A stretch of 56,222 nucleotides of DNA from Deltaproteobacteria bacterium (GTDB lineage Bacteria; Desulfobacterota; Desulfomonilia; Desulfomonilales; Desulfomonilaceae). Location: positions 1-56,222 of the forward strand of contig JAJYDQ010000020.1 of assembly GCA_021777225.1 (NCBI GenBank), read 5' to 3'. Each line of letters opens with the position of its first letter. The stretch's first letter is position 1. The notes under the pieces were generated by a model. It saw only the letters and a program-made list of their open reading frames with translations, was not told the origin of the DNA and ran no database searches. Positions 1 through 56,222 of the stretch are shown here, piece after piece. Made by a program: the position numbers and the translations under genes.

Positions 1-1
1 C

Positions 2-322
2 GCAGCAAAAAGGCGTATTGCTGGTTATATTTTGGCCTTTGTTGCCGCCACGCTTATGCTGACTTTTGGTGGGTACTCCGGGTACAGCACCTTTGCCGTG
101 GCGACAGTGTTGGGCCTGTCCTGGCTTTATATGGCCTGGTCTGGCTATAATGCTTCCGAAGAGCGGATCTGGGCCAAAAAGCTTTATATTTTCTCCATTC
201 TGACCATATTCATTCTGAGCATCATGATGTCGATCGATTTTACAGCGCCTGTCCCGTCAGAAATGCTTCTGAGCTATGCCCCTAGGTCCAAACCACTGTA
301 TTTAGAGAACTGTGATCAGTAA
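2..322 (+). CDS. cyoE: Protoheme IX farnesyltransferase (haem O synthase), C-terminal part
   Basis: The reading frame is open at the left edge and ends at a TAA, so only the last ~106 residues are present. The fragment shows three hydrophobic stretches. It carries the tail typical of the UbiA-type haem O synthase family, a WAKKL segment followed by a final helix, as in CyoE/CtaB proteins. The enzyme is an inner-membrane prenyltransferase that adds a farnesyl group to haem B, making haem O for oxidases. The catalytic Asp-rich motifs lie upstream of the window, so the call rests on the C-terminal pattern only. The next gene is on the opposite strand. Confidence 0.75.
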   Translation, partial: AAKRRIAGYILAFVAATLMLTFGGYSGYSTFAVATVLGLSWLYMAWSGYNASEERIWAKKLYIFSILTIFILSIMMSIDFTAPVPSEMLLSYAPRSKPLYLENCDQ

Positions 323-406
323 CACCAGTAGCGAACCGCCGGGGAGATTTAAAAAACCGGACCAGTGCGCTTCGTGCGCCACAGCTACTCGCTAAAAAAT
401 GTAAAA

Positions 407-1474
407 TTATAGGGCTAATGTTATATTTTGTATTTCATCCAAGAGCGCTCTTAGCAAGTCTTTCTCTTCGTAAGTGCCGACGACCTCACCCTTCTTGAAT
501 AAAATACCTCGACCTTTGCCTCCCGCAATACCAACATCCGCTTCTTTGGCCTCTCCTGGACCATTCACCACACATCCCATGACAGCAACTCTTAAAGGGG
601 CTCGTATGCCGGAGACTGCCTTTTCCACTTTAGTGGCTAGAGCCAGAAGATCTATAGCTGTCCTGGAACACGTTGGGCACGATATGAGATCAACACCCCA
701 GCGCCGCAATTCAAGGCTTCGAAGGATCGCGAATCCAGCTTCTACTTCCCTCTCGGGTGGAGCTGACAACGAAACTCTAATCGTGTCACCGATCCCCTCG
801 GTGAGCAAGACACCGATTCCAATAGCAGACTTTACACAACCGCGAACCAACGTGCCCGCCTCAGTTACACCAACATGTAATGGGTAGTCGACCCTGGTTG
901 AAAGCATCCGATAAGCGTCAATAGTCCTTGTGACATCTGAAGCCTTCAAAGAAACTTTGATAAGGTTGAAGTCAGCCTTTTCAAGAATGGCAACATGACT
1001 GAGGGCGCTTTCAACCATCGCCTCGGCCGTTCCTCCACCATATTTCCGCAATAATTTCTTTTCGACAGATCCGGAATTTACTCCAATACGTATGGGCACG
1101 CTCTTTTCGAGCGCAACCCGCGTAACTTCACGGACCTTGGACGCCGTTCCTATGTTTCCAGGGTTGAGGCGTAAGCCGTCCACGCCTTGCTTTACAGCCT
1201 CTAGCGCCAATTTGTGGTCAAAATGAATGTCTGCCACTAGAGGGACTGTCATGCCAGCCCTTATTTTTCCCAGTCCACGGGCTGCATCCATGTCAGGCAC
1301 GCCAACTCGGATGATTTCACAGCCTGCTTTCTCAAGCCGTCCAATTTGTCGGAGTGTTTTCTTGACGTCACGAGTGTCCGAATTGGTCATGGACTGGACG
1401 GAAATTTCCGCCCCCCCTCCCACGGTCACCTTTCCCAAGCGAATCGCTCTGGTCTTGTTTCTCACAATATTCAT
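407..1474 (-). CDS. ispG: 4-hydroxy-3-methylbut-2-enyl diphosphate synthase (IspG/GcpE)
   Basis: At 355 aa this has the compact bacterial IspG length. The enzyme uses a [4Fe-4S] cluster to convert methylerythritol cyclodiphosphate to HMBPP in the MEP isoprenoid pathway. An N-terminal TIM barrel (residues ~1-250) with VQSMTNSDTRD and LRLNPGNIG is followed by the C-terminal cluster domain. There the three ligands are visible as C266-P-T-C269 and C301 in GCVVNGPGEA, with E308 next to it. It is last in the rmlA-rmlC-rmlB-ispG run, nine bases after rmlB, so it is probably co-transcribed with the dTDP-sugar genes. The start is an ATG at 1474. Confidence 0.96.
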   Translation of the reverse strand: MNIVRNKTRAIRLGKVTVGGGAEISVQSMTNSDTRDVKKTLRQIGRLEKAGCEIIRVGVPDMDAARGLGKIRAGMTVPLVADIHFDHKLALEAVKQGVDGLRLNPGNIGTASKVREVTRVALEKSVPIRIGVNSGSVEKKLLRKYGGGTAEAMVESALSHVAILEKADFNLIKVSLKASDVTRTIDAYRMLSTRVDYPLHVGVTEAGTLVRGCVKSAIGIGVLLTEGIGDTIRVSLSAPPEREVEAGFAILRSLELRRWGVDLISCPTCSRTAIDLLALATKVEKAVSGIRAPLRVAVMGCVVNGPGEAKEADVGIAGGKGRGILFKKGEVVGTYEEKDLLRALLDEIQNITLAL

Positions 1475-1483
1475 AATTATTGG

Positions 1484-2509
1484 CTAATTCTGAAGTGTTC
1501 CATACCACTGTTTGCAGTATGTTAGATATTCACCTGTTTTTATTCTTCTCCACCAATCCTCATTCTCGATGTACCATTTAATGGTTTCATTTATTCCTTC
1601 TTCAAAATCTATCAAAGGCTTCCAGCCGAGGTGATGCGTCAATTTGTCTGCGTTCATAGCGTACCGTCGGTCATGTCCGGGCCTGTCCATTACATATTTG
1701 ATAAGGGAAGATGGTTTCCCTAGTTTGGTGAGGATAAGCCTGACTATGTCAATGTTATGATATTCACAAAACCCCCCTATGTTGTAGATCTGGCCGGCCT
1801 TTCCTTTCCTCATCACTGTGTCTATGGCCCTGCAATGATCAATCACGTGTATCCAGTCGCGTACGTTCATCCCATCGCCGTAAACCGGTAGCTCCTGATC
1901 CTGAATGGCATTGGTAATCATCAGGGGTATTAGTTTCTCAGGAAACTGTAATGGTCCGTAATTATTGGAACATCTTGTTATGACAATATCCATGCCATAG
2001 GTCTTGTGGTATGCGCGGGCCAATAGGTCTGCCGAAGCTTTTGACGCCGAGTATGGGCTATTGGGTTTTAGATTGTTGGTCTCACTGAATGGAGGATCAG
2101 AAGGGGTAAGGGACCCATAAACCTCATCCGTCGATATCTGAACGAATCGATCAATTTTATGTTCACGGCAACAATCGAGCAGGACCTGAGTCCCGATTAC
2201 ATTGGTTTTTAAAAATTGGGAAGCGTCAAGTATAGACCGATCTACATGAGATTCAGCCGCAAAATTTATAATTACATCTGGTTTCATGGAACCGATCTCG
2301 CCAACCAGATTTCGGTCCGTGATATCACCCCTTATGAACTGGTATCGGGCGCCATAATTCTCAACATCCTTAAGGTTCTCGACATTGCCAGCGTAAGTTA
2401 TGAGATCCAAATTGATTATGCTCAGGTCGTTGTAACTGCTAAGCATATTGAGAATAAAATTCGAACCTATAAAACCTAATCCACCGGTTACCAGTAAACG
2501 CATGCCCAT
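1484..2509 (-). CDS. rfbB: dTDP-glucose 4,6-dehydratase
   Basis: 341 aa, the usual RmlB length. It is an extended SDR enzyme that uses tightly bound NAD+ to convert dTDP-glucose to dTDP-4-keto-6-deoxyglucose. The nucleotide-binding motif GGLGFIGSN starts at residue 9. The catalytic T127-D128-E129 lies in STDEVYG, and the Y153-S-A-S-K157 pair is intact. The C-terminal sugar-nucleotide part contains the conserved RDWIHVIDHCRA stretch. The first ATG is preceded by GAGGT only four bases away, and the second ATG (residue 3) may be used instead. It is third in the rml operon. Confidence 0.95.
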   Translation of the reverse strand: MGMRLLVTGGLGFIGSNFILNMLSSYNDLSIINLDLITYAGNVENLKDVENYGARYQFIRGDITDRNLVGEIGSMKPDVIINFAAESHVDRSILDASQFLKTNVIGTQVLLDCCREHKIDRFVQISTDEVYGSLTPSDPPFSETNNLKPNSPYSASKASADLLARAYHKTYGMDIVITRCSNNYGPLQFPEKLIPLMITNAIQDQELPVYGDGMNVRDWIHVIDHCRAIDTVMRKGKAGQIYNIGGFCEYHNIDIVRLILTKLGKPSSLIKYVMDRPGHDRRYAMNADKLTHHLGWKPLIDFEEGINETIKWYIENEDWWRRIKTGEYLTYCKQWYGTLQN

Positions 2510-2601
2510 ATTACCTCAAATCAATTAACAATTGTTTGACTCACTGCATCCAGGTTTTCTCGCGATGAGCGTCTATTGGAAATTTTGCGAAAAGAACCTG
2601 T

Positions 2602-3099
2602 TTAGCCATCTTTTCTGACCCAATCATACGGGATGGTGTCTTCGTGTGGGTCAACCCTGAATTCATCGGGGTCAGACCTGTTGTAAGGTTCTGACGGCAC
2701 ATTTATGACATAGGCCTCATAATCGCTGACACACTTCCAGCCATGATATACACCGGCCGGGATAACAATGAGAGCAGGATTATGTTCGCCCACATACAGC
2801 ACGTTCAGGGCGCCTCGCGTAGGAGAGCCCTCACGATCATCATAGAGAGCGGCTTTTACCATACCCCTGACGCACGTGAACCTGTCATTCTGGACCCTGT
2901 GATAATGCCATGCTTTTACCACTCCCGGATAAACCGTAGAAAGATAAACTTGCCCAAACCCGGTGAAAAAAGGATCATCCTTCCTCATGATCTCCATAAG
3001 CCTTCCACGTTCATCCGGAACGACTTTCAAAGCCTGAACAATAACTCCTTGTATAGGAGTTGAGGGTGGCTGTTTAAATTTTTTATTTGTAACAGTCAT
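2602..3099 (-). CDS. rfbC: dTDP-4-dehydrorhamnose 3,5-epimerase-type cupin
   Basis: About 165 aa, a single-domain cupin of the RmlC family. The first active-site strand reads KAWHYHRVQ with paired histidines, and a VIPAGVYHGWK strand holds a further conserved His. It lies between rmlA and rmlB, which supports epimerisation of the dTDP-4-keto-6-deoxy sugar. The KAWHYH variant differs from classic RmlC (GLHxQ), so a related ketoisomerase-type product cannot be excluded. I chose the ATG at 3099. A TTG two codons upstream would overlap the rmlA stop. No rmlD reductase gene follows, so the final sugar is not settled by this cluster. Confidence 0.82.
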   Translation of the reverse strand: MTVTNKKFKQPPSTPIQGVIVQALKVVPDERGRLMEIMRKDDPFFTGFGQVYLSTVYPGVVKAWHYHRVQNDRFTCVRGMVKAALYDDREGSPTRGALNVLYVGEHNPALIVIPAGVYHGWKCVSDYEAYVINVPSEPYNRSDPDEFRVDPHEDTIPYDWVRKDG

Positions 3100-3101
3100 T
3101 T

Positions 3102-3830
3102 TCAAATATTGTTAGCTCCTCCGTGAGCGACCAAATTGGAAGCCTTTAGCAGGGAGTCAAATGTCCCGGCGTCGGTCCACCATCCATCGATTAGCGACCA
3201 TGTCATGGTTCCCTGATTGATGTAAAGGTTGTTAACATCGGTAATTTCGAGTTCCCCTCGTTGCGATGGGTTAAGCGTCTTGATAAAATCAAAGACTTGC
3301 GTGTCATACATATAAATACCCGTAACTGCAAAGCTCGATGGAGGATCTTCAGGTTTTTCAATTATCTTTACGACCCTGTTTCCTTCAAGCATGGGGACCC
3401 CAAACCTCTTTGGGTCATCGACTTCCTTGAGTAGAATTCGAGCGCCCTTATCCTGCTTACGATACTCGTCTACCGCGACTCGAATAGTTTTTTCCAAAAG
3501 ATTATCGCCAAGAACAACGCATACAGGCCCACACGCCGCATGATTTTCGGCCAGGGCCAAAGCGTCCGCGATCCCACCTTCGCCTTCCTGATACGCGTAA
3601 CTAATGTTTTTTACACCATATTCCTTGCCATTGCCGAGAAGTCTCAGGAAATCGCCGGGGTGGTTACCCCCTGTAACGATGAGGATGTCATCAATGCCCG
3701 CTTTTACCAGACATTCAACAGGATAGGTAATCATGGGCTTACTGTAAACAGGTAAGAGGTGTTTGTTCGTAATCTTTGTTAGTGGGTATAAACGAGTGCC
3801 TAAACCGCCCGCAAGAATAACACCCTTCAT
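3102..3830 (-). CDS. rfbA: Glucose-1-phosphate thymidylyltransferase
   Basis: 242 aa, the short form of the RmlA family (classic RmlA is ~290 aa). It makes dTDP-glucose from dTTP and glucose-1-phosphate, the first step of the pathway. The signature GGLGTRLYPLTKITNKHLLPV is at residues 8-28, followed by KPMITYPVE. The sugar-binding VLGDNL and the GELEITDVNN segment are also present. An AGGAG ribosome site precedes the ATG at 3830. It is first in the minus-strand operon that continues through rmlC, rmlB and ispG, so the promoter should lie between 3831 and 4291. Confidence 0.93.
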   Translation of the reverse strand: MKGVILAGGLGTRLYPLTKITNKHLLPVYSKPMITYPVECLVKAGIDDILIVTGGNHPGDFLRLLGNGKEYGVKNISYAYQEGEGGIADALALAENHAACGPVCVVLGDNLLEKTIRVAVDEYRKQDKGARILLKEVDDPKRFGVPMLEGNRVVKIIEKPEDPPSSFAVTGIYMYDTQVFDFIKTLNPSQRGELEITDVNNLYINQGTMTWSLIDGWWTDAGTFDSLLKASNLVAHGGANNI

Positions 3831-4291
3831 TTCAGATCTCCTGAGATGTGAATCTATGAACGCAAAAATTTCAATCTATCTTTACAAATCGACCACAACA
3901 AAAGGACCTATACAAAAACATTCAATTGTCAGCGTCTGTTTGCACGTGAAAAGATCGGCCCAGAAACAATTGTGGAAAAAAGCAAAACGGACTGCAAGAC
4001 AAAAACCCAGAAAGGGGAAGACTAAATTTTTTAAGCGCCCATATCCATCGCTTTTTGATATTACCACCTTTATGCGGTCTGCATCAATAATTGAAATCTC
4101 AATTTGTCGCCAACAGCCCAGTTTGTTTCAAATTGTGCTAATATTAAGAGGAATTTTACAAACGCGCAAGGTATCAATCGTTCACTTATGTGAAATCATA
4201 TTACACGTTCTCCATATGGTTTTTTACGGTGCGGACGCTGGCCATCTCAGGCATTGACTAAAACCCGAAACTACGATATTGGGGTTTCAAG
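3831..4291. other. Divergent intergenic region, rmlA / histidine kinase
   Basis: About 460 bases, AT-rich, between two divergently transcribed genes. It must hold both promoters. I saw no convincing -35/-10 pair, hairpin or gene. Open frames here lack ribosome sites and protein-like composition. Confidence 0.5.
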
Positions 4292-5851
4292 ATGACCAAT
4301 CTGCCGGAAATCTTTCCAGGTGGCTCCGACGAATCCTCAGGGTTGACGACGGGCCAGTTGTTAATTAAATTCAGGATCTTGCTTGCTATCGGAAGGGGCC
4401 TTCTCGGAAAAGACCCTTTTGATCAGAAGATCCAGTCTTTGATTCCGCTTTTGGCGCGGCTTTTAGGTGATCGTCCCGGCATCTCAGCCTGGATTGAAAT
4501 TGATGGAAACGTTTTCGGAAAGACCCCTGAAACCACAGCCGAGAATTTAACAGTTAAGGACATTGAGGTTGAAAGCCTAAATCGGGGCAAAGTTTGTGTA
4601 AGCTACGGTCAGAATGAAAAGGTCTTTCCGGAAGACGAATTATTTTTACAGGAAGTCGCAGAATTAATTGGTAGAAAGATTGAAGTTCATGAACTTGATT
4701 TAATGCTCAGGCGCTCCGAGGAACGCTATAAAAGACTTTCCGAGAATCTTTCACAGGAAATGTGGAGGCGTACCGAGGCGTTAGCCAGCCAGAGCAGTTA
4801 TTTGGAAGGCATACTCAGATCATCTGCGGACATGATCATAACTACCGACCTTGAATCCCGAATTGTCGAATTCAATCCTGCCGGAGAAAAATTGTTGGGC
4901 TTCGCGGCCGAGGAGATTCAGGGGCATAAGATTAATGAAGTTTGGGCAGACGCCTTCGAACGTGAGGCCATCCTGGAAGAGGTCCAGACTTCAGGTGGGA
5001 TCAAGAATTACAAGACTAAACTAAAAAAGAAAGATGGCGCTATTGTCGAGGTGTCTTTGACATTGTCCCTGCTAATGGACAACGAAGGGCGAATCTTGGG
5101 AACAGTTGGAATTAGCAGAGATATAGCTCAAGATAACGCTATCAGAAGGGAACTCGAGAGGCTCAACAAAAATTATCGTGAAGCCATCCATTTCATAAAT
5201 CACGAAAACAAGAACTCACTTCTCATAATCGGCGGATTTGTTAAAAGGCTAGTTGACACTGAATCTGACCCAAAACGGCGGAAACAGCTTGAGATAATCT
5301 ATCATCATTCTACATTCCTGGAAGCAATGAGTCACGATTTCTTGACAATGGCCGACCTGGAACAGGGTGAATTTCAGATATACAAACAGGAAATTGGGAA
5401 TTTCTTCCAACAAATTATTTTACCTGCCATGGTGGGACTAAAGGAACGATATCCAAATTCATTCGAAAATTACGATGAAACAATGGGAGGTGTAGGGGCT
5501 GTCCCAATATATGGAGATCCGAGATTTCTCGAAATAGTTTATCGTAACCTCTTTGGTAACGCTCTAAAATATGGCGCCCGTGGAGGAAAGATAGCTTACG
5601 GCATCGTTGATCTTGGAGACAAATTCCTGTTAAATGTGTGGAACGAAGGACCGGGCATAGAACCTGAAGAACGAGAAAAGATATTCGAAAAGTTTTACAG
5701 GATCCGAAATGAGATGAACCGCTCTAAACGGGGAACCGGATTAGGCCTGTATAACATCAGGAGAATTATCGAAGCGCACGGTGGATCAATATGGTGTGAA
5801 TCTGAGGTCGGAAGATGGGTGAATTTTCTTTTCACACTCCCTAAAAAATAG
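4292..5851 (+). CDS. Cytoplasmic PAS-domain sensor histidine kinase
   Basis: 519 aa with no membrane segment. Residues ~25-140 look like a divergent GAF-type region, followed by a short coiled linker and a PAS domain (~172-290, with DMIITTDLESRIVEFNPAG). The phosphoacceptor is H304 in the H-box HENKNS, where the usual Pro is replaced by Ser. The ATPase domain shows the N box (NLFGNALKYG), the G1 box (WNEGPGIEPEE), the F box (EKFYR) and the G2 box (GTGLGLYNIRRIIEAHGG). No response regulator gene is adjacent, so it is an orphan kinase with an unknown signal. Confidence 0.9.
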   Translation: MTNLPEIFPGGSDESSGLTTGQLLIKFRILLAIGRGLLGKDPFDQKIQSLIPLLARLLGDRPGISAWIEIDGNVFGKTPETTAENLTVKDIEVESLNRGKVCVSYGQNEKVFPEDELFLQEVAELIGRKIEVHELDLMLRRSEERYKRLSENLSQEMWRRTEALASQSSYLEGILRSSADMIITTDLESRIVEFNPAGEKLLGFAAEEIQGHKINEVWADAFEREAILEEVQTSGGIKNYKTKLKKKDGAIVEVSLTLSLLMDNEGRILGTVGISRDIAQDNAIRRELERLNKNYREAIHFINHENKNSLLIIGGFVKRLVDTESDPKRRKQLEIIYHHSTFLEAMSHDFLTMADLEQGEFQIYKQEIGNFFQQIILPAMVGLKERYPNSFENYDETMGGVGAVPIYGDPRFLEIVYRNLFGNALKYGARGGKIAYGIVDLGDKFLLNVWNEGPGIEPEEREKIFEKFYRIRNEMNRSKRGTGLGLYNIRRIIEAHGGSIWCESEVGRWVNFLFTLPKK

Positions 5852-5921
5852 GTTGATAGGTTTCTTCCAAGCTACAAATTCATTACGGCCTCAATTCTGT
5901 TGTCTATATGTTTTCGGGGGA

Positions 5922-6992
5922 TTATTTGGCGGCTACGTGAGCGGCTGCCTCTGAATTGGCGCTCTTGATCGTGTTTGTTTGCTTCAAGGCCTTGAGGTAC
6001 AGCAGTCTTGTATCCCTGAAATGGTTGGGGCTACCCAGCACAACTATTACCAACAGGTCATTGCCCGGCGAGAACTCGGAAGCCAGACAATGTCCAGCTC
6101 GGACAGTAAACCCAGTTTTTCCGCTAACTACAGGCAACTTGTCGCGTAACAACTTGTTGGTGCTTCTTAGCGAGTATCCCTTGGGATTGAGTTTACTTGT
6201 AATCACATAAGACTTTTTGCGACAGATGGATTGGATGACCTTATTAGAAAATGCGATTCTTGCAATGGTGGCTATCTCACGCGCCGTTGACACATTTGCT
6301 TCAACCTCTTCTTCTTTTTCCGAGCAATTCGCATTTCCAATCTTTTTGTCCAATCCACTTGGAGTGAAAAACTTTGTATTGGTAACACCCAGGCTTTTAG
6401 CCTTGGCATTCAGCGCTTCTATGAATTTGTCCTTACCGCCGGGATACGCGCAGGCCAGAGATTCGGCGCAATCATTGCCGGAACTGATAAGCATGCCGTG
6501 TAAAAGATCTCGGACCGTTAAAGTATCACCTGGTTTCAATCCGATAACGGATTTCGGAACCTTCTTGATGTGGTCAGGGACGGTTATTTCCTTATCAAGA
6601 GGCATGTGATCCAGGGTCACCAGCGCTGTTACAAGTTTGGTCAGACTGGCTATGGGCAATTTTTCGTCGGCATTCTTTGATATCAGAGTTTCGTTATTCG
6701 CCAGGTTCACGCAGTAAGCCGCCTTTGCCTGGACAGAGGGGTTCACTGGCTTGACCCGTTTGATTCTCGAAGGTTTTAACGAAGATTTCTTTTTTAATTT
6801 CGGATGAGACTTTTTAAGGGATTTTTTTGAAGCTGACACCAGTTTAGTTGTTTTTCCAGCAGCGAAAGAGATATTTGACCCGACCGCCAAAAATATCATA
6901 CACAAAAATGCTATTAAACCAATTAGATAAAGTCTATAGTTATAAAAAATATAGTCCAGTCCAGTAGGCCTACGCAATGTGTTATTTGACAT
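5922..6992 (-). CDS. D-alanyl-D-alanine carboxypeptidase (PBP5/6 type)
   Basis: 356 aa serine peptidase of the S11 family, which trims the terminal D-Ala from peptidoglycan stem peptides. A hydrophobic segment at residues ~20-45 should anchor or export it. A Lys/Ser-rich linker (~47-80) leads to the catalytic domain. All three catalytic motifs are present: S116-L-T-K119, S171-G-N173 and K292-T-G294. The C-terminal extension typical of PBP5 is missing and the protein ends soon after the catalytic domain. The N-terminal anchor plus basic linker is unlike E. coli DacA. It is transcribed alone. Confidence 0.9.
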   Translation of the reverse strand: MSNNTLRRPTGLDYIFYNYRLYLIGLIAFLCMIFLAVGSNISFAAGKTTKLVSASKKSLKKSHPKLKKKSSLKPSRIKRVKPVNPSVQAKAAYCVNLANNETLISKNADEKLPIASLTKLVTALVTLDHMPLDKEITVPDHIKKVPKSVIGLKPGDTLTVRDLLHGMLISSGNDCAESLACAYPGGKDKFIEALNAKAKSLGVTNTKFFTPSGLDKKIGNANCSEKEEEVEANVSTAREIATIARIAFSNKVIQSICRKKSYVITSKLNPKGYSLRSTNKLLRDKLPVVSGKTGFTVRAGHCLASEFSPGNDLLVIVVLGSPNHFRDTRLLYLKALKQTNTIKSANSEAAAHVAAK

Positions 6993-7182
6993 TTTTATCC
7001 TATTAAACTAATTGTTTAACAGGCCATTGTATAGCACACTTTATTGTTTTTTGAAAGCGCTTTGCTTTAGCCATTTTATATGACTCATTAATATCGCGCG
7101 ATAATTTTGTCAGTGTTATGAAACATCATTTGAAACCAAACCAGGCATGGGATGAATCACTTGAATTCAGGAGTATTGCCAT

Positions 7183-7521
7183 ATGATTAGGGCAAGAGTT
7201 TGGCTCCGGTGCGCAGCGATGCATGATCCTGTATCACCGTGTGTAGTGAGGCCCGCTGTCATAGGATGGGTTGGCAAAAATCGTCGAATTGATCTTACCA
7301 TTGAGCGAGAATTCACCGGAGTTGAATTGCTCAGAAGGATGAAAGGGTGGATTACGATCAATCCTAAAGAGGCTATAGAACTTTTGGAGAGTCACGGAAG
7401 GCTCAAGATTTTTGACGACGGAGAGTTGGTGATTGAAGTTGAAACTGAAGAAGAATTTGACTTGCTAACCGGGAAGATCGTCAAACATTTTAAAGATCAG
7501 TGCGACTTGGAACGTATTTGA
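7183..7521 (+). CDS. Small protein of unknown function
   Basis: 112 aa. The ATG at 7183 has a GGAGT ribosome site a short distance upstream. The C-terminal half is charged and reads like a folded protein (NPKEAIELLESHGRLKIF, then an acidic VETEEEFDLLTGKI). The N-terminal third has two Cys and a hydrophobic WVG segment. No family is recognised. It converges on the PII gene with only 23 bases between the stop codons. Confidence 0.55.
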   Translation: MIRARVWLRCAAMHDPVSPCVVRPAVIGWVGKNRRIDLTIEREFTGVELLRRMKGWITINPKEAIELLESHGRLKIFDDGELVIEVETEEEFDLLTGKIVKHFKDQCDLERI

Positions 7522-7544
7522 TTCCAGTTTTAAATGCACGAGCT

Positions 7545-7892
7545 TCAAGTAGACAATGCGTCGTCATCTTTATCGCCAGTTCGGATTCGGACTACTGATT
7601 CAACGCGGCTAACCGTGACGAGACTATCGTCAAGTTTCCCGGAAGGTCCGTGTATACAAAGGGCTTCTATAACTGGTTCGACCAGCCAGTCAGAGACGAC
7701 CACCCGAACTTGAATATGAGGAGTCAAATTACCAAGCGCCATTTCAGAATCGCTAAATCGTCTGGTTGTTTTTTGGGAAACAACTTGCCGAAGAATTTCG
7801 GTAACGGTCATGCCGCCAACTCCCAGGTCCGCCAGAGCCTCTCTAACGTCATCCAGTTTAAATGGTTTGACAGTGGCCTCGATTGAAAACAT
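7545..7892 (-). CDS. Divergent PII (GlnB/GlnK) family signal protein
   Basis: 115 aa, PII length. The N-terminal strand (EATVKPFKLDDVREAL), the GMTVTE turn, the VEPVIEAL helix and the C-terminal RIRTGD are typical of the family, which senses ATP/ADP and 2-oxoglutarate. The T-loop keeps its length but has no tyrosine, so uridylylation as in E. coli GlnB is not possible. The usual GFGRQKG becomes QVVSQKT, and the ATP-binding GDGKI becomes DDSLV. No ammonium transporter or glutamine synthetase gene is adjacent. It is probably a paralogue with an altered ligand or partner. Confidence 0.85.
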   Translation of the reverse strand: MFSIEATVKPFKLDDVREALADLGVGGMTVTEILRQVVSQKTTRRFSDSEMALGNLTPHIQVRVVVSDWLVEPVIEALCIHGPSGKLDDSLVTVSRVESVVRIRTGDKDDDALST

Positions 7893-8009
7893 TTGGCTGT
7901 CTACACGATTTCAGTGATTGTTTGTCTTTGAACTGCTATAAATGATTTGACACAAGAGCACAACCTAAAATACATTAAAACGCTATATTTGAGATGGTGA
8001 GTTGTTGAT

Positions 8010-8085
8010 GCCCCCGTAGCTCAGTGGATAGAGCGACGGATTCCTAATCCGCAGGTCGCAGGTTCAATTCCTGCCGGGGGTACCA
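8010..8085 (+). tRNA. tRNA-Arg (anticodon CCT)
   Basis: 76 nt with CCA encoded. The acceptor stem GCCCCCG pairs with CGGGGGT with one G-T wobble. The D arm is GCTC...GAGC. The anticodon loop TTCCTAA gives CCT at loop positions 34-36. The T arm is GCAGG-TTCAATT-CCTGC. The outermost anticodon-stem pair is an A-C mismatch; everything else is regular. Confidence 0.95.
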
Positions 8086-8291
8086 AATATTTGAACAGAT
8101 TGCGGCGTTAATAACGATGGCCACAAATAACGTCCAATAATGCGTACGACATTTCATGAGTTTTCGTAACGTCCGAAGATTTTGTCACGGTTTTGTCGAA
8201 TTTTTTCATGATATACGGCTAAAGCATGGGGTGGGACAAAAGGGATCCTCCGCTCGTTGCAGATTAAGACTTTGATATTCTTGTGGCCTGG

Positions 8292-9170
8292 TTAAGAACC
8301 TCGTAATCGATTCATGAAATTTATGACATTATAGGCAATGCGTGCAGACAGGGGAAGTTTGCCGGGATAATCGCAAACATCACAAAGTTTCATCTGTCTG
8401 TTCTTGTTATTGAGATTTTGGCGATAAGTTGTGGCTACCGGACCTGAGAAAATCTCACTAAGAGTGTTTTCGTTAATATTTCCCAAAACTACATCGCCTT
8501 TCCAGTCGCAACAACAAAGCACGACGTTTCCGTTGTAATGCACGTACAATTGATAAAACGGTCGGAAACACCAAGCCTTCATTGGTTCTCTCTCCAGATG
8601 TATACCGGGGACGTTTCCAGCCCAGTTTTCCTGGCCATCCTTCGTCCAGGTAGTCTTGTCTTCTATAGTTATTTCCTGTCGGATGTGATTTGGCCGCTCC
8701 GGTCTGATCATCATATGGAAGCCGCCTACGGAGTACTTAACCTCGGGCATTTGGCTTTTTATCTCAGTCGCTATGTTGCGCAAACGACTCAGGCGATTTT
8801 TCTCATCGTCATAGCAATTGATAACGAGTTTGTGCAAACCTGATTTAAATAGAGTAATGCCCTTTTTCGCCGTGAGCATGTCACCGTTGGTTTGAATGAG
8901 CAATTTAGCCCGAGGGAGGAATTCCCCAGTGATGGAAATGAGTTCGGGAAGTCGCTTGTCCAAAAGAGGCTCACACTGGAGAAAGGGAGAGAATCTGCCC
9001 GAAAACCTCAAAGCAGCAAGCTCTTCAATTATTCGTTTATAGGTTACTAAGGACATCAGGTGCGGTTTCCGGTCAAATTTTTTACTGGGGCAGAAATCGC
9101 ATGAGCGATTACACCAGCTAATTGTTTGCACCTGGACATGCTGTATATTCCAGTCGTTTTCTGTGCTCAT
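8292..9170 (-). CDS. Radical SAM protein with SPASM-type C-terminal region
   Basis: About 292 aa. The radical SAM cluster motif WCNRSCDFCPSK (CX3CX2C) lies near residue 20. The C-terminal part has a SPASM-like pattern: a Cys in WCFRPF, then VVLCCCDWKGDVVLGN, then LCDVC. SPASM proteins bind extra Fe-S clusters and usually modify peptides or act on sugars and other small molecules. No precursor peptide gene is seen nearby, so the substrate is unknown. The start was placed at the ATG at 9170, which follows GAGG. A TTG at 9185 would add five residues. It sits 206 bases beyond the tRNA-Arg gene. Confidence 0.85.
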   Translation of the reverse strand: MSTENDWNIQHVQVQTISWCNRSCDFCPSKKFDRKPHLMSLVTYKRIIEELAALRFSGRFSPFLQCEPLLDKRLPELISITGEFLPRAKLLIQTNGDMLTAKKGITLFKSGLHKLVINCYDDEKNRLSRLRNIATEIKSQMPEVKYSVGGFHMMIRPERPNHIRQEITIEDKTTWTKDGQENWAGNVPGIHLEREPMKAWCFRPFYQLYVHYNGNVVLCCCDWKGDVVLGNINENTLSEIFSGPVATTYRQNLNNKNRQMKLCDVCDYPGKLPLSARIAYNVINFMNRLRGS

Positions 9171-9185
9171 AATCCTCAGCCCCAA

Positions 9186-9603
9186 TTGCGGAGTTCTTGC
9201 CGTCGTAACAATTTTCGACTTTGTTAAAGGTGATTAGATTATAAAACCGGCTCAACGAAACATTGCTAATTTCTTCAATCGATCTTCCGCTAAACAACAT
9301 TCAAATTAATTGAGCCTTTTACAAAAGTGTTTTTAGGGGCCTTAGGCATAAATAATAGATGAGATACATGTACAGCCCCGAGACATAGTGTTTTTAAAAA
9401 TGACACTTTTTCATAGGAGATCCAGTTAGGCCAAGTAAAAAATATCATGGTTGAAAGGAACTCGTCAATGAGTTCTTTTCTTAAATTGTGGTGATGCCGC
9501 AAAGGACTTTCGATGAAAAATGGCAACGTTTTGCTGGTATTGGTAACAGCACAGCTATACAATAATTTCAAGGACTCTTTTCCCCGGTAATTAGGAAGTT
9601 AAA
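9186..9603. other. Divergent intergenic region, radical SAM / HD-GYP
   Basis: About 418 AT-rich bases between divergent genes. A TTG-started frame on the minus strand (9290-9571) has no ribosome site and no recognisable product. I see no promoter or hairpin that I can defend. Confidence 0.4.
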
Positions 9604-10851
9604 ATGTATCAAAATGTGACCACCAATCTTCTCAATTTGGCGCTTTCCCTGTCCGACGCCTTGGACTTGGGTAACGCAAAACTTTTTCAACGCCAAATAC
9701 GGTCGGCTTTCGTGGCTTGGCAGCTTGGGCGAGCTGCATGCCTGGCGCCGGAACCCTTGAGAGATCTCTTTATTGCGGCGCTGTTTCATGAACTAGGAGC
9801 AGTGTCGCCTGACGAAAAGCTCGCTCTTTATATGGGACAGGCGCAAAATCTGGAGGTCCATTGCGTCCGTGGGGAACGGCTACTTCAAACGGTCCCTATT
9901 TTCGAGCCCTGTGCTTCAATAGTTAGAAACCACCACAGGTCGTGGAGAGACTGGAGTGGGCCCATTGAAAATCAGCTAGTGTTGCAGTCACAGATTCTCT
10001 TTCTGGCTGACACACTAGAACGATTTATCAATCGAGACCAGTACATCTTACATCAACATGAAGAGCTGATCTCTAGGGTATCGTCCCTGTCAGACAATAA
10101 AATTCATCCTCTGGTTATTGATTTGCTGAAATACGTTGGGCGGAGGGAGGACTTTTGGCTTGATATAACGTCGCCAAGATTGTATTCGCTCCTCCTGCAC
10201 AGCGCTCCATGTAGAGGAACTGAGGTGGAGCTTGGTCAATTAATTATTATTTCTGAATTTGTGAGAAACCTAATTGATTTCAGATCAAAATTCACAGTGA
10301 CTCATTCGGCTGGTGTATCTACAGCAGCTTCCATGATCGCAAGTCTATTTGGTCTCACAGAGCTTGAAGCAGAATTGATGAATGTTGCGGGAAATTTGCA
10401 CGATTTGGGAAAAGTGGCCATTCCCAATAGTATTCTGGAAAAAAATAGCAAACTCACGGACGAAGAATTTGCTGTGATGCGGCAACATACTTATGTGACT
10501 TACATGGTACTTAGTAGTATAGGCGGTATACAGCAAATAACTGAATGGGCCGCATATCATCATGAGAGATTAGACGGCTCCGGATATCCTTTTCATCTCA
10601 CATCAAAAAAACTTGGTATAGGCTCTCGGATCATTTCAGTCGCCGACATTTTCACGGCGTTAGCCGAGGACCGTCCGTACAGACAAGGCATGAACAAAAA
10701 TGACGCCATGTCAATATTGAATGATCAAGGCAAAAAGCGCTTTTTGGACATCAACATAATTGAGCTGCTAAAAGCGAATTATGATCAAATTCATGCACTA
10801 ACGAGTGAGGCCCAGGAAAAGGCCATGAATACGTATCTTCAAATTTATTAA
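9604..10851 (+). CDS. HD-GYP domain phosphodiesterase with degenerate N-terminal HD-like region
   Basis: 415 aa, cytoplasmic. The C-terminal half has the complete HD-GYP signature: HDLGKVAIPNSIL, then the HH pair in AAYHHERLDGSGYP, then SVADIFTALAEDRPYR. This family hydrolyses cyclic di-GMP or related cyclic dinucleotides. The N-terminal half looks like a second, worn HD domain (ALFHELGAV, VRNHHRSW, ADTLERF) in which the HD pair is lost. No receiver or sensor domain is fused. The ATG has a weak upstream AGGAAG site. Confidence 0.88.
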   Translation: MYQNVTTNLLNLALSLSDALDLGNAKLFQRQIRSAFVAWQLGRAACLAPEPLRDLFIAALFHELGAVSPDEKLALYMGQAQNLEVHCVRGERLLQTVPIFEPCASIVRNHHRSWRDWSGPIENQLVLQSQILFLADTLERFINRDQYILHQHEELISRVSSLSDNKIHPLVIDLLKYVGRREDFWLDITSPRLYSLLLHSAPCRGTEVELGQLIIISEFVRNLIDFRSKFTVTHSAGVSTAASMIASLFGLTELEAELMNVAGNLHDLGKVAIPNSILEKNSKLTDEEFAVMRQHTYVTYMVLSSIGGIQQITEWAAYHHERLDGSGYPFHLTSKKLGIGSRIISVADIFTALAEDRPYRQGMNKNDAMSILNDQGKKRFLDINIIELLKANYDQIHALTSEAQEKAMNTYLQIY

Positions 10852-10993
10852 CTGTCGTTGAACATCCATCACATTCGACAAGAAACAGACTTGATTTAGT
10901 CCTAGACATTTTCGAATGACCAACTCATCGAATAAATGATTTTTGTAAAAAACGACTTTACCGTGACTGATTTTTCCAAGGAGTATCGGATTG

Positions 10994-12691
10994 ATGAAGG
11001 CAAAATTACTTGTAATTGGAGGAGTAGCCGGAGGCGCTACCGCTGCAGCCCGGGCACGCAGATTAAACGAACAGGCCGAAATTATACTTTTTGAACGTGG
11101 TGAGCACATTTCTTTCGCAAACTGCGGATTGCCTTACTATATTGGTGGTATAATTAAAGATCGGGCAAATCTGCTGGTAACTACCAGCAAATCATTCACG
11201 GCGCGCTACGATATAAGCGTGCGTATCAATTCGGAAGTTTTGGCAATAGACAGGAACAAGAGAACAATCCTGGTCAGAGATCTCCACTCTGGCGAACAGT
11301 ATACTGAATCTTACGACAAGATTATTCTTGCTCCCGGCGCTGAACCAGTAAAACCACCTATTCCAGGAATTGATCTCGATGGTGTTTTTCATCTCCGTGA
11401 CATCCCTGATTCGGATCGAATAAAGGGCATGATTGATTTGAGAGGATCGAAGTCGGCAGTGGTAATTGGTGGCGGTTTCATAGGGCTTGAAATGGCTGAA
11501 AACATGGTCCTTCGAGGGGCTTCAGCAACAGTAATAGAAATGGGACACCAGGTTATGGCGCCTCTTGATCCGGAAATGGCCGCCATTGTTCATGCCCATC
11601 TTAAAGAAAAAGGTGTCAAACTTGTTCTTGGCCAAAGGGTTGAATCCATCAATTCAAGAGATGGTGGACTGTTGGTGAAAACATCTGGAGGGGTAGAATA
11701 CCAATGCGATCTGGTTATTTCGGCCATAGGAATAGCCCCGGAAAACAAGTTGGCAAAAGAGGCCGGTCTTGAATTAGGTCCTCGAGGTCATATTCGTGTG
11801 GATGCTACGATGACCACGTCAGACCCGAATATATACGCCGTAGGAGACGCTGTTGAGATCAGCGACTTTGTCACTGGTTTCCCCACTTCGGTAGCGCTTG
11901 CAGGGCCTGCGAACAAACAGGGAAGAATCGCCGCTGACAATGTGATGGGGAGACGATCATTATATACTGGCGCTTTGGGGACGTCAATCGTGAAAGTTTT
12001 CGATCTGGCCGTCGCTGGTACTGGATCAAATGAAAAGACCTTAGTAAAGCATGGGATCCCATTCCTGACAAGCTACACTCATTCCGGCTCCCATGCCTCA
12101 TATTATCCGGGCTCATCGCCAATGGCCATCAAACTCATTTTCTGTCCAAACACAGGCAAAATTCTCGGAGCGCAAATAGTTGGCGCTGATGGTGTTGACA
12201 AACGTATCGATGTCCTGTCGACAGCTATTCATGGTGGCATGACGGTCATTGACCTCGAAGAGCTTGAACTGGCGTACGCTCCGCCATATTCATCAGCAAA
12301 AGATCCGATCAACATGGCTGGTTTCGTCGCGTCAAATATTCTAAAAGGGGACATGTCGATTGTTCACTGGCATGAATACGTTAGCTTACGTCAGAATGGC
12401 GCAGAATTTCTAGATTTGCGTTCCAGAGAGGAAATTGAAGCGGCCGGAGCTATACCGGATTCTCGACACATACCAATGAATAGATTAAGAGAGGAACTGC
12501 AAGGCCTGGACAAGGACAAGCAGTATATACCCTATTGCGCAGTAGGCATGAGAGGCTATCTGGCTCACAGAATACTTGTTCAAAACGGTTTTAAGTCGAA
12601 GAACCTGAGTGGAGGCTACCGAACCTTTGTAGGCGCAGAGGAAGAAATCATGAGAGAGTCACCCGAAATGCAGCTGTGGCTGAGTGAATAA
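10994..12691 (+). CDS. CoA-disulfide / persulfide reductase with C-terminal rhodanese domain
   Basis: 565 aa. A flavoprotein disulfide reductase module has the FAD motif GGVAGGATAAARAR and a single redox Cys in SFANCGLPYYIGG (C44). The NAD(P) motif is GGGFIGLEMAE, and DPNIYAVGDAVE completes the module. A rhodanese domain (~455-565) follows, with active-site C515 in PYCAVGMRGY. Such CoADR-RHD proteins reduce CoA disulfide or CoA persulfides with NAD(P)H. The start is the ATG at 10994, nine bases after AAGGAG. It opens a co-directional run with the DUF362, POT, inositol synthase and isomerase genes. Confidence 0.92.
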   Translation: MKAKLLVIGGVAGGATAAARARRLNEQAEIILFERGEHISFANCGLPYYIGGIIKDRANLLVTTSKSFTARYDISVRINSEVLAIDRNKRTILVRDLHSGEQYTESYDKIILAPGAEPVKPPIPGIDLDGVFHLRDIPDSDRIKGMIDLRGSKSAVVIGGGFIGLEMAENMVLRGASATVIEMGHQVMAPLDPEMAAIVHAHLKEKGVKLVLGQRVESINSRDGGLLVKTSGGVEYQCDLVISAIGIAPENKLAKEAGLELGPRGHIRVDATMTTSDPNIYAVGDAVEISDFVTGFPTSVALAGPANKQGRIAADNVMGRRSLYTGALGTSIVKVFDLAVAGTGSNEKTLVKHGIPFLTSYTHSGSHASYYPGSSPMAIKLIFCPNTGKILGAQIVGADGVDKRIDVLSTAIHGGMTVIDLEELELAYAPPYSSAKDPINMAGFVASNILKGDMSIVHWHEYVSLRQNGAEFLDLRSREEIEAAGAIPDSRHIPMNRLREELQGLDKDKQYIPYCAVGMRGYLAHRILVQNGFKSKNLSGGYRTFVGAEEEIMRESPEMQLWLSE

Positions 12692-12712
12692 AGTGGTTAA
12701 GGAGTATATCCG

Positions 12713-13822
12713 ATGGCAAAAGTTTTCCTGGCTGGTGTTAAAAGGGGATCATCTGAGAAGCTAATAGGTGAAGCCGTGCGAGCTTCGGTAGAAGCTACCA
12801 CCGACTTTTCATGGTTGTCTAAGGGAGATTCGGTTTTTCTCAAACCCGCCCTTAACTCGGGATATCCTTATCCGTCCACTACTAGTCCACATGGAATTGC
12901 GGCAATGGTAAAACTTCTTAAGGATAGGGGAGCCGGCCGGGTTGTCGTGGGTGACATGTCGGGCATCGAGCACGTCAAGCTCACACCTGAAGGGACCTCA
13001 GGCAGCACACGCAGGTTGATGGAGAAATGTGGCATGGCAAAAGCCGCATCAGAAGCTGGAGCTGAGCTGCATTTTTTCGAAGAGGCCGGCTGGGACGCAT
13101 TCTATGAGGATTTACCATCTTCCAATTCTCACTGGAAACAAGGCTTGATGTTGCCAAAAATCCTCCAGGCAATGGATCATATTATCCTGATGCCCAGATG
13201 TGGCCGTCATACCCTTGCCGGAAGTACCCTTGGCTTGAAGGCCGCCGTTGGCTACTGGAGGACTGATACTCGTCTGGAGTACCATAAGGACTCTAGCAGC
13301 TTTTATGAAAAAGCCGCTGACGGTAACGCTGTGAGCACACTACGTAACAAACAGCGAATGGTATTATCCGTCGCAGATAAAGTGCTCACCACTTTTGGAC
13401 CGGACAAAGGATACGTGGTAGAGCCGGACGCAGGATTAATTATCTCGTCGCAATCCATAGTCGCTCACGATATGGTCTCATTGGCCTGGTTGTCCCTAAA
13501 CAGGCTTGTAGCTCCATCATCGGAATTGATATGGTTCAAGGATCCGAACACGTCTCAGTTTGTCGTGGATGTTGCAAACCGTTGGGTTGTCAGCATGCTG
13601 GGTAATATGATCGATGCCTCTCAGGCTGAAACTCTCGAGAGAAATGAAGTTAAAAGTATTTGGGACGACAGGACCTTGAATCGCGCTTATCAAGTATTTG
13701 GCGGTAGGCCCGTCATCGAGTTCGAGGATGTAAATGACCTCTTCCCCGCGGATTTAAAGCGGCGGTTGTCCCAAATGACAACCTTTAATATTGATAGTGA
13801 GACGAAAATTGCAGGTGAATAG
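12713..13822 (+). CDS. DUF362 family protein
   Basis: 369 aa. The N-terminal region has the DUF362 pattern (FLKPALNSGYPYPSTTSPHG, then MVKLLKDRGAGRVVVGD), followed by a central TLGLKAAVGYWRTD block typical of the family. The function of DUF362 is not settled. Members are common in anaerobes, often near Fe-S proteins. No ferredoxin domain is fused here. AAGGAG precedes the ATG, and the gene begins 21 bases after the CoA-disulfide reductase, which suggests one transcript. Confidence 0.85.
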   Translation: MAKVFLAGVKRGSSEKLIGEAVRASVEATTDFSWLSKGDSVFLKPALNSGYPYPSTTSPHGIAAMVKLLKDRGAGRVVVGDMSGIEHVKLTPEGTSGSTRRLMEKCGMAKAASEAGAELHFFEEAGWDAFYEDLPSSNSHWKQGLMLPKILQAMDHIILMPRCGRHTLAGSTLGLKAAVGYWRTDTRLEYHKDSSSFYEKAADGNAVSTLRNKQRMVLSVADKVLTTFGPDKGYVVEPDAGLIISSQSIVAHDMVSLAWLSLNRLVAPSSELIWFKDPNTSQFVVDVANRWVVSMLGNMIDASQAETLERNEVKSIWDDRTLNRAYQVFGGRPVIEFEDVNDLFPADLKRRLSQMTTFNIDSETKIAGE

Positions 13823-13846
13823 ATCACTATCATAGGAATCCACAGT

Positions 13847-15163
13847 ATGTCGCTTCCGCGTAGCAAAGATCTATGGGGTCATCCGAAAGGGCTTTTCATA
13901 CTGTTCTTGACGGAAATGTGGGAGCGATTTTCCTACTACGGGATGAGGTCATTGCTGGTTTACTACATGGTCAAGCAGTTAATGTTTAACCATGGGTTTG
14001 CTTCGCAGGTTTACGGCCTTTATACGGGTCTAGTTTATTTGTCGCCATGTGTCGGTGGACTCATAGCGGATCGTTTCCTCGGCCGACGCAAAGCCGTCAT
14101 CGTCGGAGCATTATTGATGGCCATCGGACACTTCATGATGGCGATAGAATCCTTTTTCTTCGTGGCCCTGTTAATTCTGATTCTTGGAAACGGCTTTTTT
14201 AAACCTAACCTCTCAACTCAGGTGGCAGACCTTTATAATCCCCTGGATCAAAGACTCGACCGGGCCTTTAGCATATTCTATGTAGGGATAAATCTCGGGG
14301 CGTTTTTCTCACCATTGGTTTGCGGTTCATTGGGCGAGCTTTATGGGTGGCATTATGGTTTTAACGCAGCGGGTGCAGGAATGATAGTCGGGCTGTTGAT
14401 ATATCTTTTTGGTCAAAAATGGCTTGCCCCTGATCTGTTGGTCATACATACACTAGCTGAAAAGGAAACAAATCAAATTCAAACACGCCAGGAAAGAAAA
14501 CAACTGTTTGCTCTGTTTGCTATTGGCGTCGTAAGCGTGGCTTTTTGGTCCGCTTATGAACAACAGGGGAATACTCTGGCTTTGTGGGCAGACGCTTGCA
14601 CTGATCGTCACATCCTTGGTTGGCAATTGCCGGCCACTTGGTTTCAGGCCTTAAATCCAGCTTTTATATTGATGCTGACCCCTATTGTCACAACTTTCTG
14701 GGCGTGGCAGTCCAGAAACCGTGAAGAGCCATCTGCCATATTGAAAATGGCGATCGGCTGCTTTCTATTAGCGGCTGGATTTTTGATTATGGTCCCGGCG
14801 GCAAGATCATATGGGGTAGATGGATCGCGAGTAGGTATGTCCTGGCTCATTTTCTTCAATCTGATCGCAACTTTAGGTGAATTGTACCTAGCGCCGGTGG
14901 GGCTTTCGCTGGTCACCCAGATGTCTCCTAAACGCATTGTCTCAATGATGATGGGGCTTTGGTTTCTGTCATTCTTTGCCGGGAACTATGCCGCCGGCTT
15001 CCTGGGCGAATATTGGGATGAGATGAATAAAGAAAACTTTTTTATTATGATCGCCACAATTGCCTTTACCGCCGGTCTTGCTATGATAATAATCCTAAAA
15101 TTCCTAAAACGGGGCATGGGAAGTGAATGCGTATTGAGTAACCCGATTGATCTCCAACGATGA
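13847..15163 (+). CDS. POT family proton-dependent oligopeptide transporter
   Basis: 438 aa polytopic membrane protein with about 12 hydrophobic segments. The POT signature begins with TEMWERFSYYGMRSLLVYYM near the N-terminus. ADRFLGRRKAVIVGA, the MFS-type loop, follows, and then FSIFYVGINLGAFFSPLVCG. The ExxER proton site is present in the first helix (TEMWERF). Substrates of the family are di/tripeptides, although some members carry other compounds. It starts 24 bases after the DUF362 gene. Confidence 0.92.
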   Translation: MSLPRSKDLWGHPKGLFILFLTEMWERFSYYGMRSLLVYYMVKQLMFNHGFASQVYGLYTGLVYLSPCVGGLIADRFLGRRKAVIVGALLMAIGHFMMAIESFFFVALLILILGNGFFKPNLSTQVADLYNPLDQRLDRAFSIFYVGINLGAFFSPLVCGSLGELYGWHYGFNAAGAGMIVGLLIYLFGQKWLAPDLLVIHTLAEKETNQIQTRQERKQLFALFAIGVVSVAFWSAYEQQGNTLALWADACTDRHILGWQLPATWFQALNPAFILMLTPIVTTFWAWQSRNREEPSAILKMAIGCFLLAAGFLIMVPAARSYGVDGSRVGMSWLIFFNLIATLGELYLAPVGLSLVTQMSPKRIVSMMMGLWFLSFFAGNYAAGFLGEYWDEMNKENFFIMIATIAFTAGLAMIIILKFLKRGMGSECVLSNPIDLQR

Positions 15164-15199
15164 TATACAGAATAAAATGTTGAAAGGCGCAAAACCGGA

Positions 15200-16408
15200 A
15201 TGAAAAAAATTGGGGTCTGGCTCATCGGGGCCTTAGGTTCCATCTCTGTGACTGTAATTCTAGGGTCTCTTTTATTGAAGAAGGATATGAGCCATTCTAC
15301 GGGCATGGTCACTGAGACTGAGCCGTTCAAGGGACTTAAACTTGTTCCTGTGGAGGCAATGCAATTTGGAGGATGTGACATACGCAATGGGAAATTATAC
15401 GAAACCACAAATCAAATTGTACAAAAGAACGCAGGACTCGATCCCGCTGTCATAGAAGCCGTTAGAGCGGAACTTGCCCAAATTGAAAGAAATATCTATC
15501 CTGGAACATCGTTCAACTGTGGTGAGGCTATAGGAGAACTTTCCGCTGTCTCAGGGGAAAGAGGCAAATCGTTACGGGAAGAAATTGAGGAAGTTGTCGG
15601 CCTGATCAACGGTTTCAAATTGTCGAATGGACTTGATGAAGTAGTGGTTGTAAATCTTGCGTCTACTGAACCTCTCCTGGAACTAAAGGATTACCACTAC
15701 GACATTACCGCTTTGAACCATTGCATTGACAAGAACTTAAAGAACTCTCTCCGGGCGAGCGCTATCTACACTTACGCGGCGATCACGTCGGGTTGCCCTT
15801 ACATTAATTTTACCCCGTCCAATGGGGCGCTCTTCCCGGCCTTAGTTCAACTGGCCGAACACAACAGTGTGCCGGTCATGGGCAATGACGGCAAGACAGG
15901 AGAAACCCTTGTAAAATCTGCCCTGGCGCCAATGTTTAAGGACAGAAACCTTCAGATATTGAGTTGGGAAGGCTTCAATATACTTGGAAACATGGATGGC
16001 CAGATACTGGATTGTGACGAAAACAGGCAATCGAAGATCAAAAGCAAAGACGCTGTCCTTGGGAAGATCCTTGGTTACACACCCCATTCTCAAGTCCATA
16101 TAGACTTCGTGCCATCTTTGGGGGATAGAAAGACAGCGTGGGATTTCATTCATTTTCAAGGCTTTCTCGGAACGAAGATGTCATTGCAATTTGTCTGGGA
16201 AGGATACGATTCAGCGCTGGCCGCCCCATTGGTCTTGGATCTGGTCCGATTTGCAGAATTTGGTCACCGGCGAGGCGAAGCCGGTCTGATGCCCCATCTT
16301 GCTTCATACTTTAAGGACCCAATTGGTGTGGATGAGCATGGGCTGCATCAACAATTTGACATGCTCATAGATTATGTGGAAAAGACTCAAAAAGCTTCAA
16401 AGGCGTGA
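15200..16408 (+). CDS. Inositol-3-phosphate synthase family protein
   Basis: 402 aa. The N-terminus has a Rossmann start (IGVWLIGALGSISVTVILG) followed by GMVTETEPFKGLKLVP, as in bacterial MIPS-like proteins. The catalytic part carries NDGKTGETLVKSALAPMF and the SWEGFNILGNMDGQIL segment. Family members isomerise glucose-6-phosphate to inositol-1(3)-phosphate using NAD. It is followed by two TIM-barrel isomerase-like genes, the first overlapping or abutting its stop, so its product is probably processed further by them. Confidence 0.88.
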   Translation: MKKIGVWLIGALGSISVTVILGSLLLKKDMSHSTGMVTETEPFKGLKLVPVEAMQFGGCDIRNGKLYETTNQIVQKNAGLDPAVIEAVRAELAQIERNIYPGTSFNCGEAIGELSAVSGERGKSLREEIEEVVGLINGFKLSNGLDEVVVVNLASTEPLLELKDYHYDITALNHCIDKNLKNSLRASAIYTYAAITSGCPYINFTPSNGALFPALVQLAEHNSVPVMGNDGKTGETLVKSALAPMFKDRNLQILSWEGFNILGNMDGQILDCDENRQSKIKSKDAVLGKILGYTPHSQVHIDFVPSLGDRKTAWDFIHFQGFLGTKMSLQFVWEGYDSALAAPLVLDLVRFAEFGHRRGEAGLMPHLASYFKDPIGVDEHGLHQQFDMLIDYVEKTQKASKA

Positions 16409-16419
16409 CTGAGACAGAG

Positions 16420-17277
16420 ATGAAGATCTCATATAGCACTAATGGCTTCATCGAATATTCAGTTTTTGAGGCGATAGAACGAATTGCAGACATCGGTTAT
16501 GAAGGAGTCGAATTATTAGCCGACTCTCCTCATCTCTATGCTGATTATTTATCGACCCAAGATCTGGAAAAGCTGAAAGGCTTCATTGGCCGGACAGAAT
16601 TAAAGGTGGCCAACATAAATGCGAATACAGCCATGGGATGGTACGGCAGAGATTTCTGGGAACCTCTTTTTGAACCATCTCTCGCCAATCCTGATAAAGA
16701 ATTGCGACATTGGAGGGTAGAGTACTCAAAAAAATGCGTTGACTTGGCTGATTGGGTTGGCGCTGACTGTATAAGTGTTACATCAGGGCGCTGTGCCCCG
16801 GATTTTGACCCGAAAACATCCATGGGTTTTCTGCTGGAGTCACTCAGAGAACTTGTGGAATACGCTGAAGAGAGGTCTATTCGTATTGGCATCGAATACG
16901 AACCGGGTCTCCTTGTTGAACGTTATGAAGAACTGGCGATTGTTCTTGAAAAGCTTCCGTCCCGATGGCTGGGGGCAAATCTGGATCTTGGTCACAGTCA
17001 CGTCCTCGGTGAAGACCCGGCCAGGGTAATTGAGAGCTTGGGCCATAAAATATTTCATGTGCATCTCGAAGATATCCGTGACAGGAAACACTACCATCTT
17101 GTCCCAGGGACAGGGGACATGAATTTCCCTGAGCTTTTAAGAATCCTTTGTAATAGTGGTTATAGTGGATTTGCCACCGTGGAACTCTACACATACCTTC
17201 GATGTCCAGAAGAAGTGGCTCGTCAGGCCCTTAAATTCCTCACAGATATTCGAATAGATGGCCAAAATGAAAGGTAA
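16420..17277 (+). CDS. Sugar phosphate isomerase/epimerase-like TIM barrel, copy 1
   Basis: 285 aa, xylose isomerase-like / AP endonuclease family 2 fold. Metal and substrate motifs visible are GIEYEPGLLVE, ANLDLGHSHV, HVHLEDIRD and LVPGTGDMNFPEL. The ATG at 16420 was preferred over a GTG at 16405 because it aligns with the start of the neighbouring paralogue. The GTG would overlap the upstream stop by four bases. It is clearly homologous to the next gene over its whole length, indicating tandem duplication. The substrate is unknown; context suggests an inositol- or sugar-phosphate-derived compound. Confidence 0.87.
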   Translation: MKISYSTNGFIEYSVFEAIERIADIGYEGVELLADSPHLYADYLSTQDLEKLKGFIGRTELKVANINANTAMGWYGRDFWEPLFEPSLANPDKELRHWRVEYSKKCVDLADWVGADCISVTSGRCAPDFDPKTSMGFLLESLRELVEYAEERSIRIGIEYEPGLLVERYEELAIVLEKLPSRWLGANLDLGHSHVLGEDPARVIESLGHKIFHVHLEDIRDRKHYHLVPGTGDMNFPELLRILCNSGYSGFATVELYTYLRCPEEVARQALKFLTDIRIDGQNER

Positions 17278-17283
17278 AAACGA

Positions 17284-18138
17284 ATGAAATTCGCTTTTAG
17301 CTCCAATGCGTTCCTTCGGCACAACCTAATCGAGACAATTAGAATCGTTTCACGCTTAGGATACGAAGGAATCGAGATAATGGCCGATGTCCCACACGCT
17401 TTCCCGCTTCATCTGACCGATGAGGACATCACTTCAATTCGCAATACGCTAGCTGATGAGGGGCTTTCAATATCAAACATTAATGCATTCATGCATAACG
17501 CGGACGGAGACACTTATCATCCCTCCTGGATTGAAAAGGACCTTGCCATGAGGGAAAAGCGAATTGACTACACTCTCAGATGTATAGATCTTGCTGAAAA
17601 ACTAGGGGCGCGAAATATATCTACTGAACCTGGAGGTCCGCTAGACGGAATTAGTCCGGAGGAAGGCCTCCGACTTTATAGAGAAGGTTTGATGGCAGTG
17701 GAAGGCACGGCAAGGGGAAAAGGCATAAAGATACTGATAGAGCCTGAGCCTGGTCTGTTGGTGGAAAATAGCGCCCAGTTTCTGGATCTTTTCGAAGACT
17801 TGGACCCGACCGTTTTCGGCATCAACTTTGACGTCGGTCATTTCTTTTGTGTAAATGAAAATCCATCTCAGCTCATCCTCAGCATGAAAGACTACATTCA
17901 CCATTTCCACCTTGAAGACATAGCGGCCACCAGGGCGCACCATCATCTCATGTTGGGCCATGGCGCCATAGATTTATGCAAGATATTGAATACCATCGAA
18001 GAAATAGGCTACCAAGGTTTTGTGACAGTGGAACTTTATACCTACGAACATGCTCCGGAGGACGCTGCGCTGGGGGCTATTCAGTATCTTGAGAAATGGA
18101 GAAAACAGAATTTTCCCACTGATTCCGCTCGCCCCTAA
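17284..18138 (+). CDS. Sugar phosphate isomerase/epimerase-like TIM barrel, copy 2
   Basis: 284 aa, paralogue of the preceding gene. Matching blocks are YEGIEIMADVPH, ISNINAFM, ILIEPEPGLLVEN, NFDVGHFF, HFHLEDIA and MLGHGAIDL. Both copies keep the probable metal ligands, so both should be active. They differ in the region following NIN(A), which often sets substrate choice. The last 62 bases overlap the 3' end of the convergent ABC ATPase gene. Confidence 0.87.
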   Translation: MKFAFSSNAFLRHNLIETIRIVSRLGYEGIEIMADVPHAFPLHLTDEDITSIRNTLADEGLSISNINAFMHNADGDTYHPSWIEKDLAMREKRIDYTLRCIDLAEKLGARNISTEPGGPLDGISPEEGLRLYREGLMAVEGTARGKGIKILIEPEPGLLVENSAQFLDLFEDLDPTVFGINFDVGHFFCVNENPSQLILSMKDYIHHFHLEDIAATRAHHHLMLGHGAIDLCKILNTIEEIGYQGFVTVELYTYEHAPEDAALGAIQYLEKWRKQNFPTDSARP

Positions 18139-19597
18139 AAATCATCCGGCCACTTCGCAATATGGCAACATGAGATAAGAAAGGCCACATTTCCTTGTGA
18201 TCATGAGTTACGTATATAACGTTGGTCCCTTCTTCGATCACCTGATTGACTGCTTTCCAAACATCGTTTTTGGCTTTGTTATCAAGGCCGGTTGTGGGCT
18301 CGTCGAGAATCAGGAGCCTTGGATTGGTCACCAAAGCCCTCATTATCAGTAACATTCGAATTTGGCCATAAGAGAAAGCCCAGATCTGCCGGTTTTCGAT
18401 CCCCAGCATATCAAGCTTCTTAAACCATGACTGGGCGGTTAAAATTTGTTCCTCTGAAGGCTCATGAGGGAGCCCAACACTCCCATAGAACCCGGAAAGA
18501 ACCATTTCAAGGGCGGTTTGACTCAACATGTGTTCAGCCTGGAAGTCCGGCGTGACCAGACTTATGCGTCGTCTGATCTCGTCAATGGTTTGAATACCAC
18601 CTTTGCCAAATCTTCGAATCACACCTCCCCATACCGGTCGCTTTTCTCCGACGATCAGTTTGAGTAATGTAGTCTTTCCCGAACCATTTGGACCCAACAA
18701 GGCCCAATTTTCGCCATTTCTGACCGTCCAGTCTATTTTTTTTAGGATATAACTGCCGCCTAACGCTATATCGACTTTTTCCATTTCAATTAACGGTGGG
18801 GCCGCGTTAATATTCTCAAATTTCGATATCGTGGTATTTTTACGACCCTGGTGCGTGTTTTTTGGTGATCTGTCTCTAATTATAGATCCTTTCGCCCTCG
18901 GGCCACATGCGATAATTCTTCCGGATTCAAGAGTTAATAAATTGTTAATGGCATTGGGGATTTCTTCAACATTGTGTGCAGCGCAGATTATTTGTGTTCC
19001 CTGTTCAGCCACCGTTTCAATCAAACTCAACGCCCTTTCCTTCGATCCTACGTCCAGCCCTGCGCAGAGTTCATCGATAAATAGAATGTCGGGTTTGTGA
19101 ACCAAAGCCCTGGCTATTAAAAGCTTTTTGGCTTCTCCGAACGACATGGTAAGTATGCGCCGATCTGACAACTCCTCCAAACCAAGCATAGCCAACGCTT
19201 CCTGAGAGCGGTTTAGCATTGAGTCAGTAGGCTTTTCATAGAGAAACGCCGTTCTATTAAAACCAGTGCAAACCACCTCCAAACCGGTAAGGTCCCATCC
19301 GTGACTTCTATATCTGTCAAGAAGGTCTGTAGATACTGCTCCAGTTTTTTCATAAAACCCAATTGGCCCTGTTTGAGGTTTGCCGTTCAAGTGATAAAGA
19401 CGTCGACCACATTGAGGAGCAGGCCAGATATCTCCACGGACGAGGTTTAGAAAAGTGGTTTTCCCCGCGCCGTTACTTCCGGTCACCGCCCAATTCTCAC
19501 CAGAACGCAGCACCCAATTTATATCCGATAACAGGAATGTGTTCCCTTTCCTGACACAGACCTGAAAAAGCTCAACCACAATTTCCTTTGAATCCAT
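18077..19597 (-). CDS. Two-domain ABC ATPase (ModF-like)
   Basis: 506 aa with two ATPase domains and no membrane segment. Domain 1 has Walker A GSNGAGKTTF, signature MSFGEAKKLL and Walker B ILFIDELCAGLD. Domain 2 has GPNGSGKTTLL, SYGQIRMLL and LLILDEPTTGLD. The arrangement resembles ModF/PhrA-type proteins, but no permease or binding protein lies nearby and the function of that group is poorly known. The ATG at 19597 follows AAAGGA; a TTG at 19612 is the alternative. Both signature motifs are variants of LSGGQ (SFGE, SYGQ). Confidence 0.88.
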   Translation of the reverse strand: MDSKEIVVELFQVCVRKGNTFLLSDINWVLRSGENWAVTGSNGAGKTTFLNLVRGDIWPAPQCGRRLYHLNGKPQTGPIGFYEKTGAVSTDLLDRYRSHGWDLTGLEVVCTGFNRTAFLYEKPTDSMLNRSQEALAMLGLEELSDRRILTMSFGEAKKLLIARALVHKPDILFIDELCAGLDVGSKERALSLIETVAEQGTQIICAAHNVEEIPNAINNLLTLESGRIIACGPRAKGSIIRDRSPKNTHQGRKNTTISKFENINAAPPLIEMEKVDIALGGSYILKKIDWTVRNGENWALLGPNGSGKTTLLKLIVGEKRPVWGGVIRRFGKGGIQTIDEIRRRISLVTPDFQAEHMLSQTALEMVLSGFYGSVGLPHEPSEEQILTAQSWFKKLDMLGIENRQIWAFSYGQIRMLLIMRALVTNPRLLILDEPTTGLDNKAKNDVWKAVNQVIEEGTNVIYVTHDHKEMWPFLSHVAILRSGRMIFRGERNQWENSVFSISQDTE

Positions 19598-19842
19598 ATA
19601 TATCCTTTCCAACTAGTATTCTTGTCCTGGACGCCAAATTTGTATATTGTGAAGTTACGGTAAAAAAATCAACAGGCGCGAAAATTGCCGACTGCTCTAT
19701 AGGTTTCGCCACATCGAGCATGGTTGATCCTTTGGGTGTCTATGATGTATGGTGGTCACAGACTTTAAACAGCGAGAGCGGTTAGCTGATTAAAACTTGA
19801 AAAGTCGGCGCTTAAAATTGACAACTCAAGAAGGGTAAGAAA

Positions 19843-20241
19843 ATGATAGCTATCAAAGCAAGTGATGTAGAAGAAACGAAGGTAGGCGCCATTCCCTACA
19901 AAGGCATTACATCATATGCCAAAGATGTTGGCATACGCTGGTTATCGAAGGTTGGTCAGGACGCGCAGGGCGCTCCAACGTACGGTCTCAGGCTGTTCAC
20001 AGTTGGCCCGAACGGGGAAATCCCCACTCACAATCATGCCTATGAACAAACAATGTACATAATTTCAGGTCAATTTGAGTGTTGGGATGCGGACTTGGAT
20101 ACCGGAAAAATTCTTGACAAGAAAATTTGTGGACCCGGTGACATGGTTTATATAAGAACCATGGAACCCCATGGGATGCGAAACGTGAGCGCCGATAATT
20201 CCGGCCAGTTCCTTTGTTGCATCTGCACTTTGGGGACGTGA
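19843..20241 (+). CDS. Cupin domain protein
   Basis: 132 aa, a single conserved cupin barrel. Motif 1 is HNHAYEQTMYIISGQFE, with two His and one Glu as metal ligands, and motif 2 is GDMVYIRTMEPHGMRN. Its role is unknown; such proteins bind a metal and act as small enzymes or sensors. The stop is only two bases from the ATG of the glutaredoxin-like gene, so the two are translated as a pair. Confidence 0.85.
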   Translation: MIAIKASDVEETKVGAIPYKGITSYAKDVGIRWLSKVGQDAQGAPTYGLRLFTVGPNGEIPTHNHAYEQTMYIISGQFECWDADLDTGKILDKKICGPGDMVYIRTMEPHGMRNVSADNSGQFLCCICTLGT

Positions 20242-20243
20242 AA

Positions 20244-20492
20244 ATGGAAGCCAAGGTGGGGCATTTGACAATGTATGGGGCCAAATGGTGCCCGGACGCC
20301 AAAAGAGCGAGAAAATTCCTGGATGATCGCGGGATTAAATATGAATGGCATGATATTGATGAAGAAGAAGGGGCAAGGGAATTTGTCATCAAAGTGAACG
20401 GGAGATTTGTAATCCCAACACTGCTTCTTCCTGATGGATCCAAAATGACCGAACCATCGAACGAAGAACTCTCCAATAAATTTGGTGTGTAA
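20244..20492 (+). CDS. Monothiol glutaredoxin-like thioredoxin-fold protein
   Basis: 82 aa. A beta-alpha-beta start (LTMYGAKWCPDAKRARKFLDD) gives a single Cys in the CPDA position, and the cis-proline loop is VIPTLL. With only one active-site Cys it would work as a monothiol oxidoreductase or a carrier. The ATG at 20244 is used because GGGGA lies eight bases before it. An upstream TTG would overlap the cupin gene. Confidence 0.83.
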   Translation: MEAKVGHLTMYGAKWCPDAKRARKFLDDRGIKYEWHDIDEEEGAREFVIKVNGRFVIPTLLLPDGSKMTEPSNEELSNKFGV

Positions 20493-20525
20493 ATCCCTGG
20501 CCTCCTATCTTGTGGCCATTGAGGT

Positions 20526-21645
20526 TTAATCATGATTGTTGGAAGCCTTTTCTCTGGCTTCAAACAGTAAAAATTCGTTTATCAGCTTATTAATATCCCC
20601 ATCGAGTACTGCCTGAACATTACCAATCTCGCAGTTGGTCCTGTGATCTTTTACCATCTGGTAGGGTTGGAGCACGTAAGACCTGATCTGCGAACCCCAT
20701 GCAATATCCTTCTTCCCCTTGTGCAAGGTATCTTTCTCGGCTCTTTTCTTTTCCAGTTCCATATCGTAAAGTCGGGACCGGAGTATTTTCATGGCCATGG
20801 CCTTATTCTTGTGCTGCGAGCGTTCATTTTGGCATTGGACTACAATATTTGTAGGTAAATGAGTGATCCTTACAGCCGAGTCTGTCTTGTTAATGTGCTG
20901 ACCGCCAGCCCCAGAAGCCCGATAGGTGTCTATTTTAAGGTCACCCTCGTTGATCTCGATTTCTACATCATCGTCAGCGCTAGGGTAAACAAACAGGGCG
21001 GCAAATGAAGTGTGGCGTCGAGAATTAGCGTCAAACGGTGAAATCCTGACAAGGCGATGGATCCCCATCTCGGCCTTTAGTCTGCCATAGGCGTATTCTC
21101 CATCGACGGAAAATGTGACGGATTTCATACCGGCCTCCTCACCAGGGAGTGAGTCCATAATTTCAGCCTTGTATCCCTCAATTTCAGCCCATCTCAAATA
21201 CATACGAAGCAACATCTCGGTCCAGTCCTGAGCTTCTGTTCCACCTGCGCCAGCGTGTATTTCGACTATAGCTGAACCGGAGTCTTCAAGTTGAGTGAAC
21301 AGACGTTGAACCTCTATTTCCCGAATATCATTTTCGAGTTTGGAAATATTTTCCTGAACCTCTTTAAGAACGGATTGGTCATCCTCTTCAATTGCAAGCT
21401 CCAGGAGCGCTTCGGTATCTTCAATATTTCTGTCAAGCCCCCGGTAATTATGCAATATTTTAGCAATTTGTTTTTGCTCGCGTAAAACGTCTTTCGCCTG
21501 ACCAGGGCTGTTCCAAAATCCTTCGTTGGACTGGGTTTTTTCAATTTCATCTAGTCGAGAAATCTTGTTATCTAGGTCAAAGATAACCTCGGAGGTTCGA
21601 TTGCCTCTGTCTTATTTCCGCCAGTTTTTGTTCAAGTTCAAACAT
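20526..21645 (-). CDS. prfB: Peptide chain release factor 2 (with +1 programmed frameshift)
   Basis: After a +1 shift the product is 372 aa, the normal RF2 length. The zero frame starts at the ATG at 21645, behind a strong AGGAGGT. It encodes 22 residues ending in LRGYL and stops at an in-frame TGA (21577-21579). Skipping one T continues with DLDNKISRLDEIEK and the rest of RF2. The stop-codon recognition tripeptide SPF lies in RISPFDANSRRHTS, and the peptidyl-release GGQ lies in SGAGGQHINKTDS. A start at 21455 alone would lose the N-terminal domain. The start overlaps the 3' end of the YhaM-like gene by eight bases. Confidence 0.96.
21573..21592 (-). promoter_or_regulatory. RF2 autoregulatory +1 frameshift site
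   Basis: On the minus strand the sequence reads GAGGT-TAT-CTT-TGA-C. CTT-TGA-C is the conserved slip site: when RF2 is scarce the ribosome pauses at TGA and shifts +1. The GAGGT placed just before it acts as the internal Shine-Dalgarno-like stimulator. It differs from the E. coli AGGGGG only in strength. Confidence 0.95.
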
Positions 21646-22609
21646 CTTCTACCTCCTGAGGCGTTGGGATCACACCGGAATAGGCGCGCCCCTCAAGCCA
21701 TTTATTGTATTGTGAGAAGCCTTCGGAATCTACCGATAACAGGGCCTCATCAATTATCTTTAGTCTGGAATCCAGGTTGTCGACAAAATGGATTAATATA
21801 GCTTCCCGTGTAAATGGCCTTACCGGCGCCCCAAATCCTGGCTCGCCATGATGTGAGAGAAGGATGTGTTCAAGATCTGTTAACCATGGTTCATTTTCCA
21901 GTCCCAATTCCAGAGCGACCTCATAGAGGAAAGTTACACCCAAGGTTATATGTCCTATCAACCTTCCATCTGTGGTTCGTCTTCGGGCATCGATGGCCAT
22001 TTCTCGCAATTTGCCGATGTCATGAAGTATTGCCCCTGAAATTGCCATGGAACGATTTATTTTGGGCTCGATTTCCAGAATGGCCAGGACTTTTTGAGTC
22101 ACAGACCATGTGTGTTCAATCAGTCCACCCCTGTAAGCGTGATGAACCATCATGGCAGCGGGCGCTCTCTTGAATTGATTCGCAATCCTCTCAAGTATCT
22201 CTTTAACATAATTTGACAATTCCAAAGGATCAAGTGTTTCCGTCAGAACTATCAATTCCTCATAAAGTTCATCAACATTGTATTGAGTTGATTTGATAAC
22301 ATCAGAAACGTTGGGGACTTCGTTCTCGTCAGCTTTTCTAATCTTTTCGATTATAAGTTGGCTCATGTCCCGATACATCTCAATTCGGCCCTCAACTTTT
22401 ACAATGGAGCCAATTTCGAAATCCTTGCCCCATTTTTCAAGAGCTTCCGGCCATAGTTTGGCGGATATCTCGCCAGTGGAATCCCCCAACTTCAGGTCTA
22501 GATAATCCTGACCACTTCGAGTTTTCCTCGAACTTTTCGCTCTCAATTCAAAAAACCGGAGGATTTGGTCCCCATCTTTAAATTCCTTGATAAAATAGGT
22601 TGATGTCAT
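21638..22609 (-). CDS. YhaM-like 3'-5' exoribonuclease (OB fold + HD domain)
   Basis: About 323 aa. Residues ~10-90 form an OB-fold nucleic-acid domain (DYLDLKLGDSTGEISAKLWPE). Residues ~150-310 form an HD phosphohydrolase domain with HHAYRGGLIEHTWSV, ILHDIGKLREM, IGHITLG and LSHHGEPGFG. This is the YhaM/CBF1 architecture, a Mn-dependent 3'-5' exonuclease. The ATG at 22609 matches the family start; a GTG at 22636 is the alternative. It is coupled with prfB by an eight-base overlap. Confidence 0.88.
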   Translation of the reverse strand: MTSTYFIKEFKDGDQILRFFELRAKSSRKTRSGQDYLDLKLGDSTGEISAKLWPEALEKWGKDFEIGSIVKVEGRIEMYRDMSQLIIEKIRKADENEVPNVSDVIKSTQYNVDELYEELIVLTETLDPLELSNYVKEILERIANQFKRAPAAMMVHHAYRGGLIEHTWSVTQKVLAILEIEPKINRSMAISGAILHDIGKLREMAIDARRRTTDGRLIGHITLGVTFLYEVALELGLENEPWLTDLEHILLSHHGEPGFGAPVRPFTREAILIHFVDNLDSRLKIIDEALLSVDSEGFSQYNKWLEGRAYSGVIPTPQEVEDV

Positions 22610-22730
22610 CAGTTCACCAATTCGATAAGAATGCACGTTGGTCTTGAATTATCGTCTGAACAGGTTTGTCTATCAGGCTAAATGGAGCGATTGATCCGAG
22701 ATTCAAATCAATTGTTTTCACAAGGAGAGT

Positions 22731-25112
22731 TCAATGCCGAGTGGTCCGCGTCCTGACATTGGCGCTTATTAAAGAAGCTTCTCTTTTGTTGAGAGCGTCC
22801 AATGATTTTTCCATGAAGTCGGGAATATTTATGTTTTTCCCCCCGTGCAGAATTGCATAAATTTCACCCAGAATAGGTGGATGGAAACCCCGTTGGGCTG
22901 CGATCCTTTTGGCAAAGCGGGACGCTTCAAAACCTTCTACCGCTATCATCTTTTTTCTGTATTGTTCCAATAAAACTTTAGCCGGTCTCCCTTTGCCCTG
23001 TTTCTCATCCATCTGTGCGAGATCACGCCCAAAACTAGAAGACCGCCCCCCACGACAAGTAGCCAGCAAGTCAGCCATCCATACCTGACTCTCTGCGTCA
23101 AATGTTTCCGGGGACGCGCCGAGGAGCGCTCCGAAGTCCCTGATTTCGGCGGTCACAAGCGTTGCGTAAGTCGCTAGGAAATTTTCCGGCGCCAACTTTG
23201 ATCCCTCAAGTATACCATACCCGATTGCATAAACGTTTTTTAGCGCAGCGGCCAGTGTGGTCCCGATGACATCGCCCGAGTAAACAACTCGAAACAGAGG
23301 AGTTTCAATTAACGGTTTGAGTCGTTCGAAGGTCTCAAAATGATCGCAGGCGATTTGAGTCACACCAGCGCCCCCGTGGATGATTTCATGAGCCAAATTT
23401 GCACCGGAGAGTACAGAGATACGCATTCTTTTTCCAAGTCGCTCGAGTTCCTCTCTTACTGTCTGACAAGGCAACAATCCGGTTTCAGGAATGAAGCCCT
23501 TGGTAGCTAGAACAAGGTCGCTTCCCTCCGGCGCCAATTCCAGAATCTTAGTCATTGTAGAATAGAAATACTTGCTGGGAGTCACCAAGAGAATAAGAGA
23601 AGTGTCCCCTATCGCCGCAATGATGTCGGATTCTGGTCGTACCGACCTGGGAATGATGACATCCTTAAAAATCCACGGATGTTTTCGTTCAACTGTCAGT
23701 TTCTCAATTATTTCTTCCCTGGAATCGTACAGAATGAGCGCATGTTCGGAGAGTTCACTCTTTTTAAGGAGATTTCCCCCTATGTGCAAGGCCAATGTAT
23801 ATCCCCAAGCCCCTGCGTTGACGACCGTCAGCGTGTTACGGCCCCGGAGCGGATAAATACGGCGATCAGCGTGATATGCGTAAAAATTTAGCAAAGAAAC
23901 GTTTCGAGGCAAATAATAGCGTCTCCAGACAGACCAGGCAATCGCCCTCCGGCCTGACAAGACCTTTAATCCTTGTCGAGTGGCCTGCTCGAGGTCCGAA
24001 GTGATCAGTGGATGAAAAGGCGGCGTCTTCCTATAGCGTGTCTTAAAGAAAGCGTTCGTGTTTTCAACTTCTTCAATCACTTTTTCATGTAACTTTTTCC
24101 TGTCGATTCTCTCAAAACCCTGAATAGATTTTGCAACAAGCTGAGAAGGATGAATGACCTTGTTTCTGGCGATTTCTTCAATTGCCCGATGAGAAATTCT
24201 TTGAAGGGAGAGAGAATTGTCATCGGCAAGTTCAAAAGGTTCACCGAGTGTTGTTGCTACGTCTCCAAAGATACCTTCTATCCTCTTGATAGCTTTGTCT
24301 GTAGACCCAAGTCCCAAAACAAACGGAATCAACATTGCCCGTCTTTTTGGAAACATGGACAATACAGGGAAAAACCACGGAGAACTAAGATAACTATCTT
24401 CCGGTATGATTGAATAAGAAATGGAAACAGGAATCATCAGCGCTTTACCGGTTGCTTTCACCCCGGCGATCACGCCATGAGGCACGTAAGGCTCCCTAAG
24501 CACTCCATCCCTTGATCGCACCGTATAACGGCTAGTTCTGGCATATAGGGTCTGAACTTCTCCGGCTTCTGCAAGGGCAGCGCAGAACCATGAATATGCT
24601 CGATGCTGAACAGGTGAGAATGTTTTCTGGACCTCCAGTGTCCGAAACGCCTTAAGCCAGTTTGCGACCCATCCAGTTGTAATGCCCCCGGAAACGTGAG
24701 TAACCGGTATTGGCAATCCCATTCTATTCAATAGCTCCGAAGTGTGCGCGTAATCAAAATAAGAAGAGTGATTGACAAAGAAAAAAAGTGGGCCTTTGAA
24801 CTGAAGAATTCTCTCCCTGATATGAGTGGGTGGTTGTGGAGAAATGTCCTTGAATAAAACGCCGGTCAAGAATTTTAGAAGTGAAAGCGTATTATGAAAA
24901 TTGTTTTCGTCAAATGAAACGTTTAATTCGGACAGAGCTTTTTGTAGTTCGTAATGGTCCCCTTTAGGCTCATGTTTTTGAGCTAGCGTAAGAGCACGGT
25001 TTCGTGACGCGTCTATATCTATCAGCCTTGGCCTAACACCGGAAAGACCTTTTAGAATTTTTTTGAACCCTTCATGTCTTCCAAAGACTTTTAAAAATCT
25101 TTCTAGTCGCAT
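22731..25112 (-). CDS. Fused PlsB-like acyltransferase and GpsA-like glycerol-3-phosphate dehydrogenase
   Basis: 793 aa with two enzymes in one chain. Residues ~1-400 are a PlsB-like glycerolipid acyltransferase, with the HX4D motif at H115-D120 (NHSSYFDY). Residues ~426-790 are a NAD(P)-dependent glycerol-3-phosphate dehydrogenase: AGAWGYTLALHIGGN, LATKGF, LSGANLAHE, the catalytic K625 in ALKNVYAIGYG, and the substrate loop GRSSSFGRDLAQ. The first Gly of the GxGxxG motif is Asn432. If both halves work, the protein would reduce dihydroxyacetone phosphate and acylate the product, giving lysophosphatidate. There is no frameshift or stop between domains. Confidence 0.87.
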   Translation of the reverse strand: MRLERFLKVFGRHEGFKKILKGLSGVRPRLIDIDASRNRALTLAQKHEPKGDHYELQKALSELNVSFDENNFHNTLSLLKFLTGVLFKDISPQPPTHIRERILQFKGPLFFFVNHSSYFDYAHTSELLNRMGLPIPVTHVSGGITTGWVANWLKAFRTLEVQKTFSPVQHRAYSWFCAALAEAGEVQTLYARTSRYTVRSRDGVLREPYVPHGVIAGVKATGKALMIPVSISYSIIPEDSYLSSPWFFPVLSMFPKRRAMLIPFVLGLGSTDKAIKRIEGIFGDVATTLGEPFELADDNSLSLQRISHRAIEEIARNKVIHPSQLVAKSIQGFERIDRKKLHEKVIEEVENTNAFFKTRYRKTPPFHPLITSDLEQATRQGLKVLSGRRAIAWSVWRRYYLPRNVSLLNFYAYHADRRIYPLRGRNTLTVVNAGAWGYTLALHIGGNLLKKSELSEHALILYDSREEIIEKLTVERKHPWIFKDVIIPRSVRPESDIIAAIGDTSLILLVTPSKYFYSTMTKILELAPEGSDLVLATKGFIPETGLLPCQTVREELERLGKRMRISVLSGANLAHEIIHGGAGVTQIACDHFETFERLKPLIETPLFRVVYSGDVIGTTLAAALKNVYAIGYGILEGSKLAPENFLATYATLVTAEIRDFGALLGASPETFDAESQVWMADLLATCRGGRSSSFGRDLAQMDEKQGKGRPAKVLLEQYRKKMIAVEGFEASRFAKRIAAQRGFHPPILGEIYAILHGGKNINIPDFMEKSLDALNKREASLISANVRTRTTRH

Positions 25113-25158
25113 AAGGTCAAAACCTCACATGAAGGGTCCTTATAATGTGAACGCTCAA

Positions 25159-26010
25159 TTAGTTTACTATTCCGGTAGCTGGTCGGTCCGACTCACGCGC
25201 CGGTCCCCTTGGCCCCGGTCTTTGCGGTGGTCCCGCTGGGGCTGGCCCTGGAGCAGGGACCGGGCCGGAGTCGTGTCTGACTGATGATGGCGGTTGAGCA
25301 GGCTGTTGTTGCTGCTGGGTCGGAGCAGGGGCAACAGACTGAGGAGAAGCTTCGACTGAGGAAGGAGCGCTTGGCTTTGCTTGAACAGGCGCCCCTGGAG
25401 CCCCATTTGGCTGAACATTGTTGTTTGACGCCGGCGCAGGGGTGTTGAAATGGACTGATGTCAGGACCTCGTTAAATAATTCGTGAAACTTTTCCATACT
25501 TTTGGATGGGGCCAGACATGATACCCTTATGAGGGTCTGATCGAGCTTATAAAAAACTATGACTATGTCCATCCATGTCTTGGGGCTATTTTCGTAAGCC
25601 TGAATGAAAAAATAATATGCGCCGGGGACCCCACACTTAAACTCACCTTCATCGAGGATACGCACTTCCTGCTTTTCTTTTGCCGTGCCCGTACCTTTCT
25701 GGAGGTCCGTTATACCATTTCGCAATTCCTGAAGAAAAACACTCAACTGGTCATTGACGGGCTGGTGCGCCGCAACATGTATTTTAGCCCTAAAATTGTC
25801 GGTTAGATCTGGATCTTGAAATACCACATAATAGTTACCCTGTGGCTTGTCAATCTTGATCCATGTGGCTGGATATTTGATGGAAAATCCATATTCGGCG
25901 CTGTCAAATGTTTTAAAATCAGCGGCGAAGGTGGATAGCGGAGCCAGGAAAATCAAAAAGGTCGCCACTATGGCGCATGTTTTGGTAAACTGAAAACGAT
26001 CTTTCCTCAT
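25159..26010 (-). CDS. Secreted PsbP/DUF1795-like protein with Pro/Gln-rich tail
   Basis: 283 aa from the ATG at 26010, which has AAAGGAG upstream. A signal peptide (RFQFTKTCAIVATFLIFL...TFAA) is followed by a PsbP-like domain (~30-190, opening FDSAEYGFSIKYPATWIKID). A low-complexity tail follows, rich in Pro, Gln, Ala and Ser, with about 90 residues ending in a Pro/Gly/Arg stretch. The domain is known from many bacterial envelope proteins of uncertain role. The tail may span the cell wall or bind other proteins. It lies 46 bases upstream of the acyltransferase fusion on the same strand. Confidence 0.75.
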   Translation of the reverse strand: MRKDRFQFTKTCAIVATFLIFLAPLSTFAADFKTFDSAEYGFSIKYPATWIKIDKPQGNYYVVFQDPDLTDNFRAKIHVAAHQPVNDQLSVFLQELRNGITDLQKGTGTAKEKQEVRILDEGEFKCGVPGAYYFFIQAYENSPKTWMDIVIVFYKLDQTLIRVSCLAPSKSMEKFHELFNEVLTSVHFNTPAPASNNNVQPNGAPGAPVQAKPSAPSSVEASPQSVAPAPTQQQQQPAQPPSSVRHDSGPVPAPGPAPAGPPQRPGPRGPARESDRPATGIVN

Positions 26011-26101
26011 GTGGTGTGTCTCCTTTGTCAAGGGACTGATCCGAACAGCGCGGAATGATACCAACAAAAAGTTTGCAGGGTCAAGTTTTTCTCCGGCTTT
26101 C

Positions 26102-27292
26102 TTACTTATAAACAGACCCTCTCCATTCTATTCCAATATTGAGCATTTTCGTGAACAATACCAAGGTGGCAATCCAGAAACCAGTAAAAATCCCAAAGGG
26201 AGATAACAGAGTATACAACCATCTGCCATGATAATGTTTCAAAAAAATCCCAAAGGGGATTTCAATCGCAAGAATAGTCATTATACTCAGGCCAAAGAGT
26301 ACCGACTCATCTAAAGCAATATTACCATTTGTAGCCATTTTTGTCGCAAAATAAACCACCAGCCCAAACGGAATTAACAGAGGCGTATAGTTAAGCCATA
26401 GCCTAAGAACTTTGATAGGACCATTTTCCAACCCCCCACAAAATGTTCTTCGCCAAAACCTTATTAATTCAGTGATATTATCAAATGGTTTTGTCTGAAC
26501 TAGATCGGAGCGACTCACGCGTAGCTTCAAACCCAAGGCCTTAACAGCTCTAGACATTGCGATGTCTTCGGTAATCTGACCTCTGAGACTGCGCCATGTC
26601 CCAACTTCATTGTAGGATTTTCTTGACATCATGATGAAACAGCCTGAAGAAACCGCTGCGCCCGAACTGGGATCGTTCACTGATGTAATTGGGTAAAAAA
26701 ATGAAATACCAAGCGCCAGGTGTGGATAAATCGATTTTTCAAGAAAGCCCCATTTTTTAAAACCGGGAATCAAACTTAACATGTCTAGCTGATTGGATAC
26801 AAAATAACTTATAGCCCTTAATAAAAGATCTCTAGAAAAAAGGGCGTCAGCGTCGGTAAACAGCAACATGTCGCCTGAAGCGACACTGGCTCCAACGTAC
26901 ATCGCATGAGTCTTGCCAGTCCATCCAGCAGGTAATTTTTCAATCTTGACGGTTTTCACTCGATTGTCCAGCCGTTGCAAAAGCTCCATCAACTGCCACG
27001 TCCCATCATGGCTTCTATCATCTACGAGAATTATTTCAAGATCTTGGTAAGATGATGCAAGAATTGATTCTACAGAAGCCTTAATGTTGGCTTCTTCGTC
27101 TTTAGCTGGCACAATTATGCTCAAACGACCATTGGCTTGGCATGATGACAAAGTTGGTGGAAGATCCAAATCGGACTCAAATTTAAGTTCTCTAAATAAC
27201 AGTGGCGTCAGACGAGCGATTTCCAAAATCATTATGGTCAGCAAAATCGCAAAAGTTGTAAATAACCACATCGGCAAAAGTTCTAGCCTCAC
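26102..27292 (-). CDS. Membrane glycosyltransferase, family 2
   Basis: 396 aa. There is an N-terminal membrane helix, then a GT2 catalytic domain (~50-280): LSIIVPAKDEEANIKASVESIL, ILVDDRSHDGT, the DxD-type site LLFTDADALF and the acceptor motif QITEDIAMSRAVK. Two or three helices follow at the C-terminus. The layout resembles HpnB/CrtQ-type GT2 enzymes, which act on lipid acceptors. The GTG at 27292 has only a weak ribosome site; an ATG at 27271 is possible. Confidence 0.87.
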   Translation of the reverse strand: MRLELLPMWLFTTFAILLTIMILEIARLTPLLFRELKFESDLDLPPTLSSCQANGRLSIIVPAKDEEANIKASVESILASSYQDLEIILVDDRSHDGTWQLMELLQRLDNRVKTVKIEKLPAGWTGKTHAMYVGASVASGDMLLFTDADALFSRDLLLRAISYFVSNQLDMLSLIPGFKKWGFLEKSIYPHLALGISFFYPITSVNDPSSGAAVSSGCFIMMSRKSYNEVGTWRSLRGQITEDIAMSRAVKALGLKLRVSRSDLVQTKPFDNITELIRFWRRTFCGGLENGPIKVLRLWLNYTPLLIPFGLVVYFATKMATNGNIALDESVLFGLSIMTILAIEIPFGIFLKHYHGRWLYTLLSPFGIFTGFWIATLVLFTKMLNIGIEWRGSVYK

Positions 27293-27503
27293 TCATGATG
27301 TCAGGAAATCGACAAAAATCCACAATTCTGTAGGATGTCCCTCTGAAAACTCGTTATCTCTTAACAATCGCAGGATTTGGCTTGGATTTCAAGCGGATGA
27401 TGAACAAAATCGTGTTTTACTCGATGTATGACACAACGAAACACCAAAAATCTCCCTACCTGGATGTCAAAATATTTTGCAACAAATAGAAAGAGACAAA
27501 TTT

Positions 27504-28148
27504 TTAGTTATTCTCCGGCGGGGTTGTCTGAGTTTCTTTAAATGATATCCGTTTTTTCATGTAAAGTTTTTCCGCGATTGCCAAATCTTTCCTGGCGTCA
27601 TTCCGTAAACCAAGTTGCTCTCTAAGTTTGGCTCTCTCACGATAATATTCTGGATTCTTGGAATCCAGTTCAATAGCGGCTCCAACATGGAGAAGCGCCT
27701 CTCTAAGATGGCCGTTTGCTACTAGGTTCAACGCTGTCTGCATATGCGACGGCGCGTTTGAAGGGTCAGTGTCGTAAATAAATGGAACCTCATGAGAGAA
27801 TTGACTTTCAGCGTGTGCTGTGGCCGAAGTTGCTGCGAAAAAATTCAAGACCCCATTATGTATTCCTTTGATGATGACCGCAGGCGAACTGGTTTCTGCG
27901 AACTTTCTATATTCATTTTTTTCAGGACCCCAAAACAAGGTATATTTCAACGCCCCTGGTACTGAGCGCCAAGTAACTAGAAGTCCCTGATCAACTTTCT
28001 CAAAACTTAGCGCGCTAGGCGGACTGGGTGGAACAGTCGAGACAAACCCATCTTTTTGGCCGCCACAGGAAACCACTCCTCCAAAGATAGCCAATAGAAT
28101 CAGGCTATAAATTAATGACTTGTTGATACAAAAACCAAGCAAGACCAC
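27504..28148 (-). CDS. Lipoprotein with FN3-like and TPR-like regions
   Basis: 214 aa. A hydrophobic signal ends in a lipobox (GVVSC), so the mature protein should be lipid-anchored. Residues ~40-125 look like a fibronectin type III domain (PSPPSALSFEKVDQGLLVTW, then YTLFWGPE). Residues ~135-200 resemble tetratricopeptide helices (GHLREALLHVGAAIELDSKN and after). It starts at a GTG behind AGAGGG. The role is unknown; it may serve as a scaffold on the envelope. Confidence 0.8.
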   Translation of the reverse strand: MVLLGFCINKSLIYSLILLAIFGGVVSCGGQKDGFVSTVPPSPPSALSFEKVDQGLLVTWRSVPGALKYTLFWGPEKNEYRKFAETSSPAVIIKGIHNGVLNFFAATSATAHAESQFSHEVPFIYDTDPSNAPSHMQTALNLVANGHLREALLHVGAAIELDSKNPEYYRERAKLREQLGLRNDARKDLAIAEKLYMKKRISFKETQTTPPENN

Positions 28149-28515
28149 AAACCCTCTAATAAATGCGAATCTGACACCCAGCCAATGACTAGACGATCCG
28201 TTATATTGTTGATAACAAATTAGCCACTCTCGACCAAGCGCACAAGTATTTATATGTCACTATATCTATATAAATATAACCAGTTTTACAATGTTTTTTC
28301 TTACGCTCAATGGTGAAACCTCATCCTCAAGAGAGTAAGAATTAATGAAACCACTATATTAGCACATTTTGACCAATATGTGAAAGCTTCCAAAGCAATT
28401 CAGGAAGGTTTGACTGCAAAAAACACATGTGTTATAACGCGCATTGCTGATTAATATATATAACACAAGAAGTTAGTTGTTATAATGCTAAAATATATAA
28501 GAAAGGAAACTGAAC
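28149..28515. other. AT-rich divergent promoter region
   Basis: About 367 bases between the lipoprotein gene (minus) and the parvulin gene (plus), very AT-rich. A good -10 box TATAAT lies at 28481-28486 on the plus strand, with AAAGGAAA before the TTG start at 28516. No good -35 box is seen. No gene. Confidence 0.5.
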
Positions 28516-29430
28516 TTGTTAACTTCACGTAATATTTATCCAATTATGATCCTTTTTGTTCTGTGCGCTTTTCTGTGCGCGTCAGGCGCTTTTGCCCAGC
28601 AAACACAAACTCCGACCGATGATCAAGTATTGGCTAAAGTAGGTTCAAAAACTATTACTGAAGGGGACCTGAAACAGATGGCCAACGCAGTCCCCGAGAA
28701 ATTCCGTTACTATTATCAAACCCCGGAAGGAAGAAGACAGACTCTCGACTATATCGTCAACATTTACGCGCTTGCCGCAGAGGCGCAGAAAGAAGGATTG
28801 GACAAGTCTCCCGACGCGCAGAAGTTGCTGGATTTTACCAGAAACGACCTTCTTGCCCGACTGCTACTCGACAAGTTGACCAAAGACACTCCTGCCCCAA
28901 CCGAGGCGGATGCGAAAAAGTATTTTGAACAAAACAAGACTGAATTTTCTACTCCGGAGAGTATCAAACTCCATCACATATTGTTGGAAAACGAAAAGGA
29001 CGCCAAACAGGTCCTTGCCAGACTCAAAAAAGGAGAGAAATTTGCGGATGTCGCGTCCCAGGTTTCAATTTGTCCCAGCAAGACCAATGGAGGGGATTTA
29101 GGCTGGATGCCCAAGGGTAGCCTGGTTCCAGAGATTGAAGAAGTCGCGTTTAAAATGAACAAGGGTCAAATAGAAGGGCCTATAAAGAGTAAATTCGGTT
29201 ATCACATACTCTATCTGGAAGACAAAAAGCCTGCTGAAGAAGCGTCCTTTGATCAGGTAAAAGACTACATTATTGAGCAACTCAAGTATCAAAAACAGCA
29301 GGAGCAATACGAAAAAATAGCCGATTCCCTGAGAAAAAAGATGAACGTTCAAATTCTGCTTCCAAATGAAACTCCCAAACCTCAAGGGGTCGCTCCGGCT
29401 GATTCTCCAGCAGACAAAACCAAGAACTAA
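28516..29430 (+). CDS. Peptidyl-prolyl cis-trans isomerase, PpiC/SurA type
   Basis: 304 aa. The signal peptide (to about residue 27, ending SGAFAQQ) indicates export. A SurA-N-like helical part (~35-130) precedes one parvulin domain (~145-250), which has KLHHILLEN, GGDLGWMPKGSLVPEIEEVAF and GPIKSKFGYHILYLED. The tail is Pro-rich. It should fold envelope or secreted proteins. The start is a TTG chosen because AAAGGAAA lies just before it and the signal peptide begins there. Confidence 0.92.
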   Translation: MLTSRNIYPIMILFVLCAFLCASGAFAQQTQTPTDDQVLAKVGSKTITEGDLKQMANAVPEKFRYYYQTPEGRRQTLDYIVNIYALAAEAQKEGLDKSPDAQKLLDFTRNDLLARLLLDKLTKDTPAPTEADAKKYFEQNKTEFSTPESIKLHHILLENEKDAKQVLARLKKGEKFADVASQVSICPSKTNGGDLGWMPKGSLVPEIEEVAFKMNKGQIEGPIKSKFGYHILYLEDKKPAEEASFDQVKDYIIEQLKYQKQQEQYEKIADSLRKKMNVQILLPNETPKPQGVAPADSPADKTKN

Positions 29431-29432
29431 AA

Positions 29433-29460
29433 ACAGCGGCGGCTTATTAGCCGCCACTGT
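29433..29460 (-). terminator. Rho-independent terminator
   Basis: A strong hairpin: GGCGGCT (29438-29444), loop TATT, AGCCGCC (29449-29455), extended by ACAG/CTGT outside one mismatch. On the minus strand it is followed by a run of five T, so it best ends the DUF6178-like operon. It also separates that operon from the convergent parvulin gene. Confidence 0.85.
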
Positions 29461-29486
29461 CACAGAGAATCCGAATTGATTGCCCG

Positions 29487-30290
29487 TCAATCATCCAATG
29501 GGACAAACATGTCTTCAGCCTCTTGAACAGCATCTTTCATATCACCAACCTGATCACTGATTCTCGATAGGGCTTCCTCAGCGGTGCGGGTTTTCAGATC
29601 TTCCTCTCGCATCATCAGCGAAACTAGCTCTACAAAATAGTTCTCGTCCAGAAGATGGATCTTTTTAAGAATATCAAGAGTTTCTTCATCAGTAAGTTCA
29701 AGATCGTCCGGTTTTAATTCTCCGCGGTCAAGTTTGATCAGAAAATCGGCGGAGAAAGTGCTCTCCGAGTCTTCGTCCGAAACGACGGAAGCTACGTTTG
29801 TCCCCGGACGGACAACTTTATCCTGGAAAGCCGAAGCCACAAGTTTGATGTCGAGGCTCTTCAACACATTGGAAAATGTTTCCTCATCTTCTTCAAGAAA
29901 ACTCACCAGCCAATGATACGCTGTCTGAGGGTCGGTCATTCCCTTTGTTGAAAACAGTTCAGAATCGAGGTCGAGGATTGACTGTATGCGGTTAGGTTCG
30001 ACCAGCGACAGCACTCCAATGTGTGTTGAGCACTGAGACTTCATCAAACGAAAAACGGTCCGGTCTCCCAATTCATCCACCAGTTTCTTGCCTTCATCGT
30101 CATTGAGAAGAAAAACGAGTTCCTGAGCGTTCAGTGGGTTGTTAAGGGCCTCGTTTGACACCAGGTTTACCTGTTCTTCCCTTGGGAGGCTTTCCAGCAG
30201 TTCGGAAGCATGTTTATGATCCACCTTCATAAGGTCCAAGACGCGATGGCCTTGTTCGGATATTGGAGTTAAATAGTTTTCCAATCGCAT
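29487..30290 (-). CDS. Acidic protein, DUF6178-like
   Basis: 267 aa, strongly acidic, all-helical by composition, without signal or membrane helix. The order of short helical blocks (LVEPNRIQSILDLDSELF, then the YHWLVSFLEEDEETF region) recalls DUF6178 proteins of Deltaproteobacteria. That assignment is from memory of the pattern and is tentative. The function is unknown. It lies seven bases downstream of another acidic gene of the same kind of composition, so the two form an operon. Confidence 0.65.
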   Translation of the reverse strand: MRLENYLTPISEQGHRVLDLMKVDHKHASELLESLPREEQVNLVSNEALNNPLNAQELVFLLNDDEGKKLVDELGDRTVFRLMKSQCSTHIGVLSLVEPNRIQSILDLDSELFSTKGMTDPQTAYHWLVSFLEEDEETFSNVLKSLDIKLVASAFQDKVVRPGTNVASVVSDEDSESTFSADFLIKLDRGELKPDDLELTDEETLDILKKIHLLDENYFVELVSLMMREEDLKTRTAEEALSRISDQVGDMKDAVQEAEDMFVPLDD

Positions 30291-30297
30291 AAAGCTT

Positions 30298-30825
30298 CTA
30301 ATCCTCCTGTTGATTCCATCGAGGATCTTCTATAGCTCTGACGGTTTCCAAAATGCCCTCGTCCCCTCCAAAATCTTCGTCCAGCCACCCTTCGTCGGGC
30401 GCCTTGTACGATTCTCCGAGGTTCAGCGTGACACGACGACGTTGCCTGAAAATCGTCATAATCTGTAAAGCCTTTACGAGGTTTCCTCTTGTTTCTTCGT
30501 CACTGGAATCTCGAAACGCAAAAATAATTTTCTTGAGTTCAGATGCGTGCTTTTTGTCCAAATCGATCCCTTTTGTCTCAATGATCTCCTTAAGGTCGGG
30601 CAAGTTGTCCTGGTTCAGAGATTCCAGCAATTTGATCATAAGCGGACCGGATAGACGCACCAAACTGTTTAAGGCAAACGATAGCGTCGCAGCGTCCATT
30701 GCCGATGGGTCTTTTGACACCAAATCGAGATAATCCAGTTCGTGACCTGAATTTTCCAAAGCAAATTCTTCAAAGGTCCTGAACTCAGCGCTTATATCGG
30801 GATTGGCCAGAATTTCTTCTTCCAT
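30298..30825 (-). CDS. Acidic helical protein of unknown function
   Basis: 175 aa, acidic, with repeated Leu-rich helices (ATLSFALNSLVRLSGPLMIK, NLVKALQIMTIFRQRRRVTL). No family is recognised. It starts at an ATG with a GGAGG-like site upstream and is followed after seven bases by the DUF6178-like gene, which suggests a joint function. It ends in an acidic EDPRWNQQED tail. Confidence 0.6.
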   Translation of the reverse strand: MEEEILANPDISAEFRTFEEFALENSGHELDYLDLVSKDPSAMDAATLSFALNSLVRLSGPLMIKLLESLNQDNLPDLKEIIETKGIDLDKKHASELKKIIFAFRDSSDEETRGNLVKALQIMTIFRQRRRVTLNLGESYKAPDEGWLDEDFGGDEGILETVRAIEDPRWNQQED

Positions 30826-31129
30826 GAGAACATAAAACCTCCCTTATATTTGGAGCTATATTAAATCCAACGCAGAAATGTTGCAAGTTTCCGAATGATA
30901 TTAAAAGGATCGATCATACGTGAAAAATGCCTGCAGGGGATCAGTTAGAGCCTATAACTCTCAAGAAAAGTGTTATCATTTGATCTGCGAAGACGGAGGA
31001 TGTTTTGCGATTAGGAATTATCATCCTCGCCACGGTTTCTTGATCTAAGGACCCATAAATTAGGCACAGATAAATAGGTCTATATGCCGGACTATCTTCC
31101 ACGACCCTCGAATTCGAAGGAGGTCTAAA
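30826..31129. other. Divergent intergenic region before the activase cluster
   Basis: About 304 bases between the acidic-protein operon (minus) and the activase operon (plus). AAGGAGG stands just before the ATG at 31130. No other element is evident to me. Confidence 0.45.
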
Positions 31130-31900
31130 ATGATTACCGCAGGAATCGACTGTGGAGCGAAAAATACAAAAGCTGTCATCTTAAAAAGCGGTAAGATGAT
31201 AGGAAAAGGCTTGATCTTGACAGGCTTCGAACAAACGGAAGCGGTCAAAGCTTCTCTTGACATGGCTTTGAGAAAGGCCGGCATAGATTTCAGGGATGTC
31301 AAACACATTGGTGGAACTGGGTCCGGAGCCAAAGCCATCAAAGAAGCGGATGTAAGAGTGAATGACATTAAAGCTATGGCTGTCGCAGCCAATTACTTTT
31401 TCCCAAACAGTAGGACAGTGGTTGACGTCGGCGCGGAAGAGGGGCGAGTCGCCAAATTCGATGATATTGGTAATGTAATAGATTTTGCCGTTAATGAAAA
31501 ATGCGCAGCGGGCGCTGGCGCTTTTATCGAAGCCATGAGTCGGGCCCTGGAAACACCAATAACAGAAATGGGAAAACTTGCCCTTTCATCGGATAATCCA
31601 ATGCCCATGAACGCCCAATGCACAATCTTTGCTGAATCCGAGGTTGTAGGCCTTATTCATGCCAAGACTCAGAAAAGGGACATAAGTAGGGCTATTCACG
31701 ATGCCATAGCTGGTAGAATAGTATCCATGATCAGGGGAATAGGGCTAAACCCGGACATTGTTATGTTAGGCGGCGTCGCGTACAATCCCGGTTTTACATC
31801 AGCTCTCATGAGAGAACTCAGTGTCCATAGGATATACATCCCGGAGGAACCGGAATACGGAACGGCTGTTGGCGCGGCCGTGGTTGCGGCAAAAGAATAG
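31130..31900 (+). CDS. BcrD/BzdP-type ATP-dependent activase subunit
   Basis: 256 aa, ASKHA-fold ATPase of the BcrA/BadF/HgdC family, which drives low-potential electrons into 2-hydroxyacyl-CoA dehydratases or benzoyl-CoA reductases. The opening ATP-binding motif is GIDCGAKNTKAV. The two Cys that ligate the shared [4Fe-4S] cluster are C125 (NEKCAAGAGAF) and C164 (NAQCTIFAESE). The second phosphate motif is VDVGAEEGRV in place of DxGGQD, a change also found in D-type subunits of heterodimeric activases. It is followed by the A-type partner and a ferredoxin. Confidence 0.87.
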   Translation: MITAGIDCGAKNTKAVILKSGKMIGKGLILTGFEQTEAVKASLDMALRKAGIDFRDVKHIGGTGSGAKAIKEADVRVNDIKAMAVAANYFFPNSRTVVDVGAEEGRVAKFDDIGNVIDFAVNEKCAAGAGAFIEAMSRALETPITEMGKLALSSDNPMPMNAQCTIFAESEVVGLIHAKTQKRDISRAIHDAIAGRIVSMIRGIGLNPDIVMLGGVAYNPGFTSALMRELSVHRIYIPEEPEYGTAVGAAVVAAKE

Positions 31901-31970
31901 ACCTGGGGATGGTTCACGCAAATCACGGGCCGGTTTCAAACGGCAAACACAATAGAATCGGAGGACACAT

Positions 31971-32849
31971 ATGTTAGAGGGGAAAAAGCCGGAATTCTGG
32001 AGATGGACTGAAAGCAATTGGATCAATCCCGATATTGGTTGGGAGGAAGCTCGGTTCATCACTCTCGGAATTGATGTAGGGTCAGTAAGTTCACAGGCTG
32101 TAATTATGACCGACGGTAATATGTACGCGTATGGAAACATGAGGACTGGGGCGGATAGTCCCAACAGCGCAAGAAATGCTCTGAAGTTCGCTTTAGAAAA
32201 AACGACCCTAAATGAAGATAAAATCAGTTATTGCATTGGTACTGGATATGGCCGTGTAAATGTACCGATGGCGGACAGGACGGTAACAGAAATCGCCTGT
32301 CACGCGAGAGGCGCAAATTTCTTTTATGGCTCTAAAGTTCGAACTGTTCTTGATGTGGGTGGACAGGACATCAAAGCCATTCGATGCGATGAGAAGGGTA
32401 AAGTTACAAATTTTCTCATGAATGATAAATGCGCCGCAGGCACAGGCCGGGGTATGGAAGTTTTCGCTGACCTTCTCTCTGTTCCCATCGGCGAAGTAGG
32501 GGAACGGTCTTACCTGGTCGAAAAGGAGCCTCCTGCGGTTTCCAGTACCTGCGTAGTTTACGCAAAATCCGAAGCTACGAGTCTCTTGAGGAAAGGTCTT
32601 AGCACTAACGAAGTCCTTGCCGCGTATTGCTCCGCCATGGCGGAACGTATTTATTCACTTCTTAAAAGAATTGGGATTGAACCCGAATTCGCTATTACCG
32701 GTGGAATGGCCAAAAACATCGGTGTTGTCGGAAGGCTAACAAAAAAGATGGGCCTTGAGCCTCTGAAAACCTCATGGGACACTCAATTGGCAGGGGCTGC
32801 TGGAGCTGCTCTGTTCGGTTTCGCTCTTTGTCACAAAAGGAATGGGTAA
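31971..32849 (+). CDS. BcrA/BzdQ-type ATP-dependent activase subunit
   Basis: 292 aa. An N-terminal extension with WRWTESNW precedes the ASKHA domain, as in BzdQ-type subunits. GIDVGSVSSQAV binds phosphate, and the canonical DVGGQD is at 129-134. The cluster Cys are C154 (NDKCAAGTGRG) and C194 (STCVVYAKSE). It should pair with the preceding D-type subunit around one cluster. AGGACAC lies before the ATG. No BcrB/BcrC or HgdAB catalytic gene is in the window. Confidence 0.88.
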   Translation: MLEGKKPEFWRWTESNWINPDIGWEEARFITLGIDVGSVSSQAVIMTDGNMYAYGNMRTGADSPNSARNALKFALEKTTLNEDKISYCIGTGYGRVNVPMADRTVTEIACHARGANFFYGSKVRTVLDVGGQDIKAIRCDEKGKVTNFLMNDKCAAGTGRGMEVFADLLSVPIGEVGERSYLVEKEPPAVSSTCVVYAKSEATSLLRKGLSTNEVLAAYCSAMAERIYSLLKRIGIEPEFAITGGMAKNIGVVGRLTKKMGLEPLKTSWDTQLAGAAGAALFGFALCHKRNG

Positions 32850-32939
32850 GGGGAAATCGCTTTAGAATATTAACTCAACGTGAGGGTTCTTCGCATGATA
32901 AATGTTTAGGTATTTCAAGACCGTGGACAGAGATGATAC

Positions 32940-33233
32940 ATGTTGGCCAATTACGGATACAGCGACGGATCAGGAAACTACTTCATCACCATAGACACTG
33001 ACAAGTGCAATGCCTGTGGCGAATGCGTAGAAGCCTGCCCCGCCAACATTTTTGAGATGGCGGACGAAGACCCAAACGATCCTATGAACGCAGAACCGTT
33101 GCCAATAGTTCTTCCTGAGAAGAAAAACAAACTTAAATACGAATGCGCGACTTGTAAGCCTTCTGGAGACAATAGGCCCACACTGCCATGTGTTATGGTT
33201 TGTGAGGGCTGCGCTATTACCCATTCCTGGTAG
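32940..33233 (+). CDS. Ferredoxin with one classical and one unusual cysteine set
   Basis: 97 aa. Residues 23-33 form a classic [4Fe-4S] motif (CNACGECVEACP). A second set, C69-x2-C72 then C84-x3-C88-x2-C91, has unusual spacing and may hold another cluster. An acidic loop (EDPNDPMNAE) separates them. Its place right after the A-type activase matches bzdM after bzdQ, suggesting it feeds electrons to the activase pair. Confidence 0.85.
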   Translation: MLANYGYSDGSGNYFITIDTDKCNACGECVEACPANIFEMADEDPNDPMNAEPLPIVLPEKKNKLKYECATCKPSGDNRPTLPCVMVCEGCAITHSW

Positions 33234-33460
33234 AATTCGATCATCCAGCGACCAGTTCAACGCAATCCATCACTTGCAGCGGAAACATGATCACCGCAAA
33301 AGACAATGACACCCCAGTGGATCCGGCAAGAAGCACTGATAGATGAAACATCTTAGCATCTTCAAAGATTAGGTAAGAGGTCGAGCCCTTGGGCCGATGA
33401 AGACAACTTACTCCCAAAAATAAGATAACTGCGAAGGTTGTTGAGGATTTCGCTGTTTAC

Positions 33461-33856
33461 TTAAGAGTAGATTGGCGAGAGTTGTTTGAACTTTGTGATC
33501 AATTGAGCAAAGGAGTTCAAATCGTCCGCCTTTCTAACATGACCTAATATTCCCAAGCCTTCCGCCCTGTCATGAATGATGGACTCATCCTCATCACAGA
33601 TCACGATGGTTGAAGTCATCCAGTTTATTTTCAGGAATTCCCCTACCAACTTCAAGCCGTCGCCGGTGGAAGGATCGTCGTGAATTATGAGAAGGTCGAA
33701 CGGCTCCTGTTTTTGTCTTAGAAGCGCTTCATCTGAGGCCGAAAAAACCTCCGCGACAATCTGAGAAGATTCCAAAAGATTCATAATCGATGAGACATCT
33801 AAAATTCCATCTTTGACAATACAAGCCCTAGCTACTTTATTAACTTCCAATTTCAT
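33461..33856 (-). CDS. Receiver-like domain protein
   Basis: 131 aa, a single response-regulator-like fold. The probable phospho-site region is LLIIHDDPSTGDGLKLV, where Asp-Asp sit at the end of beta-3; STIVICD and the alternating pattern support the fold. The C-terminal Lys is not clearly placed (VRKADD), so phosphorylation is uncertain. There is no output domain. The start overlaps the stop of the IscU-like gene by four bases, so it is part of the cluster-assembly operon. Confidence 0.75.
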   Translation of the reverse strand: MKLEVNKVARACIVKDGILDVSSIMNLLESSQIVAEVFSASDEALLRQKQEPFDLLIIHDDPSTGDGLKLVGEFLKINWMTSTIVICDEDESIIHDRAEGLGILGHVRKADDLNSFAQLITKFKQLSPIYS

Positions 33857-34269
33857 CCCAATTTCGCCAAAGCGCCTTTAAGCGTATTAACCGCCAGGTC
33901 AGCGCAATGAGTATTTTCTCTTGGGAGGCCCCCAAGAAATTCTATCAACTGCTCAGATGTAATGTTGCAGGCCTCTGCTGTCGCCTTGCCCTTGGCCAGA
34001 CTGGTCAAAGCGCTGGCGCAAGCGATGGTGGGGCCGCAACCGTTGGTGACAAAACCTATCTTTGAAATTTTTTCTCCAGACACCCTTAAAAAGATTCCAA
34101 TCGTGTCACCACACATTCCGCTCATAAACGTATACGCGTCCGGTTCTTCAAGCGCTCCCATGTTTTTGGGGTTGTTAAAGTGCTCAATGACCACGGGCGA
34201 AAAAAGTTTCGCCGCGTCTTTAACTACCATTCCTTCAATTTCATCAAAAATATCGTTTTCTGATCCCAT
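33853..34269 (-). CDS. IscU/NifU N-terminal-type Fe-S scaffold
   Basis: 138 aa. All three scaffold Cys are present: C53 (GMCGDT), C78 (NGCGPT) and C122 (THCADL). IEHFNNPKNMG is the classic opening of the domain. The protein should assemble or hold a labile iron-sulfur cluster. It is a separate system from the NifU/NifS pair at 44 kb and has no cysteine desulfurase next to it. Genes on both sides overlap or are within 15 bases. Confidence 0.9.
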   Translation of the reverse strand: MGSENDIFDEIEGMVVKDAAKLFSPVVIEHFNNPKNMGALEEPDAYTFMSGMCGDTIGIFLRVSGEKISKIGFVTNGCGPTIACASALTSLAKGKATAEACNITSEQLIEFLGGLPRENTHCADLAVNTLKGALAKLG

Positions 34270-34283
34270 TGAGATTCCTCATG

Positions 34284-34553
34284 TTACCTCGGTGTGAAAT
34301 TTCCACCACAGCAACTTCCCGGTGTACAATTCTGTTTGGATGGATTTGATCCACAACAGGCGCTGTGAGAACCCACATGTTCAGAATTTACTGTAGGAAG
34401 TGAAGGAGGGGAGAGTATACCTTGCAATTGGCTTGACCCACAGGACCTACACGCCCTAGGGTCGGAATTTCGACCGATATCAATCAGCAATTCGCTAATT
34501 TTCCCACATTCAAGACACTTAAATTCCTTTATGGGCACCGGATAAGCCTCCAA
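34284..34553 (-). CDS. FmdB-like zinc ribbon with Cys-rich tail
   Basis: 89 aa. The N-terminal half has FKCLECGK and CRSCGS, a zinc ribbon of the FmdB-type regulatory family. The tail is low-complexity with CCGSN, NCTPGSCCGG, that is five more Cys, which may bind metal. The role is unknown; it stands between the MIP18-like and scaffold genes. Confidence 0.72.
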   Translation of the reverse strand: MEAYPVPIKEFKCLECGKISELLIDIGRNSDPRACRSCGSSQLQGILSPPSLPTVNSEHVGSHSACCGSNPSKQNCTPGSCCGGNFTPR

Positions 34554-34565
34554 ATTGTAAAATTG

Positions 34566-34856
34566 TCAAACATTGACGACTTCTTCAAGATGTCTAGCCC
34601 TTGAAAAATTTTCTACATTGATAAACAGGGACTTTACCCCTGGAATAGACTCAATTTTATTCTTGATGGCCCCTGCCAAGGCATAAGCCATAGGGCATGC
34701 GGGCGATGATGGTCGAAAAATAAGATTTACCGTGCCGTCATCATTGATCGATATCCCTCTGACAATTCCCATGCGCATTATGCTCAGACGCGTTTCAGGA
34801 TCGACTATTTCGGTAAGAGCTGTTTTTATGTCATTTTCCATAAGTTGCTTTTCCAT
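34566..34856 (-). CDS. MIP18/DUF59 family metal-sulfur cluster assembly protein
   Basis: 96 aa. The pattern EIVDPETRLSIMRMGIVRGI and the conserved PSSPACPMA with a reactive Cys are those of the MIP18/PaaD/SufT group, which helps deliver Fe-S clusters. The start was placed at the ATG at 34856, after AGAGG. An earlier ATG would overlap the upstream MinD-type gene by 34 bases. Confidence 0.87.
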   Translation of the reverse strand: MEKQLMENDIKTALTEIVDPETRLSIMRMGIVRGISINDDGTVNLIFRPSSPACPMAYALAGAIKNKIESIPGVKSLFINVENFSRARHLEEVVNV

Positions 34857-34870
34857 CACTGGACCTCTGC

Positions 34871-35734
34871 CTATTGCCAAATACGCTGGTTCAAATGTTC
34901 CCAAACTTCAATGATCGCGTCACTGGCCGGGCCTGGTCCTTCTTCAACAACTGTTCGACGTTTAACCATGGAATCCGTAACTGCCCTATCATAAGGTATT
35001 TTCCCAGCCAGTGAGATGTTCCCGGATTTGGCGAATTCCTCGATTTCAGCGGTCATGCCAGGGTGTATATCCCATTTGTTGATTACCAAAGAGATTGGAA
35101 TATTAAAGTGTCTTACGAGTTCCGCAGCCCTTTTCATGTCATGCAATCCCGACATGGTTGGTTCCGTCACAACAACAACATGGTCAACACCGGTGATGGA
35201 TGAAATTACAGGGCATCCAACACCTGGGGCTCCATCCACAATTACTATGTCCATATTTCGCTCTTCGGCTATCAATTTGGCCTGGTTTCGAACAAGCGCC
35301 ACAAGTTTTCCCGAGTTCTCTTCCCCGGGAATAAGGTTGGCATGTACCATGGGCCCGAAGCGTGTATTTGAAATGAACCACTTGCCGTTGAGAGTTTCTT
35401 CCATAGTGATGGCAGATTCAGGACAAAGATAATGGCACAGAGCGCAACCTTCGCATGCTGTATGATCAACAACAAAGCTTGCGCTAATAGCGCTGTACCT
35501 ACAATTTTCCTTGCAAATTCCACAAAGTGAGCATTTGTCGTGGTCTATTACGGCCTTTTTTCCTCCAAAGAAATCCTCCTGATGGATTATTTCCGGTTGG
35601 GCTAGAATATGAAGGTCCGCCGCGTCCACGTCACAATCAGCCAACACTCTGTTTTTAGCCAGAAATGCAAATGAGGCTGCAATTGAAGTTTTTCCCGTTC
35701 CGCCCTTACCACTAATTACGGTTAGTTCCTTCAT
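34871..35734 (-). CDS. MinD-family P-loop ATPase with two [4Fe-4S] motifs, copy 2
   Basis: 287 aa, COG1149 type. The deviant Walker A is SGKGGTGKTSIA. An inserted bacterial ferredoxin domain (~65-110) has CSLCGICKENC and CEGCALCHYLC. VDGAPGVGCPV is the switch/Walker B region, and TEPTMSGLHD follows. Such proteins pair with a second copy in sulfate reducers. It lies three bases after the paralogue. Both probably form a heterodimer that works with NifX-like proteins. Confidence 0.92.
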   Translation of the reverse strand: MKELTVISGKGGTGKTSIAASFAFLAKNRVLADCDVDAADLHILAQPEIIHQEDFFGGKKAVIDHDKCSLCGICKENCRYSAISASFVVDHTACEGCALCHYLCPESAITMEETLNGKWFISNTRFGPMVHANLIPGEENSGKLVALVRNQAKLIAEERNMDIVIVDGAPGVGCPVISSITGVDHVVVVTEPTMSGLHDMKRAAELVRHFNIPISLVINKWDIHPGMTAEIEEFAKSGNISLAGKIPYDRAVTDSMVKRRTVVEEGPGPASDAIIEVWEHLNQRIWQ

Positions 35735-35737
35735 TGG

Positions 35738-36598
35738 TTACAAACTGGACCCTTTCGACGGTGTGCCAATAATCATCGAAATATCATCCGTCAGTTTCCT
35801 GAATTTGTGAGCATATTCAGGCATGGATTCAATCAGGGGCGCTCCTTTGGCGTAGCCCTCAGCGATCTTTCGATGATGGGGGACCTCCATTAACAACGGA
35901 AGGCCTTTATTGTGGCAGAAATCCTTCACAGCAGAGTCACCTATGTCAGATCTGTTGATAACTACCCCCATGGGAATGCCTAGCCCCTGGATAGCCTCAA
36001 CGGCGATTACCAGATCGTTAAGACCAAACGGTGTTGGTTCTGTTACCATTATGACAAAATCGGCTCCCTTCACCGTTGTTATGACCGGACATGAGGCTCC
36101 AGGAGGCGCATCAAGAATGGCTAACTTGTCACTATCTATTCGGGTTTTTACCGCTCTTATCAGAGGAGGAGCCATGGCTTCCCCGATTCTTATTCGCCCT
36201 TGTACGAACTCAACTGATCCGGCCATGCCCGTTTCAACCACGCCCAAACTTCTGGGAACTTCGTGAATGGCCTCCTCCGGACACAACATTGAACAAGCCC
36301 CACATCCATGACAAAGCTCCGGGAAAGCGATGACTGTCTTGCCTATTGGCACAATAGCGCTAAATTGGCAGACTTCACCGCATTTCCCGCATAATGTGCA
36401 TTTTTCAAGATCCACTGAAGGTACTGGCAAATTCACAGTATCAGTTGCCAGAATGGTTGGTTTGAGCAATATGTGACAGTTCGGTTCTTCGACGTCGCAA
36501 TCCAAAATTTGAGAGCGAGTCTCCAGGACCAACGCTAAACTAGTCGCTACCGTGGTTTTCCCTGTACCGCCTTTTCCACTCGCAACCGCTACAATCAT
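35738..36598 (-). CDS. MinD-family P-loop ATPase with two [4Fe-4S] motifs, copy 1
   Basis: 286 aa, paralogue of the following gene: SGKGGTGKTTVA, CTLCGKCGEVC, CHGCGACSMLC, LDAPPGASCPV, TEPTPFGLNDL. All the nucleotide and cluster ligands are intact. In Desulfovibrio two such ATPases are encoded with the orange protein (ORP) complex, linked to cell division. The present cluster has the same set of families. Confidence 0.92.
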   Translation of the reverse strand: MIVAVASGKGGTGKTTVATSLALVLETRSQILDCDVEEPNCHILLKPTILATDTVNLPVPSVDLEKCTLCGKCGEVCQFSAIVPIGKTVIAFPELCHGCGACSMLCPEEAIHEVPRSLGVVETGMAGSVEFVQGRIRIGEAMAPPLIRAVKTRIDSDKLAILDAPPGASCPVITTVKGADFVIMVTEPTPFGLNDLVIAVEAIQGLGIPMGVVINRSDIGDSAVKDFCHNKGLPLLMEVPHHRKIAEGYAKGAPLIESMPEYAHKFRKLTDDISMIIGTPSKGSSL

Positions 36599-36619
36599 AT
36601 TGAAAAATCCCTTTAAATC

Positions 36620-36979
36620 TTACCAGTGCGCTTCAGCGTTAGGTTTGTCGGCAAACGAAACCTCATTCTTTTTCACTCGCTCGATGGCTTCACGAATTGT
36701 TCCCGATTGCTCGATTCCAACTTTGATACCTGCGGCCCCCAATGCAGTAAACGCGTTGGGACCACAACGACCGGTCAAGAGCATATCGACTTTTCTATCC
36801 GCTATGGTCTTTGCGGCCTGAATTCCGGCTCCGCGAAAAGCATTAACATTTGTGGAATTATCAATCGCTTCTATCAAGTTGCAATCATCATCCACTATGA
36901 GAATGAACGGCGCCCTTCCAAAGCGTGGATCAATTGCGGATTCGACCGCTTTTCCCGTAGACGTCACAGCAATTTTCAT
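36620..36979 (-). CDS. NifX/NifB-like iron-molybdenum cofactor protein, copy 2
   Basis: 119 aa from the ATG at 36979, behind AGAGGA. The fold pattern is MKIAVTSTGKAVESAIDPRFGRAPF, a glycine-rich turn, then a GRCGPNAF loop. These small proteins bind metal-sulfur clusters such as FeMo-co precursors, or the Mo-Cu cluster of ORP. It lies 19 bases downstream of copy 1. Confidence 0.87.
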   Translation of the reverse strand: MKIAVTSTGKAVESAIDPRFGRAPFILIVDDDCNLIEAIDNSTNVNAFRGAGIQAAKTIADRKVDMLLTGRCGPNAFTALGAAGIKVGIEQSGTIREAIERVKKNEVSFADKPNAEAHW

Positions 36980-36998
36980 TTTATCCTCTGAACGATAA

Positions 36999-37376
36999 CT
37001 AAACTCCACCACCACAAACCTGGTTAGGAGCTATTGCTTGTAATTTGCCCTCAAGCAGTTGATTTATCACTGCGCCGACAGTTTCCCCTTCCGGACCGTA
37101 ATAAACTTCAATTCCCACCTGTTTGAACCCCATCAACGGGCGCATTCCAATTCCGCCAACTATGAGGGAGCTTGCGCCACCCTGGTGCAAAATATTGACA
37201 GGCGCAAAACAACCACCCTGCACGTGAGGCGGATTATCCAAAATTGATACTTCCTGGATAGCTCCATTTTCCACATGAACAAGCGTGAACACATCGCAAT
37301 GCCCAAAATGTCCGGATCTGGCAGATTCCAGACCCCCTGGATTCATTGAAGGAACGGCTATAGTTTCTCGTGCCAT
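36999..37376 (-). CDS. NifX/NifB-like cluster-binding protein, copy 1
   Basis: 125 aa. Typical segments are ARSGHFGHCDVFTLV, the NPPHVQGGCFAPV loop with Cys, GGIGMRPLMGF and a C-terminal CGGG. It is a candidate ORP-like protein. In the family the cluster is held near the HFG and Cys-loop region. It follows the mrp gene and precedes copy 2. Confidence 0.85.
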   Translation of the reverse strand: MARETIAVPSMNPGGLESARSGHFGHCDVFTLVHVENGAIQEVSILDNPPHVQGGCFAPVNILHQGGASSLIVGGIGMRPLMGFKQVGIEVYYGPEGETVGAVINQLLEGKLQAIAPNQVCGGGV

Positions 37377-37451
37377 CTTATCTACTCCTTAAAAACTTAT
37401 GATTAATCTGAATTACAAATTTCGGCAATTTGCCGGAATGGATTGAGCAAA

Positions 37452-38345
37452 TTATTCTTTCCAAATTGCTGTCTCAACTTGTCTCGATAATTCCCTGAAA
37501 GCCTCTGCCGAAGATCCCTTAGGATCTGCGGATTCAATTGTGACACCAGCGTCGCCTCCGGTAACAATCTGCGGATCAATCGGGATAGCCCCCAGAAAAG
37601 GAACACCAAGTTCAAGAGCAGCTTTTGCGCCTCCGCCCGTCTTGAACAAATCTATGGCTCCCCCACAATGCGGGCACACCAACCCGCTCATGTTTTCAAC
37701 TATGCCAAGCGTTTTCATTTCAAGGGTCCGTGCAAATACCACAGATTTTCTTGAGTCCAAGAGCGCCACATCCTGAGGTGTAGTCACAATGACTGCCCAC
37801 AGCGGCTGACCCAATAATTGGGCGATACTCAATGGCTCGTCACCGGTCCCGGGTGGAAGGTCCACAACAAGATAGTCCAGCGGACCCCAGTCAACGTCGG
37901 AGATGAACTGTTGAAACAAAGAATGTTTCATCGGGCCCCTCCAGACGACAGGTGTGTCTGGGTCCTCAAGTAGAAACGCCATAGAAATCACCTTCATGTT
38001 GTCTGAGGCTACGACAGGGGACATCCCGTTGATACCCATAGCAGGAACCATGTGATCGATGCCAAGCATTTTAGGAACATTAGGGCCGTGAACATCAGCG
38101 TCAAATAATCCTACCGAACGACCTGAGCGCGCCAGGGCTACCGCCAGGTTAACTGCGACTGTTGATTTACCTACCCCGCCCTTTCCACTCATGACGGCGA
38201 TGCGATGTTTTATTTTTGAAAGCCTGTTCTGCAAGTTTACTTCCATGTGCTTTGCTTTAGCGGCGGCGTCACAACTGGCGGCTGTTCCGCAAGTCCCACA
38301 AGAAGTATCAGACGAACATTTCGTATTCTCCGACATAATTCTCAT
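37452..38345 (-). CDS. mrp: Mrp/NBP35-type Fe-S carrier ATPase
   Basis: 297 aa. An N-terminal Cys-rich segment ([16 protein letters not shown]) precedes the deviant Walker [41 protein letters not shown] and the C-terminal CPHCGG (the shared cluster site of the dimer) all fit Mrp/ApbC. The product carries [4Fe-4S] clusters to target proteins. It is the first gene of the nine-gene operon that runs to 33461. Two ATG codons nine bases apart compete for the start. Confidence 0.94.
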
Positions 38346-38934
38346 TTACCTCATTCTATGTTCACTTGAATATATATCTAACCTCAATCATACATGGGCA
38401 ATTTGGTTGGGCGCCTATCACGCGAGGCGCCCACCGTCCTGTAACCCGAATCAGTAAGTCCGATTATGTAGACGATTCCCCAATTTTACCGTCCGGATTC
38501 AATTTAATGGGGTTGCTTGATCTGTCAAAAGATTGATGCTTACCCATTCAACTAGACAATTCCCGCGTACCCCAAAACTCAAAGACCATTTGTTCCGTTT
38601 GCGGCCTTGACTTTGGACACCCTTCTTCCAAAATTCGGTTTTTGCTTCCGCTCTTATATAGTCCTCTTTGATCATGTTTCAAAGCTCAAATCGGTTAGCT
38701 TCGTCTATTAATCTTTGTACTATCTAATTATAATTTATAAAACATGATTGTACTAAAGGCAATAGGTATTTTAAATTTGAGTTACGATAATTGTACTCAT
38801 CACTAAAGTATTTTTAACAATTTAGCCTTCAAAATCCATTTGTCAAAAAAACTGAAAAAATCTTTTCAGTTCACAATCGTTAACGAGTATTATAATGCTT
38901 TTATCTTGATTGAAACAGCCATTAGGGAGATTCC
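38346..38934. other. Intergenic region upstream of the mrp operon and sugar epimerase
   Basis: About 589 bases between divergent genes. A perfect 7-bp hairpin, GGGCGCC (38409-38415) and GGCGCCC (38426-38432) with a 10-base loop, lies 64 bases before the mrp start and could be an operator or leader structure. I found no convincing sigma-54 site. The rest is AT-rich, without a gene. Confidence 0.5.
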
Positions 38935-39918
38935 ATGTCATCGTCCAGTTATAAGAAGTATTTGGTCACTGGTGGGGCCGGTTTTATAGGAAGTCATCTT
39001 GTTGAGGACCTTGTAGCGCGCGGTCATGAAGTTAAAGTTCTGGATAACTTTGTAACAGGCAAAAGAGAAAATTTGCTGCAATTGGGCGACGGCCGTTTTC
39101 TCCCAAATCGAGATTTCGAATTGATAGAGGGTGACATAAGAGACTATCAAACTCTGTTAACGACAACTGCACGCCTGGATGGAATCTTTCATCAAGCTGC
39201 CCTGGGCAGCGTTCCTCGCTCTGTAGGTGATCCATTAACTACTCAGGACGTGAACGCCAACGGGACTCTCAACGTTCTGTGGGCTGCCCACAAAAATGGT
39301 GTGCAGCGCGTAGTTTTCGCATCATCTTCATCTGTCTATGGATCAAGCGTCACATTACCTAAAAGAGAAGGCTCCGAAGGCTTGCCTCTGTCACCTTACG
39401 CCCTGACTAAAAAGATCAATGAAGAACATAGCAAGTTGTTCAAGGATTTATACGGCCTTGATACTATCGGACTGCGTTATTTCAATGTCTATGGTCCGCG
39501 TCAGGACCCCAATTCCGAATACGCCGCGGTAATACCTAGATTCGTGACCAGACTATTGGCGGGCGTTTCACCCATAATTTACGGCACTGGTTTACAGAGT
39601 CGTGACTTTACTTTTGTAAAAGACGTCGTAAAAGCAAACTTGATGTCGATGGAGGCCCCGACGGAAGTTTGCGGAGCGTCTTACAACGTGGGTAGGGGCG
39701 ATCAGATAAATTTGCTCGAATTGCTGGACAATCTCAAGGACCTTTTGGGGAAGCGCATAGACCCTGTATTTGAACCTACCCGACCGGGGGATGTTATGCA
39801 TTCATCGGCTGATATAAGCCTGGCGAGAGAGAAGTTAGGTTTTCAGGCGAAGTGGGAATTGCGCAATGGACTGGAAGCGAGCATAGGGTATTATGCTGGA
39901 ACATCAGCTTCAAAATGA
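38935..39918 (+). CDS. NAD-dependent UDP-sugar 4-epimerase (WbpP/GalE-like)
   Basis: 327 aa extended SDR. GGAGFIGSH binds NAD, SSSSVYG carries the catalytic Ser, and Y155-A-L-T-K159 is intact. The SPYALTKKINEEHSKLF and NVYGPRQDP segments are those of the UDP-N-acetylhexosamine epimerase branch rather than galactose-only GalE. It should supply a sugar nucleotide for surface glycans, together with the glycosyltransferase downstream. It starts at an ATG with GGGAGA before it. Confidence 0.9.
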   Translation: MSSSSYKKYLVTGGAGFIGSHLVEDLVARGHEVKVLDNFVTGKRENLLQLGDGRFLPNRDFELIEGDIRDYQTLLTTTARLDGIFHQAALGSVPRSVGDPLTTQDVNANGTLNVLWAAHKNGVQRVVFASSSSVYGSSVTLPKREGSEGLPLSPYALTKKINEEHSKLFKDLYGLDTIGLRYFNVYGPRQDPNSEYAAVIPRFVTRLLAGVSPIIYGTGLQSRDFTFVKDVVKANLMSMEAPTEVCGASYNVGRGDQINLLELLDNLKDLLGKRIDPVFEPTRPGDVMHSSADISLAREKLGFQAKWELRNGLEASIGYYAGTSASK

Positions 39919-40364
39919 TGTTCTCCCAGATCAACGCGCCACGAAACCCCGACCTGGTCATAAAACTGAACCCGTTATTTGACACGAAATTATATCGTGA
40001 AGAAGCCCCACAATAATCGGCAATCAGACAAGTCACTAATATGGAACCAGTTCGTGGAAAAAAAGGAAAATGTCCGACCCTAACCCCTGTACCCTCAGCC
40101 GGACACTTCAACTCTGGAAACGTTCCAGGAAAGCTAATTATAAAAACTTATAGAAACGACCATACATATTACACTAATGTTTGTCAAACTAGAAACTACT
40201 TTAATTACAATAAGATAATGATGTCAATCACATTGACGTAAATCTAAAATCAATGTCTAGTATCTTATAGCTTTTGCTTCGATCGTTGAGCTTCAAACGT
40301 TATAAATAAATGCTGTCCAACGTTTCCGACGCAGGCTTAATCAACGGCACGAAAGAGGGCGCAG
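39919..40364. other. Intergenic region before the GT4 gene
   Basis: About 446 bases, AT-rich at the 3' side. TGTCCG...CGGACA (around 40070-40106) can form a loose hairpin, which may end the epimerase transcript. No gene seen. Confidence 0.4.
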
Positions 40365-41576
40365 TTGTCTCCAGCCAAAATATTAGTGCTGACTACTACA
40401 TATCCGACTAACGAAACCGACTGGGCGGGCGCTTTTATACACAGTCTTGTCCTGGCTATTCAAAAGAGAGGTTTCGAAGTTGAGGTAATTGCTCCCTCAA
40501 ACGGTCAATCCTATGGTTCACAATTCATTGGCGGAGTTCATGTCTCACGTTTTGCCTATTTTTGGCCCCGTTTTCTGGAACGGCTTACCCGAGGGGCAGG
40601 CGGAATTCCGGAAAACATTTCCAAGAGCATTTTGGCGAAATTTCAGCTAGCGCCGATGATGGCAATTTTTGTCCTCAGAACTTTGATCGCTGTTCGACAT
40701 TTTGATGTCATTTATGCAAACTGGATAGGCGCCGGAATGGTAGGGGCTATAGTGAGTCGAATTTCGGGAAAACCCATGGTAGTTTCATTCAGAGGTGATG
40801 ATGGTTATCTGGCTCGTGACAGCTGGTTGTGGAGAGTATTGACAAAATGGGTGCTCCGACAGTCCTCTTTTGTTACTACCGTCAGTTCCGAACTGTTAAA
40901 AATCATGAAAGATTTGGGCGCTGATCCCGCCAAGCTTAAGCTCCCGCGTTTTGGAGTTGATACCGGGATTTTCTGCCCGGCGCCACGAAATGAAGATCCC
41001 AGAGGTCGTGCCAGAGTAATTTTTGTTGGTAGTCTGATACCCAAAAAGGGTGTACAGGACTTGATAAAGGCCATGGGGGATCCAGAGTTCAGCAACACTT
41101 CGCTGACCATAGTTGGTGATGGTTATTATGCGGACAACCTCAAGGACCTGGCGCGAGAAAAACTCGACAGTCGCCGGATTATTTGGAAAGGAATAACACC
41201 ACCACGAGAAGTGGCCAGACTAATGCGTCAATCGGACATCCTGGTATTGCCTAGTTATACTGAGGGAAGCCCAAATGTAGTAAAGGAAGCAATGGCGAGT
41301 GGATTGCCGGTAATAGGAACTCGGGTTGGTGGGGTACCGGATCTGGTAAGTGACGGGAAAACCGGTTTATTGTACGAACCTGGTGATATAGAAGCGCTTC
41401 GTGATTGTCTTTTAAAACTCTTGAAGGATGAGGATCTGCGCGTTGAAATGGGACGATTGTCAAAAAAGAAGTTAGAACAGGACGGATTGAACTGGGACAC
41501 GACCGCTGAGGATTTCGAATCAATTTTCCTACGCGTAACAGGTCAGTCACACCGTAGTGACAAACCGATAGATTGA
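40365..41576 (+). CDS. Glycosyltransferase family 4
   Basis: 403 aa, GT-B fold. Typical blocks are TTTYPTNETDWAGAFIHSL at the N-terminus, VGSLIPKKGVQDLIKAM, and the donor-site EX7E motif SYTEGSPNVVKEAMASGLP followed by GTRVGGVPDLV. It should transfer a sugar from a nucleotide donor in polysaccharide or lipid-glycan synthesis. The start is a TTG after AGAGGG. It has no partner in its operon. Confidence 0.9.
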   Translation: MSPAKILVLTTTYPTNETDWAGAFIHSLVLAIQKRGFEVEVIAPSNGQSYGSQFIGGVHVSRFAYFWPRFLERLTRGAGGIPENISKSILAKFQLAPMMAIFVLRTLIAVRHFDVIYANWIGAGMVGAIVSRISGKPMVVSFRGDDGYLARDSWLWRVLTKWVLRQSSFVTTVSSELLKIMKDLGADPAKLKLPRFGVDTGIFCPAPRNEDPRGRARVIFVGSLIPKKGVQDLIKAMGDPEFSNTSLTIVGDGYYADNLKDLAREKLDSRRIIWKGITPPREVARLMRQSDILVLPSYTEGSPNVVKEAMASGLPVIGTRVGGVPDLVSDGKTGLLYEPGDIEALRDCLLKLLKDEDLRVEMGRLSKKKLEQDGLNWDTTAEDFESIFLRVTGQSHRSDKPID

Positions 41577-41771
41577 AACTGTGATATTTCAAAAATTTTG
41601 TTCCAAAACGAGCGAAATATTACATTTGCCAAGTGAGTTTGCAAACTTCAGCCAAATCTGAGATAAGCCCTAGAGTAGTTTTGTCACCTTTTTTGATCAA
41701 CAAACTCCGGCACAAACCTTGCCGGGGTGTTAAAGGTATCGTTCGGTTGCGCCTTGTTGGAGGAATCTTTC

Positions 41772-43529
41772 ATGTGCGAGTGGTCTAAATGGCTCCCGGT
41801 TTTTGCCTCGGTTGTCCTCATAGCAGGTATCACATCCGAACCATGCGCTGCGGCCCAAGTGGGAGCAGTAAAAGCCGTAGCGGGAGAGGCTCGAGTTAAT
41901 AATGGTGATAAACCGGAATTCAGGGTTTTGAAGGCCGGCGATCCCATCAGATTGAATGATTCTATCCAGACTGACAAGAACTCCAAAGTCGAGGTAAAAC
42001 TTGAAGATGGCGGCGCAAATTCCCTGGGTGAATATTCAGAGATATATTATTACGATTTTGACCATAAAGACGCGGCCCATTTTTTTGCGGCTGACGTTAC
42101 GTCCGGTTCAGTCAGGTTTGTAAAGAAACTGGCCGAAACAAGCCCCCCATCAGCCTATACAGTGACAACTCCGACGTCGACCATAAATATTGAGCCCGGT
42201 GAAACCGCAGATTTTGTCGTCCGGATACTTAATCAAAAACGGACCACAGTTTCGGTAATTTCTGGAAGAATCCGTGTCAAGAATGTTTTGGAAGATATCG
42301 CAGCGGAGCGGACAGTAACGGCGTGCACAAGAGTAGACATCGAGGAAGGCATGCCTCCAGCAGGGACAATGGGGGTTTCCTCTAGAATTCTTAAAGACCT
42401 TGTCTCTGGCACAACCATACGCGGCGCCCTTTCTGAAGACGTTCCCAATTGCAAAGACATTTTTTGGAGCAAAAAGGACTGTCCTGGCCGCCGGATTTGG
42501 AACGGATCACGCTGCGTCCAATGTCGTGAATTCGGGATGGTGTTTCAGGACGGCAGGTGTGTAGCGCCTGTCTGTGGGGATTGTAAAACAGCCTGGGGAT
42601 CACAATGCGTTTCATGTCAGGAATTGGGCTCGGTGTGCATTGAAGGCCGATGCGCAAGAAGGAATTGTCCTGAATGCGCCATTTGGAATGGTAGAAGGTG
42701 TGTGCCATGCGAGGAATTTGGAAGGGTCTGTGTTGGAGGAAGATGCTCGCCTAGGCGAGATTGTCCGCCATGCTCAGTCTGGAATGGCTGGAGATGTGTT
42801 TCTTGTGCAGATTTTGGGCGAAGCTGTGTTGAAGGTAGATGTGTCTTTAGACCCTGTGGCGAATGCGAAAACAGGAAAGGCGACACGTGTGTAAAATGTG
42901 AAGATCTTGGACTTCAATGCGAAAAGGGAAGATGTGTAGGCCCAATGCCCGGTTCCGAAACGGTTCCACCGTCAAAAATTACTCCGAATCCTTTAGGGAT
43001 GGGCCCGAAGCCGACATTGGTCCCACCGGTCGTCGCTCCCTTGAAACCTAAAGTGGGGTCCGAGATACGGCGTGGGGATCAAGGCGAAAAACCCCCATTG
43101 AAACCAGCCATCCAAATCAAGCCTGTGGACAGGGGCTCATCACCCCCTGAGAACGCCAAACCTTCACTTACTAGAATTAATAAACCCAACATTTCTACGC
43201 CTGTGAGCCCAAAGCAGGGTATCCCGAAACAACATGAGCGAATGGGGCCTTCCAAGGGAAAGCAGTTGGAAGCGACCCCAACATTGAAATTGAATGAACG
43301 GAAACGGGAAAGTAGTCCAATTCATCCTAAGAGGCACGATATTAGGACAGGCCGTACGCCGGAAACCCGTCAACCAGCGGTCAAGCAGGAGAACAAACAG
43401 ATAAAGACGGAACATCCTGCCCCAATAGGGAGGCCTGATCTGAAACCCGAGTTCGCAAAGCCCGATCGTGCCCCTGGACCGCCTCTAGGGGACCATCCTG
43501 GTGATGATGAAAAGAAAAAAAGGCGCTAA
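41772..43529 (+). CDS. FecR-domain secreted protein with five Cys-rich repeats and basic Pro-rich tail
   Basis: 585 aa from the ATG at 41772, after GGAGGA. A signal peptide and a FecR-type domain come first (~30-190; VGAVKAVAGEARVNNG, then TTPTSTINIEPGE). Five tandem repeats of ~30 residues follow (~240-400), each with the scheme C-x-x-C, W-N-G-x-R-C-V-x-C, E/D-F/L-G, C and G-R-C. A low-complexity tail of about 190 residues, rich in Pro, Lys, Arg and Gln, ends in DDEKKKRR. Each repeat carries up to six Cys, suggesting disulfides or metal binding. The function is unknown. Confidence 0.82.
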   Translation: MCEWSKWLPVFASVVLIAGITSEPCAAAQVGAVKAVAGEARVNNGDKPEFRVLKAGDPIRLNDSIQTDKNSKVEVKLEDGGANSLGEYSEIYYYDFDHKDAAHFFAADVTSGSVRFVKKLAETSPPSAYTVTTPTSTINIEPGETADFVVRILNQKRTTVSVISGRIRVKNVLEDIAAERTVTACTRVDIEEGMPPAGTMGVSSRILKDLVSGTTIRGALSEDVPNCKDIFWSKKDCPGRRIWNGSRCVQCREFGMVFQDGRCVAPVCGDCKTAWGSQCVSCQELGSVCIEGRCARRNCPECAIWNGRRCVPCEEFGRVCVGGRCSPRRDCPPCSVWNGWRCVSCADFGRSCVEGRCVFRPCGECENRKGDTCVKCEDLGLQCEKGRCVGPMPGSETVPPSKITPNPLGMGPKPTLVPPVVAPLKPKVGSEIRRGDQGEKPPLKPAIQIKPVDRGSSPPENAKPSLTRINKPNISTPVSPKQGIPKQHERMGPSKGKQLEATPTLKLNERKRESSPIHPKRHDIRTGRTPETRQPAVKQENKQIKTEHPAPIGRPDLKPEFAKPDRAPGPPLGDHPGDDEKKKRR

Positions 43530-43598
43530 TACGTTACACTGCCCTTGCTTAATCGCATATCGTTGATTTAATTTTATTGAATGTTTTTGGAGGTGACA

Positions 43599-43928
43599 AT
43601 GAAACGGCTACTTTTTCTAACTGTTGCAATTTTTTTTATCAATACATCGGTTAATGCCGAGTTGCTTGAGATCGCCACAAGTTGTGAGAAGGCAGTTGCA
43701 GATTTAACCGAAATCCTTAAGCATCCTGACAAGTCGACCGCAGAAAAGATTAGGGACGCGTTTGGGGTTGATATATTTAATTCTTGCGATTCTCCGGATG
43801 GAAAAACAATTTGTTTCCAATGCCTGGACAAAAAACAGAAGCTCAGCCTTATCCAGTTGCAAGAAAACAAGGCAAAGAAGATCTTTGAACTGAAAGGGCT
43901 AGGTTGCAAATGCGATAATAAAAAATGA
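43599..43928 (+). CDS. Small exported cysteine-containing protein
   Basis: 109 aa from the ATG at 43599, behind GGAGGT. A clear signal peptide (MKRLLFLTVAIFFINTSVNA) leaves a ~89-residue mature chain with six Cys, the last two as GCKCDNKK. No family is recognised. It lies 70 bases after the FecR/Cys-repeat gene on the same strand and 38 bases before nifU. Confidence 0.68.
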   Translation: MKRLLFLTVAIFFINTSVNAELLEIATSCEKAVADLTEILKHPDKSTAEKIRDAFGVDIFNSCDSPDGKTICFQCLDKKQKLSLIQLQENKAKKIFELKGLGCKCDNKK

Positions 43929-43966
43929 AAAGACCATTTTTTTGATTTTGCCTCAGGAGCATTCAA

Positions 43967-44815
43967 ATGTGGGAATACACGGACAAGGTTAAGGACCATT
44001 TCTTTAACCCAAGAAACATAGGAGCCTTGGCTGACGCCAACGCTGTGGGAGAGGTAGGATCACTCGCTTGCGGTGACGCTTTAAAGCTCTTTTTGAAAAT
44101 TGATCCAAAGACCGAGAAAATAGTCGATGCGAGTTTCCAGACATTTGGCTGTGGAAGCGCGATAGCGTCCAGCAGCGCTTTGACCGAAATGATTAAAGGT
44201 AAGACGGTCGAAGAGGCCCTAAAAATTACTAATCAAGATATTGCGGATTACCTCGGAGGCCTTCCAAAGGAAAAAATGCACTGTTCTGTAATGGGACGAG
44301 ACGCCTTTCAAGCCGCTGTCGCGTGCTATCGAGGCGAAGCCGCCCCCGGAGAACAACCTGAAGGCGAGCTGGTATGTGAATGCTTTGGGGTTACAGACGA
44401 ACAAATTCGCCGGGCTGTACGGGAAAATAATCTTTCAACCATCCAGGAAGTAACAGACTACACTAAAGCTGGTGGAGGGTGTGGACTATGCCACGACAAG
44501 ATTGAGAGGATAATCGCAGAGATCAAAGGTGAAACCGGTGTCATCAAGTCAATAGAGTCCAAGACTCGTAAATCAATGACCAATATTCAGAAAATCACCA
44601 AGATTGAGGAAGTGCTGGAAAAAGAGATCAGGCCCAGTTTACAGCAAGATGGAGGAGATGTGGAACTTATAGACCTGGATGGCGATATTGTGAAAATTGC
44701 GCTCCGTGGTCTTTGTTCTTCCTGCCCAAGTTCGGCGCTAACCAGAAATGGGATCGAAAACAAGCTTCGCGAACTGGTGCATCCGGATCTCACCGTGCAG
44801 GAGGTGAACGTATGA
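43967..44815 (+). CDS. nifU: NifU Fe-S cluster scaffold
   Basis: 282 aa, the full three-part NifU. The N-terminal scaffold has C35, C62 and C106. The central [2Fe-2S] BFD-like domain has C137-x-C139 and C172-x2-C175. The C-terminal Nfu domain has C250-x2-C253 (LCSSCPSS). It builds clusters with sulfur from NifS, whose gene overlaps its stop by four bases. No nitrogenase genes are present, so it may serve general cluster supply as in some epsilonproteobacteria. Confidence 0.96.
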   Translation: MWEYTDKVKDHFFNPRNIGALADANAVGEVGSLACGDALKLFLKIDPKTEKIVDASFQTFGCGSAIASSSALTEMIKGKTVEEALKITNQDIADYLGGLPKEKMHCSVMGRDAFQAAVACYRGEAAPGEQPEGELVCECFGVTDEQIRRAVRENNLSTIQEVTDYTKAGGGCGLCHDKIERIIAEIKGETGVIKSIESKTRKSMTNIQKITKIEEVLEKEIRPSLQQDGGDVELIDLDGDIVKIALRGLCSSCPSSALTRNGIENKLRELVHPDLTVQEVNV

Positions 44816-45999
44816 AAACCATTTACCTGGATAATAATGCGACAACGCGCGTGGCTGACGAAGTCTTTGACGCCATACGACCTTTTTTTACCGAGCGCTA
44901 TGGTAATCCTTCGAGCATGCACTTTTTTGGTGGAAGCGTAGCCCGGGAAATCGTGAACTCCAGGGAAAACATGGCAAAGCTCCTTGGAGCGTCACCTCAG
45001 GAAATTGTGTTTACATCAGGAGGTACAGAGTCGGATTCCACAGCGATCCTTAGTGCGCTCAGCACTATGCCGGACCGCAGGGAGATTGTTACAACAAGAG
45101 TGGAACATCCTGCCGTTTTGAACCTCTGCAAATACCTTGCGCGGGTCAAGGGGTACACTGTGAGGTGGCTGTCAGTTGACAAACTCGGTATGCTCGACAT
45201 GGACGAAGTTAAAAATGTCATTACCGACAATACTGCCATCGTTTCTGTAATGTGGGCCAACAACGAAACCGGGGTTATGTATCCAGTAGAAGAAATAGCA
45301 AAAATCGCGGCCGCAAGAGGAGCCTTGACACATACGGACGCTGTTCAGGCTGTTGGTAAGATACCGATCAACCTCAACAAAACAGACATAAGTTTCCTCT
45401 CTTTGTCCGGACACAAACTTCACGCTCCAAAGGGTATAGGCGCATTATATATAAAGAGGGGTACCCGATTTTCCCCATTCATGATCGGGGGGCATCAGGA
45501 ATTCAGTAGGCGAGGCGGTACGGAAAACGTTCCAGGCATCGTTGGTCTTGGTCAAGCAGCCCGTCTTGCCATGAAGAATTTTGAAGAAGAGAACACTCGT
45601 GTCAAAAAGATGAGAGACCGTCTACAACAAGGATTACTCGAAAGGATATCTCAAGCCAGGGTAAATGGACACCCTGGAAATCGCCTTCCCAACACATTGA
45701 ACATAGGTTTTGAATTCGTGGAAGGCGAAGCGATCCTCATGAAAATGGACGAGAAGGGTATATGCGCATCTTCAGGATCAGCCTGCACATCTGGGTCTCT
45801 TGAACCGTCCCATGTTTTAAGGGCGATGGGTGTTCCTTTTACAGCGGTCCACGGTTCGATACGATTTTCCCTTTCACGATACAACACCGAAGATGAAATC
45901 GAATTTGTCATCGAAGAGACACCCAGGATAATAACGACATTGCGAGCAATGTCTCCATTCAATTTAGAAACCATGAAAGCCGCATGCGTGGTCCAATAG
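44812..45999 (+). CDS. nifS: Cysteine desulfurase NifS
   Basis: 395 aa. The PLP lysine is K202 in LSGHKLHAPKG, and the catalytic C325 lies in SSGSACTSGSLEPSHVL. HTDAVQAVGK and the substrate-binding segments are conserved. It mobilises sulfur from cysteine to NifU. I chose the ATG at 44812 (ATGA overlap with nifU). An upstream ATG would extend into nifU and lacks homology. Confidence 0.96.
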   Translation: MKTIYLDNNATTRVADEVFDAIRPFFTERYGNPSSMHFFGGSVAREIVNSRENMAKLLGASPQEIVFTSGGTESDSTAILSALSTMPDRREIVTTRVEHPAVLNLCKYLARVKGYTVRWLSVDKLGMLDMDEVKNVITDNTAIVSVMWANNETGVMYPVEEIAKIAAARGALTHTDAVQAVGKIPINLNKTDISFLSLSGHKLHAPKGIGALYIKRGTRFSPFMIGGHQEFSRRGGTENVPGIVGLGQAARLAMKNFEEENTRVKKMRDRLQQGLLERISQARVNGHPGNRLPNTLNIGFEFVEGEAILMKMDEKGICASSGSACTSGSLEPSHVLRAMGVPFTAVHGSIRFSLSRYNTEDEIEFVIEETPRIITTLRAMSPFNLETMKAACVVQ

Positions 46000-46107
46000 G
46001 GAACCAATTGTCTGAACGAATCACAACGACAGAAAGAATGGCACAAAATTCATAAAAACTTGAAGCCTCATAAAAGGTCACTTCCGGCAAAATCTGAAAA
46101 GACCCTT

Positions 46108-48144
46108 TCATTGAACACCGGATGAAGAGCTTTTCTGCGTTATGACTTTGGAAAATCTGGAAGGCTCTTCGTCAGTGACAGTCAGATTGGCTGTTATGGA
46201 TTTCGGGTCAACGCGCTTGTGATCAAAAGCAATAGGCAATTCAAAAAGCTTTCCGTGAGAATCCGACGAGATTTCTCGAAGGTCTTTTTCAGTTAACCGT
46301 AACGTTCCACATGGAATCAATGTTTTTCGGTCAATCCAGGTTCCACTGAAACATATTTCACGGTAAGGGTACCCGACGGGAATAGCCACGTAAACCCAGA
46401 GTTTGTCTGAGACAATGCCGGATATTTTCTCGTTGTCCGCCTGCAAGTCCGTCGCTCTGCCAAGCACAGCGTATCCTGCGCCATCGAATTTCGCCTCGTA
46501 CCGTAAGTAAAACACCTGTCTACTTAAGTCGCCGGGGTCTGAAGTTATCACTCTTCGAAGGATCGGCCCCTCAACCCCAACGAATTGGGCTTTGTAACCG
46601 GCGAAACACTTGTAAGGATTGTTCAATTTTGTGAAATCGTATCTATCAAGATACCCCTGTTTCAGATAACTTGAGAAAGCGTCTTTGATAGAAAGGTTTC
46701 CCAGTTCTCGATCAGGGGAGAACCCAGCGAGTTGGGCCACCTGGAGTGTCAGGCCGGAGTGCATTCGAAAAAAGGCAGGGGTGTCCCAACTCCTAACCGG
46801 GGCCCCGCATATTACATAGGAACCCTCAGGCACAAACCTCATTAAATCGCCATGAAGCGCGTTTTCGATCAGTTTTCGATGATAGTGTTCGCCGAAGTTG
46901 TATTTTTGAATTACCATCCTGTTGCTATTGTAATTGATCCCAGCGACAAAGACTCCTAAAGCTGCTACCCCTACCATGGTAGCGGCGCGTAAACCAGGAT
47001 AGGATCTCTGAACAGCTCTGTAGATGATCATAATCAGAGCTAAAACCAGCATCATGACACCAAAACCGGATACATATACTGGAAGATATCCCAAGCCCCA
47101 TTTCAGTTCCTGTTGGTACTTTGCCGAGAGGGTTACAAGAAGCGCCGGTAGCAACCAGAACCCAATCCCTAACAAAAACAACGTCTTCAAAGTATCTTTA
47201 TACCTTTTGCCGCAGTGCTCCAAAAAATTGTCGGAAATTAAACACCACAAAATAGCCCAAGCTATGCACATGATCACCAAATCAGTAGCGAAATAAGCTC
47301 GAGCGACTTCCGCCCAGTAACTCAACGTCTCAACGGATATGAAATAGCTCAATGGAAGCGCAGCGCTGGCTTGTTTGAGGAAAGCCAGAAACCAGGCGCT
47401 TATCGAAAAGTTCAAATTTATTCCTGGATACCGGGGAGCGAACTCAGCCCTTACATAAAGCGTGATCAACATGTTCGAGACTGCCAACAGAAAGAACGGA
47501 AGAGTGATTTTGATCACCCTTTTCAAAGAGCCTTTTCCAAAATGGAGGTACGCTACCACAGCATGCATCATCCAAAACGCGTAGAATGCTTCATACACGA
47601 GTAAACAGCATGTCCATGCCGTGAGACTCAGGGCCAGGAACATGGCCCTGGACTTTCGTAAATAAAAGGTCAGAAGAATTAGAGATGTTAATATCAGCGA
47701 AAACTCGACCTGCATCAAAAAATAGTACGACATTATCGGATCGTGATAGCAACGAAACTGAATGAAAAGAGGCGGAAGCAAGGCCGCCATCAATCCAAGG
47801 GAGGCCGAAGATGTCATGAGCCGAACAAAATAGGCGAACAGGCCTATATTCGCCAACACAAACAGCACTTCAGCGCATTTATAGAGATATTCATTCAGGA
47901 AGCAAAAGACGGGATAATAGTAGATCATGAGAGGATACCAACGTCCGCTGTGAACATAGTCTTTTACAGTGTTCCAACAAAGGTCAGGCAAACTCATTTT
48001 CGATAGAAGAAGCAAACCCGGGAGTGTGGACTCACACCAAGAATCATCTCCAAGATAAGGACTATGCACAAGTGGTAACAGGCTTATCAAATTTACAAGA
48101 ACTACCAGTGAAGCGATATACCAATAAAGTTTTTTACCGGGCAT
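46108..48144 (-). CDS. Large polytopic membrane protein, possibly GT-C glycosyltransferase-like
   Basis: 678 aa. About 11-12 hydrophobic segments fill residues ~5-430, then a soluble domain of ~240 residues follows. The first outside loop has SPYLGDDSW, like the acidic motif of GT-C enzymes. No specific family is recognised. The ATG at 48144 has CGGAGGGA eight bases before it; an ATG at 48186 has none. It may act on lipid-linked sugars, but this is inference. Confidence 0.72.
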   Translation of the reverse strand: MPGKKLYWYIASLVVLVNLISLLPLVHSPYLGDDSWCESTLPGLLLLSKMSLPDLCWNTVKDYVHSGRWYPLMIYYYPVFCFLNEYLYKCAEVLFVLANIGLFAYFVRLMTSSASLGLMAALLPPLFIQFRCYHDPIMSYYFLMQVEFSLILTSLILLTFYLRKSRAMFLALSLTAWTCCLLVYEAFYAFWMMHAVVAYLHFGKGSLKRVIKITLPFFLLAVSNMLITLYVRAEFAPRYPGINLNFSISAWFLAFLKQASAALPLSYFISVETLSYWAEVARAYFATDLVIMCIAWAILWCLISDNFLEHCGKRYKDTLKTLFLLGIGFWLLPALLVTLSAKYQQELKWGLGYLPVYVSGFGVMMLVLALIMIIYRAVQRSYPGLRAATMVGVAALGVFVAGINYNSNRMVIQKYNFGEHYHRKLIENALHGDLMRFVPEGSYVICGAPVRSWDTPAFFRMHSGLTLQVAQLAGFSPDRELGNLSIKDAFSSYLKQGYLDRYDFTKLNNPYKCFAGYKAQFVGVEGPILRRVITSDPGDLSRQVFYLRYEAKFDGAGYAVLGRATDLQADNEKISGIVSDKLWVYVAIPVGYPYREICFSGTWIDRKTLIPCGTLRLTEKDLREISSDSHGKLFELPIAFDHKRVDPKSITANLTVTDEEPSRFSKVITQKSSSSGVQ

Positions 48145-48186
48145 CCACGCAATCCCTCCGAGCGGCGATCCTCGATCATTTATCAT

Positions 48187-48828
48187 ATTATCAACTTCAA
48201 AACCTTGACGTCAATTTAACGTAGTATGCGCTTTAACAATAGCTGTCAATAAAGCCTAAGAATGCTCGAAACTGGAAATCGTAAATAACACTTACAAAAA
48301 AGATCCAATTCATGGTGGGCAAAGGCCTCCATGCTTGTGATTTCCACCCCCCCCTCAAATTGTGTCTGTCCTGATTTTGGTATTGGCGCCGGCCCCATCA
48401 TTTTCAGGTTGACAACACCATGTAACAATTAGTAAGATAATGCTGTTGCTTAATTTGTATAGCAGCCCGTAATGATCATCGAATACGACTATTATAAATG
48501 TTATTGAGCGTTGGAGGCAGGTTGGTAATGTATCCAAATACACCCCCTGTTCTGAATTGGTATTAGATTGCTGGTGAGCGGATATTAGTCAAAGGTTTTA
48601 AATCAATCCAATTTCAACAATACATTGTTATTTCAATTGCTTATGGTTAAGCAACGGGCGCGAAGCTTGGAATGGCGCAGTCGAACAGTGGCTGGCTGTT
48701 TGTCATTTCGACGACCAACGGGAGGAGAAATCTACCCAACCTGCTATTTACCACTATGGTTGGACACACAACACAAGTAGGCGCACACACGGGAGTGCCC
48801 CTACAATGCCCGATCGGCCCAACGGGCC
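48187..48828. other. Spacer at the left edge of the toxin-antitoxin island
   Basis: About 640 bases with no gene. The first 500 are AT-rich and plain. At 48702 the repeat-rich character of the island starts with half a MITE-like element, followed by a CACACGGGAGTGCCCCTAC segment also found, altered, near 55570. Confidence 0.5.
48702..48763 (+). repeat. MITE-like repeat A, left half (copy 1)
   Basis: Begins with GTCATTTCGACGACCAACGG and continues as in copy 7 through the CTATGG core, then diverges. The right terminus is missing. Confidence 0.8.
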
Positions 48829-48857
48829 TTGACCATCTATGATGAAAACCCTATAAT
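48829..48857 (+). promoter_or_regulatory. Promoter of RelBE-like module 1
   Basis: -35 TTGACC (48829-48834), 17-base spacer, -10 TATAAT (48852-48857). The ATG lies 21 bases after the -10, identical in geometry to module 7 at 54968. Confidence 0.8.
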
Positions 48858-48878
48858 CGCTACCATAGGAGTTACATG

Positions 48879-49097
48879 ATGCCTATGTTAGCTCAACAAT
48901 CATCGATGAATAGTGGTAGGGGTAAGAATTTGATCGAACATCATTTCGATGATCCCGTCTTGCAGGCTGAATTTGACGCCCTTACCAATAATGAAGACCG
49001 ATTGGATTTTATCGAAGGCATTAAAGGCATAGAGCGGATAAAAGTCCATGGCACAGTGTCGTTTGAGGAGATGAAGGCGATGCTGGGCGTTGAATAG
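48879..49097 (+). CDS. RelB-like antitoxin, module 1
   Basis: 72 aa. It has a short N-terminal variable part, then HFDDPVLQAEFDALTNNEDRLDFIEGI and an acidic C-terminal EEMKAMLGVE. Two further copies of this family are in the island. No HTH is obvious; the N-terminus should bind DNA and the C-terminus should block the toxin. The start was set at the second ATG (48879), which aligns with the start of copy 3. An ATG just before it would add one Met. It overlaps the toxin gene by eight bases. Confidence 0.82.
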   Translation: MPMLAQQSSMNSGRGKNLIEHHFDDPVLQAEFDALTNNEDRLDFIEGIKGIERIKVHGTVSFEEMKAMLGVE

Positions 49098-49368
49098 TAT
49101 CCCAGTCAAATATATCGTCGATTTCGATCGTTGCGTATCTAAAGAACTTGCATCGATACCAACCGAGACAACCCAAAAAATTCTGGTCAAAATTAAGAGC
49201 CTGGAAAAGGGGCCTCACCCTAGAGACTGTAAAAAGATTTCCGGTTCACAAAATATGTTCCGACTCAGACAGGGTCAGTATCGAATCATCTATCTGGTAG
49301 ACACTGATCACAAGATTATTTCAATTGTTTCCGTCGCTCACCGTAGAAACGCCTATCGGAATATTTGA
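49090..49368 (+). CDS. RelE/ParE-type toxin, module 1
   Basis: 92 aa. The order SKELASIPTETTQKILVKIKSL, then HPRDCKKISGSQNMFRLRQGQYRIIYLVD, is the RelE fold with its basic cleft (R and K residues) and the YRIIY strand. It would cut mRNA on the ribosome or hit gyrase, as family members differ. The TTG start is set by the frame overlap with the antitoxin stop (GTTGAATAG). Confidence 0.87.
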   Translation: MNSIPVKYIVDFDRCVSKELASIPTETTQKILVKIKSLEKGPHPRDCKKISGSQNMFRLRQGQYRIIYLVDTDHKIISIVSVAHRRNAYRNI

Positions 49369-49440
49369 TCACTCTTAAGAGAACATCCCATTAACCCCGT
49401 CAGGGGTTACACATATTAGCCCATAGCAACGCTATGGATC
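49366..49440 (+). repeat. Repeat C, copy 1
   Basis: Begins within the relE stop (TGATCACTCT...) and runs through AACATCCCATTAACCCC. It contains the hairpin TAACCCC-GTCA-GGGGTTA (49392-49409) and CCATAGC-AAC-GCTATGG. Nearly identical to copy 2 at 50741. Confidence 0.85.
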
Positions 49441-49543
49441 TGGGGCGCATTAATCTAGCCCAGGCTTAAGGCCCGGGAATGGTCGCCATGGGCCGCGTCA
49501 GGCCCGGTTTGAATTCCGTCCAAAATGACATGCCCTGGCATGG

Positions 49544-49583
49544 TTGCGTAATTGACCCCATTTAGGGTATAATTGACCCCATT
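49544..49583 (+). promoter_or_regulatory. Promoter and direct-repeat operator of the MNT/HEPN module
   Basis: -35 TTGCGT (49544-49549) and -10 TATAAT (49568-49573), spaced by 18. AATTGACCCCATT occurs twice (49550-49562 and 49571-49583), the second copy running into the start codon. The predicted transcript starts only three or four bases before the ATG. Confidence 0.65.
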
Positions 49584-50204
49584 ATGAGGTCACTATCTGA
49601 CACCATCAGCTCAAGACTGTTTGGCAGAGTTCGCTCTTCGGTGCTCTCTCTGTTGCTGCTTAACAGTGACATATCAATGTATTTTCGGGAAATAGAAAGA
49701 GCCGTTGGTATGGGCCGGGGAGCAGTCCAACGAGAACTGGACAATCTCGTTCATTCCGGGATCGTTGTTCGTAGCAAACAGGGTAATCAGGTTTACTATC
49801 AAGCCAATCATAAATCGCCTGTTTTTGCTGAACTCAAGTCCTTGATGATCAAGACCACAGGTGTGGCCGATGTGCTTCGGGAGGTTCTGAAGCCCTTCCA
49901 GAGCCACATAGAAACCGCATTTATCTATGGATCCTTTGCCAGAGGGACTGAGCACGCTGACAGTGACGTGGATGTTATGGTCATTGGGGATTTGACCTTT
50001 TCTGAGGTAGTTGACGCTCTTGCGTTGGCCCAGGAGTCCATCGGACGAGAGATCAATCCTTCGGTGTATCCAGTGGATGAGTTTGTTAGAAGAGTTTCCT
50101 CTGGGAATCATTTTCTCACTTCCTCTGTCGGTGAACCCAAGATTTTTTTGATAGGAGACGGGGATGTCTTTGAAGGACTGGTCAAAAAACGGCTGGTTGT
50201 TTGA
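49584..50204 (+). CDS. Winged-helix MNT nucleotidyltransferase (antitoxin)
   Basis: 206 aa. The N-terminus (~15-75) is a winged helix (SMYFREIERAVGMGRGAVQREL). The C-terminal minimal nucleotidyltransferase domain has the signature GSFARGTEHADSDVD with its two Asp. In MNT/HEPN pairs the MNT enzyme adenylylates and silences the HEPN toxin. The HTH may bind the direct repeats upstream. The 41-base overlap with the HEPN gene couples translation. No ribosome site precedes the ATG, which fits a nearly leaderless mRNA. Confidence 0.87.
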   Translation: MRSLSDTISSRLFGRVRSSVLSLLLLNSDISMYFREIERAVGMGRGAVQRELDNLVHSGIVVRSKQGNQVYYQANHKSPVFAELKSLMIKTTGVADVLREVLKPFQSHIETAFIYGSFARGTEHADSDVDVMVIGDLTFSEVVDALALAQESIGREINPSVYPVDEFVRRVSSGNHFLTSSVGEPKIFLIGDGDVFEGLVKKRLVV

Positions 50205-50607
50205 ACACAAGACAAGCCCCGCGGAGATCACCGAATTGCTTGAAATAGTCAAACGTGACATGGCTGATTGCAGGCTGGAAGGGCTCAGCGCTGACTGGCG
50301 TCTCAATATCGCCTACAATGCCGCGCTGCAGGCCGCTACAGCCGCATTGGCAGCCTGTGGATACAGGGCTTCAAGAGACGCCCATCATTACAGGGTTATT
50401 CAGAGCCTCGCCTTCACTATAGGAGCGGACTCTTCCGTTGTGCGCAGGTTCGATGTTTTTCGAAAAAAAAGGAATATTAGTGGCTATGATCGAGCCGGAA
50501 TGGTGTCGGATCAGGAAGCCGGGGAGATGATTGCTTTAGCTGAACAGCTTGGGCAAGATGTTAACAGTTGGCTAGAATCCCATCGTGCTGAGTTGCTAGA
50601 AAAATAA
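50164..50607 (+). CDS. HEPN domain toxin
   Basis: 147 aa helical protein. YNAALQAATAALAACGYRAS and the C-terminal region match the HEPN fold paired with winged-helix MNT proteins. The active-site motif is RNISGYDRAG where the RX4-6H His of RNase HEPN proteins is replaced by Tyr, so nuclease action is uncertain. It starts at an ATG within the MNT gene after GGAGACGGGG. Confidence 0.85.
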   Translation: MSLKDWSKNGWLFEHKTSPAEITELLEIVKRDMADCRLEGLSADWRLNIAYNAALQAATAALAACGYRASRDAHHYRVIQSLAFTIGADSSVVRRFDVFRKKRNISGYDRAGMVSDQEAGEMIALAEQLGQDVNSWLESHRAELLEK

Positions 50608-51000
50608 TCCCAATCACGAGACGCATCCTTTGCCATTTGAACGAACAACTGGAATACCCTCGAGGCAAGCCATCGCGCCGTACAATTCCCACGGCATAGC
50701 CGTGGGCTCATGAACGGCGCCCCATCAAGAGGGGCAAATATGATCACTCCTGAGAGAACATCCCATTAACCCCGTCAGGGGTTACACATAAATAGCCCAT
50801 AGCAACGCTATGGGTCATAGGATTTGAAATTATTCCCCTTTGGGCCGCTCCTGCGGTCCAACACTCGCTGAGCCCATGGCTATGCCGTGGGGGCTGTGGT
50901 TGTTTGCATTTGGTTTCTTGCATTTGTATTTTGTTTTCTTCCTGGTGGCCAGAGGTACCTACCCGTATATTTGGATTGCCTACAGGTAGAACCCTGGAAG
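50608..51000. repeat. Repeat-filled spacer: palindrome G, repeat C copy 2, repeat D copy 1, repeat B
   Basis: Contains CCCACGGCATAGCCGTGGG (50688-50706), a palindrome with 8-bp arms. Repeat C copy 2 is at 50741-50817. Repeat D copy 1 is at 50832-50893 (CCCCTTTGGGCCGCTCCTGC, then GGCTATGCCGTGGGGG). A B-type ACCCGTATATTTGGATTG is near 50962. No gene. Confidence 0.8.
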
Positions 51001-51029
51001 TTGCAATAATCGGCTCCAATAGATATACT
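51001..51029 (+). promoter_or_regulatory. Promoter of RelBE-like module 2
   Basis: -35 TTGCAA (51001-51006), 17-base spacer, -10 TATACT (51024-51029), ahead of the ATG at 51071 with GGAG six bases before it. Confidence 0.55.
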
Positions 51030-51070
51030 CAAACTGGTTCGAGACAATAAGAAGCCCCTTGGAGCTTGTG

Positions 51071-51289
51071 ATGAAAACAGGAGCAGCCACAATAAGAACA
51101 GAAAAGACCGAAAACGTTAAGTTACCGGCTCATATTTTTGAAGATCCTGCTTTCCAGGCGGAATTCGACGCATTAACCGACCCGGAAGATAGATTGGATT
51201 ATTTAGTAGCTTTTAAAGCCTTCACCCGTCCAGAACCTGAAGAAACGATAACGCTTGAGGAAATGAAGGCCTTGCTGGAAATTGAATGA
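51071..51289 (+). CDS. RelB-like antitoxin, module 2
   Basis: 72 aa, same family as modules 1 and 3: IFEDPAFQAEFDALTDPEDRLDYL, then TITLEEMKALLEIE. The N-terminus (KTGAATIRTEKTENVKLPAH) differs from the other two, which may give a separate DNA specificity. The ATG at 51071 follows GGAG; a TTG at 51059 is less likely. It overlaps the toxin by eight bases. Confidence 0.8.
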   Translation: MKTGAATIRTEKTENVKLPAHIFEDPAFQAEFDALTDPEDRLDYLVAFKAFTRPEPEETITLEEMKALLEIE

Positions 51290-51560
51290 ACATGAATTAC
51301 CGTTTAGAGTCATAATCGAAAAGACGGCTCAAAAACAACTCCAGTCCATTCCGAGATCCGATGCCATCAAAGCCTTGGTTAAAATTGATGTACTTCGTGG
51401 GGATCCACTGCCCAGAGGTTGTAAAAAGTTTTCCGTGCCGATGTCATCATTTAGGGTTCGCTCGGGGAATTACAGAATAATTTATCAAGTTGATTTCAAA
51501 GATCGAGTAGTTAGAATTCAAGATGTGGGAAATAGAAAAAATGTCTATGAGCGATTGTGA
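51282..51560 (+). CDS. RelE/ParE-type toxin, module 2
   Basis: 92 aa: IIEKTAQKQLQSIPRSDAIKALVKI, PLPRGCKKFSVPMSSFRVRSGNYRIIYQVD, RIQDVGNRKNVYERL. It is the closest relative of modules 1 and 3. The TTG start falls inside the antitoxin's last codons exactly as in module 1. Confidence 0.87.
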   Translation: MNEHELPFRVIIEKTAQKQLQSIPRSDAIKALVKIDVLRGDPLPRGCKKFSVPMSSFRVRSGNYRIIYQVDFKDRVVRIQDVGNRKNVYERL

Positions 51561-51637
51561 CGCTGTTATTCCTACCGTTGATTGCAACCACGGTGGCGAC
51601 GGGCGTCCTTACCCGTATATTTGGATTGTGTCATCAT

Positions 51638-51751
51638 GTCATCTCGAGCGAGCCTTGCGACGAGAAATCTTTCCCAGCAGCTATTTACCTGTATGGTCAG
51701 CAATGTTCGTAACCAGCGATAGAATAGATTTCTCCCTGCGTTCGAAATGAC
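51638..51751 (+). repeat. MITE-like repeat A, full copy 2, with palindrome B
   Basis: 114 bp, from GTCATCTCGAGCGAGCC to GCGTTCGAAATGAC; the ends are inverted copies. It is preceded by palindrome B (ACGGGCGTCCTTACCCGT, 51599-51616). Confidence 0.85.
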
Positions 51752-51772
51752 AAACGGATCATACCCTAGCTA

Positions 51773-51801
51773 TTGATCCCAATATGGGATCGTGCTAATA
51801 T
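51773..51801 (+). promoter_or_regulatory. Promoter and palindromic operator of higBA
   Basis: GATCCC-AATAT-GGGATC (51775-51791) overlaps a -35 box TTGATC (51773-51778). The -10 box TAATAT (51796-51801) follows at 17 bases. The predicted start of transcription is one base before the GTG of higB. Confidence 0.65.
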
Positions 51802-51808
51802 GAAATAA

Positions 51809-52105
51809 GTGAGAATCATCGCAAAGAGCACGCTACGTTCATTCTGGGAAGCTGGTCATGGCGACGCTAGAGAACCTTTGATGACGTGGCACGCTGTTGT
51901 GTCTCATGCTAACTGGCGGGTCCCGGCGGATGTGAAACGACGATATCCATCAGTGAGTTTTCTTAATAACAATAGACTGGTCTTTAACATAAAGGGTAAC
52001 AAATATAGGCTGATTGCAGGTATGGATTATGCCGGACAAAGGCTCTTCATACATTTTGTGGGCACTCATTCGGAATATGATCAGATTGACGCAGCAGTCA
52101 TATGA
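51809..52105 (+). CDS. higB: HigB-type mRNA interferase toxin
   Basis: 98 aa, type II HigB (RelE superfamily): MRIIAKSTLRSFWEAGHGDA, then LVFNIKGNKYRLIAGMDYAGQRLFIHFVGTH in two strands. These toxins cleave translated mRNA. Toxin-first order, as in higBA. The start is a GTG without a ribosome site, almost at the predicted transcript 5' end. Confidence 0.9.
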   Translation: MRIIAKSTLRSFWEAGHGDAREPLMTWHAVVSHANWRVPADVKRRYPSVSFLNNNRLVFNIKGNKYRLIAGMDYAGQRLFIHFVGTHSEYDQIDAAVI

Positions 52106-52141
52106 TCCTACGAACCGGTCGCTTCTACTGGAGATCCAAGG

Positions 52142-52546
52142 ATGTTTATAACACCAATAAGGAATGAGGCAAGCTACAGGTCTTCCCTATTACGGGCGAA
52201 GGAGCTTTGGAACGCCCCCCAAGATACTCCGGAATCCGATGAACTGGACATCCTCGTGGATTTGATAGAAGCTTATGAACGTCGAAACTTTCCGATAGAT
52301 TACCCTGACCCAGTCATCGCCATAACTGTTCGAATGGATGAACTCGGCCTGAGGCGCAAGGACCTCGAGCCGTGTATCGGATCCAGGGCTCGAGTTTCGG
52401 AAATATTGAATCGAAGGCGTGCGATGACAGTACCCATGATCCGAAACTTATCGGAATTACTGGGGTTACCCGCTGAAGCGTTGATGAAGCCGTATCCTTT
52501 AGTTAGAGACCCCAAAGGCGCAACAAAGTACAAAAGGGCATCCTGA
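52142..52546 (+). CDS. higA: HigA-type antitoxin (XRE-like HTH)
   Basis: 134 aa. The C-terminal half has the HTH with ELGLRRKDLEPCIGSRARVS and EILNRRRAMTVPMIR. The N-terminal half (~1-60) is helical. It should bind HigB and the GATCCC palindrome. GGAGATCC precedes the ATG at 52142. Confidence 0.9.
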   Translation: MFITPIRNEASYRSSLLRAKELWNAPQDTPESDELDILVDLIEAYERRNFPIDYPDPVIAITVRMDELGLRRKDLEPCIGSRARVSEILNRRRAMTVPMIRNLSELLGLPAEALMKPYPLVRDPKGATKYKRAS

Positions 52547-52782
52547 AGATAGCTATCACATGATCAGGACGAAAAGACATAATACTGGGCAAATATGGAT
52601 CACTCTTGAGAGAACATCGCCTCAGCCCTGAAAGGGCGCCTACGGTAGGGGTTTATGGCCATAAACCCTATTATGGGTCGAACAATGGTCGAACAATACG
52701 GTTTTGAACCCATTCCCCTTTGGGCCGCTCCCGCGGTCCAACATTCATGAGCCGATGGCTGTGCCGTGGGTAGGCTGTTTGG
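52547..52782. repeat. Repeat-filled spacer: C copy 3 (partial), palindrome E copy 1, D copy 2
   Basis: GGGCAAATATGGATCACTCT (from 52588) is the left part of repeat C. GGGTTTATGGCCATAAACCC (52648-52667) is a perfect palindrome (E). Repeat D copy 2 is at 52709-52775. No gene. Confidence 0.8.
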
Positions 52783-52811
52783 AATAGATTTCTCTCTTCG
52801 TTCGAAATGAC
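52783..52811 (+). repeat. MITE-like repeat A, right end only (copy 3)
   Basis: AATAGATTTCTCTCTTCG followed by TTCGAAATGAC, matching the right terminus of copies 6 and 7. Confidence 0.8.
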
Positions 52812-53064
52812 ATTATCCGGGAACTTAATCCAATGGAGGCGCCTCGCAAATATGGTTTTATCGCCGGATATCGATATTCCGGATTCAGACGTCTGGACAA
52901 TTCGGTTGAATATCAACACAAGCTTAAAAGGCCACAGGCCCCGGCTTGCTCCGCAGGATGACATCATGGAATAGAATAAACATTCGGTAGTGACGGGCGG
53001 GGAGTTCCTGACCCGTATATTCCCGATGGTTGTATGTTGTCATTTCGATGGCGCTTGTGCGGCT
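52812..53064. other. Spacer with B palindrome
   Basis: Includes a B-like GACGGGCGGGGAGTTCCTGA (52992-53011) and an extra GTCATTTCGATGG start at 53038. The remaining 150 bases show no gene I can support. Confidence 0.5.
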
Positions 53065-53171
53065 GTCATCTCGACCCTTGGGAGAGATCTATCCAACCCA
53101 CTTATTCCCTCTATGGTCGGCAATGTTCATAAATTGCGGTAACATGATTTTCTCTCTTTGCTCGTCATGAC
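53065..53171 (+). repeat. MITE-like repeat A, full copy 4
   Basis: 107 bp from GTCATCTCGACCCTTGGG to TCGTCATGAC. The termini are more worn than in other copies. It ends 16 bases before the truncated nucleotidyltransferase gene. Confidence 0.75.
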
Positions 53172-53186
53172 GCTCAGGAGCCCCCA

Positions 53187-53300
53187 TTGAAAACTGTTAT
53201 CCTCGCAGGTGGTATGGGAACTCGGCTCACCGAAGAAACCGACAATCCTGGATTCAAACACCCTGTGCGTGGTATACTGACCACGAAAAGAGGTTTCTGA
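53187..53300 (+). pseudogene. 5' fragment of a sugar-1-phosphate nucleotidyltransferase gene
   Basis: A CAGGAG ribosome site and TTG start lead into M-K-T-V-I-L-A-G-G-M-G-T-R-L-T-E-E-T, the nucleotide-binding start of RfbF/RmlA-type enzymes. Homology stops after about 19 codons. The frame runs on to a TGA just before the DUF433 start. The rest of the gene is absent. A likely remnant of an rfbF-like gene broken by the repeats or the module next to it. Confidence 0.7.
53268..53285 (+). promoter_or_regulatory. Candidate operator of the DUF433/DUF5615 module
   Basis: CGTGGT-ATACTG-ACCACG, an inverted repeat covering the -10-like TATACT (53273-53278), 17 bases before the DUF433 ATG. No good -35 box seen. 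Confidence 0.5.
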
Positions 53301-53301
53301 C

Positions 53302-53553
53302 ATGTCTGACACCAATTCTCTGAACAGAATAACAATTAACCCGAAAATATTTGGGGGAAAGCCAATAATACGAGGTCGAAGACTTGCTGTTGAACATGTC
53401 TTGGGTATGCTGGCCGCAGGTGACACAATTGAATCCATCCTTGAAGGATATCCATGGTTGGAGCGTGAAGACGTGCTGGCGTGTCTATTGTACGCCCGAA
53501 GGATCGTTGGGCATGAACGGGTTGAGCCCATGTTTTCGGACACTGGCGTATGA
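53302..53553 (+). CDS. DUF433 antitoxin
   Basis: 83 aa. NRITINPKIFGGKPIIRGRRLAVEHVLGMLAAGDTIESIL and the YPWLEREDVLACLLYAR segment are those of DUF433, the HTH-type antitoxin commonly encoded with DUF5615. AAAGAGG precedes the ATG. It overlaps the toxin gene by ATGA. Confidence 0.9.
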   Translation: MSDTNSLNRITINPKIFGGKPIIRGRRLAVEHVLGMLAAGDTIESILEGYPWLEREDVLACLLYARRIVGHERVEPMFSDTGV

Positions 53554-53912
53554 AGTTGCTTCTCGACACGTGTGTTTGGGGCCCCGCTTCACAACGGCTT
53601 CGATCTGCCGGTCATGATGTAGTTTGGGCCGGCGAATGGACAGAAGATCCTGGAGATGAAGAGATTCTGGAACGAGCCTATACTGAGGGTAGAATCCTTG
53701 TGACGCTGGATAAGGATTTCGGAGAATTGGCTGTTGTTTACGGTCATCCCCATGCTGGGATAATTCGACTCGTTGATTTTAAAAGTACAGATCAGGCTGC
53801 GGTTTGTCTCAAGGTCTTAAGCCTTTATGCGGAGCAACTGCAAAGAGGCGCAATAGTTACTGCGGAACCAGGACGGTTAAGGATTCGGGATACCGAATTT
53901 ACTGGAATGTGA
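53550..53912 (+). CDS. DUF5615 PIN-like toxin
   Basis: 120 aa. MKLLLDTCVWGPASQRLRSAGHDVVW and the RILVTLDKDFGELAV core with its acidic residues (D6, D54, D56) mark the DUF5615 PIN-like fold, presumed RNase. It lies directly behind DUF433 with a four-base overlap, the standard arrangement. Confidence 0.9.
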   Translation: MKLLLDTCVWGPASQRLRSAGHDVVWAGEWTEDPGDEEILERAYTEGRILVTLDKDFGELAVVYGHPHAGIIRLVDFKSTDQAAVCLKVLSLYAEQLQRGAIVTAEPGRLRIRDTEFTGM

Positions 53913-54104
53913 CGGCGCCAAACCCATTCCCCTTTGGGCCGTTCCTGGGGTCCAACATTCGCACCGATAGGGGTTTATGGCCATAAACCCTCTGCGCCAT
54001 GGAGAGATTGGATTGTGAGTTTGCTCTTGGTGGCGACGGGCATCCCTGCCCGTATGTTTGCATTGTGTCATCATGTCATCTCAAGCCAATTGCGGGCAAA
54101 CAAT
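53913..54104. repeat. Repeat-filled spacer: D copy 3, palindrome E copy 2, palindrome B
   Basis: Repeat D copy 3 at 53922-53960. Palindrome E at 53971-53990. ACGGGCATCCCTGCCCGT (B) at 54036-54053. No gene. Confidence 0.8.
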
Positions 54105-54214
54105 GTCATTTCGACGACCAACGGGAGGAGAAATCTTCCCAGGCCGCTGTTTACCTGCATGGTCGGCAATGCGTATCCCCCAACAAAATAGATTTCTCTC
54201 TTCGTTCGAGATCA
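54105..54214 (+). repeat. MITE-like repeat A, full copy 5
   Basis: 110 bp starting GTCATTTCGACGACCAACGG and ending CTTCGTTCGAGATCA; the last bases are slightly altered. Confidence 0.8.
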
Positions 54215-54233
54215 TAAATAGGATTCTCCACCT

Positions 54234-54521
54234 GTGAACTGTAATCATATCTGGTTTAGCGGTCACGCTGTAAAGAGAATGTTCGACAGAGGTATTAGAC
54301 ACGATGAGGTTACCGAAGTTATTCGTCTCGGAGAAGTAATTGCTGATTACCCGGATGATGAGCCCTTCCCAAGTTGCCTTATGCTAGGTTTTGTCCATGG
54401 ACGCCCCTTGCATGTAGTGGTGGCCGTAGAAACAAAATCCAGTTCATGTTATATTATTACAGCTTACGATCCTGATCCCAACCTTTGGGAGAAGGGCTTT
54501 AAGACAAGGAGGACCTCATGA
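54234..54521 (+). CDS. DUF4258 toxin-like protein
   Basis: 95 aa. IWFSGHAVKRMFDRGIRHDEV and RPLHVVVAVETKSSSCYIITAYDPD fit DUF4258, a RelE-like toxin group encoded with YgiT/MqsA-type zinc finger antitoxins. It starts at a GTG and overlaps the next gene by ATGA. Confidence 0.88.
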   Translation: MNCNHIWFSGHAVKRMFDRGIRHDEVTEVIRLGEVIADYPDDEPFPSCLMLGFVHGRPLHVVVAVETKSSSCYIITAYDPDPNLWEKGFKTRRTS

Positions 54522-54751
54522 GCCACCTAGAATGTCAATTGTGTAAACATGGATCAACAAGCTCCGGAATGGTAACTGTGACCCTGCAAAGAGGAGATAC
54601 TACGGTAATCATCAAGGGCGTGCCTGCTGAGATTTGTGAAAATTGTGGGGAATACTATCTGGATGAAAATACTACTAAGCAAGTCCTTTCTATGGCGCAG
54701 GAAGCCGTAAAGAACCGTGCGGAAGTCGAAATTCTGAGTTTTGCGGCATAG
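54518..54751 (+). CDS. YgiT/MqsA-type zinc finger antitoxin (short)
   Basis: 77 aa. Two CxxC pairs (CQLCKHG, CENCGEYYLDENTT) form the zinc finger. The HTH of full MqsA is absent; only a short helix follows. It is the antitoxin of the preceding DUF4258 protein by position. Confidence 0.88.
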   Translation: MSHLECQLCKHGSTSSGMVTVTLQRGDTTVIIKGVPAEICENCGEYYLDENTTKQVLSMAQEAVKNRAEVEILSFAA

Positions 54752-54786
54752 CCCGTTACAAGAGACTACGCCGTGGGTAGGCTGCT

Positions 54787-54900
54787 GTCATTTCGACAGA
54801 GCCTTGCGACGAGAAATCTTACCAACCCGCTATTTACCGCTATGGTCGGTTATGTTCATAAATTGCGGAGACATGGATTTCTCTCTTCGTTCGAAATGAC
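54787..54900 (+). repeat. MITE-like repeat A, full copy 6
   Basis: 114 bp, GTCATTTCGACAGAGCC to CTTCGTTCGAAATGAC. The middle has the AATTGCGGAGACATGG variant shared with copy 4. A B-type sequence (CCGGGCGTCCCTGCCCGTAG) follows at 54947-54966. Confidence 0.85.
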
Positions 54901-54967
54901 TCGTAGTAGCGCCGTGCCTCCGTGCCGGCGTATTGGGTCGTGGCGCCGGGCGTCCCTGCCCGTAGTG

Positions 54968-54996
54968 TTGACCACCAACCAGAACATCGCTATAAT
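54968..54996 (+). promoter_or_regulatory. Promoter of RelBE-like module 3
   Basis: -35 TTGACC (54968-54973), 17-base spacer, -10 TATAAT (54991-54996), 21 bases before the ATG. Same architecture as module 1, with a matching CTACCATAGGAGTT ribosome-site region. Confidence 0.8.
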
Positions 54997-55017
54997 TCCT
55001 ACCATAGGAGTTGCGTT

Positions 55018-55239
55018 ATGCCTATGATAGCAAAACAATCATTGACAAAAACCGGACGGGAAAAAGCTCCTTTGATCGAACGACATTTCGATGACCCGGT
55101 TCTGCAGGCTGAATTCGACGCTCTTACCAATAATGAAGATCGGCTGGATTATATTGAAGGTATTGAGGCGGTTGCATCTCTTGAATACGAAGTCACTTTA
55201 TCACACGAGGACGTTCTTGCTGCGTTGGGTATGAAATAG
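55018..55239 (+). CDS. RelB-like antitoxin, module 3
   Basis: 73 aa. Close paralogue of module 1 over its full length (RHFDDPVLQAEFDALTNNED, then RLDYIEGIEAV). The start at 55018 has TAGGAG eight bases upstream. The gene ends two bases before the toxin start. Confidence 0.82.
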   Translation: MPMIAKQSLTKTGREKAPLIERHFDDPVLQAEFDALTNNEDRLDYIEGIEAVASLEYEVTLSHEDVLAALGMK

Positions 55240-55240
55240 C

Positions 55241-55507
55241 TTGCCGGCTTATGTCCTTAAATATAGACAGCAGGCTTTGAAACAGATTTCCAAACTTCCG
55301 GAAAATATAATCCCACGCATTATGGGAAGCATTCAAACACTGCAAGTGCAGCCTTATCCACGAAGTTGCAAAAAACTTTCTGGTACCAAAGGGGTGTTTC
55401 GCTTACGGAACGGCAACTACAGAATCTTGTATGAAGTCGATTCTGAGCAGATGGCCATCACGATATTGCTGGTTTCTGATAGAAAAGACGCATATCGGAA
55501 CATTTGA
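55241..55507 (+). CDS. RelE/ParE-type toxin, module 3
   Basis: 88 aa. YRQQALKQISKLPENIIPRIMG and YPRSCKKLSGTKGVFRLRNG, NYRILYEVD, then RKDAYRNI at the C-terminus. The CKKLSG and YRI(L/I)Y motifs agree with modules 1 and 2. The start is a TTG. The C-terminal AYRNI is shared with module 1. Confidence 0.88.
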   Translation: MPAYVLKYRQQALKQISKLPENIIPRIMGSIQTLQVQPYPRSCKKLSGTKGVFRLRNGNYRILYEVDSEQMAITILLVSDRKDAYRNI

Positions 55508-55687
55508 TCGTTCTTGACCCCATTCCCCTTTGGGCCGCTCCTGCGATCCAACACAATGTAAAAACAGGGCGTACACATGGGTACGCCCCTACGGTAGGGG
55601 TAGACCCGCGTGTCTACCCTGATTTCGGTATCTTGTTTTACGGTGGCAACGGGCGTCCCTGCCCGTAATTCCCGATGGTTGTATGTT
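55508..55687. repeat. Repeat-filled spacer: D copy 4, repeat F, palindrome B
   Basis: Repeat D copy 4 at 55517-55555. A TACACATGGGTACGCCCCTAC segment (F) relates to 48785. B palindrome ACGGGCGTCCCTGCCCGT at 55649-55666. No gene. Confidence 0.8.
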
Positions 55688-55800
55688 GTCATTTCGACGA
55701 CCAACGGGAGGAGAAATCTACCCAACCTGCTATTTACCCCTATGGTCGGTAATGTACGTAACCCCCGATAGAATAGATTTCTCTCTTCGTTCGAAATGAC
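55688..55800 (+). repeat. MITE-like repeat A, full copy 7
   Basis: 113 bp, GTCATTTCGACGACCAACGG to CTTCGTTCGAAATGAC, with perfect 10-bp inverted ends and nearly 28 bp of imperfect inverted repeat. The best preserved copy. Confidence 0.88.
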
Positions 55801-56002
55801 ACCGTAGGGGTTTATGGCCATAAACCCTCTATGCCGTGGGGACATTGATTTGGTATTGTTTTTGTTTTCGTGTCCTCACGGCTATGCCGTGGCCCAGCCA
55901 ATGATCACTGATTGCCAATTCTCATGAAAATGTCTAACATACCGACATGGGAGCATTCCCTTGAATTTTTTAGATCATGCGGGAATATAAGGACTCAAGA
56001 TC
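55801..56002. repeat. Palindrome E copy 3 and palindrome G-like sequence
   Basis: GGGTTTATGGCCATAAACCC at 55808-55827 is followed by CTATGCCGTGGGG and CACGGC-TAT-GCCGTG (around 55877). The rest is the leader of the next module, with AAGGA before its ATG. Confidence 0.75.
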
Positions 56003-56209
56003 ATGCAAACTGTTAGTATGGAAAACGTTCAGGAGAAATTGCGAGGATTGTCGCCTGAGAAACTGAACACTGTTTATGACTTTGTCTCATTGTTGGAGAA
56101 ATCAGACGGCCTAAAGCTCGATACCGTCGAAGGAATGCTTCTATCTGAGCTTGTACTACACCGGGAGTTGGTTAACCCGGAGGAAGACGCTGCATGGGCC
56201 GATTTGTAA
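56003..56209 (+). CDS. Small antitoxin of a MazF-like module
   Basis: 68 aa. VQEKLRGLSPEKLNTVYDFVSLLEKS, an acidic tail ending DAAWADL. The family of short antitoxins with a helix-rich N-terminus (DUF2281-like) is possible. Its end overlaps an ATG of a MazF-like frame, the usual toxin order. Confidence 0.7.
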   Translation: MQTVSMENVQEKLRGLSPEKLNTVYDFVSLLEKSDGLKLDTVEGMLLSELVLHRELVNPEEDAAWADL

Positions 56210-56222
56210 GAGGTAGCGTAGT
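56194..56222 (+). CDS. MazF/PemK-like toxin, N-terminal fragment (cut by window end)
   Basis: Only ten codons are visible: M-G-R-F-V-R-G-S-V-V. This is close to the start of MazF/PemK toxins (xxxxRGDVVxV). GGAGGA stands nine bases before the ATG. The gene runs off the right edge, so identification is tentative. Confidence 0.5.

Follow-up and report, generated by a model that had tools for sequence, protein, structure and literature searches.

A fused GPAT-like acyltransferase and GpsA-like dehydrogenase in Desulfomonilaceae and related families, with active-site residues lost from opposite halves

Can one polypeptide chain carry DHAP to lysophosphatidate? The question is raised by a 56,222-nucleotide stretch of DNA from a member of the Desulfomonilaceae (contig JAJYDQ010000020.1; the whole stretch is called the window here), for which a preliminary description reported PlsB-like and GpsA-like domains in a single 793-aa chain and proposed exactly this conversion. 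The chain itself is confirmed by the ORF, Pfam, profiles and fold. The ORF (22731..25112, minus strand) is complete, running from an ATG through 793 codons to a stop with no internal stops. Residues 1-423 (23844..25112, minus) form the N-half, a GPAT/PlsB-like acyltransferase domain recognized by profile and fold likeness to GPAT1 (8e4y) and by PF01553 in relatives. Residues 424-762 (22827..23843, minus) form the C-half, a GpsA-like NAD(P)-dependent G3P dehydrogenase recognized by Pfam, NCBIfam and fold. The AlphaFold2 model of the fusion has a pLDDT of 83 and a pTM of 0.79, and hydropathy gives no clear membrane-spanning segment. Both domain families are well known; no report of a GPAT-GpsA fusion appeared among the titles and abstracts listed by searches of the openly licensed literature. 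A GPDH joined to a second enzyme-like domain does exist in Dunaliella salina (6iuy), with the same GPDH fold (Z 36). However, the fused partner in 6iuy is a HAD phosphatase-like domain, whereas in the window fusion it is a GPAT-like acyltransferase.

The next question is where the fusion occurs. The family groups compared were f1 (the Desulfomonilaceae of the window), f15, f17 and f82, together with a group x consisting of L066-L069. In f1 the fusion is essentially complete in 16 genomes including the window's (one copy begins at the edge of its contig); a further two genomes have it only in part, at contig edges. A search for the N-half in 395 genomes of the phylum found it fused to a GpsA-like C-half in every close relative; each strong N-half match belongs to a long ORF with an alignment to the GpsA half as well. 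The groups that carry the fusion among these genomes are f1, f15, f17 and f82, with one f15 ORF running off its contig. The members of group x, which come from a species-wide scan, are also fused, and the ORF in L070, whose record is named as a Desulfarculales bacterium, is the same as in G183 of f17. When one genome from each of 84,980 species was scanned for the N-half with a pattern-limited search, long relatives appeared only in Thermodesulfobacteriota-named records. No lipid-gene link was found in the gene neighbourhood of the f1 fusion. The window (20526-27292) and L140 (4727-11402), a relative with a 6.5-Mb contig, share the order GT2 glycosyltransferase, PsbP-like secreted protein, fusion, OB-fold/HD-domain protein and prfB. 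An ORF at L138 9023-10069, close to the fusion in G056 (f17), has a helix-turn-helix-like start and an RRQFYEIRR-type stretch, and looks IS transposase-like by eye.

The C-half resembles GpsA (PF01210 plus PF07479, as in E. coli GpsA and human GPD1) over its whole length. Residues 427-762 match NAD_Gly3P_dh_N (5.6e-25) and NAD_Gly3P_dh_C (6.4e-25) in Pfam, scoring 88.6 bits for PF01210 and 88.5 bits for PF07479 and so passing the curated cut-offs of 23.1 and 25. Residues 424-777 of the AlphaFold2 model align to GpsA structures with a VIA Z of up to 38 (3k96). However, unlike GpsA, the C-half sits behind a 420-residue acyltransferase-like domain, and the NCBIfam PRK00094 models match it (best 1.2e-52) yet under their cut-offs. 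The active-site set scored was K120, K204, N205, D260, T264, R269, N270 and Q/E295 in human GPD1 numbers, with residue roles taken from work on that enzyme (PMC12874384). Residue alignment places K538 (23499..23501, minus) at K120 and K625-N626 (23235..23240, minus) at K204-N205, which are K195-N196 in E. coli GpsA, so the naming of K625 as a dehydrogenase residue in the preliminary description holds. D681, T685, R690 and S691 (23040..23072, minus) align with D260, T264, R269 and N270. The set was originally called complete, which is not quite so: seven of its eight positions are kept. The exception is the N270 position, where every one of the 16 f1 members has Ser691 and the phylum's 28 stand-alone GpsA all have Asn. 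In human GPD1 the N270A change costs 5.6 kcal/mol (PMC12874384). The second departure had been seen from the start: the first Gly of the dinucleotide-binding GxGxxG motif is Asn432 (N432-A-G-x-x-G437; 23802..23819, minus), with the other two Gly kept. This Asn is found in 16/16 f1 and 2/2 f15 sequences, whereas all 28 stand-alone GpsA have Gly. The two substitutions could weaken the dehydrogenase of the window fusion. Even so, the GpsA half is probably enzymatically active, since nothing else in the window genome matches PF07479. One observation tempers this argument. In f2, a sister group of the same class (G018-G032, G037 and G039), a PF07479 GpsA match is absent from 16 of 17 genomes, the same search giving a match in 10 of 14 well-known control genomes. 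Being the only GpsA in the genome therefore does not prove that the activity is needed. Several f2 genomes also have PlsB-length ORFs that weakly match the N-half profile.

What of the N-half? In the window it matches no Pfam family, PF01553 over cut-off included, and the window protein has no PF19277 (GPAT_C) match. The predicted acyltransferase nature of this half rests on PF01553 in its relatives, on profiles and on fold. A profile of its relatives matches human GPAT1 at 3.2e-8 and a PlsB structure at 7.8e-4, and the AlphaFold2 model (residues 17-484) aligns with GPAT1 8e4y at a Z of 26.1 over 374 residues (rmsd 4.6). Motif I, HX4D, lies at H115-D120 (24753..24770, minus), the place originally given for it, and its His and Asp are present in 16/16 f1 members and 12/12 PlsB. 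Motif III is altered. By residue comparison, YARTSRYTVRSRDG at residues 190-203 (24504..24545, minus) keeps R199 and R201 and is missing the Glu, although the Arg pair (RxR) is aligned with more certainty than this Glu. R199 and R201 are invariant in all 16 f1 members, and their counterparts R318/R320 in human GPAT1 bind the G3P phosphate (PMC11011501, from which the motif roles are taken). The likeness to PlsB and the mitochondrial GPAT1 has further limits: the N-half is about half their length, and f1 members have an HVSG-type segment in place of AAGxN and a Lys for the motif II Arg. Two extreme views of this half were tried. The view that it belongs to a complete bifunctional set was dropped once motifs III and II and the AAGxN segment had been set beside those of PlsB. 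The opposite view, of a wholly dead half, was toned down in light of the invariant HX4D and phosphate-binding Arg pair and the low dN/dS. With HX4D and both Arg kept, "mainly non-catalytic" may also be the wrong label.

The other family groups depart from these patterns in opposite directions. In the C-halves of f1 and f15 the residues equivalent to K120, K204, N205, D260, T264 and R269, and to Glu285 of E. coli, are all retained. In contrast, the GpsA halves of f17, f82 and x have lost the equivalents of K204, N205, D260 and T264 in 20/20 sequences, K120 also in 20/20 (mostly to Arg) and R269 in 19/20. Stand-alone GpsA of the phylum keep all six, except for one K120 in 28. The predicted model of the residue-poor half still has the GpsA fold (3k96, Z 34). 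On the acyltransferase side the situation is reversed. In f15 the catalytic His is Tyr in 3/3 fusions and the second Arg is Ile, with the GpsA half intact. In f17, f82 and x the N-halves still show HX4D, an AAGxN-type segment, the motif III Glu before an insertion and RxR (one Lys). PF01553 matches these N-halves above its cut-off, at 1e-7 to 1e-11, and f15 L046 is just over it; a profile of the f17/f82/x N-halves matches human GPAT1 at 3.5e-7 and a PlsB structure at 1.5e-7. In other words, the f17/f82 fusions look intact in the GPAT half and are without catalytic residues in the GpsA half, the reverse of f1/f15, and no family group among the four is fully intact at both sites.

Did the fusion arise more than once? 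In a tree of the GpsA half that included 29 stand-alone GpsA, fused and stand-alone sequences split at 100/100. In a tree of the N-half with PlsB-type sequences, from which short PlsC rows were left out, they split at 100/95. Both trees contain the same two fusion clades, f1+f15 and f17+f82+x, the former weak in the GpsA tree (87/43). The simplest reading of this agreement is that one old fusion has been inherited as a unit in several sulfate-reducer families of the Thermodesulfobacteriota. By the Nei-Gojobori method on unsaturated pairs, the f1 dN/dS is 0.05-0.075 for the N-half and 0.01-0.04 for the C-half. For f17, f82 and x, the residue-poor GpsA half gives 0.09-0.42, about equal to the N-half (0.09-0.52), so it too is maintained. 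Both halves are under purifying selection where tested.

Gene inventories bear on which half each cell might need. Absences here come from HMM searches of draft genomes, most of which are at least 90% complete outside f1. In f1, and in the two f15 genomes of highest completeness, the fusion is the only GpsA and PlsY is absent. A PF19277 PlsB is found in 17 of these 18 genomes (15 of 16 in f1, the exception being 82% complete). The preliminary description had warned that a normal gpsA and plsB elsewhere could leave one half inactive. This is half the case in the window genome, which has a normal PlsB (an 867-aa ORF matching PF19277) but gpsA only in the fusion. All f17 and f82 genomes, conversely, have a strong separate GpsA and no PF19277 match. 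PlsY and PlsX are present in 9/10 f17 genomes. The six f82 genomes (G253, G274, G294, G332, G368 and G403) have no PlsY and a single, weak PlsX match. G183 of f17 has no PlsY, PF19277 PlsB or PlsX. The fusion is the only first-acylation candidate of known type in f82 and G183. However, f82 also has PlsC-type and long acyltransferase ORFs, so "only GPAT" there is limited to the PlsB and PlsY types.

How, then, might the two halves be used? The original proposal of one chain leading from DHAP to lysophosphatidate is partly supported: the GpsA half keeps seven of eight residues and is the only GpsA in the genome, but the N-half has its motif losses and the cell a separate PlsB. The reading favoured here, with moderate confidence, is that of an old fusion family in which the window C-half is the cell's only GpsA and the N-half is mainly a partner domain, the roles being reversed in the f17/f82 clade. 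The window C-half would convert DHAP to sn-glycerol-3-phosphate with NAD(P)H. The N-half might bind G3P, lysophosphatidate or the acyl donor, coupling G3P supply to the lipid pathway, although this is a guess, and perhaps it has weak or altered acyltransferase activity. The separate PlsB and PlsC would carry out the bulk of the acylations in the window organism, the first step falling to PlsB. In the f17/f82 clade the GPAT half would acylate G3P and the inactive GpsA half would be the partner domain. A more specific scenario can be offered only tentatively. Perhaps these are mirror-image, half-dead enzymes derived from one bifunctional DHAP-to-lysophosphatidate ancestor. In one lineage a GPAT-like sensor of the acyl donor or lysophosphatidate would control a live G3P dehydrogenase, and in the other a GpsA-like sensor of NADH, DHAP or G3P would control a live GPAT.

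What if the window fusion is truly bifunctional? In this hypothetical scenario the C-half makes G3P and the N-half acylates it, perhaps by direct hand-over, and PlsB is a parallel GPAT. The invariance of HX4D and R199/R201 in f1, the strong purifying selection on its N-half, the GPAT1-like fold and the intact-looking GPAT half of the sister clade (in f82 the only GPAT of known type) are all consistent with this. However, the motif III Glu, AAGxN and the motif II Arg are all gone from f1; the nearest relatives, f15, are without the His and the second Arg and have an intact GpsA half; and a normal PlsB accompanies the fusion in all f1 genomes except the incomplete one. Human GPAT4 is active although its motifs II and III are poorly conserved too (PMC11011501), and on this account bifunctionality is still given some weight despite the motif III and AAGxN losses, as a possibility that is doubtful on balance.

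A second alternative fares much worse. DHAP acyltransferases belong to the wider acyltransferase family, and in f1 the changes in motif III and AAGxN would allow a different acceptor. The N-half might then acylate DHAP or another acceptor and the GpsA half reduce the acyl-DHAP, as in the eukaryotic acyl-DHAP/ether-lipid route. However, the genome has no GpsA other than the fusion half and does have a G3P-requiring PlsB, the dehydrogenase of the second clade is without catalytic residues, and the known acyl-DHAP reductases come from a family other than GpsA. This makes the route very improbable. Finally, the window genome is a draft of 153 contigs, but the idea that two neighbouring genes were joined by an error of assembly or annotation, or fused by chance, is rejected with near certainty, and with it the sequencing error at the junction considered at the outset, because the same uninterrupted ORF is found in 15 further Desulfomonilaceae genomes (11 genera in all, one copy on a 6.5-Mb contig with conserved synteny) and the fusion occurs in three more family groups.

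The favoured reading of a family with reversed roles has practical consequences. Fusion genes will be labelled GpsA in annotation even where the GpsA half is probably inactive. In f82 bacteria, where PlsB and PlsY were not found, the fusion is a candidate GPAT. If the residue pattern has been read correctly, a fusion has been kept by selection over a very long time even though the catalytic site was lost in opposite halves in different lineages. This would make the family a natural system in which to ask what keeps fused enzymes together, be it channelling, regulation or mere folding.
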